From NCBI GenBank assembly GCA_020848035.1, contig JADLAX010000007.1:37577-101576 (forward strand): a stretch of DNA of 64,000 bases, in the 5' to 3' direction. Within the stretch, counting starts at the first letter, position 1. Each line of letters opens with the position of its first letter. Below the pieces are notes generated by a model. It saw only the letters and a program-made list of their open reading frames with translations, made no database searches and was not told the DNA's origin. Shown in pieces: positions 1 through 64,000 of the stretch. This stretch comes from Anaerolineae bacterium (lineage in GTDB: Bacteria > Chloroflexota > Anaerolineae > Promineifilales > Promineifilaceae). Made by a program: the position numbers and the translations under genes.

Positions 1-1
1 C

Positions 2-982
2 ACGTGCCCAATTGCCCAATTGCCCAAAGAGATTCTGAAGGTTGATTTGGTAGCGCCGGGGCTGCCCTGCCGCCAGGGGATTGCTACGGAAAAGTGTATG
101 CACGGGTTGGCCGAAAGCGACCCCTTCCACGTGCGTGTGCCAATGGCATGGTCCAGCTTGAAGCCGGTTAAGCGGGAAGGCAACGTCTACTTTGTGGACA
201 GCTTTGACGATCTGCAAGCCGCCTGGACGGCGCAGCAGAAAAAAGAGGCAAAAGAGGCCAAGGCGGAAGCCAAAGAGAAAGCGCCTGAGAAGCCGAAAAA
301 GAAGGATGAAGCGAAAGTAACTACGGCCGCTGCTGCGCCCACGCCTGCGCCGGAGATACAAAACAAGCCGGGCGATCCGTCGCCGATTGAGCTGATGCGT
401 GCCCGGATTGGCATGTACATGGCCCACAGCGAGCAGGACGGCCGTAAGCACTTCATGGCTACGCCGTGCAGCACCTGCCAGCACAAATTGGCGGCCAGCC
501 CCACGTCCGATCCGGCGGTGCCGCACTGCGCCTGGGCCAGCCACACCCGCAGCGTGACGTTTAAGGCAATTAGCGGGGCAGGGTTTGAGCAGATGGTGGT
601 TTGTCACCAGTATGCGCCAGACCGGCCGTGGCGGGAGATTGTGCCGGAATATCCCGCAGCGCCAGCGCTGGAGCGCGGTTGGATGGAACGGCAAATCACG
701 ATGTGGGTCAATGATCGCAAGAGCGGGGATTACAAGCCGTTCCAATGGTTGACCGGCCGCCCGATGTCTTCCGGCGAGCGCTGGGACGATTGGTTCCTGG
801 AGCAGTTCAAAACACAGAAAGGGGAACTGTCCAGCGGGCAAATATTCACGCTTTTCTTGCTGGTCTCCGGCGAGTGGAAGCAGGCCGAACGATGGAACGG
901 TGACAAGAAGTTTGAACTGCCCGTCGACGCGACCTTTGCCCAGATGGCCATCGTAACGGCCGAAAAATGGGGGAAAGAATAA
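2..982 (+). CDS. Hypothetical protein, 5' end outside the window
   Basis: The frame is open from the first bases of the window, so the gene probably begins upstream; a TTG at 20 is the only early start-like codon inside. I do not recognise a family. The visible protein has a Lys/Glu/Ala-rich linker (about residues 75-100) and an Ala/Pro stretch separating an N-terminal part from a C-terminal part. The C-terminal part has cysteines in a CSTCQH motif and further single Cys (HCAW, VVCHQ), suggesting a metal site. It overlaps the next gene by one base, so it belongs to the PRTRC-like operon that follows. Function unknown. Confidence 0.7.
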   Translation, partial: TCPIAQLPKEILKVDLVAPGLPCRQGIATEKCMHGLAESDPFHVRVPMAWSSLKPVKREGNVYFVDSFDDLQAAWTAQQKKEAKEAKAEAKEKAPEKPKKKDEAKVTTAAAAPTPAPEIQNKPGDPSPIELMRARIGMYMAHSEQDGRKHFMATPCSTCQHKLAASPTSDPAVPHCAWASHTRSVTFKAISGAGFEQMVVCHQYAPDRPWREIVPEYPAAPALERGWMERQITMWVNDRKSGDYKPFQWLTGRPMSSGERWDDWFLEQFKTQKGELSSGQIFTLFLLVSGEWKQAERWNGDKKFELPVDATFAQMAIVTAEKWGKE

Positions 983-1299
983 TGATTGCAATACGGGACG
1001 CTTTGGCAGACAAGAAAGTGGTGGTAACGGCCGTTATTCGGCAGGGTGATGAAAACACCCCCCGCGACAGCCGCGATGTAGTGGTCACAGTGGGAATCCC
1101 CGACGAGCGCGTGGTGATTAAGGCAGGCAAGTTTGGCCAGCTGCACCATCTGATTGATGTGGCCTGGAGCGAGTATGGTGAGATTGTGACGGCAAACCAA
1201 ACGGCCGTTGCGACTACGGAGCCAGAAGAGATTGGCTCGGCCGCGCCGGAAGCCACGGTCAGCCAATCCAGCAGTTATTACAGCGACGACGATTTCTAG
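982..1299 (+). CDS. Small protein, possible PRTRC protein E
   Basis: A 105-residue protein starting at the ATG at 982, which shares a base with the previous stop and has a GGGGGAAAG ribosome site just upstream; an ATG at 967 is an alternative. The first 60 residues are a beta-rich segment (VVVTAVIRQG ... VVVTVGIPDE), and the tail is a low-complexity Ser/Tyr/Asp run. In known PRTRC cassettes protein E lies immediately before the ubiquitin-like protein C, which is the arrangement here. The assignment rests mainly on gene order and a loose resemblance; no catalytic residues are visible. Confidence 0.5.
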   Translation: MIAIRDALADKKVVVTAVIRQGDENTPRDSRDVVVTVGIPDERVVIKAGKFGQLHHLIDVAWSEYGEIVTANQTAVATTEPEEIGSAAPEATVSQSSSYYSDDDF

Positions 1300-1306
1300 G
1301 AGGAAG

Positions 1307-1804
1307 ATGATGAGCCAAGATGACAAAGAGTATGTCACCATTGCCGAGGCAATAGCCGACGCGAAGAAGCCCAGAGTATTTGTTTATGAAGGGCATGAGT
1401 ATGAAGACCCCGGCCAGCACTTGAGCAACGAGGATGTGCGAGACATTCTAGCGCGCACCTTCGGCGCGCTGGCGGGCGGCATTATTGAGACGACTGAGCA
1501 GGATAGCCGGATTGTGGTGCACCTGAAGCCGCGGCCTGAGCGCAAGGCAGGAACGGCCGTATCTCGCCAAAAAACGTGCGGGGCCTGTGGTGGACCAGTG
1601 TGCGCCATTTGCGGTGGCTGCTTTGAGGAAGGTGAGTGCGGCTGCTACGAGCAGATGATCGACGACGCAATGTTGGCGGAGTGGGCAAGGGCTAATCGCG
1701 ATGGGCTGGAAGAGTTCGCCCGGTTGTGCCGTCAGGACCTGGTCAACGATGTGCTGGTGCTGTTCGGCCGGGTGTTCCAATTGCCCGCAGCCATGATTGA
1801 ATAG
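1307..1804 (+). CDS. PRTRC protein C-like ubiquitin fold with C-terminal Cys-cluster domain
   Basis: A 165-residue protein preceded by AGGAGGA. Residues about 22-77 match the pattern of PRTRC protein C, a prokaryotic ubiquitin-like family: RVFVYEGHEYEDPG, then an acidic helix beginning LSNEDVRD, then a final strand IVVHLKP. A Cys-rich block follows (C91, C94, C99, C102, C105, C111, C113), probably a zinc module, and then a helical tail. Family members are usually about 70-80 residues, so the C-terminal half is an extension. The genes for E2-like, JAMM and E1-like proteins lie just downstream, so this is the likely modifier. No terminal GG is seen; if it is conjugated, processing by the JAMM peptidase near residue 82 is one possibility (inference). 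Confidence 0.6.
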   Translation: MMSQDDKEYVTIAEAIADAKKPRVFVYEGHEYEDPGQHLSNEDVRDILARTFGALAGGIIETTEQDSRIVVHLKPRPERKAGTAVSRQKTCGACGGPVCAICGGCFEEGECGCYEQMIDDAMLAEWARANRDGLEEFARLCRQDLVNDVLVLFGRVFQLPAAMIE

Positions 1805-1812
1805 CTGAGAGG

Positions 1813-1837
1813 GTGGGGGTGTTTTTTTAGCCCCCAC
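1813..1837 (+). other. Inverted repeat after the ubiquitin-like gene
   Basis: GTGGGGG and CCCCCAC flank a T-rich 11-base spacer. The T run lies in the loop rather than after the stem, so this is not a standard intrinsic terminator. It could be a weak pause site or mRNA stabiliser between the two halves of the cassette. Confidence 0.3.
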
Positions 1838-1860
1838 TGTTTCAAAAGGTTTCAGCGACC

Positions 1861-2121
1861 ATGCAAGCAATCATAGATTACTTACTAGAAATTCTGAACG
1901 ACGACGATGAAGTGCCATACATTGATGTGGATGACGTTTTCAACTTTCTGAACGACTTGATTGGCAACCAGCTGGATGCAGCACATATTGTAGACAGGGT
2001 AGGGCTTTATGAGGTGGAGCTAAACAGCGTAGCGTGGGAAGGACGCGCTGCCAGCGAACTGCTAACCAGGCTGCTTATTACGCCAGCTGTACCGCTGAAA
2101 GGGTATGTGGTGGGGCTATGA
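1861..2121 (+). CDS. Small acidic hypothetical protein
   Basis: An 86-residue acidic protein with an N-terminal run of Asp/Glu (LNDDDEVPYIDVDDV) and a predicted helical character. Its stop overlaps the next start (ATGA at 2118-2121), which implies translational coupling inside the PRTRC-like operon. I recognise no family. The start codon lacks a strong ribosome site, so a different start is possible. Confidence 0.55.
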   Translation: MQAIIDYLLEILNDDDEVPYIDVDDVFNFLNDLIGNQLDAAHIVDRVGLYEVELNSVAWEGRAASELLTRLLITPAVPLKGYVVGL

Positions 2122-3014
2122 AAACCAAAAAACTTGACCCACGAGACCTGGCCCGCTGTGCCCTCACCAGCCTACGGCTAGCACGAATCCATCAGAATTT
2201 CTTCAGCGATGCGCTGCCTGATCTGAAATGGAAGCCCGTCGATGAAAAAAGCACCGCAAAGGCGGCTTCCAAGATACTTGGACACGTGGGCACTCTGTTT
2301 CCTCTTTGGGAAATGTGGGATGACGATTACGCAATGGCCGAGGATTTTTCACAGTATATCCCTATCACCGTATTTGGCGTCGACGATGAATATATTTCAG
2401 ACATGATGGGTAGCCATATATGGCATGACCTGGAGGCATATCTATTTGCCTTTGATGGCGGGTTTGGGGGAGGGGAAGAAGAAGAGGCCGGCGAAGAACT
2501 CGCTTGCCAGTTTGATATTCGCCAGCCAGCGCCCATCTGGAAGATTTTCCTCAAGCTGGAAATGATGCTCATCGAAGGTGATGAGCGGCTCCAGCAGTAC
2601 AGGGTGCAATGGCGCAACATGGCGCGACGCTTCCGCTATTTGACGGCCAATACGGAGCACCAGTTTCTCGATCGAGACATCGAAACGCAGAGTTACTCTG
2701 GTCAGATACCCTGGGAAAAGGAATGGATTGATGCCCTGACAGAGCAATGGGCAGAAGCGGAGCCATACCTGGATTCCACATGGGCATTTGTAAATTGGGT
2801 GATAGAAAGCCCAGGTAACTTCGACCTGGCAATTGCCGTGGTGCGCCTGGTGTGTGACGAAGTGGCTGCTGACGAGCAGATGGCCAATGTCAGCTTGAAT
2901 GAAGTACACACTGAAGATCACAAAGACCTCCTGACAATTCAGCAACGTTTGAACGCAATGGAATGGGACGAAAATGACAAACCAGAAAACGAAAAAGAAA
3001 CCGAAGCTAGTTAG
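2118..3014 (+). CDS. Hypothetical protein in the position of PRTRC protein F
   Basis: A 298-residue protein starting at the ATG overlapping the previous stop. It is helical and Trp-rich, with an acidic EEEEAGEE segment near residue 120 and a Glu/Lys-rich C-terminus. In described PRTRC cassettes protein F follows C and precedes B and A; this gene has that position and roughly the expected size. No catalytic motif is apparent. It overlaps the E2-like gene by 41 bases, a sign of tight co-expression. The F assignment is positional only. Confidence 0.5.
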   Translation: MKTKKLDPRDLARCALTSLRLARIHQNFFSDALPDLKWKPVDEKSTAKAASKILGHVGTLFPLWEMWDDDYAMAEDFSQYIPITVFGVDDEYISDMMGSHIWHDLEAYLFAFDGGFGGGEEEEAGEELACQFDIRQPAPIWKIFLKLEMMLIEGDERLQQYRVQWRNMARRFRYLTANTEHQFLDRDIETQSYSGQIPWEKEWIDALTEQWAEAEPYLDSTWAFVNWVIESPGNFDLAIAVVRLVCDEVAADEQMANVSLNEVHTEDHKDLLTIQQRLNAMEWDENDKPENEKETEAS

Positions 3015-3633
3015 AGGAAAATGGGCGGCGCGCATCTCTCTCTACCGGGATCACGCATATGTGGAGATGGATCACCCGGAAGGCTTGCTCGAAAAGCAGG
3101 TCGCGCTTGATAGCCTGGGTCCGGTGTTCGCCAATGTCCCCGTGGGGACGGGGCTGCTGCCGCGCAACATTCTGTTTTATGAAAAGCAGAACGGGGAACA
3201 GCGCATCGGCATCTACATTGAACCTGATCGATACACCTTCCGCACGCCAGATCGGGAATACAAGCTGCCTATGCCGGGCTTTGTGTTTGTGGGCCAGGCG
3301 CAGCGTTACAGCCTATATGCCGTGGCTGAGACGGATTGGCCGGGGCAGCGCACCAGGCTGTACTGGCCGCCCATGACCAACATTCAGGATGGTGGGTCTA
3401 TGTGCACCGGAACGGTGAAGGTGCCCAGCTGCGCACCGGACACCATTTGGGACGCCTGGGCTGCGCTGATGGGCGCGTATTTCACGCCTCATGCCATTGA
3501 GCATCGCAGCAAAAGCCACAAATCAGTCATTGAGTTCTGGGAGTTCCTGGAAGCGGTGGACGCTTTTCCCTATGACGAGCTAGTGCCGATGGACAAGCCG
3601 CGCACGCTGGAAGAGCTGCTCAGAGGAGTCTAA
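2974..3633 (+). CDS. PRTRC protein B, E2-like ubiquitin-conjugating fold
   Basis: A 219-residue protein. The segment YWPPMTNIQDGGSMCTGTVK (residues about 130-149) resembles the E2 active-site region of the prokaryotic Prok-E2/PRTRC-B family, where a Pro/Asn-containing stretch precedes a Gly-Cys motif; C144 would be the candidate thioester cysteine and C153 a second Cys. A Lys/Arg-rich N-terminus precedes a beta-rich core. It lies between the probable protein F and the JAMM peptidase, two bases before the next start. The expected role is to accept the ubiquitin-like protein from the E1-like enzyme at 4.2 kb; the substrate is unknown. Confidence 0.65.
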   Translation: MTNQKTKKKPKLVRGKWAARISLYRDHAYVEMDHPEGLLEKQVALDSLGPVFANVPVGTGLLPRNILFYEKQNGEQRIGIYIEPDRYTFRTPDREYKLPMPGFVFVGQAQRYSLYAVAETDWPGQRTRLYWPPMTNIQDGGSMCTGTVKVPSCAPDTIWDAWAALMGAYFTPHAIEHRSKSHKSVIEFWEFLEAVDAFPYDELVPMDKPRTLEELLRGV

Positions 3634-3635
3634 CA

Positions 3636-4238
3636 ATGCTCAGTATTCACAACTTACTCCAACACTACATCTACGATGGCACCCTGCCAGAACCAAACCC
3701 GCCAGGGTATCAGTACATCATGGCGGGCAATGGCATCTTCATCCAGGCAGATAGCCCACTGCGACGCGTGGTTGTGCAAATCGCCCGAAAGCAAATTAAA
3801 GGGCTGCCAGCGCTTCAGCAGCAGATCAGGTTGAAGCACCCCCGGCTAAACGGCCGTACGCTGCCGGTGATCATCGAACACGCCAGACAGCGCCTGGACA
3901 TCGAGGTGGTTTACCACGTGACAGCTGACATGCGGATTCGCGCCATCGCCACGGGCACCAAGGCGTCTGTTGAGTTTGAGAATGTGCCTGATGAAGGGGT
4001 TATCCTGGAGGCTCATTCGCATAACACAATGCCTGCAGGATTTTCCTCAGTAGACAACAAGTATGAACAGCGGTTTCGATTCTATATGGTGGTGGGCAAT
4101 CTGCACGACCGTCCGCAGGTGGCCTTCCGGCTGGGGGTGTATGGGTATCACATCCCGCTACCGCTATCGGTTTTGTTTGACTTTAGCAACGTAAACATTG
4201 AATGGGACGAGGTGGGTCATGCTCAAGATAGATATTGA
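3636..4238 (+). CDS. PRTRC protein A, JAMM/MPN metallopeptidase
   Basis: A 200-residue protein with an exact JAMM motif: E125, then H127-x-H129, seven residues, S137, two residues, D140 (EAHSHNTMPAGFSSVD). This zinc site is typical of deubiquitinase-like peptidases, including the JAB protein of PRTRC cassettes. An N-terminal domain of about 80 residues precedes it. A ribosome site AGAGGAG is at 3622. Its likely job is to trim or remove the ubiquitin-like protein encoded at 1.3 kb. It overlaps the E1-like gene by 20 bases. Confidence 0.75.
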   Translation: MLSIHNLLQHYIYDGTLPEPNPPGYQYIMAGNGIFIQADSPLRRVVVQIARKQIKGLPALQQQIRLKHPRLNGRTLPVIIEHARQRLDIEVVYHVTADMRIRAIATGTKASVEFENVPDEGVILEAHSHNTMPAGFSSVDNKYEQRFRFYMVVGNLHDRPQVAFRLGVYGYHIPLPLSVLFDFSNVNIEWDEVGHAQDRY

Positions 4239-5145
4239 AAAACGATATCGGGTGATGGTTCCCGATTTTCAATTTGTGCAGCTTGTGGTTGCCGGGGTGG
4301 GGGGAACTGGCTCAGCCGTAGCCATCGATCTGGCACGCCTGGCATATCACTGCCAGGAGAATGGACTACCGGTGATGATGCAGCTGGTTGACGGCGACAA
4401 GGTGGAACCAAAAAATGTCGGACGCCAGCAGTTCTCGATGTACGAGGTCGGTGAAAACAAGGCGACGTCCATGGCGCGGCGGCTGAACCTCTGGCTTGGG
4501 CTGGATATAACGGGCACCCCCAAGATGCTAACAGAAAAAACGAAACTCATCTTCAACGACGGCCGTATGAAGCCGCTGCGAATCATTGTGGGTGCAGTAG
4601 ACAACCATAAGGCGCGCCGGGCCATTGCCAAACATGCGCAGAAATCTGGCGCATGGTGGGTGGATGCGGGCAACGGCGAATTCAAGGGCCAGGTTCTACT
4701 CGGCAATTATCCGCAGGGTGGGATTGAGGTAGCCGAGGACCTGGCCCTGATGAACGGGTTACCCGCTCCAGACAAACAGATGCCGGAGCTGCTTGAAGAA
4801 GAGGACAAACCAACGCTGGAGTTCGAGGATTGTGCCTTACGCATCTTACGCGATGAGCAGAGCATCAACATCAATCGGTTGATGGCCACGTATGCGGCGC
4901 AGGTGGTTTACGACCTGATCATCAAGCGGGAGTTGGATTACATGGCGATTCATACCAGCTTCCGGCCGCCCAGCACAACGGCCGTGCCTGTCACCCGCCG
5001 CACGCTTGAGCGGTATGGCGAAGTGAAGGAAGTGCCCGCAAAGTACGACCCCAAGGACATGGACCCAGAGGAGTTTGACGACGAAGAGGATTTTGAACAG
5101 TGGTTGCTGGACATGGAAATGGAAGGCGAGGAGGAGCTGCCGTAA
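4219..5145 (+). CDS. E1-like ThiF-family adenylyltransferase (PRTRC ThiF)
   Basis: A 308-residue protein. The start at 4219 is preferred to 4198 because GAGG lies six bases upstream. Residues 26-31 are the nucleotide loop GVGGTG; residues 57-71 (VDGDKVEPKNVGRQQ) match the E1 signature with Asp, Asn and Arg that bind ATP and adenylate; K81 and D128 fit the remaining conserved positions. C205 in FEDCALRI is the candidate catalytic cysteine. The acidic C-terminus is an extension. It should activate the C-terminus of the ubiquitin-like partner and pass it to the E2-like protein. The stop shares one base with the next start. Confidence 0.8.
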   Translation: MLKIDIEKRYRVMVPDFQFVQLVVAGVGGTGSAVAIDLARLAYHCQENGLPVMMQLVDGDKVEPKNVGRQQFSMYEVGENKATSMARRLNLWLGLDITGTPKMLTEKTKLIFNDGRMKPLRIIVGAVDNHKARRAIAKHAQKSGAWWVDAGNGEFKGQVLLGNYPQGGIEVAEDLALMNGLPAPDKQMPELLEEEDKPTLEFEDCALRILRDEQSININRLMATYAAQVVYDLIIKRELDYMAIHTSFRPPSTTAVPVTRRTLERYGEVKEVPAKYDPKDMDPEEFDDEEDFEQWLLDMEMEGEEELP

Positions 5146-5540
5146 TGTTTCAAATGGATGAATCAGCTATTCAAATTCCACAAGAAAGTGGTGCAGACGT
5201 GTGGCAAAACGGCCGTACGGGCGAGATGGCCAACTTTGCCGTATTCAAGGTTTATCACACTCAGGACGGTTCTGGCCGCATTCATTACCAAATGGAGCGG
5301 GAGGGCGTGGCAATTGCCCCAAACCCTTTCACTGGCCGGGTAGAAAAGTACACCTTTATTTTGTCGCCACCGATGGGCAGCCGACCGAAGTCTGCCAAAC
5401 CTGCGGGGGATATGCCCAATTTTGGTCCGAAGCCGCAGTATGCTTTCTGGGAGGATTGGGGAGTCATCTTGGGCTTTGTGGGTGGCCTCCTGTTTTGGGT
5501 CGCGACTATTTACTGGCTGTGGAGGCTGGTATGTCGATAG
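5145..5540 (+). CDS. Tail-anchored hypothetical membrane protein
   Basis: A 131-residue protein whose ATG overlaps the ThiF stop (TAATG). The N-terminal 95 residues are soluble and beta-rich; residues about 103-125 (WGVILGFVGGLLFWVATIYW) form a single C-terminal membrane span. There is no signal peptide, so the soluble part probably faces the cytoplasm. Coupled to the ubiquitin-like cassette by overlap; it might anchor or be a target of the system (inference). I recognise no family. Confidence 0.65.
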   Translation: MFQMDESAIQIPQESGADVWQNGRTGEMANFAVFKVYHTQDGSGRIHYQMEREGVAIAPNPFTGRVEKYTFILSPPMGSRPKSAKPAGDMPNFGPKPQYAFWEDWGVILGFVGGLLFWVATIYWLWRLVCR

Positions 5541-6112
5541 AGTTGGGTCGCTACCGGTTGATCGTCCTGGATCTGGCTTCTGTTTTGCATCGAGACAACG
5601 GCCATTTTCACCTGATGCCCTCCGCGCAAGAGTGGCTGGCACAGCAGCCAATGCGCGCTCCGGATCAGACGCCGTTCATTGCAGTGGTTGAATACCTGCC
5701 CATTGCCGTGGGATCCAGGTACACGCCGCTTGCATCCAGACTGACACGCCGGTTGCCCATCGATGGAGCCAGGTCGCTGCTCGGCCGGTGGCCGGACCCG
5801 GCTGTGCTGCGCCTGTGCCAACGTCTTTATGGCAACGGCCCCAGCCTGCTTCTGGGCAACTCTCAACTTCATTTTGTGGCGGCCCAGTCAGTTGGCTTTG
5901 ATTTCTGTTTTGTTCAGGCACTCTTTTCACCGAGCAAGCAGGTGCAGGCAGGCGACCCCACGGCACGATGGTGCCCGCGCTGTGGGCCGAAGTCTCTGTT
6001 AGTGGTCGGTGGTCAAAACGAAGACAAGTTGACCTGCTCATCTTGTGGCTACCGTACCGATGCGCCTGAGTCCATCAAATTGTTGAATAGCGGCGCTGCA
6101 CGGTTGCTATGA
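5531..6112 (+). CDS. Degenerate HAD-like protein with C-terminal zinc ribbon
   Basis: A 193-residue protein starting at the ATG at 5531, overlapping the previous gene. The N-terminus LIVLDLASVL resembles HAD motif I without the second Asp, and GNSQLHFVAAQSVGF resembles the HAD motif GDSxxDxxAAxxAG with both Asp replaced by Asn and His. The catalytic acids therefore look lost. The C-terminus is a four-Cys zinc ribbon: CPRCG, then CSSCG. It is likely a binding or regulatory protein rather than a phosphatase. HAD membership is my inference from pattern. Confidence 0.5.
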   Translation: MSIELGRYRLIVLDLASVLHRDNGHFHLMPSAQEWLAQQPMRAPDQTPFIAVVEYLPIAVGSRYTPLASRLTRRLPIDGARSLLGRWPDPAVLRLCQRLYGNGPSLLLGNSQLHFVAAQSVGFDFCFVQALFSPSKQVQAGDPTARWCPRCGPKSLLVVGGQNEDKLTCSSCGYRTDAPESIKLLNSGAARLL

Positions 6113-6131
6113 AACCGTTTGAAACTATAAT
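6104..6131 (+). promoter_or_regulatory. Candidate promoter for the prenyl-synthase gene
   Basis: TTGCTA and TATAAT are separated by 16 bp, 27 bases before the start codon at 6158. The spacer contains GAAACCGTTTGAAAC, an imperfect inverted repeat that could be an operator. This makes the synthase gene independent of the PRTRC operon upstream. Confidence 0.45.
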
Positions 6132-6157
6132 TTGGGAAACCTTGGGAGAGGTGCTTT

Positions 6158-7096
6158 ATGCATATAGAGAAAACCCGTTTGTGTGGTGAATCGGCAATGG
6201 CCAATTATGATTGGCCGTTACTGCGGCGATTGTGGGAAGAGGCGACCAGTAAGCCGCGCCCCAGCTGGTACTTGCCGGAGCTGGTGACCATGTGCTTTGT
6301 GGACCAGTGCGACGAGGAAGTGTCGGCCAAGTTGGCCGCAGCGCTGGGGATGGCTCAATTGGCAATCAAGTTAATCGACGACTTGCTTGATGCTGAGCCA
6401 GGTGGGGTACAGGAACAGGCCAGCGCTGGGGAGGTGGCCAACATTGCCTGTGCCTTTCAGGCTTTTTCTTCCGACCTGGCGCTTACGTCGTTTCATCCAA
6501 ATACACCTTTTGGTAAGCCTGCTGCAGCTATCATTGCCCGGCTACTGCATGAGACGGCCTTTGGCCAAAAGCTAGACTCATCTGAGGCGTTTACAGAGGA
6601 AGAATATTGGGTGACCGTGCAGTGGAAATCTACGCCATTCTACAGGCACGCTTTTGCCTTGGGCGCGCTGCTGGCGCGGCATCATGGGGCCACTGTCGAT
6701 GTGCAGTTGATTCGGTCACTGGGGACGATTTTTGGCGAGATGGTGCAGGTGATTGACGACATGGTGGATGTAATGGCTACACCGGCGACCGGCGATTGGC
6801 ATCGCAGCAACAATCTACTCATTCTGTTTGCAGAATTGACCGATGAGCACGGCCGTTTCGCAGAGCTAAAAACGGCAGTTCAGGGCGGTGCCGACCCCGA
6901 AACAGCCCAGCAGTATTTAATCGACTGTGGGGCAGTGACTTACTGTGAGCACGTTGTGAAGGGGAAGTATGAAAGGGCGATGGAGCTTCTGGCTATTTTG
7001 AAGATTGAAGATAGTCCGTTGCGGAAATTATTTGACAGCCACTTGAGCGCCGTCTTAGTACCAACCAAAGGGCCAGACAGCATTCGCCTCGTTTAA
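6158..7096 (+). CDS. ComQ-like polyprenyl synthase
   Basis: A 312-residue isoprenyl-diphosphate-synthase fold. Both Asp-rich motifs are present: DDLLD at residues 74-78 and DDMVD at 200-204, which bind Mg and the prenyl diphosphate. KSTPFY at 157-162 fits the conserved KT/KS segment between them. GAGAGG lies six bases before the ATG. A housekeeping role in isoprenoid synthesis is possible. However, the gene is followed by a convergent mini-ORF with a Trp-rich C-terminus and then by a membrane histidine kinase and a response regulator. That is the content of the Bacillus comQXPA locus, in which ComQ prenylates a Trp of the ComX peptide. Family call is strong; the ComQ-like role is an inference from context. 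Confidence 0.7.
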   Translation: MHIEKTRLCGESAMANYDWPLLRRLWEEATSKPRPSWYLPELVTMCFVDQCDEEVSAKLAAALGMAQLAIKLIDDLLDAEPGGVQEQASAGEVANIACAFQAFSSDLALTSFHPNTPFGKPAAAIIARLLHETAFGQKLDSSEAFTEEEYWVTVQWKSTPFYRHAFALGALLARHHGATVDVQLIRSLGTIFGEMVQVIDDMVDVMATPATGDWHRSNNLLILFAELTDEHGRFAELKTAVQGGADPETAQQYLIDCGAVTYCEHVVKGKYERAMELLAILKIEDSPLRKLFDSHLSAVLVPTKGPDSIRLV

Positions 7097-7183
7097 CTGG
7101 GCACGAAGTTCTGCAACGGTTAACCTTGGTTTTTCAGGCTTACTTTTGGCGAAATCAGTAATCGACAAGATGTTGCTATTCAC
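7055..7183 (-). CDS. Candidate ComX-like prepeptide, 42 residues
   Basis: A 42-codon ORF starting GTG, with AGAGAGG six bases upstream, and ending in the residues AVWPFGWY followed by TAA. W37 and W41 are close to the C-terminus, as is the prenylated Trp of ComX pheromones. The body is short, charged and helical (LTVAELRAQLNEAN), with no signal peptide, also as in ComX. The last 42 bases overlap the end of the prenyl-synthase gene tail to tail, and its start is divergent from the kinase gene. It is too short for default gene callers. Position, start signal and C-terminus support it; chance cannot be excluded without comparison to relatives. Confidence 0.6.
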   Translation of the reverse strand: MNSNILSITDFAKSKPEKPRLTVAELRAQLNEANAVWPFGWY

Positions 7184-7197
7184 TGTTTACCTCTCTG

Positions 7198-7219
7198 AGC
7201 TACGAATCTAAGCTACGAA
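7198..7219. promoter_or_regulatory. Direct repeat AGCTACGAA between divergent peptide and kinase genes
   Basis: AGCTACGAA occurs at 7198-7206 and again at 7211-7219, 13 bases apart, in the short gap between the two divergent start codons. It is well placed as a binding site for the response regulator or a repressor that controls both genes. Confidence 0.4.
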
Positions 7220-7228
7220 CTGGATAGA

Positions 7229-9538
7229 ATGATGCTGCATTATAGCATAAGACGCCTTTTAATTGCCTTAGTCCTTTTGTCTTTTGTGGTTGCCGCCTAT
7301 TTTTCGGCGCGCTACATCATTACGCCAGCGGTTATGATGACCGCCACGGACAAGGGGTTGGTGATTTACGATCAGCCCGAGTGTGATGTGTGCAGCCTTG
7401 AAATAGGCGATATCGTGGTGGCAATTGAGGGGGTAGAATATGAGCCGGGTGTTTTTCTGGCTCCATTTGCGGGCTTTACAAATGGTGACGTGGTGAACAT
7501 GTCGGTGCTGCGGGGCGGGGAGCGGGTGGAGGCGCAGCTGCGCATCCCTGCGTCTGACGGGTCTGAGGTGTTTGTAAAGCTGCTGGTCTTTGTATTCTGG
7601 ATGCCGTTTTGGCTGAGCGCTGCCTGGCTGGCGTATTTTGCGCCGTTGGACAAGCGGGCCATTACGATGGCGGCTATGTTTTCGGTGTATGCCGTCTGGG
7701 TGGTGGCCGGGCTGGTGTCGTCGGCGTTTGTGTCGGCCGCTTCGGTAGTAGTGCACGTGGCTACCTGGATGCTGGTGCCACTGACGGTACAGGTGCATTG
7801 GGTATCGCCCAGCCCACTGCACTGGCGGGTGCCTCGATGGACGGCCGTGGGTTTCTACGGGGTGTTTGCTGTGCTGGTAGTAGCGGAGCTGTTTCAGATG
7901 GTGCCTCGCCAGCTGTTCAGCATTGGCACGGTTTTGATGGTGCTGGCTCCATTTGTGCTGCTGCCACTACACCGGGATAAGGCGCGCCTGAACGCACGCC
8001 GCATGATGTTGATGGGGGTGGTTACATTGACGGTGCCCCTGGTTGCCTGGCTGCTGATTTCTTTCAATACAGAAACCAGCAGCAGCGCCTCGTCGGTAAA
8101 TCTGATGCTGGTGGGGGGGTCGGCGCTGCTGGCGCTGCCGGTGTTTCCGCTGCTTTACGTATATGCCAATTACCGCCAGTATTTTTCGGCCAAAATGGAG
8201 CAGCGGTCATGGCGGGTGTTGGTGTTGTTGGTTTATATCTCCCTAATTCTGGTGGCGATTACAGCGGCAATCACCGTGGCCGGGCGGTCGCTGTCTATAA
8301 ACGATCAGGCGATCAACTTGAGCCTGATTACCTCGACGATTATTGGGGTGGCCGTGGCGCTGGGAACAAACAGTGCGCAGAGCTGGATGAAGCGCTTTAC
8401 CTACGGCGATTTTGAATCGCGCATTAACCTGGCTTCGGTTCGTTTTTCGACGCAGATGACGGAGCTGACGGCTCCGGGCGACTTGGAAGCATTTCTGGCA
8501 GCCGAAACGCATGCCCAGCTGGGCGTGACAGCCTCGGCGCTGTACCTGGCCAGCCCAGAGCTGGTGTTGAAATATGTGGTGGGCGCGGCAGAGGGCGCGA
8601 CAAAAGCCCCAGAGACGATCAGTCCTAATAACGACATTGTGGCGGGGTTGGGGAAGTATCGGCCGTATGTGGCGGGCAGCAGCCTGCCCTGGGCCAGGCT
8701 GTGCGTTCCTCTGTTGGTAGAGAAAGACCTGGTGGGGGTATGGTTATTGGGGCCACGGGAGAACGATGATTTTTATGCAGCCGGGCACATCCAGCAGCTG
8801 CAAGCGCTGGGCAACCAGGTAGCAGCGGTGGTGGAAATGCGGCGGCAGCAGCGCGAGATTGAGCGGCAGGTGGCCACGTTACTGGTGAAGGAAAAGGAGG
8901 CGGCGTTGGGGCGGGTAGTCACCTCTGTGGCCCACCAGTTCCGCAATCCGCTGCAAGTTATTATGGGGGCGCTGGAAGCGGACAATGATTACCAAAAGCC
9001 GGAAAACGAGTGGCTGGCATTGGCCTACCAGCGGGCGGAGCGGCTGTCTGACGTAGTTCGTTCTATTCAACGGTTTGCCACGATTAATGACCCAGGAAAC
9101 GAAGCGGCGCAGCGGATTGATGTGCAGGAGGCGGTTAAAGAGGCGATGCTGCTCATTGAGCACCGGTTGAAAGAACAGGGGATTACGCTAGCTCTGGAAG
9201 ATGGCGAACCGTGTTTTGTGATGATGGGGGCGTCTGAGCTGACGCAGGCAGTTCTGAACTTGTTGGAGAATGCCAGCGACGCACAAGAAGGGGGCTGCAT
9301 CCATATTGAGGTGAGCCAACGCAATGGCACTGTTGTGCTGCGGGTGCGCGATGAGGGAGCGGGGATTGCTGACGGTGACATTGAGCGGGTATTTGAGCCG
9401 TTGTTCACGACAAAAAACGGGCTCGGTTTGGGATTGTGGATTACGCGTAGTATTATTGAACGAAATCGCGGGACAATAAGCGCCCAGAGTGCTTTGGGGA
9501 AAGGTTCTATTTTTACAATAACACTCCCAGCAGTGTAA
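7229..9538 (+). CDS. Membrane sensor histidine kinase, ComP-like architecture
   Basis: A 769-residue kinase. An N-terminal span (about 8-28) is followed by a PDZ-like extracytoplasmic domain (about 40-110, with LEIGDIVVAIEG), a block of about eight spans (115-390), a GAF-like region and a coiled segment. The phospho-acceptor is H569 in VAHQFRNPLQ. The ATPase domain has the N box LLENASD, DEGAGI and GLGLGLWI. B. subtilis ComP also combines a PDZ domain and many spans and is of similar length, although this kinase core looks closer to the NtrB/HPK4 type. It likely senses an external signal, perhaps the prenylated peptide. The regulator gene follows after 11 bases. Confidence 0.8.
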   Translation: MMLHYSIRRLLIALVLLSFVVAAYFSARYIITPAVMMTATDKGLVIYDQPECDVCSLEIGDIVVAIEGVEYEPGVFLAPFAGFTNGDVVNMSVLRGGERVEAQLRIPASDGSEVFVKLLVFVFWMPFWLSAAWLAYFAPLDKRAITMAAMFSVYAVWVVAGLVSSAFVSAASVVVHVATWMLVPLTVQVHWVSPSPLHWRVPRWTAVGFYGVFAVLVVAELFQMVPRQLFSIGTVLMVLAPFVLLPLHRDKARLNARRMMLMGVVTLTVPLVAWLLISFNTETSSSASSVNLMLVGGSALLALPVFPLLYVYANYRQYFSAKMEQRSWRVLVLLVYISLILVAITAAITVAGRSLSINDQAINLSLITSTIIGVAVALGTNSAQSWMKRFTYGDFESRINLASVRFSTQMTELTAPGDLEAFLAAETHAQLGVTASALYLASPELVLKYVVGAAEGATKAPETISPNNDIVAGLGKYRPYVAGSSLPWARLCVPLLVEKDLVGVWLLGPRENDDFYAAGHIQQLQALGNQVAAVVEMRRQQREIERQVATLLVKEKEAALGRVVTSVAHQFRNPLQVIMGALEADNDYQKPENEWLALAYQRAERLSDVVRSIQRFATINDPGNEAAQRIDVQEAVKEAMLLIEHRLKEQGITLALEDGEPCFVMMGASELTQAVLNLLENASDAQEGGCIHIEVSQRNGTVVLRVRDEGAGIADGDIERVFEPLFTTKNGLGLGLWITRSIIERNRGTISAQSALGKGSIFTITLPAV

Positions 9539-9549
9539 GAGAGGTTCCG

Positions 9550-10281
9550 ATGGCCCACATTTTGGTGGTTGATGATGAGGACGATATTTGCCGCCTTATC
9601 CGGGATGCCTTTTATAGAAAAGGGCATGACGTGGATGTGGCGCACAATGGGCGGCAGGCTCTGGAATTGCTGCGACAATCCTTTTATGATGCGATGATAC
9701 TTGACCTGGTGATGCCCGGCATGACCGGCGAGCAGGTTTTGGATCATCGTGAGGAGTATGCGGAAACGGCCGTTATCATTTTGACGGCGCACAGTTCGAC
9801 CAGCTCAGCAGTGAAGGCGCTGCGCACACAGGTGTCTGATTACTTGGAGAAGCCGGTTGAGCTGGCTCGGCTGGTGGAGATGGTGGAATCTTATATTGTT
9901 TGGCACAGCTACAAGGATTTCAAAGTCAATATTCAGTCACAGCGCGCCTTCTATAAGGGCGAGCTCATCGAAGGGATGACGGCAGGGCTGTTTTACATTT
10001 TTTCGATTTTTGTGAAATATCCCGGCCGGTACTTTACGCATCAGGAGCTGGTGACGCAGATGGTGAAAGAGTACCCGGATTATTTTGAAAGCGACACCAG
10101 GGCTTACATAGCCAAAAAGGTTAATGCCGTTGGGGGAATTGACCGAATAACCGCCACACGCTACCTACGCCCGCAGATATCGCGATTGCGGCGGAAGGTG
10201 CTGGACCCGTTGGTGGGGCGCGAGGTGATTACGGATCAGAAGGGGGTGGGGTTTACGTGGGGCCGTTTTGATCTTGTGTAA
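9550..10281 (+). CDS. Response regulator, receiver plus winged-helix-like domain
   Basis: A 243-residue regulator with GAGAGG before the ATG. The receiver has the acid pair D8/D9, phospho-acceptor D52 in LDLVMPG and the KP motif in DYLEKP. The C-terminal region ends in an OmpR-like recognition segment (YLRPQISRLRRKV ... GVGFTWG), with an unusually long insertion before it. It differs from ComA, which has a LuxR-type domain. It is co-transcribed with the kinase and is the probable output of the signalling locus. Its DNA target may be the repeat at 7198 or other operators in this element (inference). Confidence 0.85.
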   Translation: MAHILVVDDEDDICRLIRDAFYRKGHDVDVAHNGRQALELLRQSFYDAMILDLVMPGMTGEQVLDHREEYAETAVIILTAHSSTSSAVKALRTQVSDYLEKPVELARLVEMVESYIVWHSYKDFKVNIQSQRAFYKGELIEGMTAGLFYIFSIFVKYPGRYFTHQELVTQMVKEYPDYFESDTRAYIAKKVNAVGGIDRITATRYLRPQISRLRRKVLDPLVGREVITDQKGVGFTWGRFDLV

Positions 10282-10330
10282 AAATTGAGGATTTGTTATA
10301 GTGGAGGCCTGCTGGTTGCAGTAGGTTTCA
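10274..10330 (+). promoter_or_regulatory. Promoter with GTTGCAG-GTTTCA operator
   Basis: TTGTGT (10274-10279) and TATAGT (10297-10302) are 17 bp apart. GTTGCAGTAGGTTTCA follows at 10315-10330, overlapping the likely transcription start. Nearly the same 16-mer occurs twice at the late-operon promoter (55372-55407), suggesting a common regulator. The promoter points into the structured leader of the replication initiator gene. Confidence 0.5.
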
Positions 10331-10344
10331 AAATCTATACAAGG

Positions 10345-10381
10345 CAAAAAAAAGCCCGGTGCTTTGGCGAGCATACCGGGC
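10345..10381 (-). terminator. Intrinsic terminator, minus orientation
   Basis: GCCCGGT and ACCGGGC arms form a stem, followed on the minus strand by eight T. It reads against the initiator gene. No minus-strand gene is visible immediately upstream of it, so it may end an antisense RNA across the hairpin-rich leader. Confidence 0.6.
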
Positions 10382-10460
10382 GGGCGCCACAGAGTGGCAG
10401 TGGATTCAGCCGCATTATATCATATTCCCCTGTGACGCCACAAGCCTATATTTTTTATGG

Positions 10461-10660
10461 ATCACCTGTTCTAGGTGATGTGGTGAAACATACGTGGGGA
10501 TGGTAGAATTGGGCAACTTTTCCCGACTGGAAACGGGAAAAACAAAACGACCAAATGTCCTGGAAAACATTTGGTCGCCGCAAACTTTCAGTGTTAGCCG
10601 CATTACGCTTCTGGAAAAGCGCCCCTTTAGTGGGGAGGGGGGATTTGTATCTCCCAGCGG
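10461..10660 (+). ncRNA. Cluster of hairpins upstream of the replication initiator
   Basis: Several perfect stems lie in a row. ATCACCT/AGGTGAT is at 10461-10479. TTTTCCCG/CGGGAAAA is at 10518-10541 with loop ACTGGAAA. An 11-bp stem CGACCAAATGT/ACATTTGGTCG is at 10548-10577 with loop CCTGGAAA. CGCTT/AAGCG is at 10606-10621 with loop CTGGAA. Three loops therefore share CTGGAA. The 400-base gap holds no convincing ORF. This may be a structured leader RNA controlling initiator synthesis, or a single-strand origin. Function is not established. Confidence 0.5.
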
Positions 10661-10685
10661 CTTTGTTGCATAGAGGATAGCAAAA

Positions 10686-11897
10686 ATGGCAGCAGCGGTC
10701 AAGAGTTCGGCAGAAACAACCTGGAGAGCGACCCTCAGCGAGCTTGAGTTGCAGATGACGAAGGCCACATTTAACACGTGGCTGAAAGATGCGGTGTTTT
10801 TGCGGGTCGAAAAGGGCGTCTACGTGATTGGCGTACGGAACAGCCATGCAGTTGACTGGCTCACAAATCGGCTGGGGGACACGATCCGGCGCACATTGGC
10901 AGCGATTGCTGATACGGCCGTTGATGTGCGTTTTGTGGTGGTGGACGTAGTTGAGAGTGAGCTGGCCCAGGACGACGAGGGTGAAGATGGGGAACGGCCG
11001 TTTTACTCGCGGCCTGACATCAACGCCCAATGGTATGCTGTGCTAAAGGCGTATGCGGAAGCCCAAGACAGTTTGCAGCCATCATCCTGCCTGAAGCTGC
11101 TGAATAAATTGGATTTTTTGATTGACGGTACAAACCTCAAGATTTTTTCTTCTGACCCCAAAGCTATTGAAAATTTGAATAGAATCGCCAACTGGCTGGA
11201 GGCCCTGCAAGCGCAGTTTCGTGTGGCGGGCCTGCTGGTGGATGTGTCATTGCACCAGGAGCCGAGCAGTAATGGCCGTGCCAATGGGCAAGCTAGCCAG
11301 GCTAGCCAGAAGCAGCAAACCAAGCGCAAGGGCAGCGATGACGGGGATGGACCGGTGCAGTATAGGAACATTCGGCCCCCAACGGATCCGCTGGGGTCTT
11401 TTGTGAAAACCAGCCATTATGCCATTCGGTTCTGGCGGCCGTACCTGGGGCCAGATGTGTTTGATTTGCTGCAAATCATTAGCAGTTATGCTTATGAATT
11501 TGAGGTGTTACGCAAGGATGGGCCAACCCTGACAGCCCTCATTAACAAGATGGGGCGGGGGAAGGACACCAGGAAGCTCACCGGCAGAACAGGCAGCGGC
11601 AAGGGCGATAGCTACCGCGAGGGGTCTTATGGTTGGCTGAACGAGCTGCGGGATCATCGGCTGTGCGACTATTGGCAAGATGGGTACGGCCGTTGGGCTA
11701 AGAATTATTTCGACCACTTGACCAAAGTGAGCGACCTCCCACTACTAACCCCCAAACAGGTAGCACGATTATCCCCTGAAGACCAGGCAGAACACGAGGA
11801 ATGGCTCCGGCTGCATACGGCCGTTGATTACGACGAATGGAGCCAGGACGGGCGTGAATCACGCATTCCAGAATTGCCTTTGCGAGAACACCCCTAA
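10686..11897 (+). CDS. Replication initiator with DnaA domain-I-like N-terminus
   Basis: A 403-residue protein. Residues about 8-85 fit DnaA domain I: TWRATLSELELQMTKATFNTW, followed by a strand-turn segment ending in VRFVVVD. There is no AAA+ ATPase motif, so this is not DnaA itself. The middle is low-complexity (Ser/Gln/Lys) and the C-terminal part (from about residue 230) is a Trp/Tyr-rich DNA-binding candidate. Iterons begin 23 bases after the stop, the usual arrangement for a plasmid Rep protein and its origin. A leader full of hairpins precedes the gene. The Rep assignment is an inference from domain and position. Confidence 0.65.
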   Translation: MAAAVKSSAETTWRATLSELELQMTKATFNTWLKDAVFLRVEKGVYVIGVRNSHAVDWLTNRLGDTIRRTLAAIADTAVDVRFVVVDVVESELAQDDEGEDGERPFYSRPDINAQWYAVLKAYAEAQDSLQPSSCLKLLNKLDFLIDGTNLKIFSSDPKAIENLNRIANWLEALQAQFRVAGLLVDVSLHQEPSSNGRANGQASQASQKQQTKRKGSDDGDGPVQYRNIRPPTDPLGSFVKTSHYAIRFWRPYLGPDVFDLLQIISSYAYEFEVLRKDGPTLTALINKMGRGKDTRKLTGRTGSGKGDSYREGSYGWLNELRDHRLCDYWQDGYGRWAKNYFDHLTKVSDLPLLTPKQVARLSPEDQAEHEEWLRLHTAVDYDEWSQDGRESRIPELPLREHP

Positions 11898-11912
11898 TCA
11901 CTATACGATAAT

Positions 11913-12160
11913 CTATCCCGGCGGAGCGCCAGGATAGAAGTGTTCTATGGTGGCGGAGCGCCGGGATAGAGGTTGATTTCTATGGTGGCGGAGCGCCAGG
12001 ATAGAAATTCTAAGTAGGCGGAGCGCCAGGATAGAGGGGGGTTTAAGTAGGCGGAACGCCAGGATATACCTCTGGTATAAAGAACTAAAGACCATAGGGA
12101 GAAAAAAACAGATTTATATTTTTCTCTTTTTATTAAAAGAGATGTAAGTAAAGAAGGCCG
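11913..12160. other. Iteron replication origin
   Basis: Five copies of a 19-mer GGCGGAGCGCCAGGATAGA start at 11920, 11952, 11987, 12017 and 12050, spaced 30-35 bp (about three helical turns). The best copies are palindromes: TCTATCC, then GGCGGAGCGCC, then GGATAGA. An AT-rich tract with GAGAAAAAAA and TTTTTCTCTTTTTATTAAAAGAGA follows at 12100-12145, a candidate unwinding element. This is the classic layout of a theta-type iteron origin next to its initiator gene. Confidence 0.75.
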
Positions 12161-12190
12161 CTTGGCCGACTTGGAGGTTAGACCAGACCC

Positions 12191-12430
12191 ATGAATGTAG
12201 GAATGTTGTGGTTAGATGATGACAAGCAACGGCCGTTGGCTGAGAAGGTGCAGCGAGCGGTTGAGTATTACCAGCAGAAGTATGGCACCGTGCCCACTAC
12301 CTGCCTGGTGAATAGTTCGGCTGTGGCGGCGGAAACGGCCGTTGCCGGAGTGAAGGTGAAGGTGAAGGGGAGCACCACGGTGCTGCCGTATCATTTCTGG
12401 TTGGGGCAGGAGGAAGCGAATGCGCATTAA
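12191..12430 (+). CDS. Small conserved-looking hypothetical protein
   Basis: A 79-residue protein preceded by the shared start block TTGGAGGTTAGACCAGACCC. It begins MLWLDDDKQRPLAEKVQ, a helical segment, and ends in an Ala/Val-rich strand region with a C-terminal WLGQEEAN. No catalytic motif is visible. It is the first gene after the origin and overlaps the ASCH gene by 11 bases, so the two are translated together. Function unknown. Confidence 0.65.
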   Translation: MNVGMLWLDDDKQRPLAEKVQRAVEYYQQKYGTVPTTCLVNSSAVAAETAVAGVKVKVKGSTTVLPYHFWLGQEEANAH

Positions 12431-12875
12431 GGCCGCCACTCTGTGGGACCCGTGGGGGACGTTGGTCGCCCTGGAGGAAAAGCTGTATGAGACGCGCAGT
12501 TGGGCAACGAATTACCGCGGTCCGCTAGCGATTCATGTAGCCCGGCGGTGGAAGATTGATCAGTTCGAGCTTTTGCGATGTGAACCGTTCCGATCGGTTC
12601 TGGCAAAGCATGGGTTTTCTAAGCGTGATGATTTCCCTTTGGGCTGCGTGGTGGCGGTAGTTAATCTAACGGCCGTTTACCGGACGGAGGATATGCGGGC
12701 AAGCCTGGGTGAACAGGAGCTGGCGTTTGGCAATTACAGTAACGGCCGTTACGCCTGGGAGTTGACTAGTGTGCGACGGCTACCGGAGCCTGTGCCAGCC
12801 AGGGGCGCGCAGCAGTTGTGGTGGTGGGATGTACCGGATAGGTTGGTTGGCGAGTTGAGTTTGGTGCTTGACTAA
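12420..12875 (+). CDS. ASCH-domain protein
   Basis: A 151-residue protein with the ASCH signature: ETRSWATNYRGPLAIHVARR near residues 25-44, and the expected beta-barrel segments GCVVAVVNLTAVYRT and the final Trp-rich strand. ASCH domains bind RNA or modified nucleosides and some are nucleases or cytidine-derivative hydrolases; the specific role here is unknown. It overlaps the preceding small gene, downstream of the iteron origin. Confidence 0.75.
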   Translation: MRIKAATLWDPWGTLVALEEKLYETRSWATNYRGPLAIHVARRWKIDQFELLRCEPFRSVLAKHGFSKRDDFPLGCVVAVVNLTAVYRTEDMRASLGEQELAFGNYSNGRYAWELTSVRRLPEPVPARGAQQLWWWDVPDRLVGELSLVLD

Positions 12876-12934
12876 GCCTAAAGCGATTCGGTATCATAGA
12901 TGCACTTAATCAGATGTAGATAGGAGCAGTTGTT

Positions 12935-13318
12935 ATGAGCAAGCGTGGTGGGCATCGGGAGAATGCCCAACGGCCGCCGCTGTACGGGGACACAATGGAT
13001 AAGTATATCCTGCGGCTGCCTGCGGAAATGATTGTCTTTTTAGACAGCACCGGCGAGCGAGATCGGGCGGCCAACTTGCGCAACCTGTTGGCATGGGCGG
13101 CGGCGCTGCCAGAGCCTGATTTGCTGCATGATCCAGGTACAGGCGATGAACAGCTGGGGCGGCGCTACGCGCTGCGTGATGAGGACCTGGCCACGGCCGT
13201 GCGCCTGGGGGATGGCAACCGAACGGCCGGGGCGCGGCGGGTTATCTTCACGGCGATGCGTCGGCAAGTGGACTTGGTGGCGTTGCAAGAGGATTCTTTT
13301 GCCGCAAAGGCACCGTAA
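12935..13318 (+). CDS. Hypothetical protein, possible ribbon-helix-helix fold
   Basis: A 127-residue protein with AGGAGCAG before the ATG. Residues about 22-50 (DKYILRLPAEMIVFLD ... NLRNLL) resemble a ribbon-helix-helix: one beta strand and two helices. The C-terminal half is rich in Arg and Ala. The last codons and the stop lie inside the intergenic repeat starting at 13304, so the natural C-terminus may have been altered by insertion of that repeat. The DNA-binding role is an inference. Confidence 0.55.
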   Translation: MSKRGGHRENAQRPPLYGDTMDKYILRLPAEMIVFLDSTGERDRAANLRNLLAWAAALPEPDLLHDPGTGDEQLGRRYALRDEDLATAVRLGDGNRTAGARRVIFTAMRRQVDLVALQEDSFAAKAP

Positions 13319-13435
13319 AGGCACGTATTTCGCGCGGGCGTTCTGCCCATAACCAAACATACTGGCCCCCGAGCTTTCGCAAGCGGGCTTGCAAAGGCAC
13401 TCCCAAAGCAATTTGGAAGTGCCTTTTTCTTTTCC
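13304..13435. repeat. Intergenic repeat R, copy 1, with terminator
   Basis: The unit begins GCAAAGGCACCGTAAAGGC, continues TATTTCGCGCGGGCG, and contains CATACTGGCCCCCGAGC and the near-palindrome TTTCGCAAGCGGGCTTGCAAA. It ends in an intrinsic terminator (GGCACTCCCAAA/TTTGGAAGTGCC plus T run, 13394-13433). Related copies are near 21.4, 39.9, 44.1 and 55.15 kb. Four of the five lie just ahead of promoters. Confidence 0.7.
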
Positions 13436-13498
13436 CCTATGGCACACAGGTTAGAGCAAACGGCCGTTTCTGGGCGCATTCTCGCAGCCTGCTTCTTC

Positions 13499-13576
13499 AA
13501 CCTGTCTACCAACCCGTTCAACCTGTCAACTTTGGATATTCTCGCCTTCCCGTTGGCGTATTGCTCGCGTTAGGAT
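13499..13576 (+). promoter_or_regulatory. Shared-type promoter module for the GIY-YIG/RadC operon
   Basis: TTCCCG (13547) and TAGGAT (13571) are 18 bp apart. Upstream lie two direct repeats, CCTGTCTACC and CCTGTCAAC, 21 bp apart, positioned as activator or repressor sites. The transcript reaches the shared start block CGGAGGTTAGACCAAATG at 13610. Confidence 0.65.
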
Positions 13577-13622
13577 CAACTCAAGTAAATAACTTTTCAC
13601 CTGTAAACGGAGGTTAGACCAA

Positions 13623-13949
13623 ATGTCAGTTTACTTGATTTGTTTCCGCGCGCCTGATGGCGAGAAGGCCCACTATAAACATGCCGGTCACTACATCGGC
13701 TTCGCCGATCGCGGCGAGACGCCCCAGGCCAGCGTCGAAGCGCGTCTGCGCGAACATCGGGCTGGCTACGGCGCAGCGCTGACCCGGGCGGCCGTCGACA
13801 GCGGCCTGGACCTAGTTGTTTCCCGCATCTGGGAAGACGGTACAAAAGATGATGAGTGGCGCCTGCGCTGCCGGTCCGAGAATCCCCGTCTTTGCCCATT
13901 TTGCAATCCAGAAGCCTATCACCTGGCGCAGGGGGTGGGCCATGACTAA
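13623..13949 (+). CDS. GIY-YIG-like small nuclease-fold protein
   Basis: A 108-residue protein with the shared start block. SVYLICF at the N-terminus and HYIGFAD about 20 residues later mimic the paired GIY and YIG strands; ARLREHRAGYG contains the Arg and His expected after them. A Cys pair (LCPFC) lies near the C-terminus. A trailing acidic residue comparable to the GIY-YIG catalytic Glu is not obvious, so activity is uncertain. It overlaps radC by eight bases. Confidence 0.5.
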   Translation: MSVYLICFRAPDGEKAHYKHAGHYIGFADRGETPQASVEARLREHRAGYGAALTRAAVDSGLDLVVSRIWEDGTKDDEWRLRCRSENPRLCPFCNPEAYHLAQGVGHD

Positions 13950-14640
13950 CTACAAGCAGCGCGATAATCGTCGCCATGTACGCGACATGGCCGTGGCGGA
14001 TCAGCCAATGGTGCGGCAGCAGCAATATGGCGGCGATGCGCTTTCTACGGCCGAGCTGCTCGCCAACGTTTTGCAGACGCACGATGCGCTCGACCTGGCT
14101 ATTGATATGCTGGCCGCCTTTGGGGACTTGCCTTCGCTGGCCAGGGCCACTGTTCCCCAGCTGCGCCAATTCGATGGGGTGGGGGAGGCACAGGCAATGC
14201 GGCTGAAGGCAGCGTTTGCATTGGGCAAGCGGCTGTTTGCCCAGACGACGGGGGATGTGACAAGGATTGCCAGCCCGGCCGACGCGGCAAATTTGCTGAT
14301 GGCGGAAATGCAACACCTGGAGCAGGAGCACCTGCGCGTGATTTTGTTGGACACGCGGAACCGGGTGATTGGGGTCCGTACGCTTTACATTGGGAATGTG
14401 AACACATCCATTGTTCGGATGGCTGAGGTGTTCCGCCCGGCGATTGCGGAAAACGCTCCCGCCATTATTGTGGCGCACAACCATCCCAGTGGGGATGCCT
14501 CGCCAAGCCCAGAAGATATTGGCATTACGCGGACTATGGTTGCGGCCGGCAAAACACTGGGTGTTGATGTGTTGGATCACATCATCATTGGCGCTGGCCG
14601 ATTCGTTTCTCTCAAGGAAAGAGGGTTGGGATTTATGTGA
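13942..14640 (+). CDS. radC: RadC/JAB-domain DNA repair-associated protein
   Basis: A 232-residue protein. The N-terminal half has a helix-hairpin-helix-like stretch (LRQFDGVGEAQAMRLKAA, about 74-91). The C-terminal JAB-type metal motif is HNHPSGDASPSPED at 179-192. RadC-like proteins are common on mobile elements and are linked to recombination, although their reaction is unproven. Transcribed with the GIY-YIG-like gene from the promoter at 13.55 kb. Confidence 0.9.
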   Translation: MTNYKQRDNRRHVRDMAVADQPMVRQQQYGGDALSTAELLANVLQTHDALDLAIDMLAAFGDLPSLARATVPQLRQFDGVGEAQAMRLKAAFALGKRLFAQTTGDVTRIASPADAANLLMAEMQHLEQEHLRVILLDTRNRVIGVRTLYIGNVNTSIVRMAEVFRPAIAENAPAIIVAHNHPSGDASPSPEDIGITRTMVAAGKTLGVDVLDHIIIGAGRFVSLKERGLGFM

Positions 14641-14650
14641 AAATTGGCGC

Positions 14651-14679
14651 TTTACAACACGGTTGCAAAATGTTACAAT
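14651..14679 (+). promoter_or_regulatory. Candidate promoter after radC
   Basis: TTTACA and TACAAT are 17 bp apart, ahead of the gene at 14737. The spacer contains GTTGCAAAATGTTACA, a weak relative of the GTTGCAGnnGGTTTCA operator seen at 10.3 and 55.4 kb. Confidence 0.45.
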
Positions 14680-14736
14680 TAATATACACTTAATCAAAGC
14701 GGGGCGCCGCCCCGGCAACGGAGGTTAGACCAAACC

Positions 14737-15444
14737 ATGAATCAAGTGAAACGAACGGTAGAGCAGATATACGGCAGCGATAATGAGCTGAACCGTCTGG
14801 CTTTGCGGATTTTGGAAGTTCATCCGCAGGCCGACATCATGCAGGAGGATGGCTGTCTGTATATGGCCCAGATGTCTCTGGCCACCGGGGCGTATGCGCT
14901 CCCGGCCGAACTGGGCGAAATCCAGGTGTGGCTGGATGAAGGTGGCAAGCTCGTCTTCATGCTTGGCTATGCTTATCACCAGCGGGTGATGGACAGCCAG
15001 GGCGGTGGGATGTGGTGGCCAACGCCACGCGAAATGACCGCCGCCGAGCGCATTCAGAACAAGGTGCTTGGGGAGGATGTTGGTTATATCTGCGGTCTGA
15101 TCCGGGCCAAGGATATGCGATGGTTGACCAGTTTGGGTATTCCCGCAGCAGACGTGATTGACAACGCGAAATACGTGGGAACGGCCGTTGTGACCGCTGA
15201 CGAAATGGCGAATAAAAAGCCGCCCATTGCCCGCACCTGGGCGTCGGTGGGGCTGCGCCGGGCGGGTAAGGATGCCATGTCACGGGCTTTCGGGACCAGT
15301 ATTCAGGCGTTTGTTATTGAGGCAGCGCCGCCGGTGCAATCAGCGCCCGTCTCTCTGCCTGTGCCAGTTAAAGGAGCCGATCAAGCGCCCGCGTGGGCAC
15401 CTATGACATCGGCTGATATTGATGACATGTTTTCTTATGGGTGA
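14737..15444 (+). CDS. Hypothetical protein, possible single-strand annealing protein
   Basis: A 235-residue protein with the shared start block ACGGAGGTTAGACCAAACC. The first 160 residues are mixed alpha/beta with a GGKLVFMLGYAYHQR strand segment. The pattern RTWASVGLRRAGKDAMSRAFG near residue 180 resembles the helix that ends the core of RecT/Erf-type phage annealing proteins. The C-terminal 45 residues are Pro-rich and end in acidic DIDDMFSYG, like a protein-interaction tail of single-strand DNA proteins. It precedes the sliding clamp gene. The annealing role is tentative. Confidence 0.4.
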   Translation: MNQVKRTVEQIYGSDNELNRLALRILEVHPQADIMQEDGCLYMAQMSLATGAYALPAELGEIQVWLDEGGKLVFMLGYAYHQRVMDSQGGGMWWPTPREMTAAERIQNKVLGEDVGYICGLIRAKDMRWLTSLGIPAADVIDNAKYVGTAVVTADEMANKKPPIARTWASVGLRRAGKDAMSRAFGTSIQAFVIEAAPPVQSAPVSLPVPVKGADQAPAWAPMTSADIDDMFSYG

Positions 15445-15492
15445 GATGGCCCAGCTGTGGGCGGACTTGTCTAAAAAAACTGGAGGCTTGTC

Positions 15493-16632
15493 ATGAAATT
15501 TAGTACGAATCGCGAATCCCTGATTGATGTTTTGAAGAAGTTACGGCCGTTTGTGTCCACGCGCAGCCTGCTGCCTGTTTTGCAGAATGTGCGGGTGGAA
15601 GCATTTGAAGACGGCCGGGTGAATCTGACGGTCACCAACCTGGAAGTGATAGGGGCCGCAATGGCTGGTGCAACGGTGGACGCACCTGGGGCCACCACGC
15701 TGCCTTACACGCTCCTGGTGAGCGTGCTGGGCGAAATGATGGGGGAGCAGGTGTCGTTTTCGCCTGACGAGGGTGAGCGCACCCTGATCCAGTCTGATTT
15801 GTCTGAAAGCTCTCTGGCGGGCCTTCCCGCAGCGGAGTTCCCCAAGACGGATTTCGTGATTACCGACGCTTCATTTTCCTTCCCTGTGACGGCGGCATGG
15901 CTGAAGCAGCGCTTCAACCAGGTTCTGTTTAGTGCGGCCGGTGACGATACGCGACCGGTTCTGTGTACGGTGCTGTTCCGGGTGGTTGGTGGCAAGTTAA
16001 CAATGGCGGCTACCGATGGATTCCGCCTTACGCTGATTGATGCCCCAGAAGCCTTTGGTGAAACGGCCGTTCCCAACTTTGAAGTGATCTTCCCCGCAGC
16101 GCAAATGGCGGGAATCTTGCAGATGCTCGAAGGCGATGTAACGGTAACCGTTAACTGCAAGCGGGTGAAGTTTGAGACGGCGACGGCCACGGCCGTGCTG
16201 CAAGTGCCTGACTATGACTACCCTGATTTCAGCCCCATCATTCCAACGCGTGTGCTGACCATGTTTACTTTGGAGCGTGCGCGGGCCATCAGTGCGGCGC
16301 GGTTGGCGATGGTGATTGCTCATCACAACGACGGTCCCGAGGCGATCACGCTGGAGCATGAGCCGGTGGATGGGGAGGCGGGGTGGTTGGCCATGTCTTC
16401 GGTGATTGCGTCGGTGGGGGCAAACGAGGCCCGCGCCACGCTCATTTCGGCTGAGGGCAACCAGTTTTCAACGATGGGGGTGAATGGGGGGTATCTGCTG
16501 GATGCGCTAACTCATGCGCCTGATGGTGATATCCAAATCCGTACCACCAATCCGGTAGAGCCAATTGTTATTCGGTCGGTTAATGATGCGACGTGGCAGT
16601 GCATCATTATGCCGCTCCATTTGAAACGTTAG
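15493..16632 (+). CDS. dnaN: DNA polymerase III beta sliding clamp
   Basis: A 379-residue protein of the normal DnaN length with three repeated clamp domains. It begins MKFSTNRESLIDVLKKLRPF and ends CIIMPLHLKR, the usual C-terminal MPxR-like strand. AVTDGFRL-like and PAxxMAGI-like segments are present (AATDGFRLTLID, FPAAQMAGIL). The clamp tethers polymerase at the fork. An element-encoded clamp suggests a replication module partly independent of the host. GGAGG lies 10 bases before the ATG. Confidence 0.93.
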   Translation: MKFSTNRESLIDVLKKLRPFVSTRSLLPVLQNVRVEAFEDGRVNLTVTNLEVIGAAMAGATVDAPGATTLPYTLLVSVLGEMMGEQVSFSPDEGERTLIQSDLSESSLAGLPAAEFPKTDFVITDASFSFPVTAAWLKQRFNQVLFSAAGDDTRPVLCTVLFRVVGGKLTMAATDGFRLTLIDAPEAFGETAVPNFEVIFPAAQMAGILQMLEGDVTVTVNCKRVKFETATATAVLQVPDYDYPDFSPIIPTRVLTMFTLERARAISAARLAMVIAHHNDGPEAITLEHEPVDGEAGWLAMSSVIASVGANEARATLISAEGNQFSTMGVNGGYLLDALTHAPDGDIQIRTTNPVEPIVIRSVNDATWQCIIMPLHLKR

Positions 16633-16638
16633 TCCAGT

Positions 16639-16685
16639 AGCGGGACGGTGCTGCCAGCCCGGCAGCGCCGTCTCGCTCTTTTTAC
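16639..16685 (+). terminator. Intrinsic terminator after dnaN
   Basis: AGCGGGACGGTGCTGCC pairs with GGCAGCGCCGTCTCGCT and is followed by CTTTTT. It ends the clamp transcript just before the next shared start block at 16691. Confidence 0.8.
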
Positions 16686-16709
16686 TTTTTACGGAGGTTA
16701 GACCAAACC

Positions 16710-17081
16710 ATGAACGATGATTTTGACTTTGAACGATATGCCAATGTGTCCATCAGCATGAATCTGCTTTTGCCCCAGGATTATGTGGCGATGGTCGGTG
16801 CGAGTTTGATTGGCGAGCTGGCCACTGCGGTGGGGGCGGGGAAACTGCCTGTGCAGCTGACGATTTCGTTGGCCACCACCGGCAGTCCGTCTGGGGTGCC
16901 ACAGGTGATCCGGGATATGTGGCTGGCGCGCATTGCTGAGGATGAGGGCCGGGTAACGGCCGTTTCTCGCCTGGCGGCGGATTTGGACGTGGATGAGGAA
17001 GGGAAGCTGACCCGCTCATTTTTGGTGTGGCCAGTGGGCACGCCTATTGGTGATGTTGAAGCGTGGATTGAGAGTGTTTAA
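16710..17081 (+). CDS. Hypothetical protein
   Basis: A 123-residue acidic protein with the shared start block ACGGAGGTTAGACCAAACC. It has hydrophobic stretches (LLPQDYVAMVGASLIGELATAV) but no clear membrane span, and a C-terminal WPVGTPIGDVEAWIE. Not recognised. The following gene starts two bases after its stop, so both are in one operon. Confidence 0.65.
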   Translation: MNDDFDFERYANVSISMNLLLPQDYVAMVGASLIGELATAVGAGKLPVQLTISLATTGSPSGVPQVIRDMWLARIAEDEGRVTAVSRLAADLDVDEEGKLTRSFLVWPVGTPIGDVEAWIESV

Positions 17082-17083
17082 CC

Positions 17084-17458
17084 ATGAAATGTCAATTTTG
17101 CGACGAACCATTTATTACTGACATGACCGGCGTAAATGTCTGCCAGAAGCATTACGAGGCGATGCTGTTGGCCAGTCGTGTTACTCGTCAGGGCAAGGCG
17201 CTGACGTTGAGCAACGTTCAACTGCTGCTGGCCCGGCAGCTCACCAGATTCGCTATCCAGATGGATGAGCTTGAGACGTACCTGAAAGAGGCATTGGGGC
17301 CGATTGAGGTCGGTGAACCGCTGGACCCCGTTGCGATCTTCTCTGATCTGGGCGGCTTCTTCTGGTCTGACTCCAAGAAGCGCGCGGGCTTCCGGTCTCA
17401 TCGGGGCAGTCGTGTCTTTGGGGCACTATTTCCTGATTGGGAGGCGTTTGTTATTTAA
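17084..17458 (+). CDS. Small protein with N-terminal zinc-finger-like Cys/His cluster
   Basis: A 124-residue protein. CQFCDEPF at residues 3-10 and VCQKHY near residue 20 give a C-x2-C ... C-x2-H set typical of a small zinc module. The rest is helical with an amphipathic middle. Function unknown; likely nucleic-acid or protein binding. It follows the preceding gene at once. Confidence 0.6.
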   Translation: MKCQFCDEPFITDMTGVNVCQKHYEAMLLASRVTRQGKALTLSNVQLLLARQLTRFAIQMDELETYLKEALGPIEVGEPLDPVAIFSDLGGFFWSDSKKRAGFRSHRGSRVFGALFPDWEAFVI

Positions 17459-17576
17459 GCATTTTGCAGCTGCACCGCTGGCGCCGACTTTTGGGGTCCA
17501 TCTCTGGGGGAGCGGTGCAGCACAGCCTGCGGTCGGGGCGAGCGCCTCGGCCCAGGCTTTATTGAAAGGAACGAAC

Positions 17577-17801
17577 ATGAACCAAACAGATGAAAAACCG
17601 ATGAAACCAAAATGGTTTGTGATAGTTGAAATAGCTTTGTCGTTTGTGCTGCTGTACGTGTTGCTAATAGGGTTCAGGGCATTGGCCAATGCCCTGAAGC
17701 TGTTCGGAATTCCGCCGATGTGGGCCATGCTTTTGGCTTTGGTCATCTTTCTGGCAGTTATCCACGGAATCATCTTGCCCAATTGGAAGACGAAGAAATG
17801 A
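17577..17801 (+). CDS. Small two-span membrane protein
   Basis: A 74-residue protein with AAAGGAACG before the ATG. Two hydrophobic segments (WFVIVEIALSFVLLYVLLIG and MWAMLLALVIFLAVIHGIIL) are joined by a short loop; both ends carry Lys. The size and topology fit small phage membrane proteins such as holins, but no lysis genes are adjacent. It overlaps the next start by four bases. An inverted repeat GCTGCACCGCT/AGCGGTGCAGC lies in its leader at about 17469-17521. Confidence 0.65.
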   Translation: MNQTDEKPMKPKWFVIVEIALSFVLLYVLLIGFRALANALKLFGIPPMWAMLLALVIFLAVIHGIILPNWKTKK

Positions 17802-18403
17802 GCACACGCACGGAGGATCTGTGGACGCCAGAGCAGGAGGCTTTACTGAGGCAGGAATACGGCCGTATCCCGCGGCGGCAGCTTGCAGAAAAGCTTGGTC
17901 GCAGCGAGGTCGCGATTAAGATGCGCGCCCGGGTGCTGCGCGTTCCCTCTCCACGCACTTGGCAGCACATCATGCTGTCCACTGTGCTGACTTACGCACT
18001 GGGTTTTGGCTGCGAAAAGTCGGTGAGAAACCTGATGTGCAAGGGGGTCTTTCCGGTTCACTATGTTTATTTGGGCAACACTCGGGTGCCTGCGGTGAAC
18101 ATCAAGCGGATGCAGCAATGGTTGGGAGACCCAAACAACTGGTACTGCCTGGATGTAGATCGGATTGTGGACCCTCGTTACCAGTCTGTCGTGCGCCTGG
18201 CGCGCCGACAGTGGAATGACGAGTGGCTGACCGTTGGGCAGATTGCCGAGCTGATGGGGTATTCCCAACAAGGTATCAACAAGCTTATTCATGGGGGAGC
18301 ACTTCCCGCAAAGCGCCACAACAACTGGCACGTTCTAAAAAGCGATGCCCTGAAAGTAAAACGCATTGTACAGCAAGGGGGTGGGTGTTGGAGCTACACG
18401 TAA
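17798..18403 (+). CDS. Helix-turn-helix DNA-binding protein, paralogue of the gene at 26960
   Basis: A 201-residue protein. The N-terminus is a Myb/SANT-like or GcrA-like helix-turn-helix (LWTPEQEALLRQEYG ... LAEKLGRSEVAIKMRARVL). A second DNA-binding-like segment near residue 150 is WLTVGQIAELMGYSQQGINK. The middle region WLGDPNNWYCLDVDRIVDPR is closely matched in the protein at 26960 (WLTDPMNWVYFPVETVTDPR), so the two are paralogues. Likely a transcriptional regulator or DNA-structuring protein. Confidence 0.65.
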   Translation: MSTRTEDLWTPEQEALLRQEYGRIPRRQLAEKLGRSEVAIKMRARVLRVPSPRTWQHIMLSTVLTYALGFGCEKSVRNLMCKGVFPVHYVYLGNTRVPAVNIKRMQQWLGDPNNWYCLDVDRIVDPRYQSVVRLARRQWNDEWLTVGQIAELMGYSQQGINKLIHGGALPAKRHNNWHVLKSDALKVKRIVQQGGGCWSYT

Positions 18404-19530
18404 TTTCACGGGCGGCATTAGATTTGGTGGACCGGCTATATAAGGCGGCCACTACCCAGGCGCTGCGGTATGGGTGGGCAACATTTTCTTTCAAGTTTGT
18501 GCTGCACATTGATGAATGGTCACCGGCCAGCGTGGTGGTTAAGAAGCTGGATCCGGGTGAACCAACTGTGCTGTGCGTTGATGGGGCTGAATGCCCGCTG
18601 AACTGTGAAGGTGGACGAAATGCGGCGGCGATGCTGCTCATGCTGGCGGCGTGGCCGAAGGAAGGCGATGCGATGATTGAAGAAACGGCAAGAGGTGAGG
18701 CAGATCCGGCAGACGGCCGGGGTGATTATGGATTGCAGTGGTTGTGGAGCGGCTATGCTGGCCAGAATGTAAACGGCCGCAGCCGCCAGACTACCACTAC
18801 TTACCGGGCCGTCATTGATGTTGAGAGTGTGCCTGCTGCGGAAGAGCTGGTCCAGCAAATGGAGGGAGCCGGTTACCGTCTGGAGGATCGGACGCTGGAT
18901 GCAACGATGCGTGAGGATTGGCGGGAAGGGGAGGGGACCACTGTCACCTACGGTTTTCAGCACTCGATGAAGTTTGTAGAGGGGAACGCCGCGCTGGTGG
19001 CGCGGGTGCAGTCGGGATGGTTTTTGACGGTGATGGAAGCAGTTGGAGCGGCAACGGCCGTTGTCACCGACATTTGGCATCGCGGCGGCCTGGTTCCTGG
19101 TGGGAAGGGGCAGCTGAACAAATGCAAGCGTATCGGCCGGGAATTGTGGCAGCAGCACGGGCACCTGGTGGGCTCGGACAGGCCGCAAGTTGTGGTGCCC
19201 TACGAGACGCGAGGTGGCCGCGGTGGGTGGAAGGTCAAGACGGCACGCCGGGCGTTTACTCCAGGCGAGTTGCTTGATGCACCCAAAACAAAGCAGCGCC
19301 TGGCAGGCATTCGGGTGCAGGTGGAGATACCTGCAGGCGGGCGCGACTGGGCGGAATTTGGAGAGCGGTTCGTTCGACTTCGCCCGGATGGCAAGGTGGA
19401 GATGCGCCATCTGGCTTATGCGATTGACGTGGTGGGCGAGTGGGCGATTCTACGAAACTCTAGCGGCCCTCAGTATCGAATCCCGGTAATGGAGTGGAAC
19501 CGCCTCCAGATAAAGGCGAAGCTGCAATGA
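18385..19530 (+). CDS. Large hypothetical protein
   Basis: The reading frame extends to 19530. I place the start at the GTG at 18385, downstream of AAGGGGG; a TTG at 18388 is an alternative. The 381-residue protein is mixed alpha/beta with a central tract rich in Gly and Arg (GLVPGGKGQLNKCKRIGREL) and several Cys. No family was recognised. It overlaps its neighbours on both sides, so it is part of the operon running from 16.7 to 21.4 kb. Confidence 0.6.
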   Translation: MLELHVISRAALDLVDRLYKAATTQALRYGWATFSFKFVLHIDEWSPASVVVKKLDPGEPTVLCVDGAECPLNCEGGRNAAAMLLMLAAWPKEGDAMIEETARGEADPADGRGDYGLQWLWSGYAGQNVNGRSRQTTTTYRAVIDVESVPAAEELVQQMEGAGYRLEDRTLDATMREDWREGEGTTVTYGFQHSMKFVEGNAALVARVQSGWFLTVMEAVGAATAVVTDIWHRGGLVPGGKGQLNKCKRIGRELWQQHGHLVGSDRPQVVVPYETRGGRGGWKVKTARRAFTPGELLDAPKTKQRLAGIRVQVEIPAGGRDWAEFGERFVRLRPDGKVEMRHLAYAIDVVGEWAILRNSSGPQYRIPVMEWNRLQIKAKLQ

Positions 19531-20351
19531 ACGCTCACTCTTACGCTGCCCGTAAGGATGCTATGCCGCGCGATTTGCGGATCAGTAACCCAGATAGCGG
19601 CAAGCTTTACGATGTGGAGCCGGAAGCTTTTGAAAGGTTCAAGAGGATTTTAGCGGAAAAGGAAACCGCCTCGGCGCGGACAGTTAAAGGAGCAAACATG
19701 AAAAGCGAAGCAGGTCAAGTTGATTTATCAATTTATCCAGATGAGGTTGTCGCGGCAGCTAAGGTTGAGGCAGCCAAGCCGGACAAGCGCGCTCGTCGAT
19801 ACGGCGATGTGTTCACACCAGAAGTGGTCGCAGTCTGGCAGGCGTGGAAGGATACGGACGGCCGTTCTACGGCCTGGATTGGCAAAAACAACGGGCTGCT
19901 AGAAGTGCCGGAAACCGTGGTGCATACCTATATGTTTAAGCACAAGCAGGAGGCTGCTGCATTGCGCAGCCAGAAGAAGAGCCAGGAGACGGCCGTGCCT
20001 AGCGTTGCGCCGAAGGCTGAGCCGGTTGCGGTGGTGGAAGAAACGGCCGTTGCAGATGAGGTTGAGGAAGCCGCTGCGGTTGAGCCGCCGATGGTGGAGG
20101 ATACGGCCGTTGCGGATGTTCTGCCGCTGGATGACGCGGCGGGGGACGATGCAGCGATGCCTGTTCAGTCAGTTGAACCCTTTGTGCCACGACGTCCAGA
20201 TAATTTACCGGATTTTCTGGACCGGGAGTATCGGCCGGTGCCCAGGGTGGGGGATACGCTGGGCAATCTCATCCGCCTGCTGAATGATGAGCGGGTAACG
20301 ATTGAGGGTGAGGTTGATTTGCGGTTGAACATTAAGTTTGGGGGGAAATAA
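19527..20351 (+). CDS. Hypothetical protein with low-complexity C-terminal linker
   Basis: A 274-residue protein whose ATG overlaps the previous stop. An in-frame ATG at 19698 has a much better ribosome site (AAAGGAGC) and could make a 217-residue product, so two forms are possible. The C-terminal half contains repeated TAV/Glu/Pro segments; each TAV is written by the ACGGCCGTT palindrome, so the motif has shaped this linker. Not recognised. Confidence 0.6.
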   Translation: MNAHSYAARKDAMPRDLRISNPDSGKLYDVEPEAFERFKRILAEKETASARTVKGANMKSEAGQVDLSIYPDEVVAAAKVEAAKPDKRARRYGDVFTPEVVAVWQAWKDTDGRSTAWIGKNNGLLEVPETVVHTYMFKHKQEAAALRSQKKSQETAVPSVAPKAEPVAVVEETAVADEVEEAAAVEPPMVEDTAVADVLPLDDAAGDDAAMPVQSVEPFVPRRPDNLPDFLDREYRPVPRVGDTLGNLIRLLNDERVTIEGEVDLRLNIKFGGK

Positions 20352-20352
20352 G

Positions 20353-21417
20353 GTGCAGCAGACGATACGGCCGTTCACCGACGAGCAGATAAAAGCCTTC
20401 GTTCCCCGCATCGCCATGCGGGATCTGCGGGAGATTGACGAGTGGTGCCTGCACAGCGGGCACGGCGGTTTTGACCACATGATCCGAACGGCAGCCAGAT
20501 GGGGCATCGACCGCGTGGAAGCCACCCTGATGTCTTACGGCGCTGGAACCCAGACCAACGTGCTGTTGGCCCTGGCGGCTTACGCTCACAAGTTCGAGCC
20601 AGGCCAGCCCGGCCACCTTCCGGTGGACTTCTGCATGTTCGCCAACGTCGGCGACGATGGGACCCCGTGCGAGTATCCCGAAACCATTGATTACATGGAA
20701 CGCATTCTGTACGCCAGCCCGATTGCGATGGTGAAAGTCTCGCCAAGCCTCTGGAACACAAGCCTGCCAAACGATGGCGGGTTGTTCGACATCTTCCTGG
20801 AGCGGGAAACTATGCCTTTTCGGATGTTTCGCGGCTGTACAGACAATTTCAAGATTCAGCCACAACTGAAATCTCTGGACTGGCTGCACGCTCACGTCAT
20901 GAGGGAGCATGGCATCTATCTACAGTTTCGGCAGGTCATTGGCTATTCAGTGGGCGAGGAGGATCGTGTCAAGAAGTTTGACACCGGACGGCCGTACATC
21001 CGGCCCTGGTTCCCGCTGATCGAATGGGGATGGGGCCGCGAGGAGACCGTCGCCCGCTTTGCCTACCATCTGCCCGACGTGGCCCAGGCCGTGGGCCTGC
21101 CTGAACGCTCAGGATGCTGGTTTTGTCCTTTTCAGCGCCGGGGCACCATTGACCCGGTAACACTGGAGCCTACGCCGCGCAGCTGGACCGCCTTGTACCA
21201 GCAGCACCCAGACCTGTTTGCTGCCGCTGTCGAGATGGAAGATCGGCAGAATGCTAGACGGGTGTCGGAAGGAAAAGCGCCTGCCTATTTGTATGGTAAT
21301 AAGCCGCTTGAGTATTGGGTAGGCGACAAGTTTATGACAGTCCAAATGGGCTTTGATTTTGACGAAGGTGAGCGCCATGGTGATGACACTTGCTCATCTT
21401 GGGGATGCTTTCGATGA
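20353..21417 (+). CDS. Phosphoadenosine-phosphosulfate-reductase-like (PP-loop) protein
   Basis: A 354-residue protein starting at GTG. SYGAGTQTNVLLALAAYA near residue 65 is the PP-loop of the PAPS reductase/ATP pyrophosphatase family, with Gln in place of the usual Asp-Ser. CWFCPFQRR near residue 255 is the Cys pair common in phage members. Such phage enzymes are often annotated as PAPS reductases, and related DndC proteins act in DNA phosphorothioation, but no dnd partners are visible here. Likely an ATP-dependent activation step of unknown substrate. Confidence 0.7.
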   Translation: MQQTIRPFTDEQIKAFVPRIAMRDLREIDEWCLHSGHGGFDHMIRTAARWGIDRVEATLMSYGAGTQTNVLLALAAYAHKFEPGQPGHLPVDFCMFANVGDDGTPCEYPETIDYMERILYASPIAMVKVSPSLWNTSLPNDGGLFDIFLERETMPFRMFRGCTDNFKIQPQLKSLDWLHAHVMREHGIYLQFRQVIGYSVGEEDRVKKFDTGRPYIRPWFPLIEWGWGREETVARFAYHLPDVAQAVGLPERSGCWFCPFQRRGTIDPVTLEPTPRSWTALYQQHPDLFAAAVEMEDRQNARRVSEGKAPAYLYGNKPLEYWVGDKFMTVQMGFDFDEGERHGDDTCSSWGCFR

Positions 21418-21422
21418 AAAAG

Positions 21423-21537
21423 GCTTGCAAAGGCACCGTAACGCGCCTTATTTCACGCCAGCGCTGGCCAATATCACATCATAAACGCCCTGGCGTTTTG
21501 GCAAGCCTGGGGCACATTCTCGCAAGCGGGAAAAGGA
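21423..21537. repeat. Intergenic repeat R, copy 2, degenerate
   Basis: TTGCAAAGGCACCGTAACGCGCCTTATTTCACGC and a closing CTCGCAAGCGGG match the R unit at 13304, but the centre has diverged and holds an inverted repeat AACGCCCTGGCGTT. No TAGGAT promoter follows, unlike the other copies. Confidence 0.55.
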
Positions 21538-21545
21538 ATTGACGC

Positions 21546-22115
21546 ATGAAAAAGCCATTTTTGAACCCTATTTTTGAACATTTGGATGAAGATTGCGATG
21601 TTGACATCGTTGAGCGGATGGGTTTCAAGCATGTATTGATTACCCCTGAATTTAGTGATGAAGAGTTTGAGGCATATCAAGTCAACTCGGATTTCTTTCG
21701 CGAGTGGCATTTACCAGAAACAAAAAACGAATTTGTTTTAGCGGGAATGTGGGATACAGATGATGGGCCAGTTGCTCTGTATGTGCAGCCGTTGACGCCC
21801 TTTGCCGAAGAGCTGCTGGCGTTGGGGCTGCGGCACATGCGCACGGCCGAATATGCTACGTTGGCGAAACGGCCGTCGCGCCAGCGGGATTGGGTGGGGA
21901 ATCATGTGCAGCTCAAGCGGAAGGTTGAGAACGGTAATGGAACGGTTTTTCCTGCAGGTCTCATTATGAAGGTTGTGGGGTCTTATCGTGGCCTCACCCT
22001 GGAGACGGTGGAGCTGTACAAGCCCAGCGGGGTCTTTGTGAAGCATAAGATTAGCAGGGTGCCTGTGGATTGGGTTGACCTGGTTGTGGTGCCGTTTGAG
22101 GGTGGCAATGAGTAA
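21546..22115 (+). CDS. Hypothetical protein
   Basis: A 189-residue acidic protein with AAAAGGAATTGACGC before the ATG. The C-terminal 70 residues form a beta-rich region (GNHVQLKRKVENGNGTVFPAG). No family recognised. It overlaps the PolX-like gene by eight bases and begins a tightly packed series of small genes up to 29.9 kb. Confidence 0.6.
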   Translation: MKKPFLNPIFEHLDEDCDVDIVERMGFKHVLITPEFSDEEFEAYQVNSDFFREWHLPETKNEFVLAGMWDTDDGPVALYVQPLTPFAEELLALGLRHMRTAEYATLAKRPSRQRDWVGNHVQLKRKVENGNGTVFPAGLIMKVVGSYRGLTLETVELYKPSGVFVKHKISRVPVDWVDLVVVPFEGGNE

Positions 22116-22722
22116 GGATGTGAAACGGCCGTATGCTCAGGCGCTGCCGTTGGCCCAGGAGGTTGTGGGCAAGTTACGGCCGTACTGTCACCGCATCGAA
22201 ATTGCGGGCAGCCTGCGGCGGCAGCGGCCGGAGGTTGGAGACCTTGAGATCGTGGCCATCCCCAAGTATCAGGTTGGGCTATTGGGGCCAGATTATAAGC
22301 AGCCCAGCGCCCTGGACCTGTTCTTTGAGGGGCATGAAGTCCCGCTGATCATCGGTGGGAAGATGTACAAGAAAGGGCAGCGGGAGCGGCAGAAGCGGTT
22401 TCGGTATCGCGGTTACCAGGTTGACTTGTTCCTGGCGGTGCCTGAGAACTGGGGGCTGATTTATTGGCTGCGCACGGGCAGCGAGCCGTTTGGGAAGTGG
22501 TGTGTGACGTTGAAAGGGTGGGGTGGGGCGATGCCACCCGGTATGCAGAGTAAGGACGGGTTCCTTTGGCGGAATGGTGAGCAGATAAACACGCCAGAGG
22601 AAGTGGATTTCTTCAATGAGTTGGGGTTGCCGTTTATTCCGGTGGAGATGCGGGATAACGGCCGTTGGCATGAGTTTCTGGAAACAGTGCAGCAAGGCGT
22701 GGTTGATGATGGTGGAGTTTAG
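22108..22722 (+). CDS. PolX-family nucleotidyltransferase-like protein
   Basis: A 204-residue protein. AGSLRRQRPEVGDLEIV (about 33-49) is the family X palm motif: Gly-Ser, Arg-Arg and two metal-binding residues around D46 and E48. YQVDLFLAV further on supplies the third acidic residue. Helix-hairpin-helix and fingers domains of full DNA polymerase X are missing, so it is a stand-alone palm domain. It may act in repair or as a nucleotide-transferring modifier. Confidence 0.75.
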   Translation: MSKDVKRPYAQALPLAQEVVGKLRPYCHRIEIAGSLRRQRPEVGDLEIVAIPKYQVGLLGPDYKQPSALDLFFEGHEVPLIIGGKMYKKGQRERQKRFRYRGYQVDLFLAVPENWGLIYWLRTGSEPFGKWCVTLKGWGGAMPPGMQSKDGFLWRNGEQINTPEEVDFFNELGLPFIPVEMRDNGRWHEFLETVQQGVVDDGGV

Positions 22723-22975
22723 TAGCGTCAGGTCCATAAAAATAGCAATCGAAGAGACGAGGAAAGGTCCAACGGCCGTGTTCGCTCGCCTCTCAAGATA
22801 TCGTGGGATAGTGGTGCAGGTGAGCAACGCGCAGACTAGCTTTGGCAACCTCTTTATTAACCCTACGCATACAGATGATTGGATAGAGGTTAGTTGGGGC
22901 GAAGTGTTTACTCAACAACGGGAGACCGTCCCGGCTACAACATTAATTCAACTGCTTACAGGAGAGATGGAATGA
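22709..22975 (+). CDS. Small hypothetical protein
   Basis: An 88-residue protein starting at one of two adjacent ATG codons (22706/22709) inside the previous gene. It is a mixed alpha/beta protein with a SWGEVFT segment. Its stop overlaps the next ATG. No family recognised. Confidence 0.5.
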   Translation: MVEFSSVRSIKIAIEETRKGPTAVFARLSRYRGIVVQVSNAQTSFGNLFINPTHTDDWIEVSWGEVFTQQRETVPATTLIQLLTGEME

Positions 22976-23634
22976 AAGCATATAACTTGTTTATTGAAAA
23001 AGATGAAAGCCCAGACGGAGATTGCCCGTACGTGTTGATTGGCAGCCATGACCCGGCTGACGGCATGGACGGCGCGGTGGCTCATGTATTTGGGGATGAT
23101 GAGGCTGCGGCCGAGAAGCTGGCCCGCGAGATTTTGGACGGGTTGAGCGTGGCCGGTGGCGGGGAATCTGGGGTGCTGGAGGTTAACGAATACCAGCTGA
23201 TGGGCGGCGGCCCTGCTGATGTGGTTGACGTACGCATATTACGGCGACGCGGAAAAGGAGACCAAACCAAATGGGCGGTAGTGTCGGTCGATGTCATCCT
23301 TAACAAAAAGGGGGAATGGGAGACTCGCGGTGTTTTGGACTTTGCTTATTCAGACTTCATGACGTGGGACAAATATCAGCATTGCTATTTCGACACGGTG
23401 GAAGATGCTTTGCGGTGCTGGCAAACGGCCGTTGTGCGCAGTGTGCATGACAAGCCGGTGCAGAAGCAAACGATCCAGTTGGATGACCTGGGGTTTTTCC
23501 GCGAGATTCAGGAGCGCCTAACGGCTGGGGTTGAGCGCCGCGATCCTACGCAAATCGAATATGCGCGCGAGATGATTGCGGATTGGATAGATGAGCTGGA
23601 AGCTGAGAAACGGCCGTCTAGCGATGGCGAGTAA
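22972..23634 (+). CDS. Hypothetical protein
   Basis: A 220-residue acidic protein with GGAGAGATGGA before the ATG. It has a Gly-rich stretch (LSVAGGGESGVLEV) and a C-terminal helix-rich region. Not recognised. Overlaps the next gene by 11 bases. Confidence 0.6.
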   Translation: MKAYNLFIEKDESPDGDCPYVLIGSHDPADGMDGAVAHVFGDDEAAAEKLAREILDGLSVAGGGESGVLEVNEYQLMGGGPADVVDVRILRRRGKGDQTKWAVVSVDVILNKKGEWETRGVLDFAYSDFMTWDKYQHCYFDTVEDALRCWQTAVVRSVHDKPVQKQTIQLDDLGFFREIQERLTAGVERRDPTQIEYAREMIADWIDELEAEKRPSSDGE

Positions 23635-23851
23635 GCGACGTCTTCGTCGGCGGCAATGCACCAATAAGATGCGCCACGCTGATGAGGAAGCGGCCAAGGT
23701 GCATGCGCGGGCTTTGAAGCGTAGTGGCTACCTATGCACCTGGTACAAGTGTGATTTTTGTTCTGGGTGGCATGTGGGCCGGGCTAGCAAAAAACGGCGC
23801 CAGCAGCTGCGGGCCAAGCGCAAACAGAAGATTTTGCAAGGAGATCCATGA
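23624..23851 (+). CDS. Small basic protein with Cys pair
   Basis: A 75-residue, very basic protein (RRLRRRQ at the start, KKRRQQLRAKRKQK at the end) with CDFCSGWHVG in the middle. The composition suggests nucleic-acid binding with one zinc knuckle-like site. Overlaps the genes on both sides. Confidence 0.6.
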   Translation: MASKRRLRRRQCTNKMRHADEEAAKVHARALKRSGYLCTWYKCDFCSGWHVGRASKKRRQQLRAKRKQKILQGDP

Positions 23852-24219
23852 TGGAAAAAGAAACGGCATTCAATATGGGGTATGACGATTACCCAGACTA
23901 TGCAGCAAGCCAATTCGAGCCAGGCTCATCGTTGGCCAACTTTTACAGCACAGGTTGGGCCACGGCCCGGATGCACGAGAGCCCGGCTTGTTATTACAAA
24001 TCGGACAGTTACCCCTATGGCGATCGGCAGCCGTACAAGGTGCGGATGTTGGCAACTGTTCAAAGCGACTTGCCTTACATGACTTTGGCAGAAACGGCCG
24101 TGCAGGGGGAAGTGTATGAGGTTTATACCAACTCTCATGGGGCACTCTCTGTTTATCTGCCTTGTGGCGAGAAGCTGGGGGTTAAGCCAGGTGGGTTCGA
24201 GATTGTTGAGTGGTATTAG
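23848..24219 (+). CDS. Hypothetical protein
   Basis: A 123-residue protein with AAGGAGATCC before tandem ATG codons. Residues 65-120 form an SH3-like barrel pattern (GEVYEVYTNSHGALSVYLPCG). No catalytic residues recognised. Coupled to the preceding gene by overlap. Confidence 0.6.
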   Translation: MMEKETAFNMGYDDYPDYAASQFEPGSSLANFYSTGWATARMHESPACYYKSDSYPYGDRQPYKVRMLATVQSDLPYMTLAETAVQGEVYEVYTNSHGALSVYLPCGEKLGVKPGGFEIVEWY

Positions 24220-24227
24220 GGGTAAAT

Positions 24228-24458
24228 ATGAGCCAGCAATATCAGAACATGTGGGAAAGAGATCACAGGCTGCTTTTTGAGGCTTACGTCTGGTTCTACG
24301 TATTTTGCGTGCTTTTTCCTGCTCACCGGTTGACTATCAAGCTCTACTTCCGGTGGAAGCGTAGGATGTTGCGCTTTGAAGCACAGTGGGGCCGCCCATG
24401 GGACTTTCGCTCGGCGCATGCTCATGCTCACGAGCTAATCTCTGATGTGACAATTTAA
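24228..24458 (+). CDS. Small hypothetical protein with a hydrophobic segment
   Basis: A 76-residue protein. AYVWFYVFCVLFPAHRLTI is hydrophobic enough for a membrane segment but is flanked by many charged and aromatic residues. His-rich end (SAHAHAHEL). Function unknown. Confidence 0.5.
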   Translation: MSQQYQNMWERDHRLLFEAYVWFYVFCVLFPAHRLTIKLYFRWKRRMLRFEAQWGRPWDFRSAHAHAHELISDVTI

Positions 24459-24482
24459 AAGGTGAATTTATGGAGGAAAATC

Positions 24483-25091
24483 ATGGACGTACCGTTGATT
24501 GAAATGAACCGCGAGGAGGCCCTCGCCAAGATTGATGCTTACGCGGCTCAGCTGCGCCGCCGGGCAGATGAGGAGTATTCAGCGGCCGTGGCGGGATACC
24601 GTGCTTTGGCTGATGGCAAGCAACTACTGAACTTGACCGACGCCATTAACCACGCGGGCCTGGGCGATGACGGCCGTCCCCGACTGGCCATTGCGCGAGC
24701 GGACAGACGGCAGGTGAAAGTGGAGGCTCGGAGTTGGGGTGCTTCCCGTGGCCAGGTACTTTTTGATGCTACCGCGAGGAACTTCCACCAGTGGAGTTAT
24801 ATGGGCAGTTTGGTTATCTCGATCCGCTGGCGCGCACCAGAAATCGAAATGAGAACGGGATATGCAATCGTCCCGATGGTACCGGCGGATGTCCGGCCCA
24901 ACCGGGGGCAGATGCGTGACTACTTCATTCTGTGGGAAGTAGAGCAGTGGGCAGATAACCGGATACGCGTTGAGCCGGATAAGGACCCATACTTATTGAC
25001 GCACCTCGCCGGTGACCTGTATGTGGTTGAGGCTGAATGGGATTTGACGCCGCTGGAGCGGGCGATCATGAGCGGGCGACGTGATGCTTGA
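24483..25091 (+). CDS. Hypothetical protein
   Basis: A 202-residue protein; the start at 24483 is chosen for the strong GGAGGAAAATC before it. The N-terminal 40 residues form an amphipathic helix, possibly a coiled coil. The rest is beta-rich with no motif I recognise. It overlaps the following gene. Confidence 0.6.
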   Translation: MDVPLIEMNREEALAKIDAYAAQLRRRADEEYSAAVAGYRALADGKQLLNLTDAINHAGLGDDGRPRLAIARADRRQVKVEARSWGASRGQVLFDATARNFHQWSYMGSLVISIRWRAPEIEMRTGYAIVPMVPADVRPNRGQMRDYFILWEVEQWADNRIRVEPDKDPYLLTHLAGDLYVVEAEWDLTPLERAIMSGRRDA

Positions 25092-25359
25092 GTTGAATGG
25101 TTATCAAGTTGTTTTTTGTGAGCTAACGGACACGGTGGACGCGATAACTGTTAAGCGGACTTTTCGCCCTGGTGTGCGCAAGGGGAAACGGGCTGGACAG
25201 TTGACCAAGGTTTACGTGTTGGCGAAGTCGTACCAGGTGCCAAGTGCGAGTTGCTTCCTGGTAAACGGCCATATCGTCATTCACCCGGCTATATGGGCGC
25301 AGGTAGAGGCTGAGTTGGAGAAGCTCGATGCTCCTCAGATGTCTTACGGGTGGATGTGA
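25084..25359 (+). CDS. Small hypothetical protein
   Basis: A 91-residue protein with ATG at 25084 (GTG at 25081 is an alternative). Beta-rich with basic segments (FRPGVRKGKRAGQ). It sits immediately before the helicase and overlaps it by ten bases, suggesting a partner role. Not recognised. Confidence 0.55.
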   Translation: MLELNGYQVVFCELTDTVDAITVKRTFRPGVRKGKRAGQLTKVYVLAKSYQVPSASCFLVNGHIVIHPAIWAQVEAELEKLDAPQMSYGWM

Positions 25360-26972
25360 GTTTTTTTGAGAATGACGGTTTCGGACAGTTTCGTGGAGGA
25401 TGCACTTTGAGGCTGCGTAAGTGGCAGGAAGAGGCTTTGGGAGTTTATCACCAGGCATTGGCCGAGGGGAGACGGTCTTTGCTTTGGGAGGCGACCCCTG
25501 GCGCTGGCAAGACGACGGCGGCCGTGACAGTGGCAGTGGATCAGCTCGGGCGCGGCTGTCGTCGGATTGTTGTTGTGGTGCCCACACGCCATCTTAAGCG
25601 TCAGTGGGCCAGCTCGGCGACGCGACTGGGGGTGCAGCTGGACAGCGAGTTTGGCGGTGCCCTCACACGCGATTTCAATGGGGTGGCTTTGACGTACCAG
25701 CAACTGGCCAGCGATCCGGACTTCTTTGAGGATTTTTGCCGTGGCGCGACGCTCATCCTGGACGAGGTGCACCACGCGGGTGATGGGCTGCAATGGGGAA
25801 CGGCCGTGAACCAGGTGGCCCAGGATGCGGCGTTTGTGCTGGCTCTGACGGGCACGGCCTTCCGCACGGATGATTGCCAGATTCCGTTCCTCCAGTACAA
25901 GGATGGGGCCAGCGTGCCCGATTACCGCTACTCCTACAGCCAGGCTTTGGCGGATGGGATTTGCCGCCCGGCGGCGTTTTGCACCTATGGCGGACACGTG
26001 GTTTGGGAGCAGGAAGACGACACGATCCAGACCAGCTTCAACGATTACGCCTTTGACTACCCAGCGCGGCGGCTGCGCGTGGCGCTGCACCCGGGCAGTG
26101 GGTGGATTCAGAAGATGCTCCTCGATGCTCACGAAATGTTGATGGACGTGCGGCGGCAGCACCCTGACGCGGGGGCTCTGCTGGTGGCCCACAATCAAGA
26201 GAATGCCCAGGCGCTGGCGGCGGCACTGCAAGAGCTGACCGGCCGGACGCCAGTGGTGGCGTTGTCTGATGACGCGGGGGCATCGAAGCGGATTCAGGCA
26301 TTTACCAGCAGCAGTGATGAATGGATTGTGGCCTGCAATATGGTGAGTGAGGGGGTTGACATTCCCCGGCTGCGCGTGGGTGTGTATGCGACGACGGTAA
26401 CGACGAAGCTGTACTTCCGGCAGTTCCTGGGGCGGATTACGCGGCGGACGCCTCGGCCGGGTGGGGCGCAAGTGGGGTATTGCTACATGCCTGCGGATCT
26501 GCGCATTACGCACTTGGCCAGGGAGGTGGAGCAGGAGCAGTTGCATTATGTGACGGGGTTGGGGCCGGTGGAAAAGCTGCCGTCAACGGGCGAATTTGAG
26601 ATGGTGCGCACAGAGTTGAAGCCGGTGGGTGGGGCGAATCAGTTGGACGGGGTGATTGTGAACGGCCGTCAACTCTCGCTCTTTGGTGGGGTGGGGGAGG
26701 CGGTGTCTGTGGGCCAGCTCCAGGCGGCAGTGGAAGCGGAGGTAAACGGCCGTTTTGCCGCGCCGGAGCCGGTGACGACGTTGAGCGAGGATAAGGAGGA
26801 GCTGCGGAAGGAAATTAAGCGGCTGGCCGGACTCTATCATCACAATGCTGGTGTGTCGTTTCGGGAGATTTACGGCCGTTTGAACAGCTTGCAGAAGGTG
26901 AATGGCCAGGAGAAATGCACGGTAGGCCAGCTCCAGGAGAGAGTGAGGTTTTTAGAACGATGGATAAGGTAA
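25350..26972 (+). CDS. Superfamily 2 DNA helicase (DEVH box)
   Basis: A 540-residue helicase. Motif I is ATPGAGKTT near residue 47, motif II is LDEVHH, motif III is LTGTAF, and motif VI is QFLGRITRRT. The RecA-like domains are followed by a C-terminal region with a coil-like segment. The start is a GTG. It resembles phage helicases used in replication or recombination of the UvsW/RecG-like class. Neighbouring nuclease and regulator genes suggest a DNA-processing operon. Confidence 0.85.
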   Translation: MDVSFFENDGFGQFRGGCTLRLRKWQEEALGVYHQALAEGRRSLLWEATPGAGKTTAAVTVAVDQLGRGCRRIVVVVPTRHLKRQWASSATRLGVQLDSEFGGALTRDFNGVALTYQQLASDPDFFEDFCRGATLILDEVHHAGDGLQWGTAVNQVAQDAAFVLALTGTAFRTDDCQIPFLQYKDGASVPDYRYSYSQALADGICRPAAFCTYGGHVVWEQEDDTIQTSFNDYAFDYPARRLRVALHPGSGWIQKMLLDAHEMLMDVRRQHPDAGALLVAHNQENAQALAAALQELTGRTPVVALSDDAGASKRIQAFTSSSDEWIVACNMVSEGVDIPRLRVGVYATTVTTKLYFRQFLGRITRRTPRPGGAQVGYCYMPADLRITHLAREVEQEQLHYVTGLGPVEKLPSTGEFEMVRTELKPVGGANQLDGVIVNGRQLSLFGGVGEAVSVGQLQAAVEAEVNGRFAAPEPVTTLSEDKEELRKEIKRLAGLYHHNAGVSFREIYGRLNSLQKVNGQEKCTVGQLQERVRFLERWIR

Positions 26973-27784
26973 AGAGAATTTGTATTCCCTGGGATGTTGA
27001 GAGCTTAACTTATTTGCAATCTCATCTGGGATACAAATCTAACAAGAAGATTGCGGAACACTTAGGGCGTTCGGAATCTGCCGTGCGGCACAAAGCCGCA
27101 GAACTGAAAGTCGCGCACCCTTTGCAGAGTCCGAATTATTTGTCAATGGCGAACGTGGCCAAGATGTTGGGGATTTCCTGGAATAGCCTCAGGAAGTTGA
27201 TGAACAAGACGGCATTCCCTTGGATAACCCTGTATCAGAAAAACGATGCCAGGCGGATGATTCATATTCAACAGCTGCAAATGTGGCTTACGGATCCGAT
27301 GAATTGGGTTTACTTCCCGGTTGAGACGGTAACCGACCCTCGTCTGGCGTCAATCATAAAAAAGGTGAGCCGGGAGTGGGGTGATGAGTGGATACCGGTC
27401 ACAGAGGCGGCAAGGATACGTTGTGTAAGCCCACACCTCATTTACTTTTACATTTATGAGGGGAAGCTACCTGCTTATCAGTTCGGCAAATGGGCTACCT
27501 GGAAGATATTGAGAAGTGTCGCCGAGAATGTTCCATTTGGGCGCGATTCGGTAGTCGCCATCTACTGCCTGGGGTGCAAACAGCTTGTTGAGATTAGTGG
27601 AACACTGTATCCAAAGCTGCTGTTTGGGGATGACATGGTAGTGGTACCCGTGCGCATCAAGATACCTTGCCCGTTTTGTGGTAGGGGCCGCAAAGGCCCG
27701 TGTGTGGTCAATGCCCACTTGATTGAATTTCCCCCAGCGTTGCAAGGGATGAACGCCAGCAGCAGAGGTGGGATTGGTGGCTGA
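26960..27784 (+). CDS. Helix-turn-helix protein with C-terminal zinc-binding region
   Basis: A 274-residue paralogue of the protein at 17798. Both share an N-terminal Myb/GcrA-like motif (IAEHLGRSESAVRHKAAEL), a WLTDPMNWVYFPVE segment and a second helix-turn-helix. This copy adds about 70 residues with CLGCKQLV and CPFCGRGRKGPC, a likely zinc ribbon. Probably a DNA-binding regulator specific to the element. Confidence 0.65.
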   Translation: MDKVKRICIPWDVESLTYLQSHLGYKSNKKIAEHLGRSESAVRHKAAELKVAHPLQSPNYLSMANVAKMLGISWNSLRKLMNKTAFPWITLYQKNDARRMIHIQQLQMWLTDPMNWVYFPVETVTDPRLASIIKKVSREWGDEWIPVTEAARIRCVSPHLIYFYIYEGKLPAYQFGKWATWKILRSVAENVPFGRDSVVAIYCLGCKQLVEISGTLYPKLLFGDDMVVVPVRIKIPCPFCGRGRKGPCVVNAHLIEFPPALQGMNASSRGGIGG

Positions 27785-28001
27785 AAAGCAAGAGATCAAG
27801 ACAAGAATCTTTACGGTTGAGATACCGGAGGATTGGGACTACGAAACTTATCATGGTTTTGCAAGTGCTGTTTATCAGATACCCCTCGAAGAGCGGCATC
27901 GCGCAACGGAGTTGACGCTGTGCGAAGCGGGGAAAGCCGTGGATGGCGTTCGCCAGATACAGATAAAGGCCACGTTTGACGAGTCGCAATGGAGCAAGTA
28001 A
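27768..28001 (+). CDS. Small hypothetical protein
   Basis: A 77-residue protein starting at GTG 27768 or 27777. It is acidic, with a single alpha/beta pattern (EIPEDWDYETYHGFASAVY). Overlaps both neighbours, which supports translation. Function unknown. Confidence 0.5.
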   Translation: MGLVAEKQEIKTRIFTVEIPEDWDYETYHGFASAVYQIPLEERHRATELTLCEAGKAVDGVRQIQIKATFDESQWSK

Positions 28002-28516
28002 TGCGGTTAGATGATTTTCAGGAACATATGGATTTGGAAGATTATTTAGCGGTGTTGGAGAAGCAGAAGCAGACGGCCGTTTCGGCCGGGAAGAAGCGTG
28101 GGCGCAGCAAAGGGCGCGATTGGGCGGGGGAGCTGCTGATCCAGTTGCGCGGCGCCGGGCTACCAGAGCCAGAGCCGGAGTATCTTTTTCATCCCCAGCG
28201 GCGCTGGCGCCTGGATTACGTTTGGGTACCGGTTGGCCTGGCGGTAGAGGTGGATGGGGGCATTCACGGCCGTCCGGTTGTGTGCCACAACTGCCACCAG
28301 ACGGTGAAGCGGCAGTTGAAGGACGGCCGTATGGTTGTGGTCCGCGAAGGCGGACGGCACAACACTGGGTCTGGGTTTGAGGCCGACCGTGAGAAGTGGG
28401 CGGAGGCGGCGATCTACGGGTGGACGGTGGTTGGGGTAACGGGTGGGATGATTGAGGACGGCCGTGCGCTGGACCTTGTTGTTAGAGCTTATGAAAGATT
28501 AGCGAAGGAGGCATGA
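27989..28516 (+). CDS. PD-(D/E)XK-like nuclease
   Basis: A 175-residue protein. RRWRLDYVWVPVGLAVEVDG contains the Asp and Glu of a restriction-like fold, followed by RHNTGSGFEADREKWAEAAIYGW, the second half of the pattern in DUF559/Vsr-like phage nucleases. A CHNC pair is inserted between them. Likely a DNA endonuclease in recombination or structure resolution; it lies close to the helicase. Confidence 0.65.
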   Translation: MEQVMRLDDFQEHMDLEDYLAVLEKQKQTAVSAGKKRGRSKGRDWAGELLIQLRGAGLPEPEPEYLFHPQRRWRLDYVWVPVGLAVEVDGGIHGRPVVCHNCHQTVKRQLKDGRMVVVREGGRHNTGSGFEADREKWAEAAIYGWTVVGVTGGMIEDGRALDLVVRAYERLAKEA

Positions 28517-29418
28517 TGAAAAACGAAGATGCAGAAGTACAGAAGGTTTATGATGAGTATTGGAAGCGCATTGTTGAGCCCGGCGGCGTGCTTGATTTTG
28601 AGCAGGTTAAGAAGGAGCTGTTTGACTTCCACGTGATGATTCAGGAAGTGCCAAAGGTGTACGATGCTGTGACCGGCGGTAAGTTCTCCAAACATCTGAC
28701 GCGGGCAGAGGTGATCATTGATGCGGCTGAAGCGCATTACAAAGATTGGTATGCTGAAGATGAGCCAGACGATCTTCCCCTTGCCCCGCAAACGCGCCAG
28801 CAGCAAACAGCGGCAGAAGGGTGGAATGTTGCGGGCAATGAGTCGCTCGGGCGGCTTGAGGAGCGCATTGCTAGCGGTGAGCTGAAAAGCTTGAAGCACG
28901 ATCCGGTCTTTTGGGCTGAGCGGCAGGCGGAGGTCCGGCGAAACTTGCAGCCTGGGCAGCCATGTGAACCTGGATGTGCCCATCATGTGACACATCCTTG
29001 TGAAAGATGCGGCCGTTACCAGGCGGGATTGGTGGACGGCCCGCTAGAACTGGCAAATGGGCCAATTAGTTACCATGTAGTGTCTGAACCTTTGGAAACC
29101 CGCGAAGGGTGGGAAAACGTAGTTGCTAACCCAGTAGTATTTTCCAACATGGCTCCACGCGAAGCGAAGCAGATACTGGAGTTGGTTGGCGAATGCTTGT
29201 CACGCTCTGGTTATTCTGTTGAGCTGATTTTGAAGGCAATTAAGGCTACTCCACATTTGCAACCTTTGATAAGAATTGCAGAGCGGGCAGAAGATGCTGG
29301 TGACACCGACATCGAATGCCCGTTTTGCGGGGTGGTTGGAGATAAGAATCATCTGCGGGATTGCCTGGTGACAGAAGCGCGCAAAGTCTTGGTGCAGGTA
29401 AAGGCGGCGACACAATGA
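28513..29418 (+). CDS. Hypothetical protein with Cys clusters
   Basis: A 301-residue protein (two adjacent ATG codons at 28513/28516). The N-terminal 80 residues are a helical domain of a kind often seen in small phage proteins (VYDEYWKRIVEPGGVLDFEQ). The middle has C-x3-C and CERCGRY, and the C-terminus CPFCGVVGDKNHLRDC, a treble-clef-like zinc site. Function unknown. Confidence 0.6.
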   Translation: MMKNEDAEVQKVYDEYWKRIVEPGGVLDFEQVKKELFDFHVMIQEVPKVYDAVTGGKFSKHLTRAEVIIDAAEAHYKDWYAEDEPDDLPLAPQTRQQQTAAEGWNVAGNESLGRLEERIASGELKSLKHDPVFWAERQAEVRRNLQPGQPCEPGCAHHVTHPCERCGRYQAGLVDGPLELANGPISYHVVSEPLETREGWENVVANPVVFSNMAPREAKQILELVGECLSRSGYSVELILKAIKATPHLQPLIRIAERAEDAGDTDIECPFCGVVGDKNHLRDCLVTEARKVLVQVKAATQ

Positions 29419-29648
29419 AGCATGTGTATTGTGAAGGATGTGGCGAAAAGCTTGAGGCGCGTTTTGTGTTCAGCCATCATGACAGGAGCAATGGTAAGCC
29501 TTTGTACAACAAGCACTGGGTTTGCCCGAAGCGGCATTGGTACAATTTTTTCCTTCATGATTCCGTGTTGGTAACCGGTGGTAGCTTTGGAACAGCGATG
29601 GAGTATTTCACTGAAGATCAGGTGAAAAACGAGGCGGCGGCGAAATGA
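29415..29648 (+). CDS. Small Cys-containing hypothetical protein
   Basis: A 77-residue protein whose ATG overlaps the previous stop. CEGCGEKL and WVCPKRHWY give a possible three-Cys/His metal site. Overlaps the next gene by four bases. Confidence 0.55.
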   Translation: MKHVYCEGCGEKLEARFVFSHHDRSNGKPLYNKHWVCPKRHWYNFFLHDSVLVTGGSFGTAMEYFTEDQVKNEAAAK

Positions 29649-29893
29649 CGGTTTACGTGGACGATGCAAAGAACCCGTACGGCCGTATGAAGATGTCTCA
29701 TATGATCGCCGACTCGCTGGATGAGTTGCACCGAATGGCTACGAAGATCGGCATTCAGCGACAGCATTTTCAGGACAAGGATATCCCTCACTACGATGTG
29801 TGCCAGAGTAAGAAAAAGCTGGCAATGCAGCTGGGAGCAAAGGAAGTGTCCAGCCGGGAGCTGGTGAAAATTGCTAGAGGTGGACCCTGTTGA
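29645..29893 (+). CDS. DUF4031-like protein
   Basis: An 82-residue protein matching the DUF4031 pattern: MTVYVDDAKNPYGRMKMSHM at the start, ELHRMATKIG, then PHYDVCQSKKKLAMQLGAKEV. The family is widespread in phages and actinobacteria and its role is not established. It is the last gene before the promoter of the giant methylase-helicase. Confidence 0.75.
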   Translation: MTVYVDDAKNPYGRMKMSHMIADSLDELHRMATKIGIQRQHFQDKDIPHYDVCQSKKKLAMQLGAKEVSSRELVKIARGGPC

Positions 29894-29901
29894 AATTCGC
29901 C

Positions 29902-29930
29902 TTTACATCGGTTTTTGTCTGCGCTAGGAT
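29902..29930 (+). promoter_or_regulatory. Shared-type promoter for the methylase-helicase
   Basis: TTTACA and TAGGAT are 17 bp apart, followed by CAAAG as in the other family members and by the shared start block ACGGAGGTTAGACCAAATG at 29984. No CCTGTCAACC repeats are seen upstream, so this one may be constitutive. Confidence 0.6.
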
Positions 29931-29999
29931 CAAAGTTTGGGTGCATTATCACCCGCCACAATTCTATAAGCTGATTTGTTTCAACGGAGGTTAGACCAA

Positions 30000-32900
30000 A
30001 TGTCCCAGAAACAACCAGCCACCCTGTTTGATCTTTTCGCGCCTGCGCCGGAGGCTCCGGTGGAAGTGAACCAGGTAGACAGGGCGGCCAACTACCGTAT
30101 TCCGCTCACGGACGATCTCGTCATCGGGTCGGCCAAAGATCGGGTAGACCACAACATCCGCTGCATCCAGCTTCTGTATCAGCTGGAGCGGGAAGGGCGA
30201 GAAGCAAAGCCCGAAGAGAAATGGGCGCTGACGCGCTACGCCGCTTTTGGCGGTGCCGCCCAGGCGCTCGACCCACGGGATAGCAAGTGGAGCAAGCCGT
30301 GGGAAAAGATACAGGAACTGCTCACCCCTGATGATTTGGAGAGCGTCCGCTCTTCAACCCCCTACGCCTTTTTTACACCCCCGTATGTGGTCCGCGCCAT
30401 GTGGGACGCTCTGGCCTATCTGGGCTTTGAGGGTGGCCACGTGCTTGAGCCTGCGATGGGAACAGGCATCTTCTGGGGCGCGATGCCCCTGGATCTGGCT
30501 CTTGGCTCGATGCTGACCGGCGTAGAGATGGACGGCATCAGCGCTCGCATTGCCAAGCTGCTGTACCCCGCCAGTGACATCATTATCAAGCGCCTGCAGC
30601 GGGCGAATTTGCCAGAAGAATCCTTTGACGTGGTGATTGGCAACGTGCCCTTTGGCCAGGCTCCAGTGAATGATAGCAGCTTACCCGGCTACCTGACCGA
30701 CAGCATTCATACCTATTTCGTGGCCAAGGCGCTGCGGCTGGTCCGGCCGGGCGGGTTGGTGGCCGTGTTGGTAAGCCGCTACTTCATGGACAGCAAAGGC
30801 AGCCAGGCGCGCGAACGGCTGGCCCAAACGGCAAAGCTGCTGGCGGCCGTGCGGCTGCCCAACGATACGTTTAAGGCGCTGGCAGGCACCGAGGCGCTAG
30901 CCGACTTGCTCATCTTCCAACGAACGGGCGAGCCAGACAACAATCCCGATTGGATTGAGACGCAGCTGGTGGAGCTGAATGACCCCATTAAAGACGAGGC
31001 TCACCAGGTCCGGCTAAACGGCCGTTTTGCCACCAATCCCGCGCTGATGTTGGGCATCCCGCTCATCACCAGCAGCGCCCACGGGCCGACCTTTGATCTC
31101 CACAGCGATGACAAGCAACCGCTGCACCGCCGACTGCCTGATACGCTTCGTCAAATCTTGCCAGCCAACCCCGTTTACAGTGGTGAGCCCATTGTCTACC
31201 AGCCGCCGGCGCAGGTTGATGAAGGTATCCAGGAAGGCGCTTACTTCTTTGGCAGCGACGGCCGTTTGCTGCAAAACCAGAATGGCGTCGAGACGGTGGT
31301 GCAGGGGGCCAAAACCACTATTGCCCGGATTGCCGGTATGGTGAAAGTGCGTGACGCCGCCCGCATTCTGTTAGAAAAGAACCTGGAAGGGCCAGACGTT
31401 GACCTGAAACCCTACCAACAGGCGCTCATGTGGGAGTATCAGCTATTTGTGGCCCGGCATGGCTTCCTCAACAACAATGCCAACCGGGCAGCGTTCAACG
31501 ACGATCCGGACGCGCCGTTCCTGCGAGCGATGGAACTGTACGATGAGGAAACGGCCGTCGGCAAACCGGCCAGCATCTTCTTCAAACGCACGATCAACGA
31601 TGCTCAGCCACCGGAGAGCGTAGATACCGCCCAGGAAGCGTTGGCCCTCTCTCTGAACCTATACGGCCACATCAACTGGGGCTACATGGAAGGGCTGACC
31701 GGACGTTCCTTCGACGAGCTTTTCGATGAGCTTGAAGGGGATGTGTACCAGGCTCCAGACGGCCGTTGGGTGACCGCCTCCGAATACCTCTCCGGCAACA
31801 TCCGCGAGAAGCTGGCCGAGGCTGAAGCGGCGGCGCAGGCGGACGCCTTCTACGAAATGAACGTCCAGGCGCTGCGCCAGGTGCTACCTGACGAGGTGCC
31901 CGCAGAGGCCATCATCGTTAATCTGGGCGCGGGCTGGATTCCGCCCGAATATGTTTCGCAGTTCCTCACCGAAATGCTCGATGAGCACAGCACGGTCAAC
32001 AACCTGGATGTGCCCGGTCATGTGTACGAATATGCGCCTCGGGATTGGGAGCGGGTGAAGGTTTCCTACATCGAAAGCATGGCGGATTGGCGTGTGGATG
32101 GCGGCAAGGAATATGGTGTACTTGCGACTGCCACGTGGGGGACCAGTAGGGCAGGGGCAATTGGCCTGGCTACTCATGCGCTCAACGGCAGCGTTCCGAC
32201 AGTGTATGACACGTTCTACGATGGCCAGGTCGAGAAGCGCATTCTGAACCATCAAGAAACGCTGGCCGCCCGCGAGAAGCTGGACAAGATTCAGAAGGCG
32301 TTTAGTCGGTGGCTGTGGCTGGATGCTGGGCGCACCGAGTACCTGGCCCGCATTTATAACGAACGGTTCAACAGCTACGTGCCGCGCACCTACGATGGCA
32401 GCCACCTGACGTTTCCGGGGATTGGCGTGGACATGCCGGAGCTGCGAGCTCACCAGAAAAACACCGCCTGGCGCATCATGCAGGGCGGTAATGTGCTGAC
32501 CTGGCATATTGTAGGTTCTGGTAAAACGTTCATGATGATTGTGGCCAGCATGGAGATGCGGCGGCTGGGCCTGCGCAGCAAGATTATGCATGCAGTGCCC
32601 AATCACCTGCTGGAGCAGTACGCGACTGCCTTTTACCGGGCTTACCCGGGCGCGAAACTGCTGCTGGTGAACAGCAAAGGATTGTCCAAGCAGCGCCGTG
32701 CCGAGACACTGGCCCGGATTGCTACCGGGGATTGGGATGCGGTCATCATCACGCATAGTGCGTTCGGCCGAATACCTGTTGACGATGAGACTTTTGGCGA
32801 TTTCATCAATCGGCAGATCGAGGTCCTCGATGACTTTCTGTGGACGCTGGACAAAAATGACCCTGACGAGCGGCTGAGCATTAAGGAAATCCAAAAGCAT

Positions 32901-35072
32901 AAGGAACGGTTCCTGGCCAAGCTAGAAGAGCGCGAGGCCAAAGTGAAGCGTCGGCAGGACTCATTGGGGCTGACGTGGGAGCAGCTGGGTGTGGATATGC
33001 TCTTCGTTGATGAGGCGCACGAGTTTAAGAATCTGTGGTTTCCCACGAAGATGAACCACTTACCCGGCATTGGCGGTTCTGAAAGCGGCCGGGCGATGGA
33101 CATGTTCATCAAGACCCAATGGTTAACCCGGCGCTGTGTCTGTGGTCGGCTGTTCGGTCTACGCCAGCAGTGCGGCTGTGTTCGCTCGAAGCGGGTTGAG
33201 GGTGGCAGCGTGGTTTTTGCCACGGGTACGGCGCTGGCCAACTCTGTGTCGGAACTGTACACGATGCAGCGGTATCTCCAATATGATACGCTGATCGAGC
33301 TGGGCATCAGCCACTTTGACGCCTGGGCTAAGCAGTTCGGCGATACGGTGACCTTGCTGGAAATGAAGCCGAGCGGGTCCGGCTGGCGGCAGAACACGCG
33401 CTTTGCCAAGTTCAACAACGTGCCTGAACTGCTGCGCATCTTCGACCTGGTGGCCGATACGCAGGCAGATCCGGAGGCATTGGGCCTCAAACGGCCGTCG
33501 GTGAAGGGTGGTCGGCCCATTGGCATCGAGGCGGAACCGTCTGGCGACTTCGCAGTGTACATGCAGGAATGTGCCGCCCGGGCTGACAATCTGCCCAACG
33601 TGGAGCCGTGGGAAGATAACATTCTCAAGATCATGGGCGACGCATCGAAGGCGGCGCTGCACATGTGGCTGGTGGATCCGGACGTGGATGAAGACCCAAA
33701 CAACAAGCTCGTTCTGTGTGCCCGTGAGATTCACCGCATCTGGCAGGAGACAACGGCCGTTGAACTGCCAGCACTGCCCGGCGAGAAGGTCAATTTGACC
33801 CAGATTGTTTTCCTGGATACGGGCACGCCCAAAACAGGGTTCAATCTGTACGATTACCTGAAAGAGAAGCTGGTGGCCATGGGTGTCCCCAAGCGCGAGA
33901 TTGCCTTTATCCACGATGCGAAATCCGACGCGGCACGGCTGAAGCTCTTTGAGGCGATGAATGAGGGTAAGCTGCGCATTCTGATTGGCAGTACAACGAA
34001 GATGGGCACCGGCGCCAACATGCAGCGCCTGCTGAAAGCGCAGCATGACCTGGATGCACCGTGGCGGCCCGCCGACGTCGAGCAGCGCATTGGCCGTACC
34101 CAGCGCCAGGGCAATCTCAATGATGAGGTTGAGCTGTATCGGTATATCACGTCTGAATCGCTGGACTTCTACAAGTGGCACTTGCTGGAGTTGAAGGCGA
34201 AGTTCATCCGGCAGATTATGGAAGGCCGGATATCGCAGCGGTCGATTGAAGACATTGACCAGGTAGTGATCGGCTTCGCAGAAATGAAGGCGCTGGCCAC
34301 GGGCGACGGCCTGCTGATTGAGAAGGTGGAGATTGAATCGAACCTGAGCCGCTTCTACGCTTTGCGCACGCAGTACAACACGGAACGCGGCCGGTTGAAG
34401 TATGAGCTGAGCCAGCTCCCGGCCCGGATTACTCACCTGCACCAGGTGGTTAAAGGGTACGAGCGGGCCTGCGCGCAGATGGCAGCAGAGCAGGGGGGTG
34501 AGTTTGGCATCCAGATAAACGGCCGTCTTTACACCGACCGCGCGAAGGCGGGCAATGCGTTCATGGCAACGGCCGTTACGCCGCTTAATCCTGGTGATCA
34601 GCTGCGGCACGTGGGTCAGCTGTGGGGCTTCCCCATCCATGCAGAACGAACGCTGAGCAAGCATCTGGCCTGGCTGGAGATTGGTGAGCGGTTGCAGGTG
34701 GAAGTTGAGCTGGGCGAGTCGCCGGTGGGCAACGTGGCCAAGCTGATGAATGCGCTCAAGGGAATGCCCCTCACCCTGGACAACAAGCGGCTGCAGCTGG
34801 AGCAGCTGGAACGGCAGCTGCCACAGTATGAGCAGCGGGTGGCCATGCCGTTTGAACATGTAGAGCAGATTGACAGGCTGGAAATGCGGCTGCGGGAGAT
34901 CGAGGTTACGATTGAGAACCGTTACAAAGAGGCGTTGGCGGCCGAGACGGATGAGGCAAAGAAAGGGCAGGCAGCGTACCAGGAAAAGGTAAAGAGGGAA
35001 CAAGCTGCTCAGATGGCCAACGGCAGCACGGCCGTCCCTGTGAAAGGCGCGGAGGAAATACGTCAGGTCTGA
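30000..35072 (+). CDS. Giant N6-adenine methylase / SNF2-type helicase
   Basis: A 1690-residue protein. The N-terminal third has a methyltransferase region: LEPAMGTGIFWG (about 152-163, SAM loop) and IGNVPFGQ, the NPPY-like catalytic motif with Val in place of the first Pro. The central and C-terminal parts carry a helicase: VGSGKTF (motif I), VDEAHEFKN (motif II), TGTALANS (III) and EQRIGRTQRQGN (VI). A Cys cluster CVCGRLFGLRQQCGC lies inside. The family occurs on large phages and conjugative plasmids and may protect incoming DNA. The variant PPF motif makes methylation uncertain. Confidence 0.8.
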   Translation: MSQKQPATLFDLFAPAPEAPVEVNQVDRAANYRIPLTDDLVIGSAKDRVDHNIRCIQLLYQLEREGREAKPEEKWALTRYAAFGGAAQALDPRDSKWSKPWEKIQELLTPDDLESVRSSTPYAFFTPPYVVRAMWDALAYLGFEGGHVLEPAMGTGIFWGAMPLDLALGSMLTGVEMDGISARIAKLLYPASDIIIKRLQRANLPEESFDVVIGNVPFGQAPVNDSSLPGYLTDSIHTYFVAKALRLVRPGGLVAVLVSRYFMDSKGSQARERLAQTAKLLAAVRLPNDTFKALAGTEALADLLIFQRTGEPDNNPDWIETQLVELNDPIKDEAHQVRLNGRFATNPALMLGIPLITSSAHGPTFDLHSDDKQPLHRRLPDTLRQILPANPVYSGEPIVYQPPAQVDEGIQEGAYFFGSDGRLLQNQNGVETVVQGAKTTIARIAGMVKVRDAARILLEKNLEGPDVDLKPYQQALMWEYQLFVARHGFLNNNANRAAFNDDPDAPFLRAMELYDEETAVGKPASIFFKRTINDAQPPESVDTAQEALALSLNLYGHINWGYMEGLTGRSFDELFDELEGDVYQAPDGRWVTASEYLSGNIREKLAEAEAAAQADAFYEMNVQALRQVLPDEVPAEAIIVNLGAGWIPPEYVSQFLTEMLDEHSTVNNLDVPGHVYEYAPRDWERVKVSYIESMADWRVDGGKEYGVLATATWGTSRAGAIGLATHALNGSVPTVYDTFYDGQVEKRILNHQETLAAREKLDKIQKAFSRWLWLDAGRTEYLARIYNERFNSYVPRTYDGSHLTFPGIGVDMPELRAHQKNTAWRIMQGGNVLTWHIVGSGKTFMMIVASMEMRRLGLRSKIMHAVPNHLLEQYATAFYRAYPGAKLLLVNSKGLSKQRRAETLARIATGDWDAVIITHSAFGRIPVDDETFGDFINRQIEVLDDFLWTLDKNDPDERLSIKEIQKHKERFLAKLEEREAKVKRRQDSLGLTWEQLGVDMLFVDEAHEFKNLWFPTKMNHLPGIGGSESGRAMDMFIKTQWLTRRCVCGRLFGLRQQCGCVRSKRVEGGSVVFATGTALANSVSELYTMQRYLQYDTLIELGISHFDAWAKQFGDTVTLLEMKPSGSGWRQNTRFAKFNNVPELLRIFDLVADTQADPEALGLKRPSVKGGRPIGIEAEPSGDFAVYMQECAARADNLPNVEPWEDNILKIMGDASKAALHMWLVDPDVDEDPNNKLVLCAREIHRIWQETTAVELPALPGEKVNLTQIVFLDTGTPKTGFNLYDYLKEKLVAMGVPKREIAFIHDAKSDAARLKLFEAMNEGKLRILIGSTTKMGTGANMQRLLKAQHDLDAPWRPADVEQRIGRTQRQGNLNDEVELYRYITSESLDFYKWHLLELKAKFIRQIMEGRISQRSIEDIDQVVIGFAEMKALATGDGLLIEKVEIESNLSRFYALRTQYNTERGRLKYELSQLPARITHLHQVVKGYERACAQMAAEQGGEFGIQINGRLYTDRAKAGNAFMATAVTPLNPGDQLRHVGQLWGFPIHAERTLSKHLAWLEIGERLQVEVELGESPVGNVAKLMNALKGMPLTLDNKRLQLEQLERQLPQYEQRVAMPFEHVEQIDRLEMRLREIEVTIENRYKEALAAETDEAKKGQAAYQEKVKREQAAQMANGSTAVPVKGAEEIRQV

Positions 35073-35169
35073 TATTCTGTTTGGTTTGTCGGGTTTGATG
35101 CCGGAAGAAATTACGCCAATTCAGTTTGTGATGGCTATAAAAATGATGGGTGGGTACAAGTTACTATTC

Positions 35170-35733
35170 TTAAACTAGCGGCCATTTGAAATATAGCCAA
35201 AGGACTAAACTCAAGGCAATTTGCCCAACCGCAGCTAGGACGCAAGCAGTTCGAACAAGCCCTCGACTGCTCATAGGAATGGGGAGTTTCTTTAGAATGC
35301 GTCTCCGTTTTTCTATATCTTTTTCGTTACTTAATGACAATAACTGATCAACATAGCTCTGACCGTGTATATGCACTAGGAAATTAGAGACCAATCCTAT
35401 ACCAGGATCAAAAATCAGCTCTTCTAGATTTACGGCCGAGAACAAAATGGGAGACATTAGTTTCTTGGCACGGAAGAAAACTACCAGTACAGCCAATGGG
35501 AAAACGGCCCCAATAGCAATGATAGCCGCTTTTTCCAACTGAAGGGCGTAGCCAAGGTAGGCCACATTGGCGGCTAAGAGAGCGGCCAGAACTTGAACTA
35601 AGAGAGTAAACTGAGAGCGGAATGTTGCCAGAGCCTCTTTTAGTTCCACTTCAACAAATTGTCTGGTTACCGCTCTGTCCTCTTTTGAATCTATAATTAT
35701 TCCACGACGAGTAATTCTTATTTCTTCACTCAT
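35170..35733 (-). CDS. Three-span membrane protein of the CBASS island
   Basis: A 187-residue protein starting at ATG 35733; an upstream TTG would extend it by 25 residues but its ribosome site is too close. Two spans (LVQVLAALLAANVAYLGYAL and AIIAIGAVFPLAVLVVFF) follow a charged N-terminal region, and a third lies at the C-terminus. The layout is reminiscent of 2TM/SLATT effectors that open the membrane in nucleotide-signalling defence, but this is inference. It is the distal gene of the minus-strand island, separated from the cyclase by a 490-base gap containing a gene remnant. No ACGGCCGT occurs here. Confidence 0.55.
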   Translation of the reverse strand: MSEEIRITRRGIIIDSKEDRAVTRQFVEVELKEALATFRSQFTLLVQVLAALLAANVAYLGYALQLEKAAIIAIGAVFPLAVLVVFFRAKKLMSPILFSAVNLEELIFDPGIGLVSNFLVHIHGQSYVDQLLSLSNEKDIEKRRRILKKLPIPMSSRGLVRTACVLAAVGQIALSLVLWLYFKWPLV

Positions 35734-35937
35734 GCATTTTCTCTGCACTATCTTCACACCAGTTACTTTCGCTGTCTGGTGGAGTTTATAGAATAGGTAA
35801 AAGAACAATTCCTCCCCACACTTATATTCTACAGTTTAGCACCTACAAGCCTTCTAGACACATTAATTCTATACCTGACTAAGTGGATTTATTAGACTGA
35901 AACTGTCTCGATTCAGTAACCAAAATTAATCGCACCT

Positions 35938-36107
35938 AAAGGACTAAAGTGGGTACGTGTACCCCGTTGATGAGCAGCGTCGGCCAATTTGGGAAACGGT
36001 TGATGACGTATTGAAATTCTGCCGCATGTTGGTCAGGAACGTCCAAAACCAGAGCTGGCTTGTAGAGGCTGTTGTCGAAAGATAAAGTTGCGGCGTAGAT
36101 ATTCTAA
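35938..36107 (-). pseudogene. Truncated remnant of a coding sequence
   Basis: On the minus strand an open frame without start codon encodes about 56 residues, including SLYKPALVLDVPDQHAAEFQ and NRFPNWPTLLING, and ends in TAG. The composition is higher in GC than the flanking AT-rich DNA. It looks like the 3' end of a gene cut off when the island formed. The rest of the 35.8-36.2 kb gap shows nothing recognisable. Confidence 0.4.
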
Positions 36108-36225
36108 ACGCAGGTAAATTAAATATTTAACTGTGTTTAGCTCTCCCTTAGATCTCGTTTTTTAACAAAACTTGGAAACGAAATAATTTGGTGATAAGCC
36201 CTCTAACCTTACTTAAAGAAGTGAA

Positions 36226-37587
36226 TCATTTGATGCTCACTACATGTTTGGTGCGAGCAACAATAGTATTAGATTTAATAATTTCGCAAATCATATAATG
36301 AGAACCCCTATACCCCGTTTGCTCCCACTTATGAGGCTCTTGCCAAGAGGACATTTGATAATGACCCAAATCACTTGCTTCACGGGCTTCTTTTCCGTGA
36401 TTTTCTACCGTCCATTTAATATCATATGGTGGGGAGACAGTCGTATTAACTACTGAAAAACGTATCCAAGTATATTTTGGAACAGGTTGCCCTCCACTAA
36501 GATGCTTTCTTGTTAACTCTCCGCCCTTTTGTTTAGATAACTTTGCTACAATTCTTACCGTGTCTGTTAGGTCAGGTAAGTTTGGCAAATCTATTTCTGA
36601 TATCTCTGCTTCCATAAGAGGGTCAAAAGCATCTTCTTCAGCTTCTGTCAACACCTCAGATAGGTGTAAAGACTTTACAGATGATGGAGCCTCAGGAAAA
36701 TCACTACCGAATACTTTTCGCCATATAGTCGAGCTTTCTCCAATAGTCTTTGCTTCTAAAGCTTGTTTAGAAAGTTCCAATGACTCTTCAACAATTTCCC
36801 TGAAAAGAGCTACTTCATCAGTTTCAAATGTCAACTTTAGATATTCTTTAGGTAAACCAGGATTAGGAACCTGCGGAAAAACACCTTTTTTTAGCAAGGG
36901 TCCACATGTATCCATAAGGTTTTGAAGGAAGTTGGTGAATGCCTCAGCGTATGAGGGCGAATCAGGATCTTGATAAGTTGCTACCAATGCTTCAAGCGTG
37001 AACCCTTTAGGTTTAGGTCGTTCAATGTTACGTTTTTGTTTGGCTTGGTACCTGTACCAGGCTTTTACTATTTTTACGAGTGGAATATAACGACCTGCGC
37101 ACTCCTTATTGATTCGCGTTGCTGCTTTCATATGGGCTTTTGGATAAGTAAATATCCATTCTTTTTGCTTGCGGTCTGGAATATGGAGTTTTTCTTCTTC
37201 ATCATCAATAGGAACTACTGGAACAGCATCTATTGTGGTGCTTGACATGTCGATGCGAACTGAGCGGCGTTGATAGGCTGTCTTACCTTTGTACCCAAGA
37301 TTTTGAAGGACATCTTTCAGCCTTCTTACTACTTGTTCCGGTGTATAATTTTCAATATCTATCTCAAGGAGAATACAAATATCAACATCCTTTATCGGTT
37401 GAATTGCCGTGTTGCGAATATATGATCCATATAGAAAGCTGCCAGAGAACCATGAGGAAAACAAAGCATCATTGGATTGGCCAAGCCGTGTTCTTAAGGT
37501 TTTGTGTAGTTGGATGGCTCGTTCGCGGCTCGCACGAGTAGGCTGTATTTTCTGAAGGTATTTGGCAAAATAACTAGGTAACTCCAT
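36226..37587 (-). CDS. cdnD-like: CBASS cGAS/DncV-like nucleotidyltransferase (CD-NTase)
   Basis: A 453-residue enzyme. SGSFLYGSYIRNTAIQPIKD followed by VDI gives the Gly-Ser motif and metal ligands D67 and D69; D121 in TIDAVPVVP is the third acid. The C-terminal 100 residues (KGGELTRKHLSGGQ ... WEQTGYRGSHYM) fit the AGS-C/SMODS C-terminal sensor domain. Such enzymes make cyclic di- or trinucleotides when a phage infects, and these activate effectors. Here the Cap4-type nuclease is directly upstream. DNA is AT-rich compared with the rest of the window, indicating acquisition. The clade assignment is not certain. Confidence 0.8.
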   Translation of the reverse strand: MELPSYFAKYLQKIQPTRASRERAIQLHKTLRTRLGQSNDALFSSWFSGSFLYGSYIRNTAIQPIKDVDICILLEIDIENYTPEQVVRRLKDVLQNLGYKGKTAYQRRSVRIDMSSTTIDAVPVVPIDDEEEKLHIPDRKQKEWIFTYPKAHMKAATRINKECAGRYIPLVKIVKAWYRYQAKQKRNIERPKPKGFTLEALVATYQDPDSPSYAEAFTNFLQNLMDTCGPLLKKGVFPQVPNPGLPKEYLKLTFETDEVALFREIVEESLELSKQALEAKTIGESSTIWRKVFGSDFPEAPSSVKSLHLSEVLTEAEEDAFDPLMEAEISEIDLPNLPDLTDTVRIVAKLSKQKGGELTRKHLSGGQPVPKYTWIRFSVVNTTVSPPYDIKWTVENHGKEAREASDLGHYQMSSWQEPHKWEQTGYRGSHYMICEIIKSNTIVARTKHVVSIK

Positions 37588-37627
37588 GGATTTTCCTTTG
37601 CCATGCTAGACTGGCGTTATTTATAAG

Positions 37628-39061
37628 TTATGTATGAAGTCTGCACGTTTGAACGTAATTGTTTGGTCCTGTAAATTCGTAACATTGAATTGTTGTTGTT
37701 GCGTTCAGTCGATGGCCCAATAGCAAAGCAACAAAGGATGGGACAGCACAAAAAAGATGTATATAGCTGGCGTTTGTTTCCGAAAGCGATTGAAGAATAG
37801 CTTTTTTTGTTTGAGCCACAATTGAGTTGGCTTGTTGAGCGTTTTGTATAGAGAATGAGCAAGAAATGTTCAATAGCGGAACATGTTTTCCCCAGCTGGT
37901 CCTAACGAAACTTTCTACAGCCTGACGGATGTCATTCGGAATCCCGATAGAAATGATGAGATCGTCACCTTGTGTCTGGGGAAACTCGACGTTTAAAGAG
38001 ACATCAAGTTCCGTCTTACTATGATCGTTCGTTTGCCACCATGAACCCTCGCGATGCTGCATCATGACTGTAAATCCACTAGTTGCCGAGAAAATATTTC
38101 CAATTGCAAAGGCCGTTGAAAGTTTGCGATTTCCAGTTAATCTAATCAGTCGATTGCTTCGGTACTTAAGAATGAAATCCTTCGTTATATTAAGTTGTCC
38201 AACCACCCGTGCATTCCATTCTTCTGTTGATGGATAAGATCGGTTGTGTCCTCCAAAAAAATCAACAAATTCGAGAACAATTTCTTTTTTCCTTGCATCA
38301 TCTTGTTTGATCGAGGTGTGTAAACGAGTAAATGCGAGGGGGATCTGCCGATCTGAGGGAATACATGCACGTATTACCTCTTCTATTGACTTTCGTGTAA
38401 TTGGCGTGTTGCGTGGTGCCGTTAGATTGAGTAGCTTGTAATAAATATCTGAAACCGAAGAATATGGCACTTGACGATACTCTGGTAAACACTCCCCAAA
38501 ATTCTGTCGAAAAAGAGCTTCACCATGTTCTTGCAAAGAACTGTATCCTGGATCTATTAGTACTCGGTGAAACAGAAAAAGGGCATATTCTTTTGGTTTG
38601 TTTGCACGCTTACATTGAGTCACAAAATCGGCAAATGAGTTTTCTGTAACGCCAGATTCACTTGGATAAAAATCGTATGGAGAACTAAGTCGCCGCAAGC
38701 TATGTTGAAGGGAGGCGATATCATCGGAAATGTCTGGGGCGACCAAACGAAACCAACCAAAGGTATTGGGGCTTCCCTGATCCGACTCGTAAAAACGATC
38801 AATCTCAGCCCAAAATACTGAAGGGGTTAGACGATGGTTTTTAACCTCGACCATCTCAATGCGTTCACCAAATTTTGGAGAAAACAGCTTTATTTCTATA
38901 TCACTTATTCCTTCACGAAGAAAACTGATAAAGCCGTCCCACTCTAGCCAACATGGGATTTGGGAAACTAGATAGAAATCCTGAAAATCAAAACCTCTGC
39001 CCGCATTATCGCCACCTCGCGATTCTGGCTCCAGAAGGGATGGTTTGTTTATGTCTGTCAT
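37628..39061 (-). CDS. cap4: Cap4-type effector: DUF4297-like nuclease plus SAVED domain
   Basis: A 477-residue protein starting at ATG 39061. The N-terminal nuclease has GRGFDFQDF, D54 in SDIEI and the E72-x-K74 motif of a restriction-like fold (EMVEVKNHRL). The C-terminal 170 residues match SAVED: KLSTAFAIGNIFSATSGF, DLIISIGIP and SYIHLFCAVPSFVALLLGH. In known CBASS systems SAVED binds the cyclic oligonucleotide and the nuclease then degrades DNA indiscriminately. Placed between the cyclase and a conserved helical protein, all on the minus strand. Confidence 0.8.
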   Translation of the reverse strand: MTDINKPSLLEPESRGGDNAGRGFDFQDFYLVSQIPCWLEWDGFISFLREGISDIEIKLFSPKFGERIEMVEVKNHRLTPSVFWAEIDRFYESDQGSPNTFGWFRLVAPDISDDIASLQHSLRRLSSPYDFYPSESGVTENSFADFVTQCKRANKPKEYALFLFHRVLIDPGYSSLQEHGEALFRQNFGECLPEYRQVPYSSVSDIYYKLLNLTAPRNTPITRKSIEEVIRACIPSDRQIPLAFTRLHTSIKQDDARKKEIVLEFVDFFGGHNRSYPSTEEWNARVVGQLNITKDFILKYRSNRLIRLTGNRKLSTAFAIGNIFSATSGFTVMMQHREGSWWQTNDHSKTELDVSLNVEFPQTQGDDLIISIGIPNDIRQAVESFVRTSWGKHVPLLNISCSFSIQNAQQANSIVAQTKKAILQSLSETNASYIHLFCAVPSFVALLLGHRLNATTTIQCYEFTGPNNYVQTCRLHT

Positions 39062-39088
39062 TCCACAATTGTCCCTTACCACTAAAAA

Positions 39089-39793
39089 CTAAATAGAGTC
39101 TTTTATATACTTGATAAAATCCTTCCCGATTTTTGTGGTCCTACTTGTAAGAAGTCCTCCACTACTCATCATGGCATGCAAGCTATCAGTATTCACAAGG
39201 CCCCTAACACTTAAATCTTGCCAAATTTGATCATATAGTGCGCGATTACCAGTTAATTCGGGATAAGCTTTTTCTAAGATAGTAGATAAACCGCTAGCTA
39301 ATTGCTTTCTGTGTGCATAATCTTTCACTTTAGGATTAATAGCAGGCTCGTGGAAGAAGTCTAAGATACGGATGTGCCAAACTGTAAAAGTGTCTATAAA
39401 GGTAAGGAATATTTGTTGCAGCGATTGTTCAGGAGCTGATGGAAGTGCTGCATTTAAGATCGCGTTTCGCAAGGCGTCTCTTTTTTCCTGTTGACTGCTC
39501 CGTGAAGCAATCTGCGTTGCCTGCAAAACTGTATCAATAAAAGCATCATTAGTTTGCAGTTCCTCCAAATTTACCCCTCGATTTGTTTGTAATTCGTACA
39601 GGACTTTGCCAACCTCGTCCATCCAATCTCGACGCCGTTTTTCTAATGGAGGAGTTACAAAATATTGAAATAGCTCGGATGCGCCTGGAATAATTGAAAG
39701 TATGCCCGTGGTAACAAGGTATGCAGTATCAGATGATGTGGTATCTGGTGATTTAAGTCTTTCTATTTCTGATTTCTTTGGATCATTTTTCAT
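39089..39793 (-). CDS. Helical protein of unknown function, first gene of the CBASS island
   Basis: A 234-residue protein starting at ATG 39793 (a TTG at 39811 is in frame). Near the N-terminus is a hydrophobic segment (TTGILSIIPGASELFQYFVT) followed by PPLEKRRRDWM; the rest is helical. Proteins with this segment-plus-PPLEKR pattern are, to my recollection, frequent beside defence genes, but no activity is known to me. It is transcribed with the nuclease and cyclase. Upstream lies a direct repeat ATTATAGTTAGTATTATAG (minus strand, about 39819-39837), a possible control site. Confidence 0.6.
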   Translation of the reverse strand: MKNDPKKSEIERLKSPDTTSSDTAYLVTTGILSIIPGASELFQYFVTPPLEKRRRDWMDEVGKVLYELQTNRGVNLEELQTNDAFIDTVLQATQIASRSSQQEKRDALRNAILNAALPSAPEQSLQQIFLTFIDTFTVWHIRILDFFHEPAINPKVKDYAHRKQLASGLSTILEKAYPELTGNRALYDQIWQDLSVRGLVNTDSLHAMMSSGGLLTSRTTKIGKDFIKYIKDSI

Positions 39794-39925
39794 AAGATGT
39801 AGTTTTCCCAAATGAAACGCTATAATACTAACTATAATTAAGTTGTTTTGTGCTTACAAGACCTAAAGTGATTCTTCAGTAATCAGGCCCCAATAAACTA
39901 TCTCAATAGTTTCTGAATCTCCGCA

Positions 39926-40050
39926 AAGGCACTGTAAAGGCATCTATTTCGAGCGGGCGTACTGCACCTATCTATTCATACTGGCCCCTGAGTTTTCGCA
40001 AGCGGGCTTGCAAAGGCACCTTCAAGGCAATTTGGAGGTGCTTTTGTTTT
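39926..40050. repeat. Intergenic repeat R, copy 3, with terminator
   Basis: GCAAAGGCACTGTAAAGGC, then TATTTCGAGCGGGCGTACTGC, CATACTGGCCCCTGAG and TTTCGCAAGCGGGCTTGCAAA reproduce the R unit. It ends in a terminator (AAGGCACCTTCAAGG/TTTGGAGGTGCTTTTG). It marks the right edge of the AT-rich CBASS island. Confidence 0.7.
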
Positions 40051-40106
40051 TCTCCCTATTAGACACAGGATCGCACAAACGGCCGTTTTTAGGCGCATTT
40101 TCGCGG

Positions 40107-40205
40107 CCTGTGTCTGGCAACCTGTCAACCGGTCGGCCACCTGTCTACCACTGTAAAACTGGCGATTTGTAGGACTTCCCGTGGGCGTATTGTCAGCGAT
40201 AGGAT
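40107..40205 (+). promoter_or_regulatory. Shared-type promoter module
   Basis: TTCCCG (40176) and TAGGAT (40200) are 18 bp apart, with CCTGTCAACC and CCTGTCTACC repeats upstream (19 bp apart in this copy). It drives the gene at 40243 and probably the PC4-like gene. Confidence 0.6.
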
Positions 40206-40242
40206 TTTCCTAATTACAGGAAGCGACATGGAGGTGTGCGCG

Positions 40243-40539
40243 ATGGACGATGAAATGAGCACGGTAGAAGAAGTAATGACAGTTTTCGAGAACGTTTGCC
40301 CCCGGTGTGGGGCGGAAAGCCTGACGGATATCACGGTGGAGTGTCACCCGGACCAGGCGGAATGGTGGAACGTGGACTTCATCACTGTGAAAACGAATGA
40401 CCGTATGGCCAGCCAGTTCCGCTCGCTGTTCAGGGATGAAGACTGGATTTCTTCTCGAATAACCATTTACACCTGCAAGTGTGCGGCCTGTGGCGCCAGT
40501 TACTACTTTGAGCAGAACGTGACCGGCGATTGGATGTAG
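40243..40539 (+). CDS. Small zinc-ribbon-like protein
   Basis: A 98-residue protein; I choose ATG 40243 because GGAGG lies eight bases upstream, although ATG 40228 also has a weak site. VCPRCGAES and CKCAACGASYYF supply the four Cys of a zinc ribbon, with about 55 residues between the pairs. Function unknown. Confidence 0.6.
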   Translation: MDDEMSTVEEVMTVFENVCPRCGAESLTDITVECHPDQAEWWNVDFITVKTNDRMASQFRSLFRDEDWISSRITIYTCKCAACGASYYFEQNVTGDWM

Positions 40540-40575
40540 TTTTTTATCCACTCTTTTCAATGGAGGTTAGACCAA

Positions 40576-41010
40576 ATGGACGTTGTGAAAGATGCAGTGC
40601 AAGTTGCGCAGAATGAGGCAGGTTCCCCGATCTTTGTCTCGGTGGGTGAGTACCGCAAGGTGCCCCGGCTGGATGTGCGCCACTATTTCTACCCGGATGC
40701 CAGTGGCGTTCCGGCACCTACGCAGAAGGGCGTGAATCTGCCGGCAGAGGACACGTTGGCGCTCCTGGAAGCGATTGAAGCCATTGAAACGGCCGTATCG
40801 GGCGATCCTGTCCCGGTAGACACAGATGTGCGCAATCCCATCTTTGTTTCTCGCTCGATGTATCGCGGCGTTCTGCGGCTGGACGTGCGCCACTACTATG
40901 ATGATCGTGGCCAGTGGCAGCCGACCCGCAAGGGTATCAGCCTGCCGATGGCTGAACGTGAGCAGCTGGTTGCCGCCACCCGTTCAGCGGCACCTGGTTA
41001 TTTGGCGTAA
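40576..41010 (+). CDS. Tandem PC4-like single-strand DNA-binding protein
   Basis: A 144-residue protein with the shared start block. Two copies of one domain: residues about 15-75 (SPIFVSVGEYRKVPRLDVRH ... PTQKGVNLP) and about 90-140 (NPIFVSRSMYRGVLRLDVRH ... PTRKGISLP). The strand pattern, RLDVRHYY and the KGxxLP turn match the PC4/p15 fold, which binds single-stranded DNA as a dimer. Having both in one chain would form an intramolecular dimer. A role in replication or transcription of the element is likely. Confidence 0.7.
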   Translation: MDVVKDAVQVAQNEAGSPIFVSVGEYRKVPRLDVRHYFYPDASGVPAPTQKGVNLPAEDTLALLEAIEAIETAVSGDPVPVDTDVRNPIFVSRSMYRGVLRLDVRHYYDDRGQWQPTRKGISLPMAEREQLVAATRSAAPGYLA

Positions 41011-41015
41011 GTTTG

Positions 41016-41053
41016 TGGCCAGTAGGGGTAGTTTTTCCGCTCCCACTGGCTGC
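41016..41053 (+). terminator. Hairpin after the PC4-like gene
   Basis: GGCCAGTAGGGG pairs with CCCACTGGC. The U-rich stretch TTTTT lies in the loop, so termination efficiency is uncertain, but position after the stop fits a terminator. Confidence 0.4.
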
Positions 41054-41129
41054 TTCGTGTAGACATTTATAAGATAATTAAACTGCCTCCATTTCACTGA
41101 ACACATAGGCTGAACAGTGGGGCAGGGGA

Positions 41130-41480
41130 ATGAACATGATGCAAAAAGTTATTGAACCTGTCGGAATGACCTGCCAGTGCTGCCAGATGGACTGGTCTAC
41201 CGGAGAAGTGGCGGGCTTTTCGCCCTATCAAATGAGCCAGTTCAAGGATGGCGTTGGCTGCCCACACTGCCTGTATCTTGTTCAGGTAATTGTTTGCCTG
41301 AACGGTGATGACGGTGACAACGGTACGTGGCAGCGTGTAGAGATAGCCATCGGGCGCGATGTCCACCTGGCTTATATGGAAGCCGCAGCGGAAGAAGCTG
41401 CTCAGGAAATGATTGAGGCGCTGGGGCACACGGTAACGGCCGTTTTAGCTCAAAGTATTATTGGTGCTGATGATTGCTAA
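41130..41480 (+). CDS. Small Cys-containing hypothetical protein
   Basis: A 116-residue protein; ATG codons at 41130, 41136 and 41139 are all possible, the last two better spaced from AGGGGA. CQCCQMDW and CPHCLYL form a probable zinc site. The C-terminal half is acidic and helical. Not recognised. Confidence 0.55.
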   Translation: MNMMQKVIEPVGMTCQCCQMDWSTGEVAGFSPYQMSQFKDGVGCPHCLYLVQVIVCLNGDDGDNGTWQRVEIAIGRDVHLAYMEAAAEEAAQEMIEALGHTVTAVLAQSIIGADDC

Positions 41481-41488
41481 AACTCGCG

Positions 41489-41518
41489 TTGGACAACAGG
41501 TTTTGACTGCGCTAGGAT
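41489..41518 (+). promoter_or_regulatory. Shared-type promoter for the RarA-C-like gene
   Basis: TTGGAC and TAGGAT are 18 bp apart, 45 bases before the start codon. This member has the most consensus-like -35 and no CCTGTCAACC repeats. Confidence 0.55.
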
Positions 41519-41562
41519 TTCTGGAACTATTTGCAACCAATTGAAACCGGAGGTTATTGAGT

Positions 41563-42207
41563 ATGGCAAGTTATCGGCGGCTGACCCAGAACAGCTATGA
41601 ACTAAGTGACGTGATTTCGGCTTTGCAGAAGGACATTCGTCGGGGCAATGAGGAAAACGCCATGTACTGGGCGTATGAGTTGATTCCGCAGTTTGAGTTC
41701 TATTTGTGGCGCCGGTTGGTAGTGATTGCCAATGAGGACATTGGCATTGCTGAACCGACCATCTTCATGACGATTGCGGTGCTGCGGGATCAGTTCTTTG
41801 AGTTCCGCAAAGACGGCCGTAACGGCACGGCACGGCTCATCCTGGCCAACGCCATTTTGACCATGTGCCGGGCCAAGAAGTCGCGGATCTCCGACCACTT
41901 CCAGCGCTTCATGATGGAAGAGTGGCAAAACGGCCGTAAGCGCGAGATCCCAGATTATGCCCTGGACAAGCACACCAGTCGCGGCCGAACGATGAAACGC
42001 GGCGTGCAGCATTGGTTGGACGAAGGCTGCCTGCTCATCCCCGAGGGTGATGTGCCCGATCCGTATGCTCAAACTGCCCAGGAACATTGGCTGAACGGCC
42101 GTGATAAGGCAGCAGAGTGGGGGCAGCGCAGTATCTCCAGCCTGAAGACCAGCGGCCCGCCGACCTTGTTCAACTTCATGAACGCGGGCGATGATGATGT
42201 TGATTAG
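41563..42207 (+). CDS. RarA/MgsA C-terminal-domain-like protein
   Basis: A 214-residue protein. SALQKDIRRGNEENAMYWAY and LWRRLVVIANEDIGIAEP closely follow the C-terminal helical domain of RarA (replication-associated recombination) proteins, where it mediates oligomerisation and SSB or clamp contacts. The AAA+ ATPase half is absent, so this is a stand-alone domain that could interfere with or recruit host RarA. Preceded by a variant start block CCGGAGGTTATTGAGT. ParB follows in the same transcript. Confidence 0.65.
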   Translation: MASYRRLTQNSYELSDVISALQKDIRRGNEENAMYWAYELIPQFEFYLWRRLVVIANEDIGIAEPTIFMTIAVLRDQFFEFRKDGRNGTARLILANAILTMCRAKKSRISDHFQRFMMEEWQNGRKREIPDYALDKHTSRGRTMKRGVQHWLDEGCLLIPEGDVPDPYAQTAQEHWLNGRDKAAEWGQRSISSLKTSGPPTLFNFMNAGDDDVD

Positions 42208-42231
42208 TTTTTTAAAATGGAGGTTAGACCA

Positions 42232-43230
42232 GTGAGCGATTTAGCAGTTAGTAATGTTGGGAATGTTGTTTACGAAGTGCCCGCCCACCTGATTGTGGTG
42301 GGTAACAACCAGCGCCTGGAGGGCAATACGGGCTTCACGGACCAGAGCTTGAAGGCGCTGGCCGACAGCATTGGCGAGGATGGGCTGACCAATCCCATCA
42401 CGGTAACGGCCGTTCCTACCTGCGCGTGTGATGAGCCAGAGGATGATGGCGGCGGCCGGTGTGTCAACTGCCAAACGGAAATGGGCATCTCTTACCTGCT
42501 CATCGCCGGTGAGCGGCGCTACCGGGCCATCACCAAGTTTTTGAACTGGGCCACCATCCCCGCCTTTGTGCGTGAGATGGACCACGTGCAGCAGCGATCG
42601 GTGATGGCGCATGAAAACATCGGCCGAGTGGATTTGAACCCGATTGAAGAAGCGTTGGTTTTTGAGGAGTTCACCACGGTTCACAAGCTGACCACCGCCG
42701 AAACGGCGGCACGATGCGGCACGACGCTGGCCAATGTAGTTTCCCGGCTGAGGCTCCTCAAGCTCATCCCCGAGGCGCGCGAAATGGTGGCTCGCAACCA
42801 ACTGCCAGTCACGCACGCCGACGCCATGACGGATTTGCGGGAGGATATGCAGCGCGAAGCGCTTAAACTGCTGGGGCGTGCCAACCCCACGTTCGTGCAG
42901 TTTAAGCAGTATCTGGTGCAGCTGCAATCTGAGCAGTTTCAGCAGATTGACCTGACGAGCATGTGGGCCGACCTGGTGCAGCAGGGTGCTGAGCAGCAGG
43001 CGGCCATGCGTGGTGGCTCGGCGGAGCTGGTTACCAGCGAGGCGCTGCCGCCGGTGCGCGCGGACCGGAAGGATACGGCAGGGGATATCATGGTGCGCTA
43101 CATGTGGGATTTGGCTGAAGCTGGCCACCAGGACGCCGCCGCTGCGGTGGGAAACCTCATGCAGGTGATGCTGCAATTTCGGAAGGTGAAAAACTTCCGG
43201 GAAAACCCGCAGTTTAATCCTAATTCTTGA
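42232..43230 (+). CDS. parB: ParB/Spo0J-family partition protein
   Basis: A 332-residue protein starting at GTG after TGGAGGTTAGACCA. It has the ParB N-terminal nucleotide-binding core: LADSIGEDGLTNPITV, GERRYRAI, and ENIGRVDLNPIEEA. A helix-turn-helix follows (TTAETAARCGTTLANVVSRL). A Cys cluster CACDEPEDDGGGRCVNCQ is inserted in the core, an unusual feature. No ParA is in this window. PRTRC cassettes normally include a ParB, so this could be the missing member. Candidate parS palindromes follow at 43267-43327. Confidence 0.85.
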   Translation: MSDLAVSNVGNVVYEVPAHLIVVGNNQRLEGNTGFTDQSLKALADSIGEDGLTNPITVTAVPTCACDEPEDDGGGRCVNCQTEMGISYLLIAGERRYRAITKFLNWATIPAFVREMDHVQQRSVMAHENIGRVDLNPIEEALVFEEFTTVHKLTTAETAARCGTTLANVVSRLRLLKLIPEAREMVARNQLPVTHADAMTDLREDMQREALKLLGRANPTFVQFKQYLVQLQSEQFQQIDLTSMWADLVQQGAEQQAAMRGGSAELVTSEALPPVRADRKDTAGDIMVRYMWDLAEAGHQDAAAAVGNLMQVMLQFRKVKNFRENPQFNPNS

Positions 43231-43265
43231 GAAATCGGCTCTGAGAAGCCGATTTCTTGTTTTAT
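43231..43265 (+). terminator. Intrinsic terminator after parB
   Basis: GAAATCGGCT and AGCCGATTTC form the stem, followed by TTGTTTTA. Confidence 0.7.
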
Positions 43266-43266
43266 G

Positions 43267-43327
43267 GGCCAAACAGCCATTGTTGGAACGGTTGTTTGGC
43301 CTCAAAACCATGACATTGTCATGGTTT
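43267..43327. promoter_or_regulatory. Two adjacent palindromes, candidate parS or operator
   Basis: GGCCAAACAGCC and GGTTGTTTGGCC (one mismatch) flank an 11-base centre at 43267-43301. Immediately after, AAACCATGAC-ATT-GTCATGGTTT at 43305-43327 is a perfect palindrome of 10-bp arms. They lie between the parB terminator and the start block of the next gene. Position suggests ParB loading sites or an operator. Confidence 0.5.
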
Positions 43328-43344
43328 CAATGGAGGTTAGACCA

Positions 43345-43707
43345 ATGGAATCAGTAAAAGTAGAGGCAGCAGGTGAAGCATACCTGCGCAACGGATTCAG
43401 CCAGGTAACGGCCGTTGGCGTGGCCTTTCGCCAGTATGATCAACCAGGGGTGTCTGATCGATATGCGGAAATATTTGTCGAGAACTCACGGGGCATGATT
43501 ACGAACGGCTTTATCTGGGTGCCAGAAACGGCCGTTGTAGAGCTGGCCCAGAAGGTGTTGGCGCAGCAGATACCAAAGGTGCGGATTGTGGTCAAGGATG
43601 GTGGCGCAACTGTGGACGAGTGTCCGGCCTGGGTGGATGTGGAGATTGTGGATTTAGACAATTACCCATTGGAAGAGCATGGGGCATGGGAAGAAACGGC
43701 CGTATGA
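43345..43707 (+). CDS. Hypothetical protein
   Basis: A 120-residue acidic protein with the shared start block TGGAGGTTAGACCA. It is beta-rich and has a C-terminal acidic end (DLDNYPLEEHGAWEE). The final codons use the ACGGCCGT motif. It overlaps the next gene by four bases. Not recognised. Confidence 0.6.
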   Translation: MESVKVEAAGEAYLRNGFSQVTAVGVAFRQYDQPGVSDRYAEIFVENSRGMITNGFIWVPETAVVELAQKVLAQQIPKVRIVVKDGGATVDECPAWVDVEIVDLDNYPLEEHGAWEETAV

Positions 43708-44057
43708 ACAGTTATCTGATTCGCTATTGCCTGGAATTCACCTGGCCAAATGATGAGGCGGACCAGATTGCTGCACTCATGGGGGAACTGTTTGAAATTG
43801 ATGGTCGCCTGGGCGAGGTGTTCGACCTCACTGGAAACGGTGAGTTAGGGACGGCTCAGAACATCATTCCCCAAATTGCCCAGTTGAGCGCCAGGCACCC
43901 AGACGTGGTGATGACGCTTTGGGGAGACGGTGAGGAGGCACATGATTTGTGGTGCTGCTACTTCAAGGGCGGCGCGGTGCAAATGTCGGTGGCCACCATC
44001 CACTATGACCCATTCTGTGAAGATGTATTGAAGCCGATCAGCGAAGTAACATTTTAA
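43704..44057 (+). CDS. Hypothetical protein
   Basis: A 117-residue protein coupled to the previous gene by an ATGA overlap. Mixed alpha/beta, acidic, with LWGDGEEAHDLWCCYF in the middle. No known family. Followed by a strong terminator. Confidence 0.6.
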   Translation: MNSYLIRYCLEFTWPNDEADQIAALMGELFEIDGRLGEVFDLTGNGELGTAQNIIPQIAQLSARHPDVVMTLWGDGEEAHDLWCCYFKGGAVQMSVATIHYDPFCEDVLKPISEVTF

Positions 44058-44073
44058 GCATAAAGATTGTTGG

Positions 44074-44104
44074 AAAAGCCCCCTTACATGGGGGCTTTTT
44101 TATT
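44074..44104 (+). terminator. Intrinsic terminator
   Basis: AAAAGCCCCC-TTACAT-GGGGGC followed by T7. It ends the parB-distal transcript. Confidence 0.85.
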
Positions 44105-44106
44105 GG

Positions 44107-44290
44107 CTCGCAAAGGCACCGTAAAGGCTTTTATTTCGTGTCTGGTCCCCAGTGCCTATATCAACCTACCAGCCCTAAGGCTTTCGCAAGTCGGCTCGCA
44201 AAGGCGCTGTAAAGACATCTATTTCGCGCGGGCCTTGCTGGCCACTACAGACTACCTTTGTGGCGAAACGGCCGTTCTCAGGCTCACCTA
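44107..44290. repeat. Intergenic repeat R, copy 4, partly doubled
   Basis: Two starts of the R unit occur in series: CTCGCAAAGGCACCGTAAAGGC at 44107 and CTCGCAAAGGCGCTGTAAAG at 44195, each followed by a TATTTCG segment, with GCTTTCGCAAGTCGGCTCGCA between them. The doubling suggests recombination between copies. Confidence 0.65.
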
Positions 44291-44302
44291 AGAGCGCCTC
44301 AT

Positions 44303-44379
44303 TGCCTGTCAACCATCATGTGCAACCTGTCCACCTTGGATATAAGCGCCTTCCTGTCAGGTTTTCTGACTGATAGGAT
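44303..44379 (+). promoter_or_regulatory. Shared-type promoter module
   Basis: TTCCTG (44351) and TAGGAT (44374) are 17 bp apart, preceded by CCTGTCAACC and CCTGTCCACC 21 bp apart. It drives the genes at 44416 and 44759. Confidence 0.65.
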
Positions 44380-44415
44380 TTAAGCATCTTTTAACTCACA
44401 TTGCTGGAGGTAATC

Positions 44416-44730
44416 ATGGCTAAAAAATTATTTTCCGAATCCGTCACAGTCTTCACTTACGGTGAGCAGCACGAGGTGGCCTTGTGTGGGACCAATGTCA
44501 ATGAGGACTTCTCCCTGGTAGCCAACGGCCGTGTTGTTTTCAGCGAAACCACCGGCCGGGCCTTCTTCATGGACACCGCTGGCCAACTGTGGATTGTGAC
44601 CACAAATCATTTTTGGGAGCGTGAGGGCACGTTTGAATCTTACCTGCGCCCGGCTGATCTGCGCGACCCACAGCTGGCCGTAGAAAACCGCATCTTTTCT
44701 CCCTCGCAGGCAGCCGGATTGATTCTGTAA
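44416..44730 (+). CDS. Hypothetical protein
   Basis: A 104-residue protein with CTGGAGGTAATC before the ATG. Beta-rich, with an aromatic-rich segment (WIVTTNHFWEREGTFESYL). Not recognised. First gene behind a shared-type promoter. Confidence 0.6.
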   Translation: MAKKLFSESVTVFTYGEQHEVALCGTNVNEDFSLVANGRVVFSETTGRAFFMDTAGQLWIVTTNHFWEREGTFESYLRPADLRDPQLAVENRIFSPSQAAGLIL

Positions 44731-44758
44731 TTAACTTACTCATTGGAGGTTAGACCAA

Positions 44759-45199
44759 ATGTTATTCAATGGAACGAACACGACAAAGTTAGCTCAGTTC
44801 AAATATGAACAGGTTGTATCGGTGTTGGGCAATGTGGAGCCAGGCCGGATTACTTACCAGGAATTGCGACCCTTCATCGCTGTATATCGACTTTACCGAG
44901 ATTTCCACGAAAACGAGGCCAGCAGCTGGGAGGATATGGCGGCTGAGCGTGACAGTGTGACGGCTTTCTCCCCACAGCTGGAGATGCTGTTAAAGCCCAT
45001 CGAGACAGTGATGACGGCCGTTATTGATAGAGCCTATGGGGTTGACCCATGCGAAGCGCACCCGGATGACACCTGGATTGAGGAAGATGAGTGGGCTAAG
45101 TTGGCTGAGCTGCACGAAAAGCTCATGCGCAAAACGCTGACGGTGGCCTGGCCGGTTTTCTGGAAAGCAGCTTGTGAGGAAGATGAGGAGGTGGCGTAA
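44759..45199 (+). CDS. Hypothetical acidic protein
   Basis: A 146-residue acidic, helical protein with the shared start block TTGGAGGTTAGACCAA. No motif recognised. The stop is followed by ACGGCCGT and then by the convergent HEPN-like gene. Confidence 0.6.
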   Translation: MLFNGTNTTKLAQFKYEQVVSVLGNVEPGRITYQELRPFIAVYRLYRDFHENEASSWEDMAAERDSVTAFSPQLEMLLKPIETVMTAVIDRAYGVDPCEAHPDDTWIEEDEWAKLAELHEKLMRKTLTVAWPVFWKAACEEDEEVA

Positions 45200-45220
45200 A
45201 CGGCCGTTCTTCTAGTCGTT

Positions 45221-45817
45221 CTAATCTTCGTTATTATCTTTTTCGATTAATCTCAGTATGTAGTCAATATCGTCGGCTAGCCCCTCTTCGATAGGAGTCA
45301 TTTGAAGTTCGACTTTTTGAGCATAGTCTTTGTATGTATCAATTATTTGCAAAAGCAGACGAAAGCCTTCTTCAACTTTAGTCATATCTATTGGTTCTAT
45401 CGTAAAAACCTTCTCTGGATTATTCACGAATATGCGGTCTAGATGCGCCCCCATTTTATCGCGTTGTGTTCGGACCTTTTCTATTAATGGCTCAAGCATG
45501 ACGCATTGGTCTTTGTGCCTTCGCACTGTACTAACCACTTTAGCTTTGGGTGCATGTGGAAAACTTCTAGCTTTCTGCAAGATGAGATTAAACAAATATT
45601 GAAAAGTGATGGAATCATCGTGTGGAATAGTTATTCTGGCAAACGCCATAATCGCTGATTCAGTTGCAGCTAGGTAAGTGGCTGAAAAGAGATAGTAGGC
45701 ACTGGTAATGTCGTTTTCCTTATATAGCCGATGAATGTGCTTTGATGTAGCACACATTACCAGACCTTTTTCGATTTGCACCGCTAACTGATCGAGGGTT
45801 TTTATTATTTTTTCCAT
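45221..45817 (-). CDS. HEPN/AbiU2-like protein
   Basis: A 198-residue all-helical protein. RTQRDKMGAHLDR near residue 125 has the R-x4-H arrangement of HEPN RNases, and the surrounding helices fit the AbiU2-like abortive-infection group. It stands alone, without a nucleotidyltransferase antitoxin next to it. The gene is AT-rich and lacks ACGGCCGT, which suggests recent acquisition. RNase activity is inferred from the motif only. Confidence 0.5.
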   Translation of the reverse strand: MEKIIKTLDQLAVQIEKGLVMCATSKHIHRLYKENDITSAYYLFSATYLAATESAIMAFARITIPHDDSITFQYLFNLILQKARSFPHAPKAKVVSTVRRHKDQCVMLEPLIEKVRTQRDKMGAHLDRIFVNNPEKVFTIEPIDMTKVEEGFRLLLQIIDTYKDYAQKVELQMTPIEEGLADDIDYILRLIEKDNNED

Positions 45818-45925
45818 AGCGCTTTCGGTTGACCATGTGGCGTGATGTTAGGGAATTTGACAGAAAATTGTGTTTGGATCAATAATAGGTATGCGTTAAT
45901 GTACCATTTATAGCATTGCAAACTG

Positions 45926-45960
45926 AAAAAGGAGCAACACTTTTCCAGAGTGCTGCCCCT
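45926..45960 (-). terminator. Intrinsic terminator, minus orientation
   Basis: On the minus strand GGGGCAGCACT-CTGGAAA-AGTGTTGCTCC is followed by T5. The loop CTGGAAA is the same as in the hairpins at 10.5 kb. It closes the short minus-strand unit at 45974-46156. Confidence 0.65.
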
Positions 45961-45973
45961 CTAAGTCTAGCTT

Positions 45974-46156
45974 CTAACCCCTTTGGATCCGGACAGATAC
46001 CGAGAAAGTTAGGCTAGCAACCTGCAAGCGTCCAGAGAATTGCCATTTAGACCATGGCTTCTCTGGGCGTTTCTGCTTTAGCGTGTAAAGCAGGAGACGA
46101 ATCAGGTGCAATGCTGCCCCTATCGCCTGAACAATGGAAGTCGAATTTACATCCAT
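45974..46156 (-). CDS. Candidate 60-residue small membrane protein
   Basis: The ATG at 46156 has AAAGGA five bases upstream, and a terminator begins 14 bases after the stop. The product has one hydrophobic segment (IVQAIGAALHLIRLLLYTL) followed by a basic, Trp-containing tail. This is the profile of a small membrane toxin or regulatory peptide, but no homologue is recognised. The start and stop signals are the main support. Confidence 0.4.
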   Translation of the reverse strand: MDVNSTSIVQAIGAALHLIRLLLYTLKQKRPEKPWSKWQFSGRLQVASLTFSVSVRIQRG

Positions 46157-46185
46157 GACCGTCCTTTGCAGCCACTAGCTGCCTA

Positions 46186-46236
46186 AAACAAAAATGCGCA
46201 GTCACTTTGGTAAAATTGCCATCGTGGACTGCGCAT
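46186..46236 (-). terminator. Hairpin-terminator in the leader of the small ORF
   Basis: ATGCGCAGTC and GACTGCGCAT form a 10-bp stem; on the minus strand TTTTTGTTTT follows. It lies upstream of the 46156 start codon, so it could act as an attenuator. A further inverted repeat CTGTGTGA/TCACACAG lies at about 46278-46309. Confidence 0.5.
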
Positions 46237-46668
46237 AAAATAAGCACATAGAACAAGCCCAAAGATACAATTCTGTTCTGTGTGACCAAAGACACAAGAT
46301 ATCACACAGCATTGTTTCTCAGGGTATGAGCAAATTATTTAGTTGTAACTTCATTACTTGCCTGCTTGTGCTCAGGCGGCAGCTCTATCTGACATGGGGG
46401 TGAGCTGCTTCAACTTTTCTGTGACATGCTCTGTGAGGAACAGAGCGAGCCTCCAATGCGTAAGTCTCCGCCGAAATTTTAGGACAAATTTTCTATGCTG
46501 TCAACCAACCATGCGGATACGATTATTTTTGTGTGTGACCACGAGAACGCATTCAGAAACCTCTCGGCCTAAGACCATGCTATGCACAACTCATAATCGC
46601 ACTCTGGTCCCTTTTGCTGTATACTTACGAAAACAGGTATTTCCGTAAGTAATAATCAGGGGAGATTT
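46237..46668. other. Intergenic region before the integrase
   Basis: Apart from the inverted repeat at about 46278-46309 I see no gene or promoter of a known family. A plus-strand ORF of 96 codons (46358-46648) has no ribosome site and a random-looking product, and I do not call it. The region could hold one end of an attachment site. Confidence 0.4.
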
Positions 46669-47592
46669 ATGAACGGATTAGCAGTTTCTTCTCGCAGTGA
46701 CAGTTATCACCAGGCCCTGGCCATCATCGATGCGGCCGATTTGGCCGACAGCACAAAGTTGAAGTACCGGCGCGTGCTGGAATGTTATTTGGACGAAGGC
46801 CACCCACTCACCGACTCCGCCCAGCTGGCGCGATTCGCCACCTCACTTTCCAATTCCCGACGTGCCCAACTGAAAGCGGCTGTAAAGCTCTGGTCTAACG
46901 CGATGATTACGCAGGCCAAGAGCATGGCCACGCCGGATAATATCGACACGGTGAATGCGTCTATCTACCGCTTCCAGGCGCTGCAAACGGCCGTTACGGT
47001 CAAGACGGCCAAAGGTGAGAAAGCTCACACGTGGTTGTCTCAGGCGGAGGTCTCGGCGCTGATGAGCGGGGTCACCGGCGGCAGTAACCGCAATTGGCGG
47101 GACCGGGTAAGCCTGGCGCTGCTGGTGGGCGCGGGCCTGCGGCGCGCCGAGGCAGTAGAGATGGAGTTTGGCAACGTGCGGCGCCAGCCGGTTCGGGGGA
47201 AAGTGCGGTCTGTCCTGGAAGTGCATGGCAAGGGCGCGAAAGATCGCGTGGTGCCCATCTCTGAACAGCTGGCCGGGATGTTGGAGACGTGGCGGGAAAA
47301 GTGTGGCAACGGCCGTATTCTGCGGTCGGTGCGGAAGAACGATGCGGTTGGGGAATCCCTGTCGGATATTGGGCTGTTTGGGATCGTGCGGCAGTATGGC
47401 GGCTTAATTGGCCACCCAGAGTTGGACCCGCATGACCTGCGACGCACCTACGCGCAGATTGGTTACGAGAACGGCGTGCCACTGACCCAGATGAGTAAGC
47501 TCCTGGGCCACAGCTCGATAGATACAACGCGACGGTATCTGAACCTGGACCTGAACCTAGAAGTGACAGCCAGTGATTTTGTGAGGTTGTAG
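46669..47592 (+). CDS. int: Tyrosine recombinase / integrase
   Basis: A 307-residue recombinase with GGGGAGATTT before the ATG. The N-terminal SAM-like DNA-binding half is followed by the catalytic domain with R158 (GLRRAE), K188 (HGKGAKDR), H255-x2-R258 (HDLRRT), H281 (LLGHSS) and Y290 (TRRYL), a complete set. It could integrate the element or resolve multimers of a plasmid form. It contains two ACGGCCGT copies and so belongs to the long-term resident DNA. Confidence 0.9.
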   Translation: MNGLAVSSRSDSYHQALAIIDAADLADSTKLKYRRVLECYLDEGHPLTDSAQLARFATSLSNSRRAQLKAAVKLWSNAMITQAKSMATPDNIDTVNASIYRFQALQTAVTVKTAKGEKAHTWLSQAEVSALMSGVTGGSNRNWRDRVSLALLVGAGLRRAEAVEMEFGNVRRQPVRGKVRSVLEVHGKGAKDRVVPISEQLAGMLETWREKCGNGRILRSVRKNDAVGESLSDIGLFGIVRQYGGLIGHPELDPHDLRRTYAQIGYENGVPLTQMSKLLGHSSIDTTRRYLNLDLNLEVTASDFVRL

Positions 47593-47844
47593 TTGGGTTA
47601 ATTCTGTTGATTTAGCCATCCAGTAAGGAGCCAGGAGAAAGCTTGTTTGGCAACCTGTAAGGGAAAAATCAAATTGTGAAGATTAAATAAGGTGTCCTTA
47701 AGATGCCATCAAAGTGGCACGTTGGTCATCTCGACTTCCGAGACAAAAAACTTTATCCTATATCTAGGATTGGAGTACTAAAAAGATAGTAGTTTTATTC
47801 TATTGAGGAAAGTACACAAATATAGATAATTAAACTAATTACAA

Positions 47845-47878
47845 AAAAAGGCCTTGTGATTTGCGGTCACAAGGCCTT
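47845..47878 (-). terminator. Intrinsic terminator, minus orientation
   Basis: A perfect 12-bp stem AAGGCCTTGTGA/TCACAAGGCCTT with a 7-base loop, followed on the minus strand by T7. It would end an RNA read leftward from about 47.98 kb. From 47593 to 47844 I see only AT-rich DNA. Confidence 0.7.
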
Positions 47879-47879
47879 A

Positions 47880-47977
47880 AGCACAATGTAAAAGGTGGGT
47901 CCCTTCGTTTGTGCACGTGCAACTGTATCATACGAAATTGCTCGCCTGCGGTCAAGCTCTCCACCTAACATTGTGCC
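47880..47977 (-). ncRNA. Candidate structured antisense RNA closed by a long inverted repeat
   Basis: GCACAATGT and ACATTGTGC pair over almost 100 bases, and GGTGG/CCACC extends the stem inside. A minus-strand terminator follows at once. This unit lies directly upstream of, and antisense to, the leader of the small membrane-protein gene at 48004. The arrangement resembles type I toxin-antitoxin loci; it is an inference from structure. Confidence 0.4.
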
Positions 47978-48003
47978 TTATATCTCACAAGGAGAATCGC
48001 ACA

Positions 48004-48171
48004 ATGGATCCCAATTTTGTCATCAGTATCCTAGTTGTATTTGGCATAATCGTTTGCCTGCTAATCGTGGCTGTTGTTGCCATTGTATTTGGGCAAAATA
48101 ACATGGCCGTTACAATGGGCAAAGCAGTAGAGCGGATTGCACGGGAAGCGATTAAACGTATTCCCATCTGA
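48004..48171 (+). CDS. Small single-span membrane protein
   Basis: A 55-residue protein with AAGGAG nine bases before the ATG. Residues about 5-30 (FVISILVVFGIIVCLLIVAV ...) form one strong membrane span; the C-terminal 25 residues form a basic amphipathic helix (KAVERIAREAIKRIP). The size and layout resemble membrane-damaging small toxins or small phage accessory proteins. Confidence 0.55.
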   Translation: MDPNFVISILVVFGIIVCLLIVAVVAIVFGQNNMAVTMGKAVERIAREAIKRIPI

Positions 48172-48270
48172 TAAGCTACAAAAAAAGCAGCTACGCCGCT
48201 CGTTCTGGCAACCGTCTTAGTTTCTGGTGGCTGGCTACGCTCAACAATGTATTGAAGCGTATGGCTAAAT

Positions 48271-48879
48271 CTAACCCCTGGTTATAGGTGAGTTGCCCGA
48301 TTGATACGGCCGTTCCACGTCTTCTTCTTCCCAGTGGCCAGTTTCTATCTTGCGCCAGTAGCCCCGCGGTGGCTTGCGGATGCCGTATTTTTTGCACCGC
48401 TTCTCGATGGCTTTATCAGACACCCCCAGAAGCGCGGCGGCATGAACGGTTGGCATTTCCCATACCAGTTTCTCCAACTCTTTGGGGTCAATTTCAAACC
48501 GGCGTGATGCCTCGGCCTGGCACTTCCTTGAGCAGTGCCAGCGTCGGTGCACTTGAGACTCTACTACGGTAAACGGTTTTCCACATACCTTACACGTTAG
48601 CTCGATGGGATTTCCGTCAGGAGCAAATAGCTCTAGAAACTCTTTTTGGGTTACCAGCTGGAGGTTTTCAACACGAACATCGTGCCGATCTTTGTTGATA
48701 AACCAAATCATTTCGTTGTCATCCAGCCAACGGCCGAGATGTACCGACAAAATATGCCGCTGAAGGGCTACCGTGCCATTCTGCCGGGCCAAAGGGTGTT
48801 TGGGCATGTAGAAGCAAAGGTAGCCGTGGCCGTCATCAAAGAGGCGGCGCTGGCTTAGATCAATTGAAAGGCAATCCAT
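48271..48879 (-). CDS. HNH endonuclease with zinc finger and helix-turn-helix
   Basis: A 202-residue protein. The HNH-like core spans RHILSVHLGRWLDDNEMIWF and INKDRHDVRVENLQLVT, with the usual His, Asp/Asn and His-like positions. CKVCGKPF and HCSRKCQ form a treble-clef zinc finger, and VHAAALLGVSDKAIEKRCKK is a helix-turn-helix. The combination is typical of phage-borne HNH or homing-type nucleases. It lies on the minus strand, opposite the integrase. Confidence 0.7.
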   Translation of the reverse strand: MDCLSIDLSQRRLFDDGHGYLCFYMPKHPLARQNGTVALQRHILSVHLGRWLDDNEMIWFINKDRHDVRVENLQLVTQKEFLELFAPDGNPIELTCKVCGKPFTVVESQVHRRWHCSRKCQAEASRRFEIDPKELEKLVWEMPTVHAAALLGVSDKAIEKRCKKYGIRKPPRGYWRKIETGHWEEEDVERPYQSGNSPITRG

Positions 48880-48990
48880 CTTTCTCCCATAAGGATTTAG
48901 ATAACAAATGCGTTACAAGAAACAACACGATTATTGGTCGCTCGATAATCGTGTTGAGGCGCATGCCCAGGCTGCTGGGTGCGGTGACCC

Positions 48991-49164
48991 TTAAGCCTCG
49001 AAAAGCTGTAACCAGCCGTTTCGTTTCGGACGTTCCCGCTCCACATGGCGCAGCATTTTTCCAAGCCCCCTTTTATCGACAGCAAGTTTGATCAGTCGTT
49101 CTACGCGCGCGGACTTTGGCGCGTCGGGGTTCGGGTTGTATTGGGGCGTGCGGGAAACGGCCAT
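48991..49164 (-). CDS. Candidate small basic protein
   Basis: A 57-residue ORF beginning at ATG 49164, 13 bases after the stop of the Pro-rich ORF at 49178. The product is basic and looks protein-like (SARVERLIKLAVDKRGLGK). No clear ribosome site, so coupling to the upstream ORF would be needed. Low confidence. Confidence 0.35.
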   Translation of the reverse strand: MAVSRTPQYNPNPDAPKSARVERLIKLAVDKRGLGKMLRHVERERPKRNGWLQLFEA

Positions 49165-49177
49165 TTGGCAAAAGATG

Positions 49178-49342
49178 CTAACTACCACCTTTGCCGTAGC
49201 GCCTATCTCCACCTTCCTTGATTATTGTGATTGTCGGGTCAGGCTTTGGCCTTGGTTTATTTGGTGTATCAGATGGGCTGGGCGGTTTCGGGGTTGGTTT
49301 CGGGTCCGGTTTCGGGATAGACTTTGATTTGTCATCACTCAT
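49178..49342 (-). CDS. Small Pro/Lys-rich protein, member 1 of a pair
   Basis: A 54-residue ORF with AAGGAG eight bases before the ATG. It begins MSDDKSK, has a repeated Pro-Lys/Asp-Pro tract and ends with TITIIKEGGDRR and a Gly-rich tail. A second ORF at 49871-49999 has the same plan (MSSDKK, Pro-rich, NTIVRGGES). They flank a membrane-protein gene. The ribosome site overlaps that of the divergent gene at 49365 in a near-palindrome AGGAGGTCTCCT. Confidence 0.5.
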   Translation of the reverse strand: MSDDKSKSIPKPDPKPTPKPPSPSDTPNKPRPKPDPTITIIKEGGDRRYGKGGS

Positions 49343-49364
49343 CAGGAGGTCTCCTTGCGTAAAA

Positions 49365-49874
49365 ATGGAAGAAATTAATAATTACCAACAAGGCCTAGTT
49401 CTAGAACAACGCTATAAACTTCTCGAATATTTAGTCAATGCAAACAGTAACCTAGACAGTAAAGCGAGCGCGCTGCTTCAAACCGGCGGTGTCGTTGTCG
49501 GGCTCGTGGCGGCGACCAGTTTACCGAGCTTTGCCCAATTAATTAGAAGTTCGAGTTTCACATCCACATTGGCCTCGCAATTCTCGATATCGATCGCGCT
49601 TTTGCTTTTCCTGGCTTCCATCTGGCTTTATCGCGATGCCCTCTCCCCACGAGGCTATGGCGTGCCAGGCTCGTCGGATTGGGACGAAACCTTTAACAAC
49701 TACCTGTATGCAAAACCGGTAGCTTGCTTTGACAAAGTTTTAGTCGACTTGCTGCGTGCGATCAAAACAAACGAAGAGCTAAATCACAAAAAGGCCGAGC
49801 TTGTGACCCGTTTGGGTTGGCTGCTTCTGGTTCAAGTCTTTTTTGTTGCCATAGCAATAATCGCAGCCGGCTAA
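49365..49874 (+). CDS. Three-span membrane protein
   Basis: A 169-residue protein. AGGAGGT lies 14 bases before the ATG, farther than ideal. A soluble helical N-terminus (EQRYKLLEYLVNANSNLDSK) precedes spans at about 45-62, 77-97 and 145-168. The layout recalls membrane effectors of nucleotide-signalling defence systems (SLATT or Pycsar TM types), but no partner cyclase is next to it. No ACGGCCGT lies in the gene. Confidence 0.55.
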   Translation: MEEINNYQQGLVLEQRYKLLEYLVNANSNLDSKASALLQTGGVVVGLVAATSLPSFAQLIRSSSFTSTLASQFSISIALLLFLASIWLYRDALSPRGYGVPGSSDWDETFNNYLYAKPVACFDKVLVDLLRAIKTNEELNHKKAELVTRLGWLLLVQVFFVAIAIIAAG

Positions 49875-49999
49875 TTCTTTCTGATTGGTTTTTTGTTGTC
49901 CGATTCGCCACCTCGGACAATCGTATTAGTCGGCTCCGGTTGAGGCCGGGGTGCCTGTTTTGGTTCTTGCTTCGGTTCGCTTTTCTTGTCACTGCTCAT
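49871..49999 (-). CDS. Small Pro/Lys-rich protein, member 2 of a pair
   Basis: A 42-residue ORF with AAAGGAA before the ATG. Sequence MSSDKKSEPKQEPKQ, then Pro-rich, then TNTIVRGGESDNKK. Similar to the ORF at 49178-49342. It is 52 bases after the methyltransferase gene on the same strand and overlaps the convergent membrane-protein gene by four bases. Confidence 0.5.
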   Translation of the reverse strand: MSSDKKSEPKQEPKQAPRPQPEPTNTIVRGGESDNKKPIRKN

Positions 50000-50051
50000 A
50001 ATTGATTCCTTTCGTTGTTGGGATAGGGCACGACCGCGAAACGGCCGTGGT

Positions 50052-51704
50052 CTAATCAAACAAACTCTTTTGCTGCGGCCCGTCTTCCTTCACTCGCTGC
50101 GCCTGCTTAAACGTCATGCTGGTAGGTGGCATCTGGGGTACTACTCCGCGCAGCAGCTCCTCGATGGTCAAAATCTGGATTGTCGGGAAACGCTGGTTCC
50201 AGCCAGGCGACTGGTAAAAACCGGCCGAAACGGCTTCGGTAGTCATGTCTCTGGTGGGCGCCTCCAGGGTGATAAAGAATCCCATCGCGGCCCCTTCTCG
50301 CTTGACGGTACCCACCAGGTCGCGGATCTGCGAGCTGCTAACCTTGCCGCTTTTTACCTGGACCAGGATGCGCTTTGGCTTGCCGCTGGCATCGTCGATG
50401 AAGGTGATCACGCCATCGATGCCGCGATCTGCGCCCTTCTTGCCCTGCTTGCTGCCCTGCTCGCCGCCGGACGGCCGTGCCTTAACTAACGACAGCGCCC
50501 ACCACTCAAACTGGAATCGGTCATCCTGGGCCAGCTGCCTGGCCGACTGCACCGACGTTGGTTCGCCCACGATTTGGAATTTGGCATCAGGAAACATTTC
50601 TTTCAGGCGGTACTTCATGAGGGCTATAGATAGGTGGGTGATGTCGATACCGATCCAGCGTCGGTTTAACTTCTGAGCAGCTGCCACTGTCGTACCGCAG
50701 CCACAGAAGGGATCAATTACAATGTCACCAAGGTTGCTGCTAGCCTGGAGAATTCTTTCCAGTAGCTCAAGGGGTTTTTGTGTAGGATAGCCAAGGCGTT
50801 CGGCTGCTTGTGAGTTAATAGGGTTAATGTCTAGCCAGAGGTTATCAACAATCCGCCCTGGCATCTCGTTCAAGTATCGCTTTAACTGTATGCGCTTGTC
50901 TTTGCTGCTGGGATACCATATCCTTCCTTCTTGATCGAGTTTCAGCATCGTTTCTTTGGAATAGCGCCATCCTTTAGGGGGCGATGCATGTCCTTTCCAT
51001 TCATACATCAGGTTCGGTCTAGGGTTAGGGCTAGTCATATTATCTAACCGATAAGGACCTCTCCCGTCATTGTCGTTGTAACGATACTTGGTAGTTACGT
51101 ATTCGGCATGGTGATCAGTATGTTGTGGATTCCAAGTAAAGTTGTTGGTCTTTGAATAGAAGAGAATTATATCCGTAACTGGAGACCATCTTTTTGCATC
51201 GCTATGTGTTGTTGTCCGCTTCCAAACAATCTCGTTAATAAATTGTTCTGGCCCGAAAATTGTGTCCAAAATAATCTTCAGATAATGGCTCGCCGTAGGG
51301 TCGCAATGTAGGTAAAGGCTGCCGGTGGGCTTCAGCACCCGGTGCAGCTCCACCAGCCTGGCCGCCATCATGACCAGGTAGGCAAGCATCTGGCTGGGGC
51401 CAATAAACTGACGCAGAGCGGCGATCATCTGGCTCACCCGGTCCGGAGCGGCCGTTACCAAATCGTGATATGTCTCTTCAGCGGCGGCGTTCCAATGCCA
51501 GGTGTCATCGAAGGCCGCTATCTGGGCCTCGGATTCTTCCCCACTCTCGTACTTGAACAGCACATTGTAGGTGCGCTGGGAGTTGAAAGGCGGGTCCAGG
51601 TAGATGAGATCGATAGATTCATCTGGAATGTACTCCCGCAGGATATCGAGGTTGTCACCATAGAAGAGGGTGTTTTGGTTGAAGGGGGATTTCGCCATCT
51701 GCAT
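50052..51704 (-). CDS. DNA methyltransferase fused to a restriction-type nuclease domain
   Basis: A 550-residue protein. The N-terminal two thirds is a beta-class amino-methyltransferase: DPPF at 37-40 (motif IV) and DPFCGCGTTVAAA (SAM loop). The C-terminal third (from about 395) fits a Mrr-like PD-(D/E)XK domain: GADRGIDGVITF and RILVQVKSGKVSSSQIRDLV. This would join modification and cleavage or target sensing in one chain. Two ACGGCCGT sites lie near its ends. The recognition sequence is unknown. Confidence 0.8.
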   Translation of the reverse strand: MQMAKSPFNQNTLFYGDNLDILREYIPDESIDLIYLDPPFNSQRTYNVLFKYESGEESEAQIAAFDDTWHWNAAAEETYHDLVTAAPDRVSQMIAALRQFIGPSQMLAYLVMMAARLVELHRVLKPTGSLYLHCDPTASHYLKIILDTIFGPEQFINEIVWKRTTTHSDAKRWSPVTDIILFYSKTNNFTWNPQHTDHHAEYVTTKYRYNDNDGRGPYRLDNMTSPNPRPNLMYEWKGHASPPKGWRYSKETMLKLDQEGRIWYPSSKDKRIQLKRYLNEMPGRIVDNLWLDINPINSQAAERLGYPTQKPLELLERILQASSNLGDIVIDPFCGCGTTVAAAQKLNRRWIGIDITHLSIALMKYRLKEMFPDAKFQIVGEPTSVQSARQLAQDDRFQFEWWALSLVKARPSGGEQGSKQGKKGADRGIDGVITFIDDASGKPKRILVQVKSGKVSSSQIRDLVGTVKREGAAMGFFITLEAPTRDMTTEAVSAGFYQSPGWNQRFPTIQILTIEELLRGVVPQMPPTSMTFKQAQRVKEDGPQQKSLFD

Positions 51705-51740
51705 TATCTCCGTGGGGTCATTGAGGAACGGCCGTAACTG

Positions 51741-52307
51741 TTAGCAGCTCGCCTGGGAGCTTCCACCTGAGTAGCTACAGGAATCCACTAGCGTGGCCCC
51801 ATTGCGGAGGTAAGCGGTATCGCCAGTGTTATTCCAAAACGCCTGGGCGCTGCCCCAGTAGAGGTTGGTGGCATTGTTGGCACCGCTCTTTACCCAGACC
51901 AGCACGGCCGACCCGGGTGATAAGCTGAATCCACCAGGAAAGTTGTAGATGTGGCTGTCGTTATCGCTCAGCGTCCAGCCAGTGAGAACAGCCGTTGTGC
52001 CGCCCTTGTTCTCGATGCGCACATATTCGCCAGCCACGTCGTCGCCAGCCGGGTTGTAGACAATGAGGGTGATCTGTACATTTGCTGGAGCTACAGTTGG
52101 GGCTGGAATGGTAGCTGTGGCCGTTGCGGTTGGGGTCGCAGTGGGTAGCTCGGAGCGGAGCACCAATGGCAGGTAGTTAAAGCTATCAGGGGTAGCGTTG
52201 CCAGCAACGGCCGTTTGTGGGCGCGCTGCTGTTGATAAGAACAACAAGGCAAAAACGGCCGTTGCTAACACGGCGATGACAACTATTAAGTTGTGGCGAA
52301 GCGGCAT
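51741..52307 (-). CDS. Secreted lamin-tail-domain protein
   Basis: A 188-residue protein starting at ATG 52307 after GAGGAAGG. The N-terminus is a membrane anchor or signal (LIVVIAVLATAVFALLFLST). A YLPLVLR segment and a Thr/Pro/Ala linker follow, then a lamin-tail domain: GEYVRIENKGGTTAVLTGWT, LSPGSAVLVWVKSG and GDTAYLRNG. It probably acts outside the cell, perhaps in surface binding. Such exported proteins are typical of Chloroflexota and unusual in a phage-like region. Confidence 0.75.
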   Translation of the reverse strand: MPLRHNLIVVIAVLATAVFALLFLSTAARPQTAVAGNATPDSFNYLPLVLRSELPTATPTATATATIPAPTVAPANVQITLIVYNPAGDDVAGEYVRIENKGGTTAVLTGWTLSDNDSHIYNFPGGFSLSPGSAVLVWVKSGANNATNLYWGSAQAFWNNTGDTAYLRNGATLVDSCSYSGGSSQASC

Positions 52308-52471
52308 ATAAACCTTCCTCAGTTGTGTTTGCTCGTTACGGCACTGGAAAGCTTGGGCACCAGTCTTATCAAACAAGTATCCGCAATTGTCAGGATTTAG
52401 CCAACTGGCTGCCGCCTCTGATTAACCAGCTATGGTGTTTAAAAGTCAACCCCTTCGACTGTGGCACGTAA

Positions 52472-52546
52472 TCTGTCAACCACCTGTTTCAACCTGTCTA
52501 CTTTGGAAATAAGCGCATTCCTGTTAGGTTTTCTGACTGCTAGGAT
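52472..52546 (+). promoter_or_regulatory. Shared-type promoter module
   Basis: TTCCTG (52518) and TAGGAT (52541) are 17 bp apart, preceded by TCTGTCAACC and CCTGTCTAC 21 bp apart. From 52308 to 52471 I see nothing else. Confidence 0.65.
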
Positions 52547-52585
52547 CAAAGCATCTTAACTCACATCATTACAAGGACGGTTGAC

Positions 52586-52948
52586 ATGATTACGGTAACT
52601 ACTGAACTCTTGGCAAAGGCAAATGAAGTCGTAGGTAAGGTGTTCGCATTAGCGGGAAACGAAGACACTTTGTTCTCCAGCGAGCAAGTGATGGCTTTGG
52701 GCCTGACGGCGGATATGCTGGTCAGCGACCAGGAGACCTTGATAAACACGATTCGCGGTTTAGCCGGTTCCATCTCGCGTTGGGCGAGTGATGTCCAACA
52801 CGAAGTTGAAACCAACGGTATCCTGGCGCGAGTTGAGCCCAACGGTCTGCCAAATTTGATCGAAGAGATGCTGAAAGCCATTGTGCGGTTAGAAGCGCTT
52901 CGGGTGCATGTGTACAGCTTTGCAGAATTGGCAGAGCGGATGATTTAA
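52586..52948 (+). CDS. Hypothetical helical protein
   Basis: A 120-residue helical acidic protein with AAGGACGGTTGAC before the ATG. The first in a series of one-gene units with its own shared-type promoter and terminator. Not recognised. Confidence 0.6.
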   Translation: MITVTTELLAKANEVVGKVFALAGNEDTLFSSEQVMALGLTADMLVSDQETLINTIRGLAGSISRWASDVQHEVETNGILARVEPNGLPNLIEEMLKAIVRLEALRVHVYSFAELAERMI

Positions 52949-52966
52949 CCATCATTTATTAAGGCA

Positions 52967-52996
52967 AGCGGGCAGATGGAGGCTGCCCGCTTTTTG
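52967..52996 (+). terminator. Intrinsic terminator
   Basis: GCGGGCAG-ATGGAGG-CTGCCCGC followed by TTTTTG. Confidence 0.8.
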
Positions 52997-53013
52997 TTTG
53001 GGGAACGGCAGTA

Positions 53014-53089
53014 ACCTGTCAACCATTCTGCCCCACCTGTCAACTTTGGAAATAAGCGCATTCCCGTCAGGTTTTCTGACTGCTAGGAT
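53014..53089 (+). promoter_or_regulatory. Shared-type promoter module
   Basis: TTCCCG (53061) and TAGGAT (53084) are 17 bp apart, with CCTGTCAACC repeats at 53014 and 53035. Nearly identical over about 90 bases to the module at 53445. Confidence 0.7.
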
Positions 53090-53127
53090 CAAAGCATCTT
53101 ATTCATCCACACATGGAGGTTAGACCA

Positions 53128-53361
53128 ATGGCCAATTATAAGTTAGAGCAGTTTGAACGGTTGGATATGCTGGAAGATGCGCGGGAACATCTTCAGCAAG
53201 CAGTGGAATTGATTGAGCAGGTTTTCCCGGATGACGAGTACGTGAAAGCGTACATGATTGATCATCTGAAAATTCGGGTAGGTTGCGATCACGGTTTCCT
53301 GAGTGGCGACCTGAACATTGACAGCCTGATTGACCGGATTCAGGATGGTGAGGAGGAGTAA
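53128..53361 (+). CDS. Small acidic protein, duplicated (copy 1)
   Basis: A 77-residue acidic helical protein with the shared start block. Residues 7-50 (QFERLDMLEDAREHLQQAVE ... DDEYVKAYMIDHLKIRVG) are nearly identical to the protein at 53557, showing a tandem duplication of gene plus promoter. Function unknown; it could be a small regulatory or anti-host protein. Confidence 0.65.
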   Translation: MANYKLEQFERLDMLEDAREHLQQAVELIEQVFPDDEYVKAYMIDHLKIRVGCDHGFLSGDLNIDSLIDRIQDGEEE

Positions 53362-53382
53362 GTATGCCGTGATTTGTAGTTA

Positions 53383-53426
53383 GGCGGGTGGCCGGTGACA
53401 ACTTGTCACCGGCCACCCGCCTTTTT
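53383..53426 (+). terminator. Strong intrinsic terminator
   Basis: A 17-bp perfect stem GGCGGGTGGCCGGTGAC/GTCACCGGCCACCCGCC followed by T5. The next unit repeats this with a shifted sequence. Confidence 0.85.
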
Positions 53427-53444
53427 GCGGGGAACGGCCGTAAC

Positions 53445-53518
53445 CTGTCAACCATCCTGCTCTACCTGTCAACTTTGGAAATAAGCGTATTCCGGTCAGG
53501 TTTTCTATCTGCTAGGAT
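53445..53518 (+). promoter_or_regulatory. Shared-type promoter module
   Basis: TTCCGG (53490) and TAGGAT (53513) are 17 bp apart, with CCTGTCAACC repeats 21 bp apart upstream. Drives the second copy of the duplicated gene. Confidence 0.7.
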
Positions 53519-53556
53519 CAAAGCATCTTATTCATCCACACACGGAGGTTAGACCA

Positions 53557-53814
53557 ATGGCGAATGAAGAGTTAGGACAGTTTGAACGGTTGGATATGCT
53601 GGAAGAAGCTCGGGATCTTCTGAAGCAGGTGATTGAACTGATTGAGCAGGTTTTTCCCAATGACGAGTACGTGAAGGCATACATGATTGACCGACTGAAA
53701 ATCCGGGTGGGTGATGGTAGAGGCTTCTCGGACAGCGACCCAAACACTGGCAGCAGTCATGACCTGAGCATTGACGGCCTGATTAAACGGATTTTATTCG
53801 GCGAGGAAGGATAA
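53557..53814 (+). CDS. Small acidic protein, duplicated (copy 2)
   Basis: An 85-residue paralogue of the protein at 53128, with the shared start block. It differs by an insert of about nine residues near the C-terminus (SDSDPNTGSSHDL). The conserved ELIEQVFPNDEYVKAYMID core suggests the same fold and function, which is unknown. Confidence 0.65.
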   Translation: MANEELGQFERLDMLEEARDLLKQVIELIEQVFPNDEYVKAYMIDRLKIRVGDGRGFSDSDPNTGSSHDLSIDGLIKRILFGEEG

Positions 53815-53835
53815 GTTATGGAGTGATTCACAACT

Positions 53836-53880
53836 GGTGGGCCGCTGGTGACAACTTGTCACCAGCGGCCCACCTTTTTT
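53836..53880 (+). terminator. Strong intrinsic terminator
   Basis: GGTGGGCCGCTGGTGAC/GTCACCAGCGGCCCACC with a 5-base loop ACAAC-like centre and T6. Confidence 0.85.
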
Positions 53881-53905
53881 GTTGGAGAACGGCCGTTCCG
53901 CGTGG

Positions 53906-53980
53906 GTGAAAATTGGTATTGAAACTTGGGAAAACTGGCCCTGCACAGGACTTCCCGTCAGGTTTTCTGACTGCTAAGAT
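53906..53980 (+). promoter_or_regulatory. Shared-type promoter with alternative upstream element
   Basis: TTCCCG (53952) and TAAGAT (53975) are 17 bp apart. In place of CCTGTCAACC repeats there is GGTGAAAATTGGTATTGAAA followed by GGGAAAACTGG, shared with the module at 54355. Confidence 0.6.
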
Positions 53981-54024
53981 CAAAGTATCTTATCAAACAC
54001 ATCAACCAAACGGAGGTGGCCATC

Positions 54025-54267
54025 ATGCAAGATATCGTGAAATTTTTCCAGGATGACGTTTTTGTAAACAAAGAAGTGGTGCGTGAAGGGTTTGCCCACT
54101 TCACCATGGGTCGGATTTCATTCCGCCGGTTCGTCAAATTCATGGAGCAGGCCATGTTCGTGTGGGATGAATGTGCTAAAGAATACTTCAATGGCCAGGG
54201 CGTTGTAGTGGTTGTTAAGAGAGACCGCCCTACCATTTCAGTGGTCGTGAAGCGTGAGGCCTGTTAA
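54025..54267 (+). CDS. Small hypothetical protein
   Basis: An 80-residue protein; ATG 54025 is chosen for the GGAGG upstream. Helical N-terminus with aromatic residues (FFQDDVFVNKE) and a strand-rich C-terminus (VVVVVKRDRPTISVVVKRE). Single-gene transcription unit. Not recognised. Confidence 0.6.
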   Translation: MQDIVKFFQDDVFVNKEVVREGFAHFTMGRISFRRFVKFMEQAMFVWDECAKEYFNGQGVVVVVKRDRPTISVVVKREAC

Positions 54268-54299
54268 TGGAGGTACTGCCAGAAAATAAACACAATCGT

Positions 54300-54331
54300 A
54301 GGCGGGTGGCGTGAGCTACCCGCTTTTTTTG
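54300..54331 (+). terminator. Intrinsic terminator
   Basis: GCGGGT-GGCGTGAGCT-ACCCGC followed by T7. Confidence 0.65.
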
Positions 54332-54354
54332 TTGGGGAACGGCCGTTTGGCGAG

Positions 54355-54431
54355 GGTGAAAATTGGTATTGAAATTTGGGAAAACTGGCGCTGCGTAGGA
54401 CTTCCCGTTGGCGAATTGTCTGCGTTAGGAT
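54355..54431 (+). promoter_or_regulatory. Shared-type promoter with alternative upstream element
   Basis: TTCCCG (54402) and TAGGAT (54426) are 18 bp apart, after GGTGAAAATTGGTATTGAAA and GGGAAAACTGG as in the module at 53906. Confidence 0.6.
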
Positions 54432-54467
54432 CAAAGCATATTCACCAAGCAAACGGAGATTAGACCA

Positions 54468-54824
54468 ATGGACACCACAAAAGACTTTTCGAGAATCAAG
54501 TACATGTACAACGTAAACCGGTCGCACATCCGCCAGATGGCACCGACTGAATGGGCGGCCAACGGCCTGCAGGTGCCCGCTGCTGGAAAGTGGCAGCAAT
54601 ATTGGATTACGCACACCGACCTGGTGAATTGGTATGGCGGCGAAGAGCGGCTGAAGCGCAATTACAAAACGGCCGAAGCCGCCGAGCGTCGGTTATGGCA
54701 GGTGTTTGATGAGATGTACGGCAGCGTAGCCAACTTCTTCCAGCAAGTGTATGAGCCACGGCCGGAGCGCGTGACTAACTACTGCCAGCAGCTGTACACT
54801 CGCCGTCGGCGTCAAAACAAGTAG
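54468..54824 (+). CDS. Hypothetical basic protein
   Basis: A 118-residue protein with a variant shared start block CGGAGATTAGACCA. N-terminal helix-turn-helix-like segment (SHIRQMAPTEWAANG) and a basic C-terminus (YTRRRRQNK). Possibly DNA-binding. Last of the one-gene units. Confidence 0.6.
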   Translation: MDTTKDFSRIKYMYNVNRSHIRQMAPTEWAANGLQVPAAGKWQQYWITHTDLVNWYGGEERLKRNYKTAEAAERRLWQVFDEMYGSVANFFQQVYEPRPERVTNYCQQLYTRRRRQNK

Positions 54825-54898
54825 TTGACAAACATGATTGCGATTGTTTACGGTAGCGGTGTATCTAGCTTTGCCAACTCGAACTCCTCTTCCTAAAC

Positions 54899-54932
54899 GA
54901 AAGCCCGCCAGCACCCACTGGCGGGCTTTTGG
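54899..54932. terminator. Bidirectional intrinsic terminator
   Basis: AAAGCCCGCCAG-CACCCA-CTGGCGGGCTTTT works on both strands: T runs follow on the plus strand and TTTCGTTT on the minus strand. It separates the convergent gene at 54468 and the mini-ORF at 54943. Confidence 0.75.
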
Positions 54933-54942
54933 TTTTTGGGAC

Positions 54943-55035
54943 TTACTTCCGGTTCATCTGATCCATCAGTGACAAAACGGCGACGGCAAACATCCACACA
55001 TTAATCACCAGGTTCCAATCAATTCCGCAGTCCAT
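54943..55035 (-). CDS. Candidate 30-residue membrane peptide
   Basis: An ORF of 31 codons with GGAGGTTTGGTTGC before the ATG, similar to the shared start block. The product has one short span (NLVINVWMFAVAVLSLM) and ends MNRK. A terminator follows. The start signal makes it more likely than chance, but it has no homologue I know. Confidence 0.4.
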   Translation of the reverse strand: MDCGIDWNLVINVWMFAVAVLSLMDQMNRK

Positions 55036-55147
55036 GCAACCAAACCTCCGCAAGTTAAATTTTCAACATGGTTGCACACGCACACCAACGGGTTGTTGGT
55101 GCGCCGGACAAATTTGCAAGACTCCCCCCACCCCACAATATAGGTAA

Positions 55148-55290
55148 TTGGCTCGCAAAGGCACTGTAAAGGCGCTTATTTCGCGTGGGTGTACTGAACC
55201 TATCTATTCATACTGGCCTCCGAGCTTTCGCAAGCCCGCTTGCAAAGGAGTTGTAAAGGTTTTCTTTGGCAGGCTCTTTTATTTCCCCTA
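55148..55290. repeat. Intergenic repeat R, copy 5
   Basis: GGCTCGCAAAGGCACTGTAAAGGC, then TTATTTCGCGTGGGTGTACTG, CATACTGGCCTCCGAGC and TTTCGCAAGCCCGCTTGCAAA follow the R unit closely. It separates the one-gene units from the packaging operon. A small hairpin CACCAAC-GGGTT-GTTGGTG lies just before, near 55088. Confidence 0.65.
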
Positions 55291-55340
55291 CTGACCACAG
55301 GATCGGGTAAACGGCCGTTTCTACGCAAATCTCGTGATTA

Positions 55341-55407
55341 TGGACAGAAAAAAGAAAGTTTGTTTATAATGGTTGCAGATGGTTTCAAATAGTTGCAGAT
55401 AGTTTCA
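55341..55407 (+). promoter_or_regulatory. Late-operon promoter with two operator repeats
   Basis: TGGACA (55341) and TATAAT (55365) are 18 bp apart, near consensus. GTTGCAGATGGTTTCA (55372-55387) and GTTGCAGATAGTTTCA (55392-55407) follow, 20 bp apart, covering the start of transcription. Such a placement fits a repressor of the packaging and head genes. A related 16-mer lies at 10315. Confidence 0.65.
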
Positions 55408-55420
55408 GGAATATTGGCCA

Positions 55421-56146
55421 ATGACAAAGAAGCAGACCCCAGCAGGTTACGTAGTTGAAGAAATGGACATCGACGAGATTGCCGAAGATGATGGCAATCT
55501 GAATATGGGAACGGTGCGCGGTGCGGCCGTTATGGATTTCTCTCTGAACACGTTTGGCCCAGCTCGTGGCGTGGCGCTCGACAAGAAGAACAAGGCGATG
55601 GCCGGCAACAAAACCGTTCAGGCGGCTAAAAATGCCGGGGTGAAAAAGGTCATCGTTGTGGAGACGGATGGCGACGTACTGGTGGCCACCCGCCGCCGCG
55701 ACATGGACCTCGACGATCCAGCTGATAAGCGGGCACGGGAATACTCGGTAGCCGATAACCGGACAAATGAACTTGACCTGGCGTGGGACGCTAAGCTGGC
55801 GGCCCAAGCGGTAGAAGAAGGCGCTGATTTCAGCGTCTTGTTTTATGATGATGAGTTTGCCCGGCTCACTGGCGAAGATGATTGGTACTTCGATGACGAT
55901 GAGGGCCAGGAAGATGTCGTCGACGATGTGGTGCCTGAGATGGCCATACAGCCCTTTGAGCACTATGACTACCTCATGGTCATGTTCCGCAGCACCCTGG
56001 ATTGGTCCAGGGCGCTGGATGTACTGAAAGATGCCGGGCTCATCAAGCAGGCCTTCACCGTTTCGCGCAAAACACGGAAGGTTGGGCTGTGCCGCGTTAT
56101 CGAAGGCTCGGCGCTGCTGGATCTGCTGACGGGGATTTCCGAATGA
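55421..56146 (+). CDS. ParB-domain protein of the packaging operon
   Basis: A 241-residue protein. DIDEIAEDDGNLNMGTVRG and GNKTVQAAKNAGVKKVIVVE match the ParB/sulfiredoxin-like nuclease fold used by many phage proteins next to terminases. It lacks the helix-turn-helix of partition ParB. A C-terminal domain with FRSTLDWSRALDVLKDAG follows. It may act in DNA modification or as a packaging-associated nuclease. Confidence 0.65.
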   Translation: MTKKQTPAGYVVEEMDIDEIAEDDGNLNMGTVRGAAVMDFSLNTFGPARGVALDKKNKAMAGNKTVQAAKNAGVKKVIVVETDGDVLVATRRRDMDLDDPADKRAREYSVADNRTNELDLAWDAKLAAQAVEEGADFSVLFYDDEFARLTGEDDWYFDDDEGQEDVVDDVVPEMAIQPFEHYDYLMVMFRSTLDWSRALDVLKDAGLIKQAFTVSRKTRKVGLCRVIEGSALLDLLTGISE

Positions 56147-56901
56147 GCGATTTGTCATTGCGGATTGTTATCCCCAGTCGCGGCCGTGCCGAAGAGTGTA
56201 GGCACGCTTTACGTCTTTTCCCCCAGGCCACTGTTGTCGTTCATGACTATGAATACGATTTGTACCGCCAGGCGCTGCCGGAGCGGGTTGAGGTCATTGC
56301 CCATGACCAGGATGGCGGCATTGCCCCCATTCGCCAGTGGGTGCTGGATCGCTTCCAGGAAGAGGCGATCTTGTTTGTGGATGACGACGTTCGCTACCTG
56401 AAGGTCGTAGCCGGGTTTGAGACGGCCTCCCGCGTTATTCGCGACCCGCGGGCCATTGCCCAGGTGTGCGAGAATGCGGCGTATGTGGCCAGTGAGATAG
56501 GCGCGCCCATCTTTGGCTTTGCCCAGACGAGCGGAGACGTGCGCAAGTATAAGCCGACCGATCCCATCAACATGACGGGGTGGGTCGGCTCTGTTATTGG
56601 CGTGGTGGGCCGCGACATTGAGTATGACACCACGCTGCGGATGCGTGCCGATATTGATTTCTGCCTTCGTGCCCAGCTGGAGCAGCGCATCATCTTTGTC
56701 GATACCCGCTTTGCCTTTGTGCATCACAAGATGTTTGCCCACAAGGGCGGCAACGCCCACATGCGCAGCGCCGAGCGCAGCCAGCGGGAGATAGAGCTGC
56801 TCCGGCAGCGCTGGGGGAATTGGGTAGATGTGGTTAAGGGCAAGGGGGTCATCCGCATTGTGGTGAAAGTGAAGCGGAGGCAGTCAGGGCTAAAGAACTG
56901 A
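56143..56901 (+). CDS. GT-A-type glycosyltransferase-like protein
   Basis: A 252-residue protein overlapping the previous stop. IVIPSRGRAEECRHAL at the N-terminus and FVDDDVRYL (DxD-type metal motif) are typical of GT-A glycosyltransferases; the HHKMFAHKGG segment is a likely acceptor or metal region. Phages use such enzymes to sugar-modify bases or surface structures. Its position between a ParB-domain gene and the terminase favours DNA modification, which is inference. Confidence 0.65.
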   Translation: MSDLSLRIVIPSRGRAEECRHALRLFPQATVVVHDYEYDLYRQALPERVEVIAHDQDGGIAPIRQWVLDRFQEEAILFVDDDVRYLKVVAGFETASRVIRDPRAIAQVCENAAYVASEIGAPIFGFAQTSGDVRKYKPTDPINMTGWVGSVIGVVGRDIEYDTTLRMRADIDFCLRAQLEQRIIFVDTRFAFVHHKMFAHKGGNAHMRSAERSQREIELLRQRWGNWVDVVKGKGVIRIVVKVKRRQSGLKN

Positions 56902-56902
56902 A

Positions 56903-57469
56903 ATGGGGAGACCGCCGAATACCGCCATTGTCGCGGCACGTCGCCAGAAGGTGGCCCAACTGCTGCTGCGGGGGCTGACGCAGCGGGAGATTGAGCGGGC
57001 GTTAGCCACACAGAAGATTTTCAACCCAGATACGCGCAAGCCGTGGAGTCTGGGCACCATCAACGCGGATGTCAAGTTGATGGAAGAGGTGTGGCGGCAG
57101 GAGGCAATCCGCAGCCTGGCCGACCGCAAGGCCAGGGTGGCCGCCGAGTTGGAGTATCTGCGGCGTACGGCCTGGGCAGAAGGCGATCTTGAATTAGTAC
57201 GGAAACTGCTGAAGGACGAACGGGACATGTTCGGCCTGGATGAACCGATAGAAGTGAGCTTGCGGGCATCGGGCAGTGTGGATGTTAACCATAGTGTGGC
57301 GCAGCCAGCGGGAGACCCAATTGTTGATGATATGAGTGAGGAGGAGCTTGATTACTTCATTGCCAACATGCTGACCAAAGTCGAGATTGCTCCGCCTGAT
57401 CAGAACGTCATCGAAGGGGAATTAGTGAGGGAGGCTCATGAAGAATCTGTTCTCGAAAATCAAAAATAG
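56903..57469 (+). CDS. terS: Putative terminase small subunit
   Basis: A 188-residue protein. It begins with a helix-turn-helix (RQKVAQLLLRGLTQREIERALA), continues as a long helix pair and ends in an acidic tail (IVDDMSEEELDYFI). This order and its location ahead of the large terminase gene fit a small terminase that recognises the packaging site. No sequence match can be proven here. Confidence 0.6.
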   Translation: MGRPPNTAIVAARRQKVAQLLLRGLTQREIERALATQKIFNPDTRKPWSLGTINADVKLMEEVWRQEAIRSLADRKARVAAELEYLRRTAWAEGDLELVRKLLKDERDMFGLDEPIEVSLRASGSVDVNHSVAQPAGDPIVDDMSEEELDYFIANMLTKVEIAPPDQNVIEGELVREAHEESVLENQK

Positions 57470-57554
57470 AGGGATGGAAATTTACACCATCATTCTGATT
57501 GTGGTGCTGGTTTTCTGGCTATCACATTTTTTGATCAACTACGCGTTTAAGTAA
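57438..57554 (+). CDS. Hidden 38-residue membrane peptide between terminase genes
   Basis: The ATG at 57438 lies within the end of the previous gene and is preceded by GGGAGGC. The product has a basic N-terminus (KNLFSKIKNRG) and one membrane span (IYTIILIVVLVFWLSHFLI). The stop TAA is directly followed by the terminase ATG, so the spacing looks selected. It may be a holin-like or assembly peptide. Confidence 0.55.
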   Translation: MKNLFSKIKNRGMEIYTIILIVVLVFWLSHFLINYAFK

Positions 57555-59255
57555 ATGGTTTCACCTGTTCCAATCGCTCCAGCTGCCAACAGCCTGGCTT
57601 ATAAGCGTCAAATCGCCTCCGCCTTGATGAAGAAGGCACGGCGGCAGCAACGGCCGTTACCAACCCGGCGCGGCGGCAATCCGATTGATCTGCTGACATG
57701 GAACTGCCGCTACCGCCAACAGCTGCGCCCGGGCGAGTGGTTTGATTTGCCAAATCACAAGTACCTGGTGGACATGTTCGCCGAGGTGGCCAGGGAAATT
57801 GTGTACATGAAGGCGGGTCAGATTGGGGTTAGCGAGCTGCTCATCTCGTACGCGCTGCACGCCTGTGACCAGCGCAGTGCCGACGTTCTTTACCTGATGC
57901 CCACCAACACCGACGTGAGCGACTTTGGTCAGTCGCGTTTTGGGCCAGCTCTGGAAGCAAGCCCATACCTCGCGTCCATCGTGGTTGGGGCTTCTGCTTC
58001 CAAGAATCAGCGCGGCGCCGACAAGGTAACGCTGAAGCGCATCCGGGAAAACTTTCTGTATTTGCGCGGTGGGTCGGTGGGCAATGACGGCCGTGCCCGG
58101 CAGCTGAAGTCCATTCCGGTGGATGTTTTGGTTGGGGATGAGATTGACGAGATGGATGAGCGGGCCATGCCGATCGGCCGTAAGCGCCTGGGTCACAGCC
58201 CGATTAAGGAAGTGCGCCAGGCATCTACCCCAACGTATCACGGGGTTGGGATTCATGCCCAATGGGAGCTAAGCGATCAGCGGGAGTGGTTTGTCCCCTG
58301 CCCCCACTGTGGCAAGTGGCAGCAGTTGGACATCAACAACATTGTGCAGGTGTGGGATGACTTAGGACGGCCGATTGTATGGCACGGCCAGGAAGATGAC
58401 CGGGCTTACATTGCCTGCACCAGGTGCGGTAAGGAAGTGGACCGGCTGGCCAAGGGCGAGTGGGTACCCAAGTATCCAGGACGTTCTATTGTTGGATTCC
58501 ATCCCACCAAGCTGATGTCTGGGCACACCCCCCTGCTTGCCGTGGTGCTGAACTTCAACACCGTCGACGAGACGGCCCGGCGCGAAGCGTTTAACCAGGA
58601 TTTGGGGCTGCCGTACACCCCGAAAGGCGGCCGTTTGACCGAAGAGGATCTGCGCGCGTGCGAGCGCGAATTTGCGCATGGGCCGCTAGATTATGATGCC
58701 GGTGCCGCTATGGGCGTGGACGTGGGCAAGCTCCTGCACGTGGTCATCCGGGCGCGGCCGGACGAAAAAGGGGAGCGGCGCCAGCTGTTTGCCGGAGCCG
58801 TGATGAACTTCGATGAGGTTAGCCGTCTTATGCAGCAATACCAGGTGAACACCTGCGTGGTGGACGCACTACCGGAAACGCGATCTGCGCGGGCTTTTCA
58901 GGCGGAACACAAGGATAAGAAGGTGTGGTTGTGCCATTACGTGAGCGCGGAAAGTGGGGCCAAGAAAAGCGGGCCAGTGCAGTGGGATGCCCGGCATGGC
59001 AATGTAAACGCTGACCGCACCTGGACGCTGGATATCACCTTTTCCCGGTTTTACGACAAGAGCAATGTGCTGCCCGCTAACATCAAGAGCGTGGCGGATT
59101 ATCACAAGCATTTATTGGAGCCAACGCGCGTTGTGCATGAGAAGCCTGACGGAACAGTCGTTGGGAAGTATGTGGGGGATGGAGATGACCATTTTGCCCA
59201 CGCTGAAAATTACTGCGCGATCGCGGCGATGCGGCCCACAGGGTGGGCAAGATAG
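57555..59255 (+). CDS. terL: Terminase large subunit, GpA/lambda type
   Basis: A 566-residue protein. The ATPase site KAGQIGVSE is a variant P-loop like that of lambda GpA, and VLVGDEIDEMD is the Walker B. A CPHCGKWQ ... CTRCGKEV zinc pair, typical of the GpA group, follows. The nuclease domain begins GVDVGKLL with its first metal Asp. It cuts and pumps DNA into proheads. Length is somewhat below lambda GpA. Confidence 0.9.
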   Translation: MVSPVPIAPAANSLAYKRQIASALMKKARRQQRPLPTRRGGNPIDLLTWNCRYRQQLRPGEWFDLPNHKYLVDMFAEVAREIVYMKAGQIGVSELLISYALHACDQRSADVLYLMPTNTDVSDFGQSRFGPALEASPYLASIVVGASASKNQRGADKVTLKRIRENFLYLRGGSVGNDGRARQLKSIPVDVLVGDEIDEMDERAMPIGRKRLGHSPIKEVRQASTPTYHGVGIHAQWELSDQREWFVPCPHCGKWQQLDINNIVQVWDDLGRPIVWHGQEDDRAYIACTRCGKEVDRLAKGEWVPKYPGRSIVGFHPTKLMSGHTPLLAVVLNFNTVDETARREAFNQDLGLPYTPKGGRLTEEDLRACEREFAHGPLDYDAGAAMGVDVGKLLHVVIRARPDEKGERRQLFAGAVMNFDEVSRLMQQYQVNTCVVDALPETRSARAFQAEHKDKKVWLCHYVSAESGAKKSGPVQWDARHGNVNADRTWTLDITFSRFYDKSNVLPANIKSVADYHKHLLEPTRVVHEKPDGTVVGKYVGDGDDHFAHAENYCAIAAMRPTGWAR

Positions 59256-59266
59256 AAGGGTGAGGC

Positions 59267-59431
59267 ATGAGCATACTTCAAGTTTTGTTTATCGTGGGAT
59301 GTTTCGGTCTGGGTTACTTTTTGCCAGATATGGCTATTGCAGTCGGCGGTAGTGACAGAGATTTTGGTGACGGCGCCAAAGTTTGCATGGCTTTTAGTTG
59401 CGCCTTTATCGGCGCTTATTTGTCCCTTTAA
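59267..59431 (+). CDS. Small two-span membrane protein
   Basis: A 54-residue protein with GAAGGGTGAGGC before the ATG. Segments VLFIVGCFGLGYFLPDMAIA and CMAFSCAFIGAYLSL could each cross the membrane, separated by an acidic loop SDRDFGD. It may be a holin or head-associated membrane peptide. Too short for standard gene calls. Confidence 0.5.
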   Translation: MSILQVLFIVGCFGLGYFLPDMAIAVGGSDRDFGDGAKVCMAFSCAFIGAYLSL

Positions 59432-59443
59432 AGCGAGGTTGTA

Positions 59444-59677
59444 ATGGGTAGGCGAAATGACTTGATGCTTATTGCAAATGTTGATTCTTCGGCATTCGAG
59501 GAAGCGATGGCCAATATGAAGCAGGTGGGTGGATATCGTGGCCCACACACGATTTGCACAACCCAGCCTATGACTATCACGCGAATCAGAATACGGCCGT
59601 TTCAAACCGGGCGACGTATCTGCAAGGTCCGCATTCCTAAACAAAAAGATGGGAGGTCTGTATGGCCACAGCAGTAG
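59444..59677 (+). CDS. Small hypothetical protein
   Basis: A 77-residue basic protein after AGCGAGG. Its C-terminal 16 codons overlap the portal start. No motif recognised. Confidence 0.45.
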   Translation: MGRRNDLMLIANVDSSAFEEAMANMKQVGGYRGPHTICTTQPMTITRIRIRPFQTGRRICKVRIPKQKDGRSVWPQQ

Positions 59678-61323
59678 ATAAAGCAATTGAGCGGGCACTT
59701 GAGAGCAAGCAGCCTGTTTATTCTGGCGAAGAAAAGCCGTTGGCGCTGACCTTTACTGCCTTGCTGCGGTGGGCTGAAGAGCGCCCGCCTGACTACGGTG
59801 CAGACACGCGGAAGTTTGACGAGTGGCACGAACGGTTCCTGCACCGTGAGCCTCACCTCAACGGTGTGGTGGGCCAGGCCACCAGCCTTATCCGCAACCG
59901 TGGCTGGAGCATGACGGGCGGCAAAATCCAGGTGAACCGCACAAAAGAGATCTTTCATGATGCCGACCGGCAGGCAGGAGCGCGTTTTGGTGATGGGTAT
60001 CGCCGATTCATCACCCGCATGGCCCGTTCTTTCTACATTGCCTCGTTTGGGGCAATCTGCGAGTTGGGGCGTGATGCTCCGCCACGGATGTCTGCTGGCG
60101 TCACTACAGCTGGACCGCTGCGGGCAATGTGGTCAGCTGATCCGACCCGATTCAAGGTGCGTACCAGGGGCAGCAAGACCCATGCTTTGCCGGAATTTCC
60201 CCTTGCTTACTACCCGGCGCAAGGAAAGATGCAGCATTGGCGCCACGGCGACTTCTTGCGCATCGTCGATAACCCCAGTATCCGTGAGGACCTGCCGGTG
60301 GGCTACAGCGCTGTGGCCATGGCGCGTGAGCTGGCCGAGATTCTGGTGGCTGTCTACAAGTACGACAAAGAAAAGCTTGGAGCACGTGCACCGAAGGGTT
60401 TGATCATCCTAAACAACATCACTGAAGACCAGTGGAATACGGCTATGAAATCTCGCCGGGCCGAGCTGGATGGCCTGGAGCGGGAATATTTTGGCGACGT
60501 AGCGGTGTTAGCCGGTTCCTCGGTGGAGCAGGTCGACGCCAAGTTGATGGCGCTGTCCAGCCTGCCGGAAGGCTTTAAGCGGCAAGAGGCGATCGATTTA
60601 CTCATGTACCTTTACGCTCTGCTCTTCCGTTTCCCCCCAGAGGAGTTTTGGCCGGTGCGCGGGGGCAGTTTCGGCCGCGGAACAGAAACGCAGGTGGGTG
60701 TAGAGCGAGCTACCCGTAAGGGTGACATGGATTTCTTCAGCGCCTTCCAGGAGCAGATGCAGAAAGAGCTGCCAGCGGCCGTTTTGCTGGAGTATGAAGA
60801 GCGGGATGACCGCGGGCGTCACATCGAGGCAACGATCAGCGAGATTCACGCCAAAATCGCCTCGACCCTCTACCAGGCGGGGGCACTCAACATCGAGGGG
60901 CCACTGCTGACCCGCCAGCAGGCGTTAAGCTACCTGGTGGCCAACGGCGTCATCCCGCCTGAATGGTCTGAGGCGGTAGAAGACGTTGAAGCCACGGACA
61001 CCGAGGTGGCCCGTATGAATTTGCTGCGCGAACGGTTGTTGGATACCAAGCCGCAGGTGCATCGTGCCATTGCCCAATATCCGGATCAGCCCATCGTGCG
61101 CTACCAGTGGCCCAGCGGCCGGGAGATTGTGCTGTGGGAACGCGGAGACCAGGCTATCAAGCGCAGCCACCTCATCACCAAGAAGCGGGCGGTTCTGTAT
61201 CGGAATGAGGACGCCGACCTGGTGATTACTGATGAGGATGTGGATACGGCCGTCGCCGCCGGTAACGGCCGTTTGGGGGCAGAGTTCGCACAGCTGCTAG
61301 AAGCGCCCAAACTGGACGCCTAA
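59662..61323 (+). CDS. Phage portal protein
   Basis: A 553-residue protein placed directly after the terminase. LHREPHLNGVVGQATSLIRN at the N-terminus and FARSFYIASFGAICELGR-like segments fit the portal fold. LLTRQQALSYLVANGVIPPEW near residue 415 and the C-terminal helical region also fit. Portals form the dodecameric gateway for DNA in the head. Closest to the DUF935 or SPP1-like portal groups, without certainty. Confidence 0.75.
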   Translation: MATAVDKAIERALESKQPVYSGEEKPLALTFTALLRWAEERPPDYGADTRKFDEWHERFLHREPHLNGVVGQATSLIRNRGWSMTGGKIQVNRTKEIFHDADRQAGARFGDGYRRFITRMARSFYIASFGAICELGRDAPPRMSAGVTTAGPLRAMWSADPTRFKVRTRGSKTHALPEFPLAYYPAQGKMQHWRHGDFLRIVDNPSIREDLPVGYSAVAMARELAEILVAVYKYDKEKLGARAPKGLIILNNITEDQWNTAMKSRRAELDGLEREYFGDVAVLAGSSVEQVDAKLMALSSLPEGFKRQEAIDLLMYLYALLFRFPPEEFWPVRGGSFGRGTETQVGVERATRKGDMDFFSAFQEQMQKELPAAVLLEYEERDDRGRHIEATISEIHAKIASTLYQAGALNIEGPLLTRQQALSYLVANGVIPPEWSEAVEDVEATDTEVARMNLLRERLLDTKPQVHRAIAQYPDQPIVRYQWPSGREIVLWERGDQAIKRSHLITKKRAVLYRNEDADLVITDEDVDTAVAAGNGRLGAEFAQLLEAPKLDA

Positions 61324-61332
61324 CGGGATCGA

Positions 61333-61959
61333 ATGGATGCGTCGCAGCCCCCTACCCTTGAGGAGTTGAATGCCATCGTTGAGCGCCTGACCGTTGAGGT
61401 GCATCAGCTGAAGATGTCTAAGGCTGAGCTGCGGGCGATGGTGGTTTCGGTTTTTCAGCAGGAACAGGAAGCGCTGCATAAGCGGGTTTTTGACACAACC
61501 GCATTATTTGAGGCCCGACTGGATGCCGAGCTGACAAATATGTGGGAGGAGGTATCCAAGGGCCAGGTTCTTACACGCCAGGGGTTTGAAAAGCAAAGTG
61601 AACGCATGGCCTACCTGGAAAAAATTGTAGAGCGATGCTGCGAAGAGATGGCTGGAAAACCTCGTAAGCGTAAAGGTGATACCGGTCAGTTTTTCCGGGA
61701 GCAGACACTCCTTTGGGCAAAGAAGCTGGCATTGCTCATGGACCAAACGCTTGATATGGATGATATCCGGGCGATTTGTTTTGAGTTCGGTGTGGACTTT
61801 GAGCATCTGAAAGGCGAGGAGAAGCGAGCCAAGATCAGACAGCTCATCATCTACTTTTTTCAACGTAAGACGCTGCCGCTTTTGGCAGACCATTTACAAC
61901 TTATTCGGCCGAACATGCAATGGCCGCTAACGGCCGTTGAGGCCACACTCGATTTGTGA
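61333..61959 (+). CDS. Hypothetical coiled-coil protein
   Basis: A 208-residue protein. The first 110 residues are a long helix (EELNAIVERLTVEVHQLKMS ...) likely to form a coiled coil. The C-terminal half contains MDDIRAICFEFGVDFEHLKG, resembling an effector-associated helical domain that binds partners. Head or host-interaction role unknown. The last codons carry ACGGCCGT. Confidence 0.6.
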   Translation: MDASQPPTLEELNAIVERLTVEVHQLKMSKAELRAMVVSVFQQEQEALHKRVFDTTALFEARLDAELTNMWEEVSKGQVLTRQGFEKQSERMAYLEKIVERCCEEMAGKPRKRKGDTGQFFREQTLLWAKKLALLMDQTLDMDDIRAICFEFGVDFEHLKGEEKRAKIRQLIIYFFQRKTLPLLADHLQLIRPNMQWPLTAVEATLDL

Positions 61960-61975
61960 GGGGAGGTTTAAACGC

Positions 61976-62188
61976 ATGATTGAAATGATTTTGAGACTGA
62001 AGGGGAAGCATTACGCATTGTTTTTGGCGTTCCTGTCGTTTTTGAGCTTGGTTGCTCTGGTGTGGCTGGTGCTGCTCGATGACACCCGCTTCGCCGACGG
62101 CGAGGTGCTTTTAGCTGCGGTAGCCTTCATGTTGATGGGAGTTGGTAGCGGATCTATTGCCGCTGCAGATGAGGGGAAGAAGCAATGA
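61976..62188 (+). CDS. Small two-span membrane protein
   Basis: A 70-residue protein with GGGGAGGTTTAAACGC before the ATG. Two spans (YALFLAFLSFLSLVALVWLV and GEVLLAAVAFMLMGVGSGSI) with charged ends, the layout of a class II holin. No endolysin is beside it in this window. Confidence 0.6.
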   Translation: MIEMILRLKGKHYALFLAFLSFLSLVALVWLVLLDDTRFADGEVLLAAVAFMLMGVGSGSIAAADEGKKQ

Positions 62189-62532
62189 GATTCATGAACG
62201 CAAAGGTTTATTCCATGATGGATGAGCTAAGCCTGCGCATGGATGAGCTGAACCGAAGGGAACGGCCGTCTACGCCCTCGCCAGACCTCTCTGTTTTGCA
62301 ACCCCTGATTGATGCCGTAGAGATTATTATGGCAAAGGTGGCGGCTCTGTGGGAAGAGCTGGTGATCGCCATCCGCGAGGCAGCGGCCGTGCTTGTGCCG
62401 CATATCTGCCGGTTGGGAGAGAGCTTCGGCCGGTGGCGTCTGTACAAAAAGCTAAAAGGCGTCATTGGCAAGCGAGCTGCGTGGTACGTGGCAGAACGGT
62501 GCCCAGCCTGGCTGGTGTGGAGGCTTACCTGA
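62185..62532 (+). CDS. Hypothetical helical protein
   Basis: A 115-residue protein overlapping its neighbours on both sides. Amphipathic helices with an Arg/Lys-rich C-terminus. Not recognised. Confidence 0.6.
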   Translation: MRFMNAKVYSMMDELSLRMDELNRRERPSTPSPDLSVLQPLIDAVEIIMAKVAALWEELVIAIREAAAVLVPHICRLGESFGRWRLYKKLKGVIGKRAAWYVAERCPAWLVWRLT

Positions 62533-63041
62533 TGGCAAATCCGCTCGATTATTCTCGCTTCCGGGTTGTGGTGGTTAGTGGGCCGCAGCGCTCAGGGACC
62601 ACAATTGCAGCTCGTATCATCGCCACTGAAAGCGGGATGCAGTACGTCGACGAGGATGATTACGGCACAAAGGGTGTGGATGGCTGGAAGGAGCTGGTAA
62701 AGAGTGGCCAGGGGTTAGTCATTCATTCACCGGCGATGGGCCGGTGGGTTCACGAGGTTGACGCTGAAGACGTTGCTGTGGTGTGGATGATGCGGCCGTT
62801 AGCTGACATTCTGGCCAGCCAAAAGCGGATCGGCTGGGAGGAAGGCGACGAGCGTGCCAAATACGCCATGACGCCCAAGGACACACGCCCAATTGCCTTT
62901 GTGAAGAAGTGGTATTGGTACACGCACCAACGGCCGTTCATCACCAACGCCTTCGAGCTGGAATACGAGCAGCTTAAACACCATCCGTTTTGGGTTGAAG
63001 ACTACAAGCGGATTCTATTTGGGAAACGACAATGGAAATAA
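62532..63041 (+). CDS. P-loop kinase/sulfotransferase-like protein
   Basis: A 169-residue protein with VVVVSGPQRSGTTIAARIIA at residues 12-31, the P-loop pattern GPxRSGTT of sulfotransferase-like phage proteins. WMMRPLADILASQKR and later Lys/Trp segments fit the same fold. Substrate unknown. Confidence 0.7.
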   Translation: MANPLDYSRFRVVVVSGPQRSGTTIAARIIATESGMQYVDEDDYGTKGVDGWKELVKSGQGLVIHSPAMGRWVHEVDAEDVAVVWMMRPLADILASQKRIGWEEGDERAKYAMTPKDTRPIAFVKKWYWYTHQRPFITNAFELEYEQLKHHPFWVEDYKRILFGKRQWK

Positions 63042-63433
63042 GACGAAAGCGCGTAAACGGCCGTGCGTACAAAGGCCGAACAATCCGTATCCCCTCCTGC
63101 CCTCAGTGCAATGGTTATATTCACATGAAACGCGACCTGAAGGCCGGGCCACTTGAGGGGTATGACGGGGTAACTGAGATGTATCTGATTTGCCCCAAAT
63201 GCCAGCACAAGATTCACATCTACTTTATGAATGCCCAGCTGGAGCGCCTGCGCCAGGATTATCGCGCCGCGCTTACCCGGGCGACGGGGATTGGCTCCAC
63301 GCTGCTGGTTCAGAAAGCGCAGGCAAAGGAGCGGCGCTATGTAGAGCGGTTTAATGCGCTACAGAAAGAGATGCGTGATGCATTGGGGCTTCCTGAATCA
63401 GCAGGTATCCCCATGCACGATGTAGAGGTGTAA
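63032..63433 (+). CDS. Zinc-ribbon protein
   Basis: A 133-residue protein. CPQCNGYIHM and CPKCQHKIHI supply two CxxC pairs about 30 residues apart, followed by a long helical tail. Likely nucleic-acid or head-component binding. It overlaps the preceding gene by 10 bases. Confidence 0.65.
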   Translation: MEIRRKRVNGRAYKGRTIRIPSCPQCNGYIHMKRDLKAGPLEGYDGVTEMYLICPKCQHKIHIYFMNAQLERLRQDYRAALTRATGIGSTLLVQKAQAKERRYVERFNALQKEMRDALGLPESAGIPMHDVEV

Positions 63434-63434
63434 C

Positions 63435-64000
63435 ATGCCCTGGGCCTGGGACGATACACAGAAGATCCACATCAACACCGATGACGGCAGCCGCATGACG
63501 CGCGAGAAGCTGCTGGCTTTCTCGCAGCAGTCGGTAGAAGCCTCGGTAAGCCAGATTAATACGCTGGCCAGCCAGATATCGACCGGCATTCTGACCCCGG
63601 CGCAGTGGCGCGAAGGGATGCGGGAAGAGCTGAAGCATGAGTACATTCGACAATACCTGCTGGGGCGTGGCGGCCGAGACCAAATGACCTCGGTGGATTG
63701 GGGCAGTATTGGTGGTTCGCTGGTGGAGCAGTACAAGTATCTGGATGGCTTTGCCGATGTGGTGGGCGGTCTGACCGAGGGTCAGATAAAGGTGCGCACG
63801 TTTGTGGACCTGGTAGCTTTGGCAAGATTGGGAGACGGCCGTTCTGCTGGGTGGGTGGAGTTGTCTAATGGGTATTCCGTGGCGTTAGGCAGCCTGGTGG
63901 GAAACGGCCGTTTGGCCAGCGGTGTACAGCGGGCAGCGATGTATGTGAACAGTGCGCGTGAGGCGTTCTACCGCGCACGTGCTCGCGCGCTGGGGTTTTC
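63435..64000 (+). CDS. Head morphogenesis protein, truncated by the window end
   Basis: The frame begins at ATG 63435 and is open to the end. About 188 residues are visible. The helical N-terminal pattern, with YIRQYLLGRGGRDQMT and AAMYVNSAREAFYRARARA, resembles phage minor head or Mu gpF-like morphogenesis proteins that follow the portal. It contains two ACGGCCGT copies. Confidence 0.65.
   Translation, partial: MPWAWDDTQKIHINTDDGSRMTREKLLAFSQQSVEASVSQINTLASQISTGILTPAQWREGMREELKHEYIRQYLLGRGGRDQMTSVDWGSIGGSLVEQYKYLDGFADVVGGLTEGQIKVRTFVDLVALARLGDGRSAGWVELSNGYSVALGSLVGNGRLASGVQRAAMYVNSAREAFYRARARALGF

What the first reader, a model, noticed from the sequence alone, without database searches (positions are those of the whole stretch)
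6104..10281. A ComQXPA-like prenylated-peptide signalling locus with a hidden peptide gene in a phage-like element
Sequence shows a polyprenyl synthase with both Asp-rich motifs, a membrane histidine kinase with a PDZ-like domain and about nine spans, and a response regulator. Between synthase and kinase, on the opposite strand, lies a 42-codon ORF (7183 to 7055) with a good ribosome site, a GTG start and the C-terminus AVWPFGWY. In Bacillus, ComQ prenylates a Trp near the C-terminus of ComX, which ComP senses and ComA answers. The same four parts are present, but the peptide gene is reversed and overlaps the synthase tail to tail, and the regulator is not LuxR-type. I know this system only from Firmicutes; a copy on a mobile element would allow density-dependent control, like arbitrium but with a lipid-modified peptide.
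Basis: partly seen in the sequence, partly recalled or inferred. Interest (0 to 1): 0.93.

Follow-up and report, generated by a model that had tools for sequence, protein, structure and literature searches.

The report
Phage-borne lipid-peptide signalling locus
A circular phage-like DNA element found with a Chloroflexota bacterium carries a prenyl-synthase-family gene, a conserved tryptophan-ended short peptide gene, a membrane sensor kinase and a regulator, which together likely form a lipid-modified-peptide signalling system of the kind known from Bacillus.

Summary
In detail: synthase (6158-7096+), reversed 42-codon peptide gene (7183-7055-, ending AVWPFGWY), membrane kinase (7229-9538+), regulator (9550-10281+). 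The peptide is conserved: metagenome data hold two 42-aa relatives (79%, 83% identical), and a related synthase's tail is codon-for-codon compatible with the antisense of one of them (21 of 21; best of 200,000 shuffles 12). The locus belongs to a large, mostly Chloroflexota family: 50 of 55 distinct synthases have a Trp-tailed short ORF just upstream on the same strand, and 44 of 55 have a kinase with the same sensor region nearby. None of 62 family synthases has the Arg-Arg motif found in 14 of 18 comparison synthases. The contig is circular (127-bp end overlap) with terminase, tape-measure, integrase and antirepressor-like genes. Best reading: a ComQXPA-like prenylated-Trp peptide signalling system carried by a phage. 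Prenylation, export, sensing and any lysogeny role are inferred. It is not ComQXPA in the strict sense: SARM intact, no Pfam ComX match, regulator not LuxR-type, peptide gene reversed; the window peptide's leader is not detected by the family's leader profile. A 2014 census found comQXPA only in Firmicutes.

The parts
6104..6131 (+). promoter-like site TTGCTA-16-TATAAT ahead of the synthase
   Evidence: consensus match 10 of 12; 5 such sites in the region against 3.3 expected, so weak
6158..7096 (+). ComQ/trans-IDS-like synthase, predicted Trp prenyltransferase
   Evidence: Pfam PF00348; family alignment and motif counts; model pLDDT 94.0
6377..6391 (+). first Asp-rich motif DDLLD (residues 74-78)
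6755..6769 (+). second Asp-rich motif DDMVD (residues 200-204), with Gln197 three residues before
7055..7183 (-). 42-codon peptide gene, GTG start, ends AVWPFGWY; Trp37 at 7075-7073 and Trp41 at 7063-7061
   Evidence: sequence; homologues P0012 and P0013
7055..7096 (.). tail-to-tail overlap of peptide gene and synthase, codon registers aligned
   Evidence: same overlap compatible in P0004/P0012
7194..7219 (.). tandem 13-bp direct repeat between peptide gene and kinase, candidate regulator site
   Evidence: no second close copy in the contig
7229..9538 (+). membrane histidine kinase, predicted receptor; first ~430 residues are the family sensor region
   Evidence: Pfam; sensor homologues beside family synthases; model
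9550..10281 (+). response regulator, receiver plus weakly OmpR-like C-terminus
   Evidence: Pfam
46669..47592 (+). tyrosine integrase of the element
   Evidence: PF00589 1.5e-23, PHROG integrase
57555..59255 (+). terminase large subunit of the element
   Evidence: GpA_ATPase 1.4e-31, PHROG terminase 1.5e-93

Best explanation
This locus on a circular phage-like element is likely a ComQXPA-like signalling module in which the synthase-family enzyme would attach a prenyl group to a Trp near the C-terminus of the 42-aa peptide, and the adjacent membrane kinase would sense the released product and phosphorylate the regulator. Shown here: the four genes and their places; conservation of the reversed peptide in relatives; a family of synthases that nearly always sit beside a Trp-tailed short ORF and mostly beside a kinase with the same sensor region; the phage gene content and circular ends of the contig. 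Inferred: Trp as acceptor instead of IPP, trimming to a short C-terminal peptide, export, binding at the PDZ-like and membrane part, phosphotransfer, and use by the element to read the density of carrier cells for a lysis/lysogeny or induction decision.
For: Peptide: two 42-aa homologues aligned without gaps; outside the 13-codon overlap identity is 22 and 23 of the first 28 residues; P0004 tail compatible with the antisense of P0012 at 21 of 21 positions, best of 200,000 shuffles 12; the overlapped synthase tail 303-312 is under pLDDT 50. Family: Trp-tailed upstream ORF at 50 of 55 synthases; W-x(1-3)-W plus leader plus ribosome site 44 of 51, against 0 of 13 and 0 of 44 controls; dN/dS 0.08-0.23. 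Enzyme: Arg-Arg-Gly/Asn after the FARM 0 of 62 against 14 of 18; Gln197/Asp200/Asp204 as in PalQ (PMC10853753). Sensor: shared region beside 44 of 55 synthases; ComP too has a PDZ domain between its first two of ten spans (PMC9620489 passages). Element.
Against: The SARM is a full DDxxD; for Bacillus ComQ a change of Asn to Asp there drastically lowered activity and DDxx(D) is called unsuitable for Trp (PMC5331326). The family leader profile built without the window peptide does not detect it (0.5 bits; best of 712 other window ORFs 8.7), and the window peptide is the only one of 51 found that is reversed and downstream. No Pfam ComX match for six family peptides or the window's; the ComX search of 20 relatives was empty but so was its control. 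The fold equals ordinary prenyl diphosphate synthases. PDZ matches have poor E-values. No exporter or protease was identified beside the locus (not searched for specifically). Eleven of 55 loci show no such kinase in the DNA held. No second copy of the candidate operator.
Confidence: 0.72

Rival explanations
1. The peptide is prenylated but is a secreted lipopeptide product (for example an antimicrobial or membrane-active agent), not a density signal; kinase and regulator only tune its production.
For: RiPP-like layout; one family peptide weakly matches the Nif11 leader (17.4 bits, cut-off 23.8); prenylated peptides made by PalQ were used to raise antimicrobial activity (PMC13290415 passages).
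Against: No immunity or transport gene recognised among the proteins scanned at the locus; the sensor region is tied to the synthase family, as a receptor would be; ComX-like size and Trp place.
Confidence: 0.13
2. The element's peptide or sensor works across systems: the phage mimics or listens to the prenyl-peptide systems of its host rather than counting itself.
For: The same assembly encodes two further synthases with Trp-tailed peptides, on contigs C4 and C76; phage receptors for host signals are known (PMC11945551 passages).
Against: The element carries its own peptide, sensor and regulator; the peptide ends differ (AVWPFGWY, VWGWNWDW, DLWIRPTD); bin membership does not prove the host, and the bin has 7.31% contamination.
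Confidence: 0.08
3. The synthase is an ordinary isoprenoid enzyme, the two-component pair is unrelated, and the reversed ORF is a by-product of the synthase's codons.
For: Both Asp-rich motifs intact; fold of trans-prenyl diphosphate synthases; overlap of the ORF end with the synthase.
Against: Peptide conserved outside the overlap; family linkage to Trp-tailed ORFs with controls and to one sensor region; missing Arg-Arg motif in 62 of 62.
Confidence: 0.04

Closest known systems
ComQXPA of Bacillus subtilis and other Firmicutes (PMC5331326, PMC4008528, PMC9620489)
   Same: Prenyl-synthase-family enzyme with FARM, short peptide with Trp near the C-terminus, multi-span kinase with an extracellular beta domain after the first span, regulator next to it.
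   Different: Full SARM instead of NDxxx; 42-aa precursor without Pfam ComX match; HisKA kinase and OmpR-like regulator; peptide gene reversed and overlapping; on a phage-like element in another phylum.
'Unusual com-like loci' with hypothetical comX on the opposite strand (B. cereus VD102, BAG4X12-1, MSX-A1; L. fusiformis ZC1; PMC4008528)
   Same: Hypothetical comX between comQ and comP on the opposite strand, with a C-terminal Trp as the only likeness to ComX.
   Different: Firmicutes chromosomal predictions; no relation of sequence was tested here.
PalQ/PalX/PalP of Paenibacillus (PMC10853753)
   Same: Synthase-family Trp prenyltransferase with a Gln next to SARM Asp residues, precursor peptide and histidine kinase in one cluster.
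   Different: PalQ needs Trp as the very last residue and PalX has an NHLP leader; here Tyr follows the last Trp and no leader family matches.
Arbitrium and phage-borne agr genes (reviewed in PMC11945551)
   Same: Peptide communication genes carried by phages.
   Different: Arbitrium uses an unmodified peptide and an intracellular receptor (AimR); phage agr sets described there lack the response regulator; here a membrane kinase and regulator are both present and the peptide is predicted to be prenylated.

Membership tests
ComQXPA | ComQ-type enzyme of the trans-prenyl synthase superfamily with intact FARM | tested here: met
   PF00348; DDLLD at 74-78
ComQXPA | Pseudo-SARM (NDxxx or GDxxx) instead of DDxxD | tested here: not met
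   DDMVD at 200-204; DDxxD in 62 of 62 family members; requirement from PMC5331326
ComQXPA | ComX precursor recognised by Pfam PF05952 | tested here: not met
   No match at E <= 1 for the window peptide; the genome search with the family rang nowhere, controls included
ComQXPA | Trp at the 2nd to 4th position from the C-terminus | tested here: met
   Trp41 of 42 is 2nd from the end; Trp37 is 6th; range from PMC5331326
ComQXPA | ComP-like kinase: span, extracellular PDZ-like domain, further spans, kinase core | tested here: inconclusive
   Layout seen in the model; PDZ matches only at E about 0.04 or worse; no direct comparison with ComP sequence was possible
ComQXPA | LuxR-type (ComA-like) regulator | tested here: not met
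   No GerE match in the window; GerE in L027, L028 and second-class L157
ComQXPA | Four genes on one strand | tested here: not met
   Peptide gene on the opposite strand
ComQXPA | Secreted prenyl-Trp peptide activates the kinase at high density | not testable with these tools
   Needs experiment
PalQ/PalX | SARM Asp200/Asp204 and neighbouring Gln197 kept | tested here: met
   Q197, D200, D204 invariant in the alignment of 56; PalQ residues from PMC10853753. Canonical synthases share Q..DD too (18 of 18), so not diagnostic
PalQ/PalX | Trp as the last residue of the precursor | tested here: not met
   Window peptide ends WY; several family peptides do end in W
Arbitrium | Intracellular AimR receptor | not tested
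   The candidate receptor is a membrane kinase; the element was not searched for AimR-like proteins

The most novel reading that the evidence does not exclude
A Chloroflexota phage carries its own prenylated-peptide quorum system, a lipid counterpart of arbitrium read through a membrane two-component sensor, with which carrier cells are counted before the phage chooses lysis or lysogeny; it is a captured branch of a ComQXP-like superfamily widespread in Chloroflexota, of which the same assembly holds two further systems.
Probability: 0.4. Interest if true: 0.95.

Novelty: new variant of a known kind. Interest (0 to 1): 0.87.

Why it matters
Trp-prenylated peptide signalling is described from Firmicutes; a 2014 census found no comQXPA locus outside them (PMC4008528 abstract), and in my ten paper searches no listed title or abstract start reports it in Chloroflexota or on a phage. 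If right: (1) a large, mostly uncultured phylum has a whole family of lipid-peptide signals with readable C-terminal sequences; (2) Trp prenyltransferases that keep a full SARM become a large group to test against the ComQ rule; (3) a phage would have its own membrane-sensed lipid-peptide signal, so whether phages outside Bacillus count themselves becomes testable with synthetic peptides.
Full report
WHAT IS THERE. The window is G000:C7:37577-101576 of a 7.65-Mb assembly, 97.2% complete with 7.31% contamination. The records found for the family are mostly titled Chloroflexi or Anaerolineae MAGs. At 6158-7096 (+) lies a 312-aa protein of the polyprenyl synthetase family with DDLLD at 74-78 and DDMVD at 200-204. 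At 7183-7055 (-) a 42-codon ORF starts with GTG behind AGAGAGG and ends AVWPFGWY; its last 13 codons plus stop are the register-aligned antisense of the synthase end. At 7229-9538 (+) and 9550-10281 (+) lie a membrane histidine kinase and a response regulator.

IS THE REVERSED PEPTIDE REAL? A search of about 5.8 billion proteins with the 42 residues returned one match, P0012 (42 aa, 79% identical, 10 contigs). A search with both returned also P0013 (42 aa, 83%, NCBI source). The three align without gaps; 32 of 42 positions are the same in all three, among them ILSI at 5-8, LTVAELRAQL at 21-30 and WPFGWY at 37-42. The synthase search gave ten proteins: P0002 (99%, listed as the window's own) and nine relatives with 57-87% identity. 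P0004 (83%) has a C-terminal extension; each of its last 21 residues can be encoded by the reverse complement of a codon for the matching residue of P0012's last 21: 21 of 21, while 200,000 shuffles of P0012 reach at most 12 and seven other registers at most 6. The tails of P0003 and P0005 are compatible with the window peptide at 12 of 12 positions and with P0012 at 11 of 12. This is a protein-level test: that P0004 and P0012 come from one locus is inferred. The overlapped synthase tail (303-312) is under pLDDT 50, and P0006-P0011 end before it, so its conservation in the window, P0003, P0004 and P0005 is easier to explain by the peptide than by the enzyme (inference). DNA of these relatives was not available, so dN/dS of this peptide is untested.

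THE FAMILY. A scan of the genome collection with an alignment of six synthases gave 55 loci. With loci from 400 genomes of the phylum (19 of 400 genomes matched at E <= 0.001; seven matches below 1e-38, two of them in the own genome) and from 52 genomes of the family, and after removing copies and weak hits, 55 distinct synthases scoring at least 200 bits remained, the window included. For 49 of them a Trp-tailed short ORF of 42-87 codons was picked by eye from the listing (two) and verified as encoded upstream on the same strand, 46 of 49 with a GGAG/GAGG/AGGA box; L070 adds a fiftieth. Of the other five, three loci begin at the synthase, L095 has none that I could find, and one is the window. 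An automated count asking for ribosome site, leader motif and W-x(1-3)-W gives 44 of 51 loci with at least 450 nt upstream, 0 of 13 synthases with the Arg-Arg motif and 0 of 44 other large genes of the loci; with only Trp and ribosome site it gives 48, 3 and 9. Four same-genus C4-type orthologues (six pairs) and two further pairs give dN/dS 0.08-0.23. Records titled Thermoanaerobaculum sp. (L069), Thermoanaerobaculia (L089) and Deltaproteobacteria (L104) may be real outliers or binning.

SENSOR AND REGULATOR. The first 430 residues of the window kinase match kinases in family loci (best 1.9e-36), and a profile built from those hits finds one in the locus of 44 of 55 synthases. Not seen in the DNA held: L023, L033, L034, L035 (C4 type, each with a regulator nearby), L039, L042, L043, L089, L094, L104, L110. 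A regulator of at most 330 aa was found in 36 of 55. Two layouts recur: peptide-synthase-kinase on one strand, and peptide-synthase opposite to a flanking kinase and regulator. The kinase model shows helix 2-26, a beta domain and a membrane part; PDZ domains of HtrA/DegS/RseP proteins appear among its matches at poor E-values. ComP of B. amyloliquefaciens is modelled with ten spans and a PDZ domain between the first two (PMC9620489, passages). Of five regulators of other loci scanned, L027, L028 and second-class L157 carry a LuxR-type domain, L023 an OmpR-type one and L026 neither.

THE ELEMENT. Contig C7 has 101,576 bases; its first 127 equal its last 127, as expected of an assembled circle. 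It encodes a gpA-type terminase (PHROG 1.5e-93) and integrase, a tape measure protein (6.7e-41), minor tail proteins and a lytic enzyme, a P22-antirepressor/ORF6C protein, a DNA polymerase III clamp and a DnaA_N protein. It is phage-like with signs of a temperate life style (inference); capsid and portal were not identified. Its host is inferred from binning only. No similar synthase was found in 50,697 phage or 72,556 plasmid records or in the viral-contig scan.

MECHANISM. Shown: genes, conservation, linkage, element. Predicted: prenyl transfer to Trp41 (second from the end, within the range ComQ accepts) or Trp37 (sixth; PMC5331326, two of three parts read); trimming; export; binding to the kinase; phosphorylation of the regulator; feedback through the short divergent region with its tandem repeat. 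Speculative: use in a lysis/lysogeny or induction decision.

COMPARISON. It works like ComQXPA but is not filed as ComQXPA: the intact SARM, missing Pfam ComX match, non-LuxR regulator and reversed peptide gene are tested differences. Prior art for reversal: four Firmicutes strains with a hypothetical comX on the opposite strand (PMC4008528, abstract and first part of Results read). PalQ keeps SARM Asp residues, and its D200A/D204A mutant retained activity (PMC10853753, passages), so a SARM does not exclude Trp prenylation. Of the review PMC13290415 I saw passages and section 2.4; of PMC8895600 passages: it reports the HK-RR pair, not the full pathway, in Chloroflexi. The paper library leaves out most subscription papers and all preprints.

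A SECOND CLASS. On contig C76 the same assembly has a more distant synthase without the Arg-Arg motif, preceded by a 76-aa ORF ending DLWIRPTD and followed by a HisKA_3 kinase and a LuxR-type regulator, all on one strand. Of eight further loci fetched for this class, five have a Trp-tailed upstream ORF (L158, L159, L160, L162, L163), three do not show a credible one (L161, L164, L165), and the kinase sensor profile matches in six of the eight. With the C4 system (peptide ending VWGWNWDW) the assembly would hold three systems.

VERDICT. Chemistry and signalling await experiment.

Noticed in passing
L157 (G000:C76) 8115-9062 + with upstream ORF (L003:930-1160 +); L158, L159, L160, L162, L163: A second class of synthases without the Arg-Arg motif, with about 68-92-codon Trp-tailed upstream ORFs, then a kinase and regulators on the same strand.
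   Followed up: partly
L104:5586-5849 +: Peptide in a record titled Deltaproteobacteria with three W-x-x-W stretches (LWAQW, WTPW, WEPW), as if one precursor held several cores.
   Followed up: no
L069:5653-5823 + and 7186-7389 +: Two similar Trp-tailed peptides on either side of one synthase in a Thermoanaerobaculum MAG.
   Followed up: no
window 12176, 13449, 13612, 14723, 16696, 29989, 40565, 43335, 44748, 53118, 53547, 54458 (+): Recurrent GGTTAGACCAAANG, several copies running into or ending just before the ATG of a gene; 12 matches with up to 2 mismatches against 1.1 expected. A shared translation or transcription start signal of the element?
   Followed up: partly
window 36226-39082 (-): CBASS-like pair: oligonucleotide cyclase (1.8e-67) and SAVED-endonuclease effector (6.8e-75), in a low-GC stretch (36001-40000: 40.5%) of the phage-like element.
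   Followed up: partly
window 3636-5145 (+): DUF2016/JAB (both below cut-off) and ThiF genes directly upstream of the synthase, which recall a PRTRC cassette (name recalled, not tested).
   Followed up: no
window 61333-61959 (+): Effector-associated domain 7 (2.2e-14) near the terminase.
   Followed up: no
L002:2260-2433 (-): The C4-type peptide weakly matches the Nif11 leader (17.4 bits, cut-off 23.8), hinting at a link to RiPP leaders.
   Followed up: no
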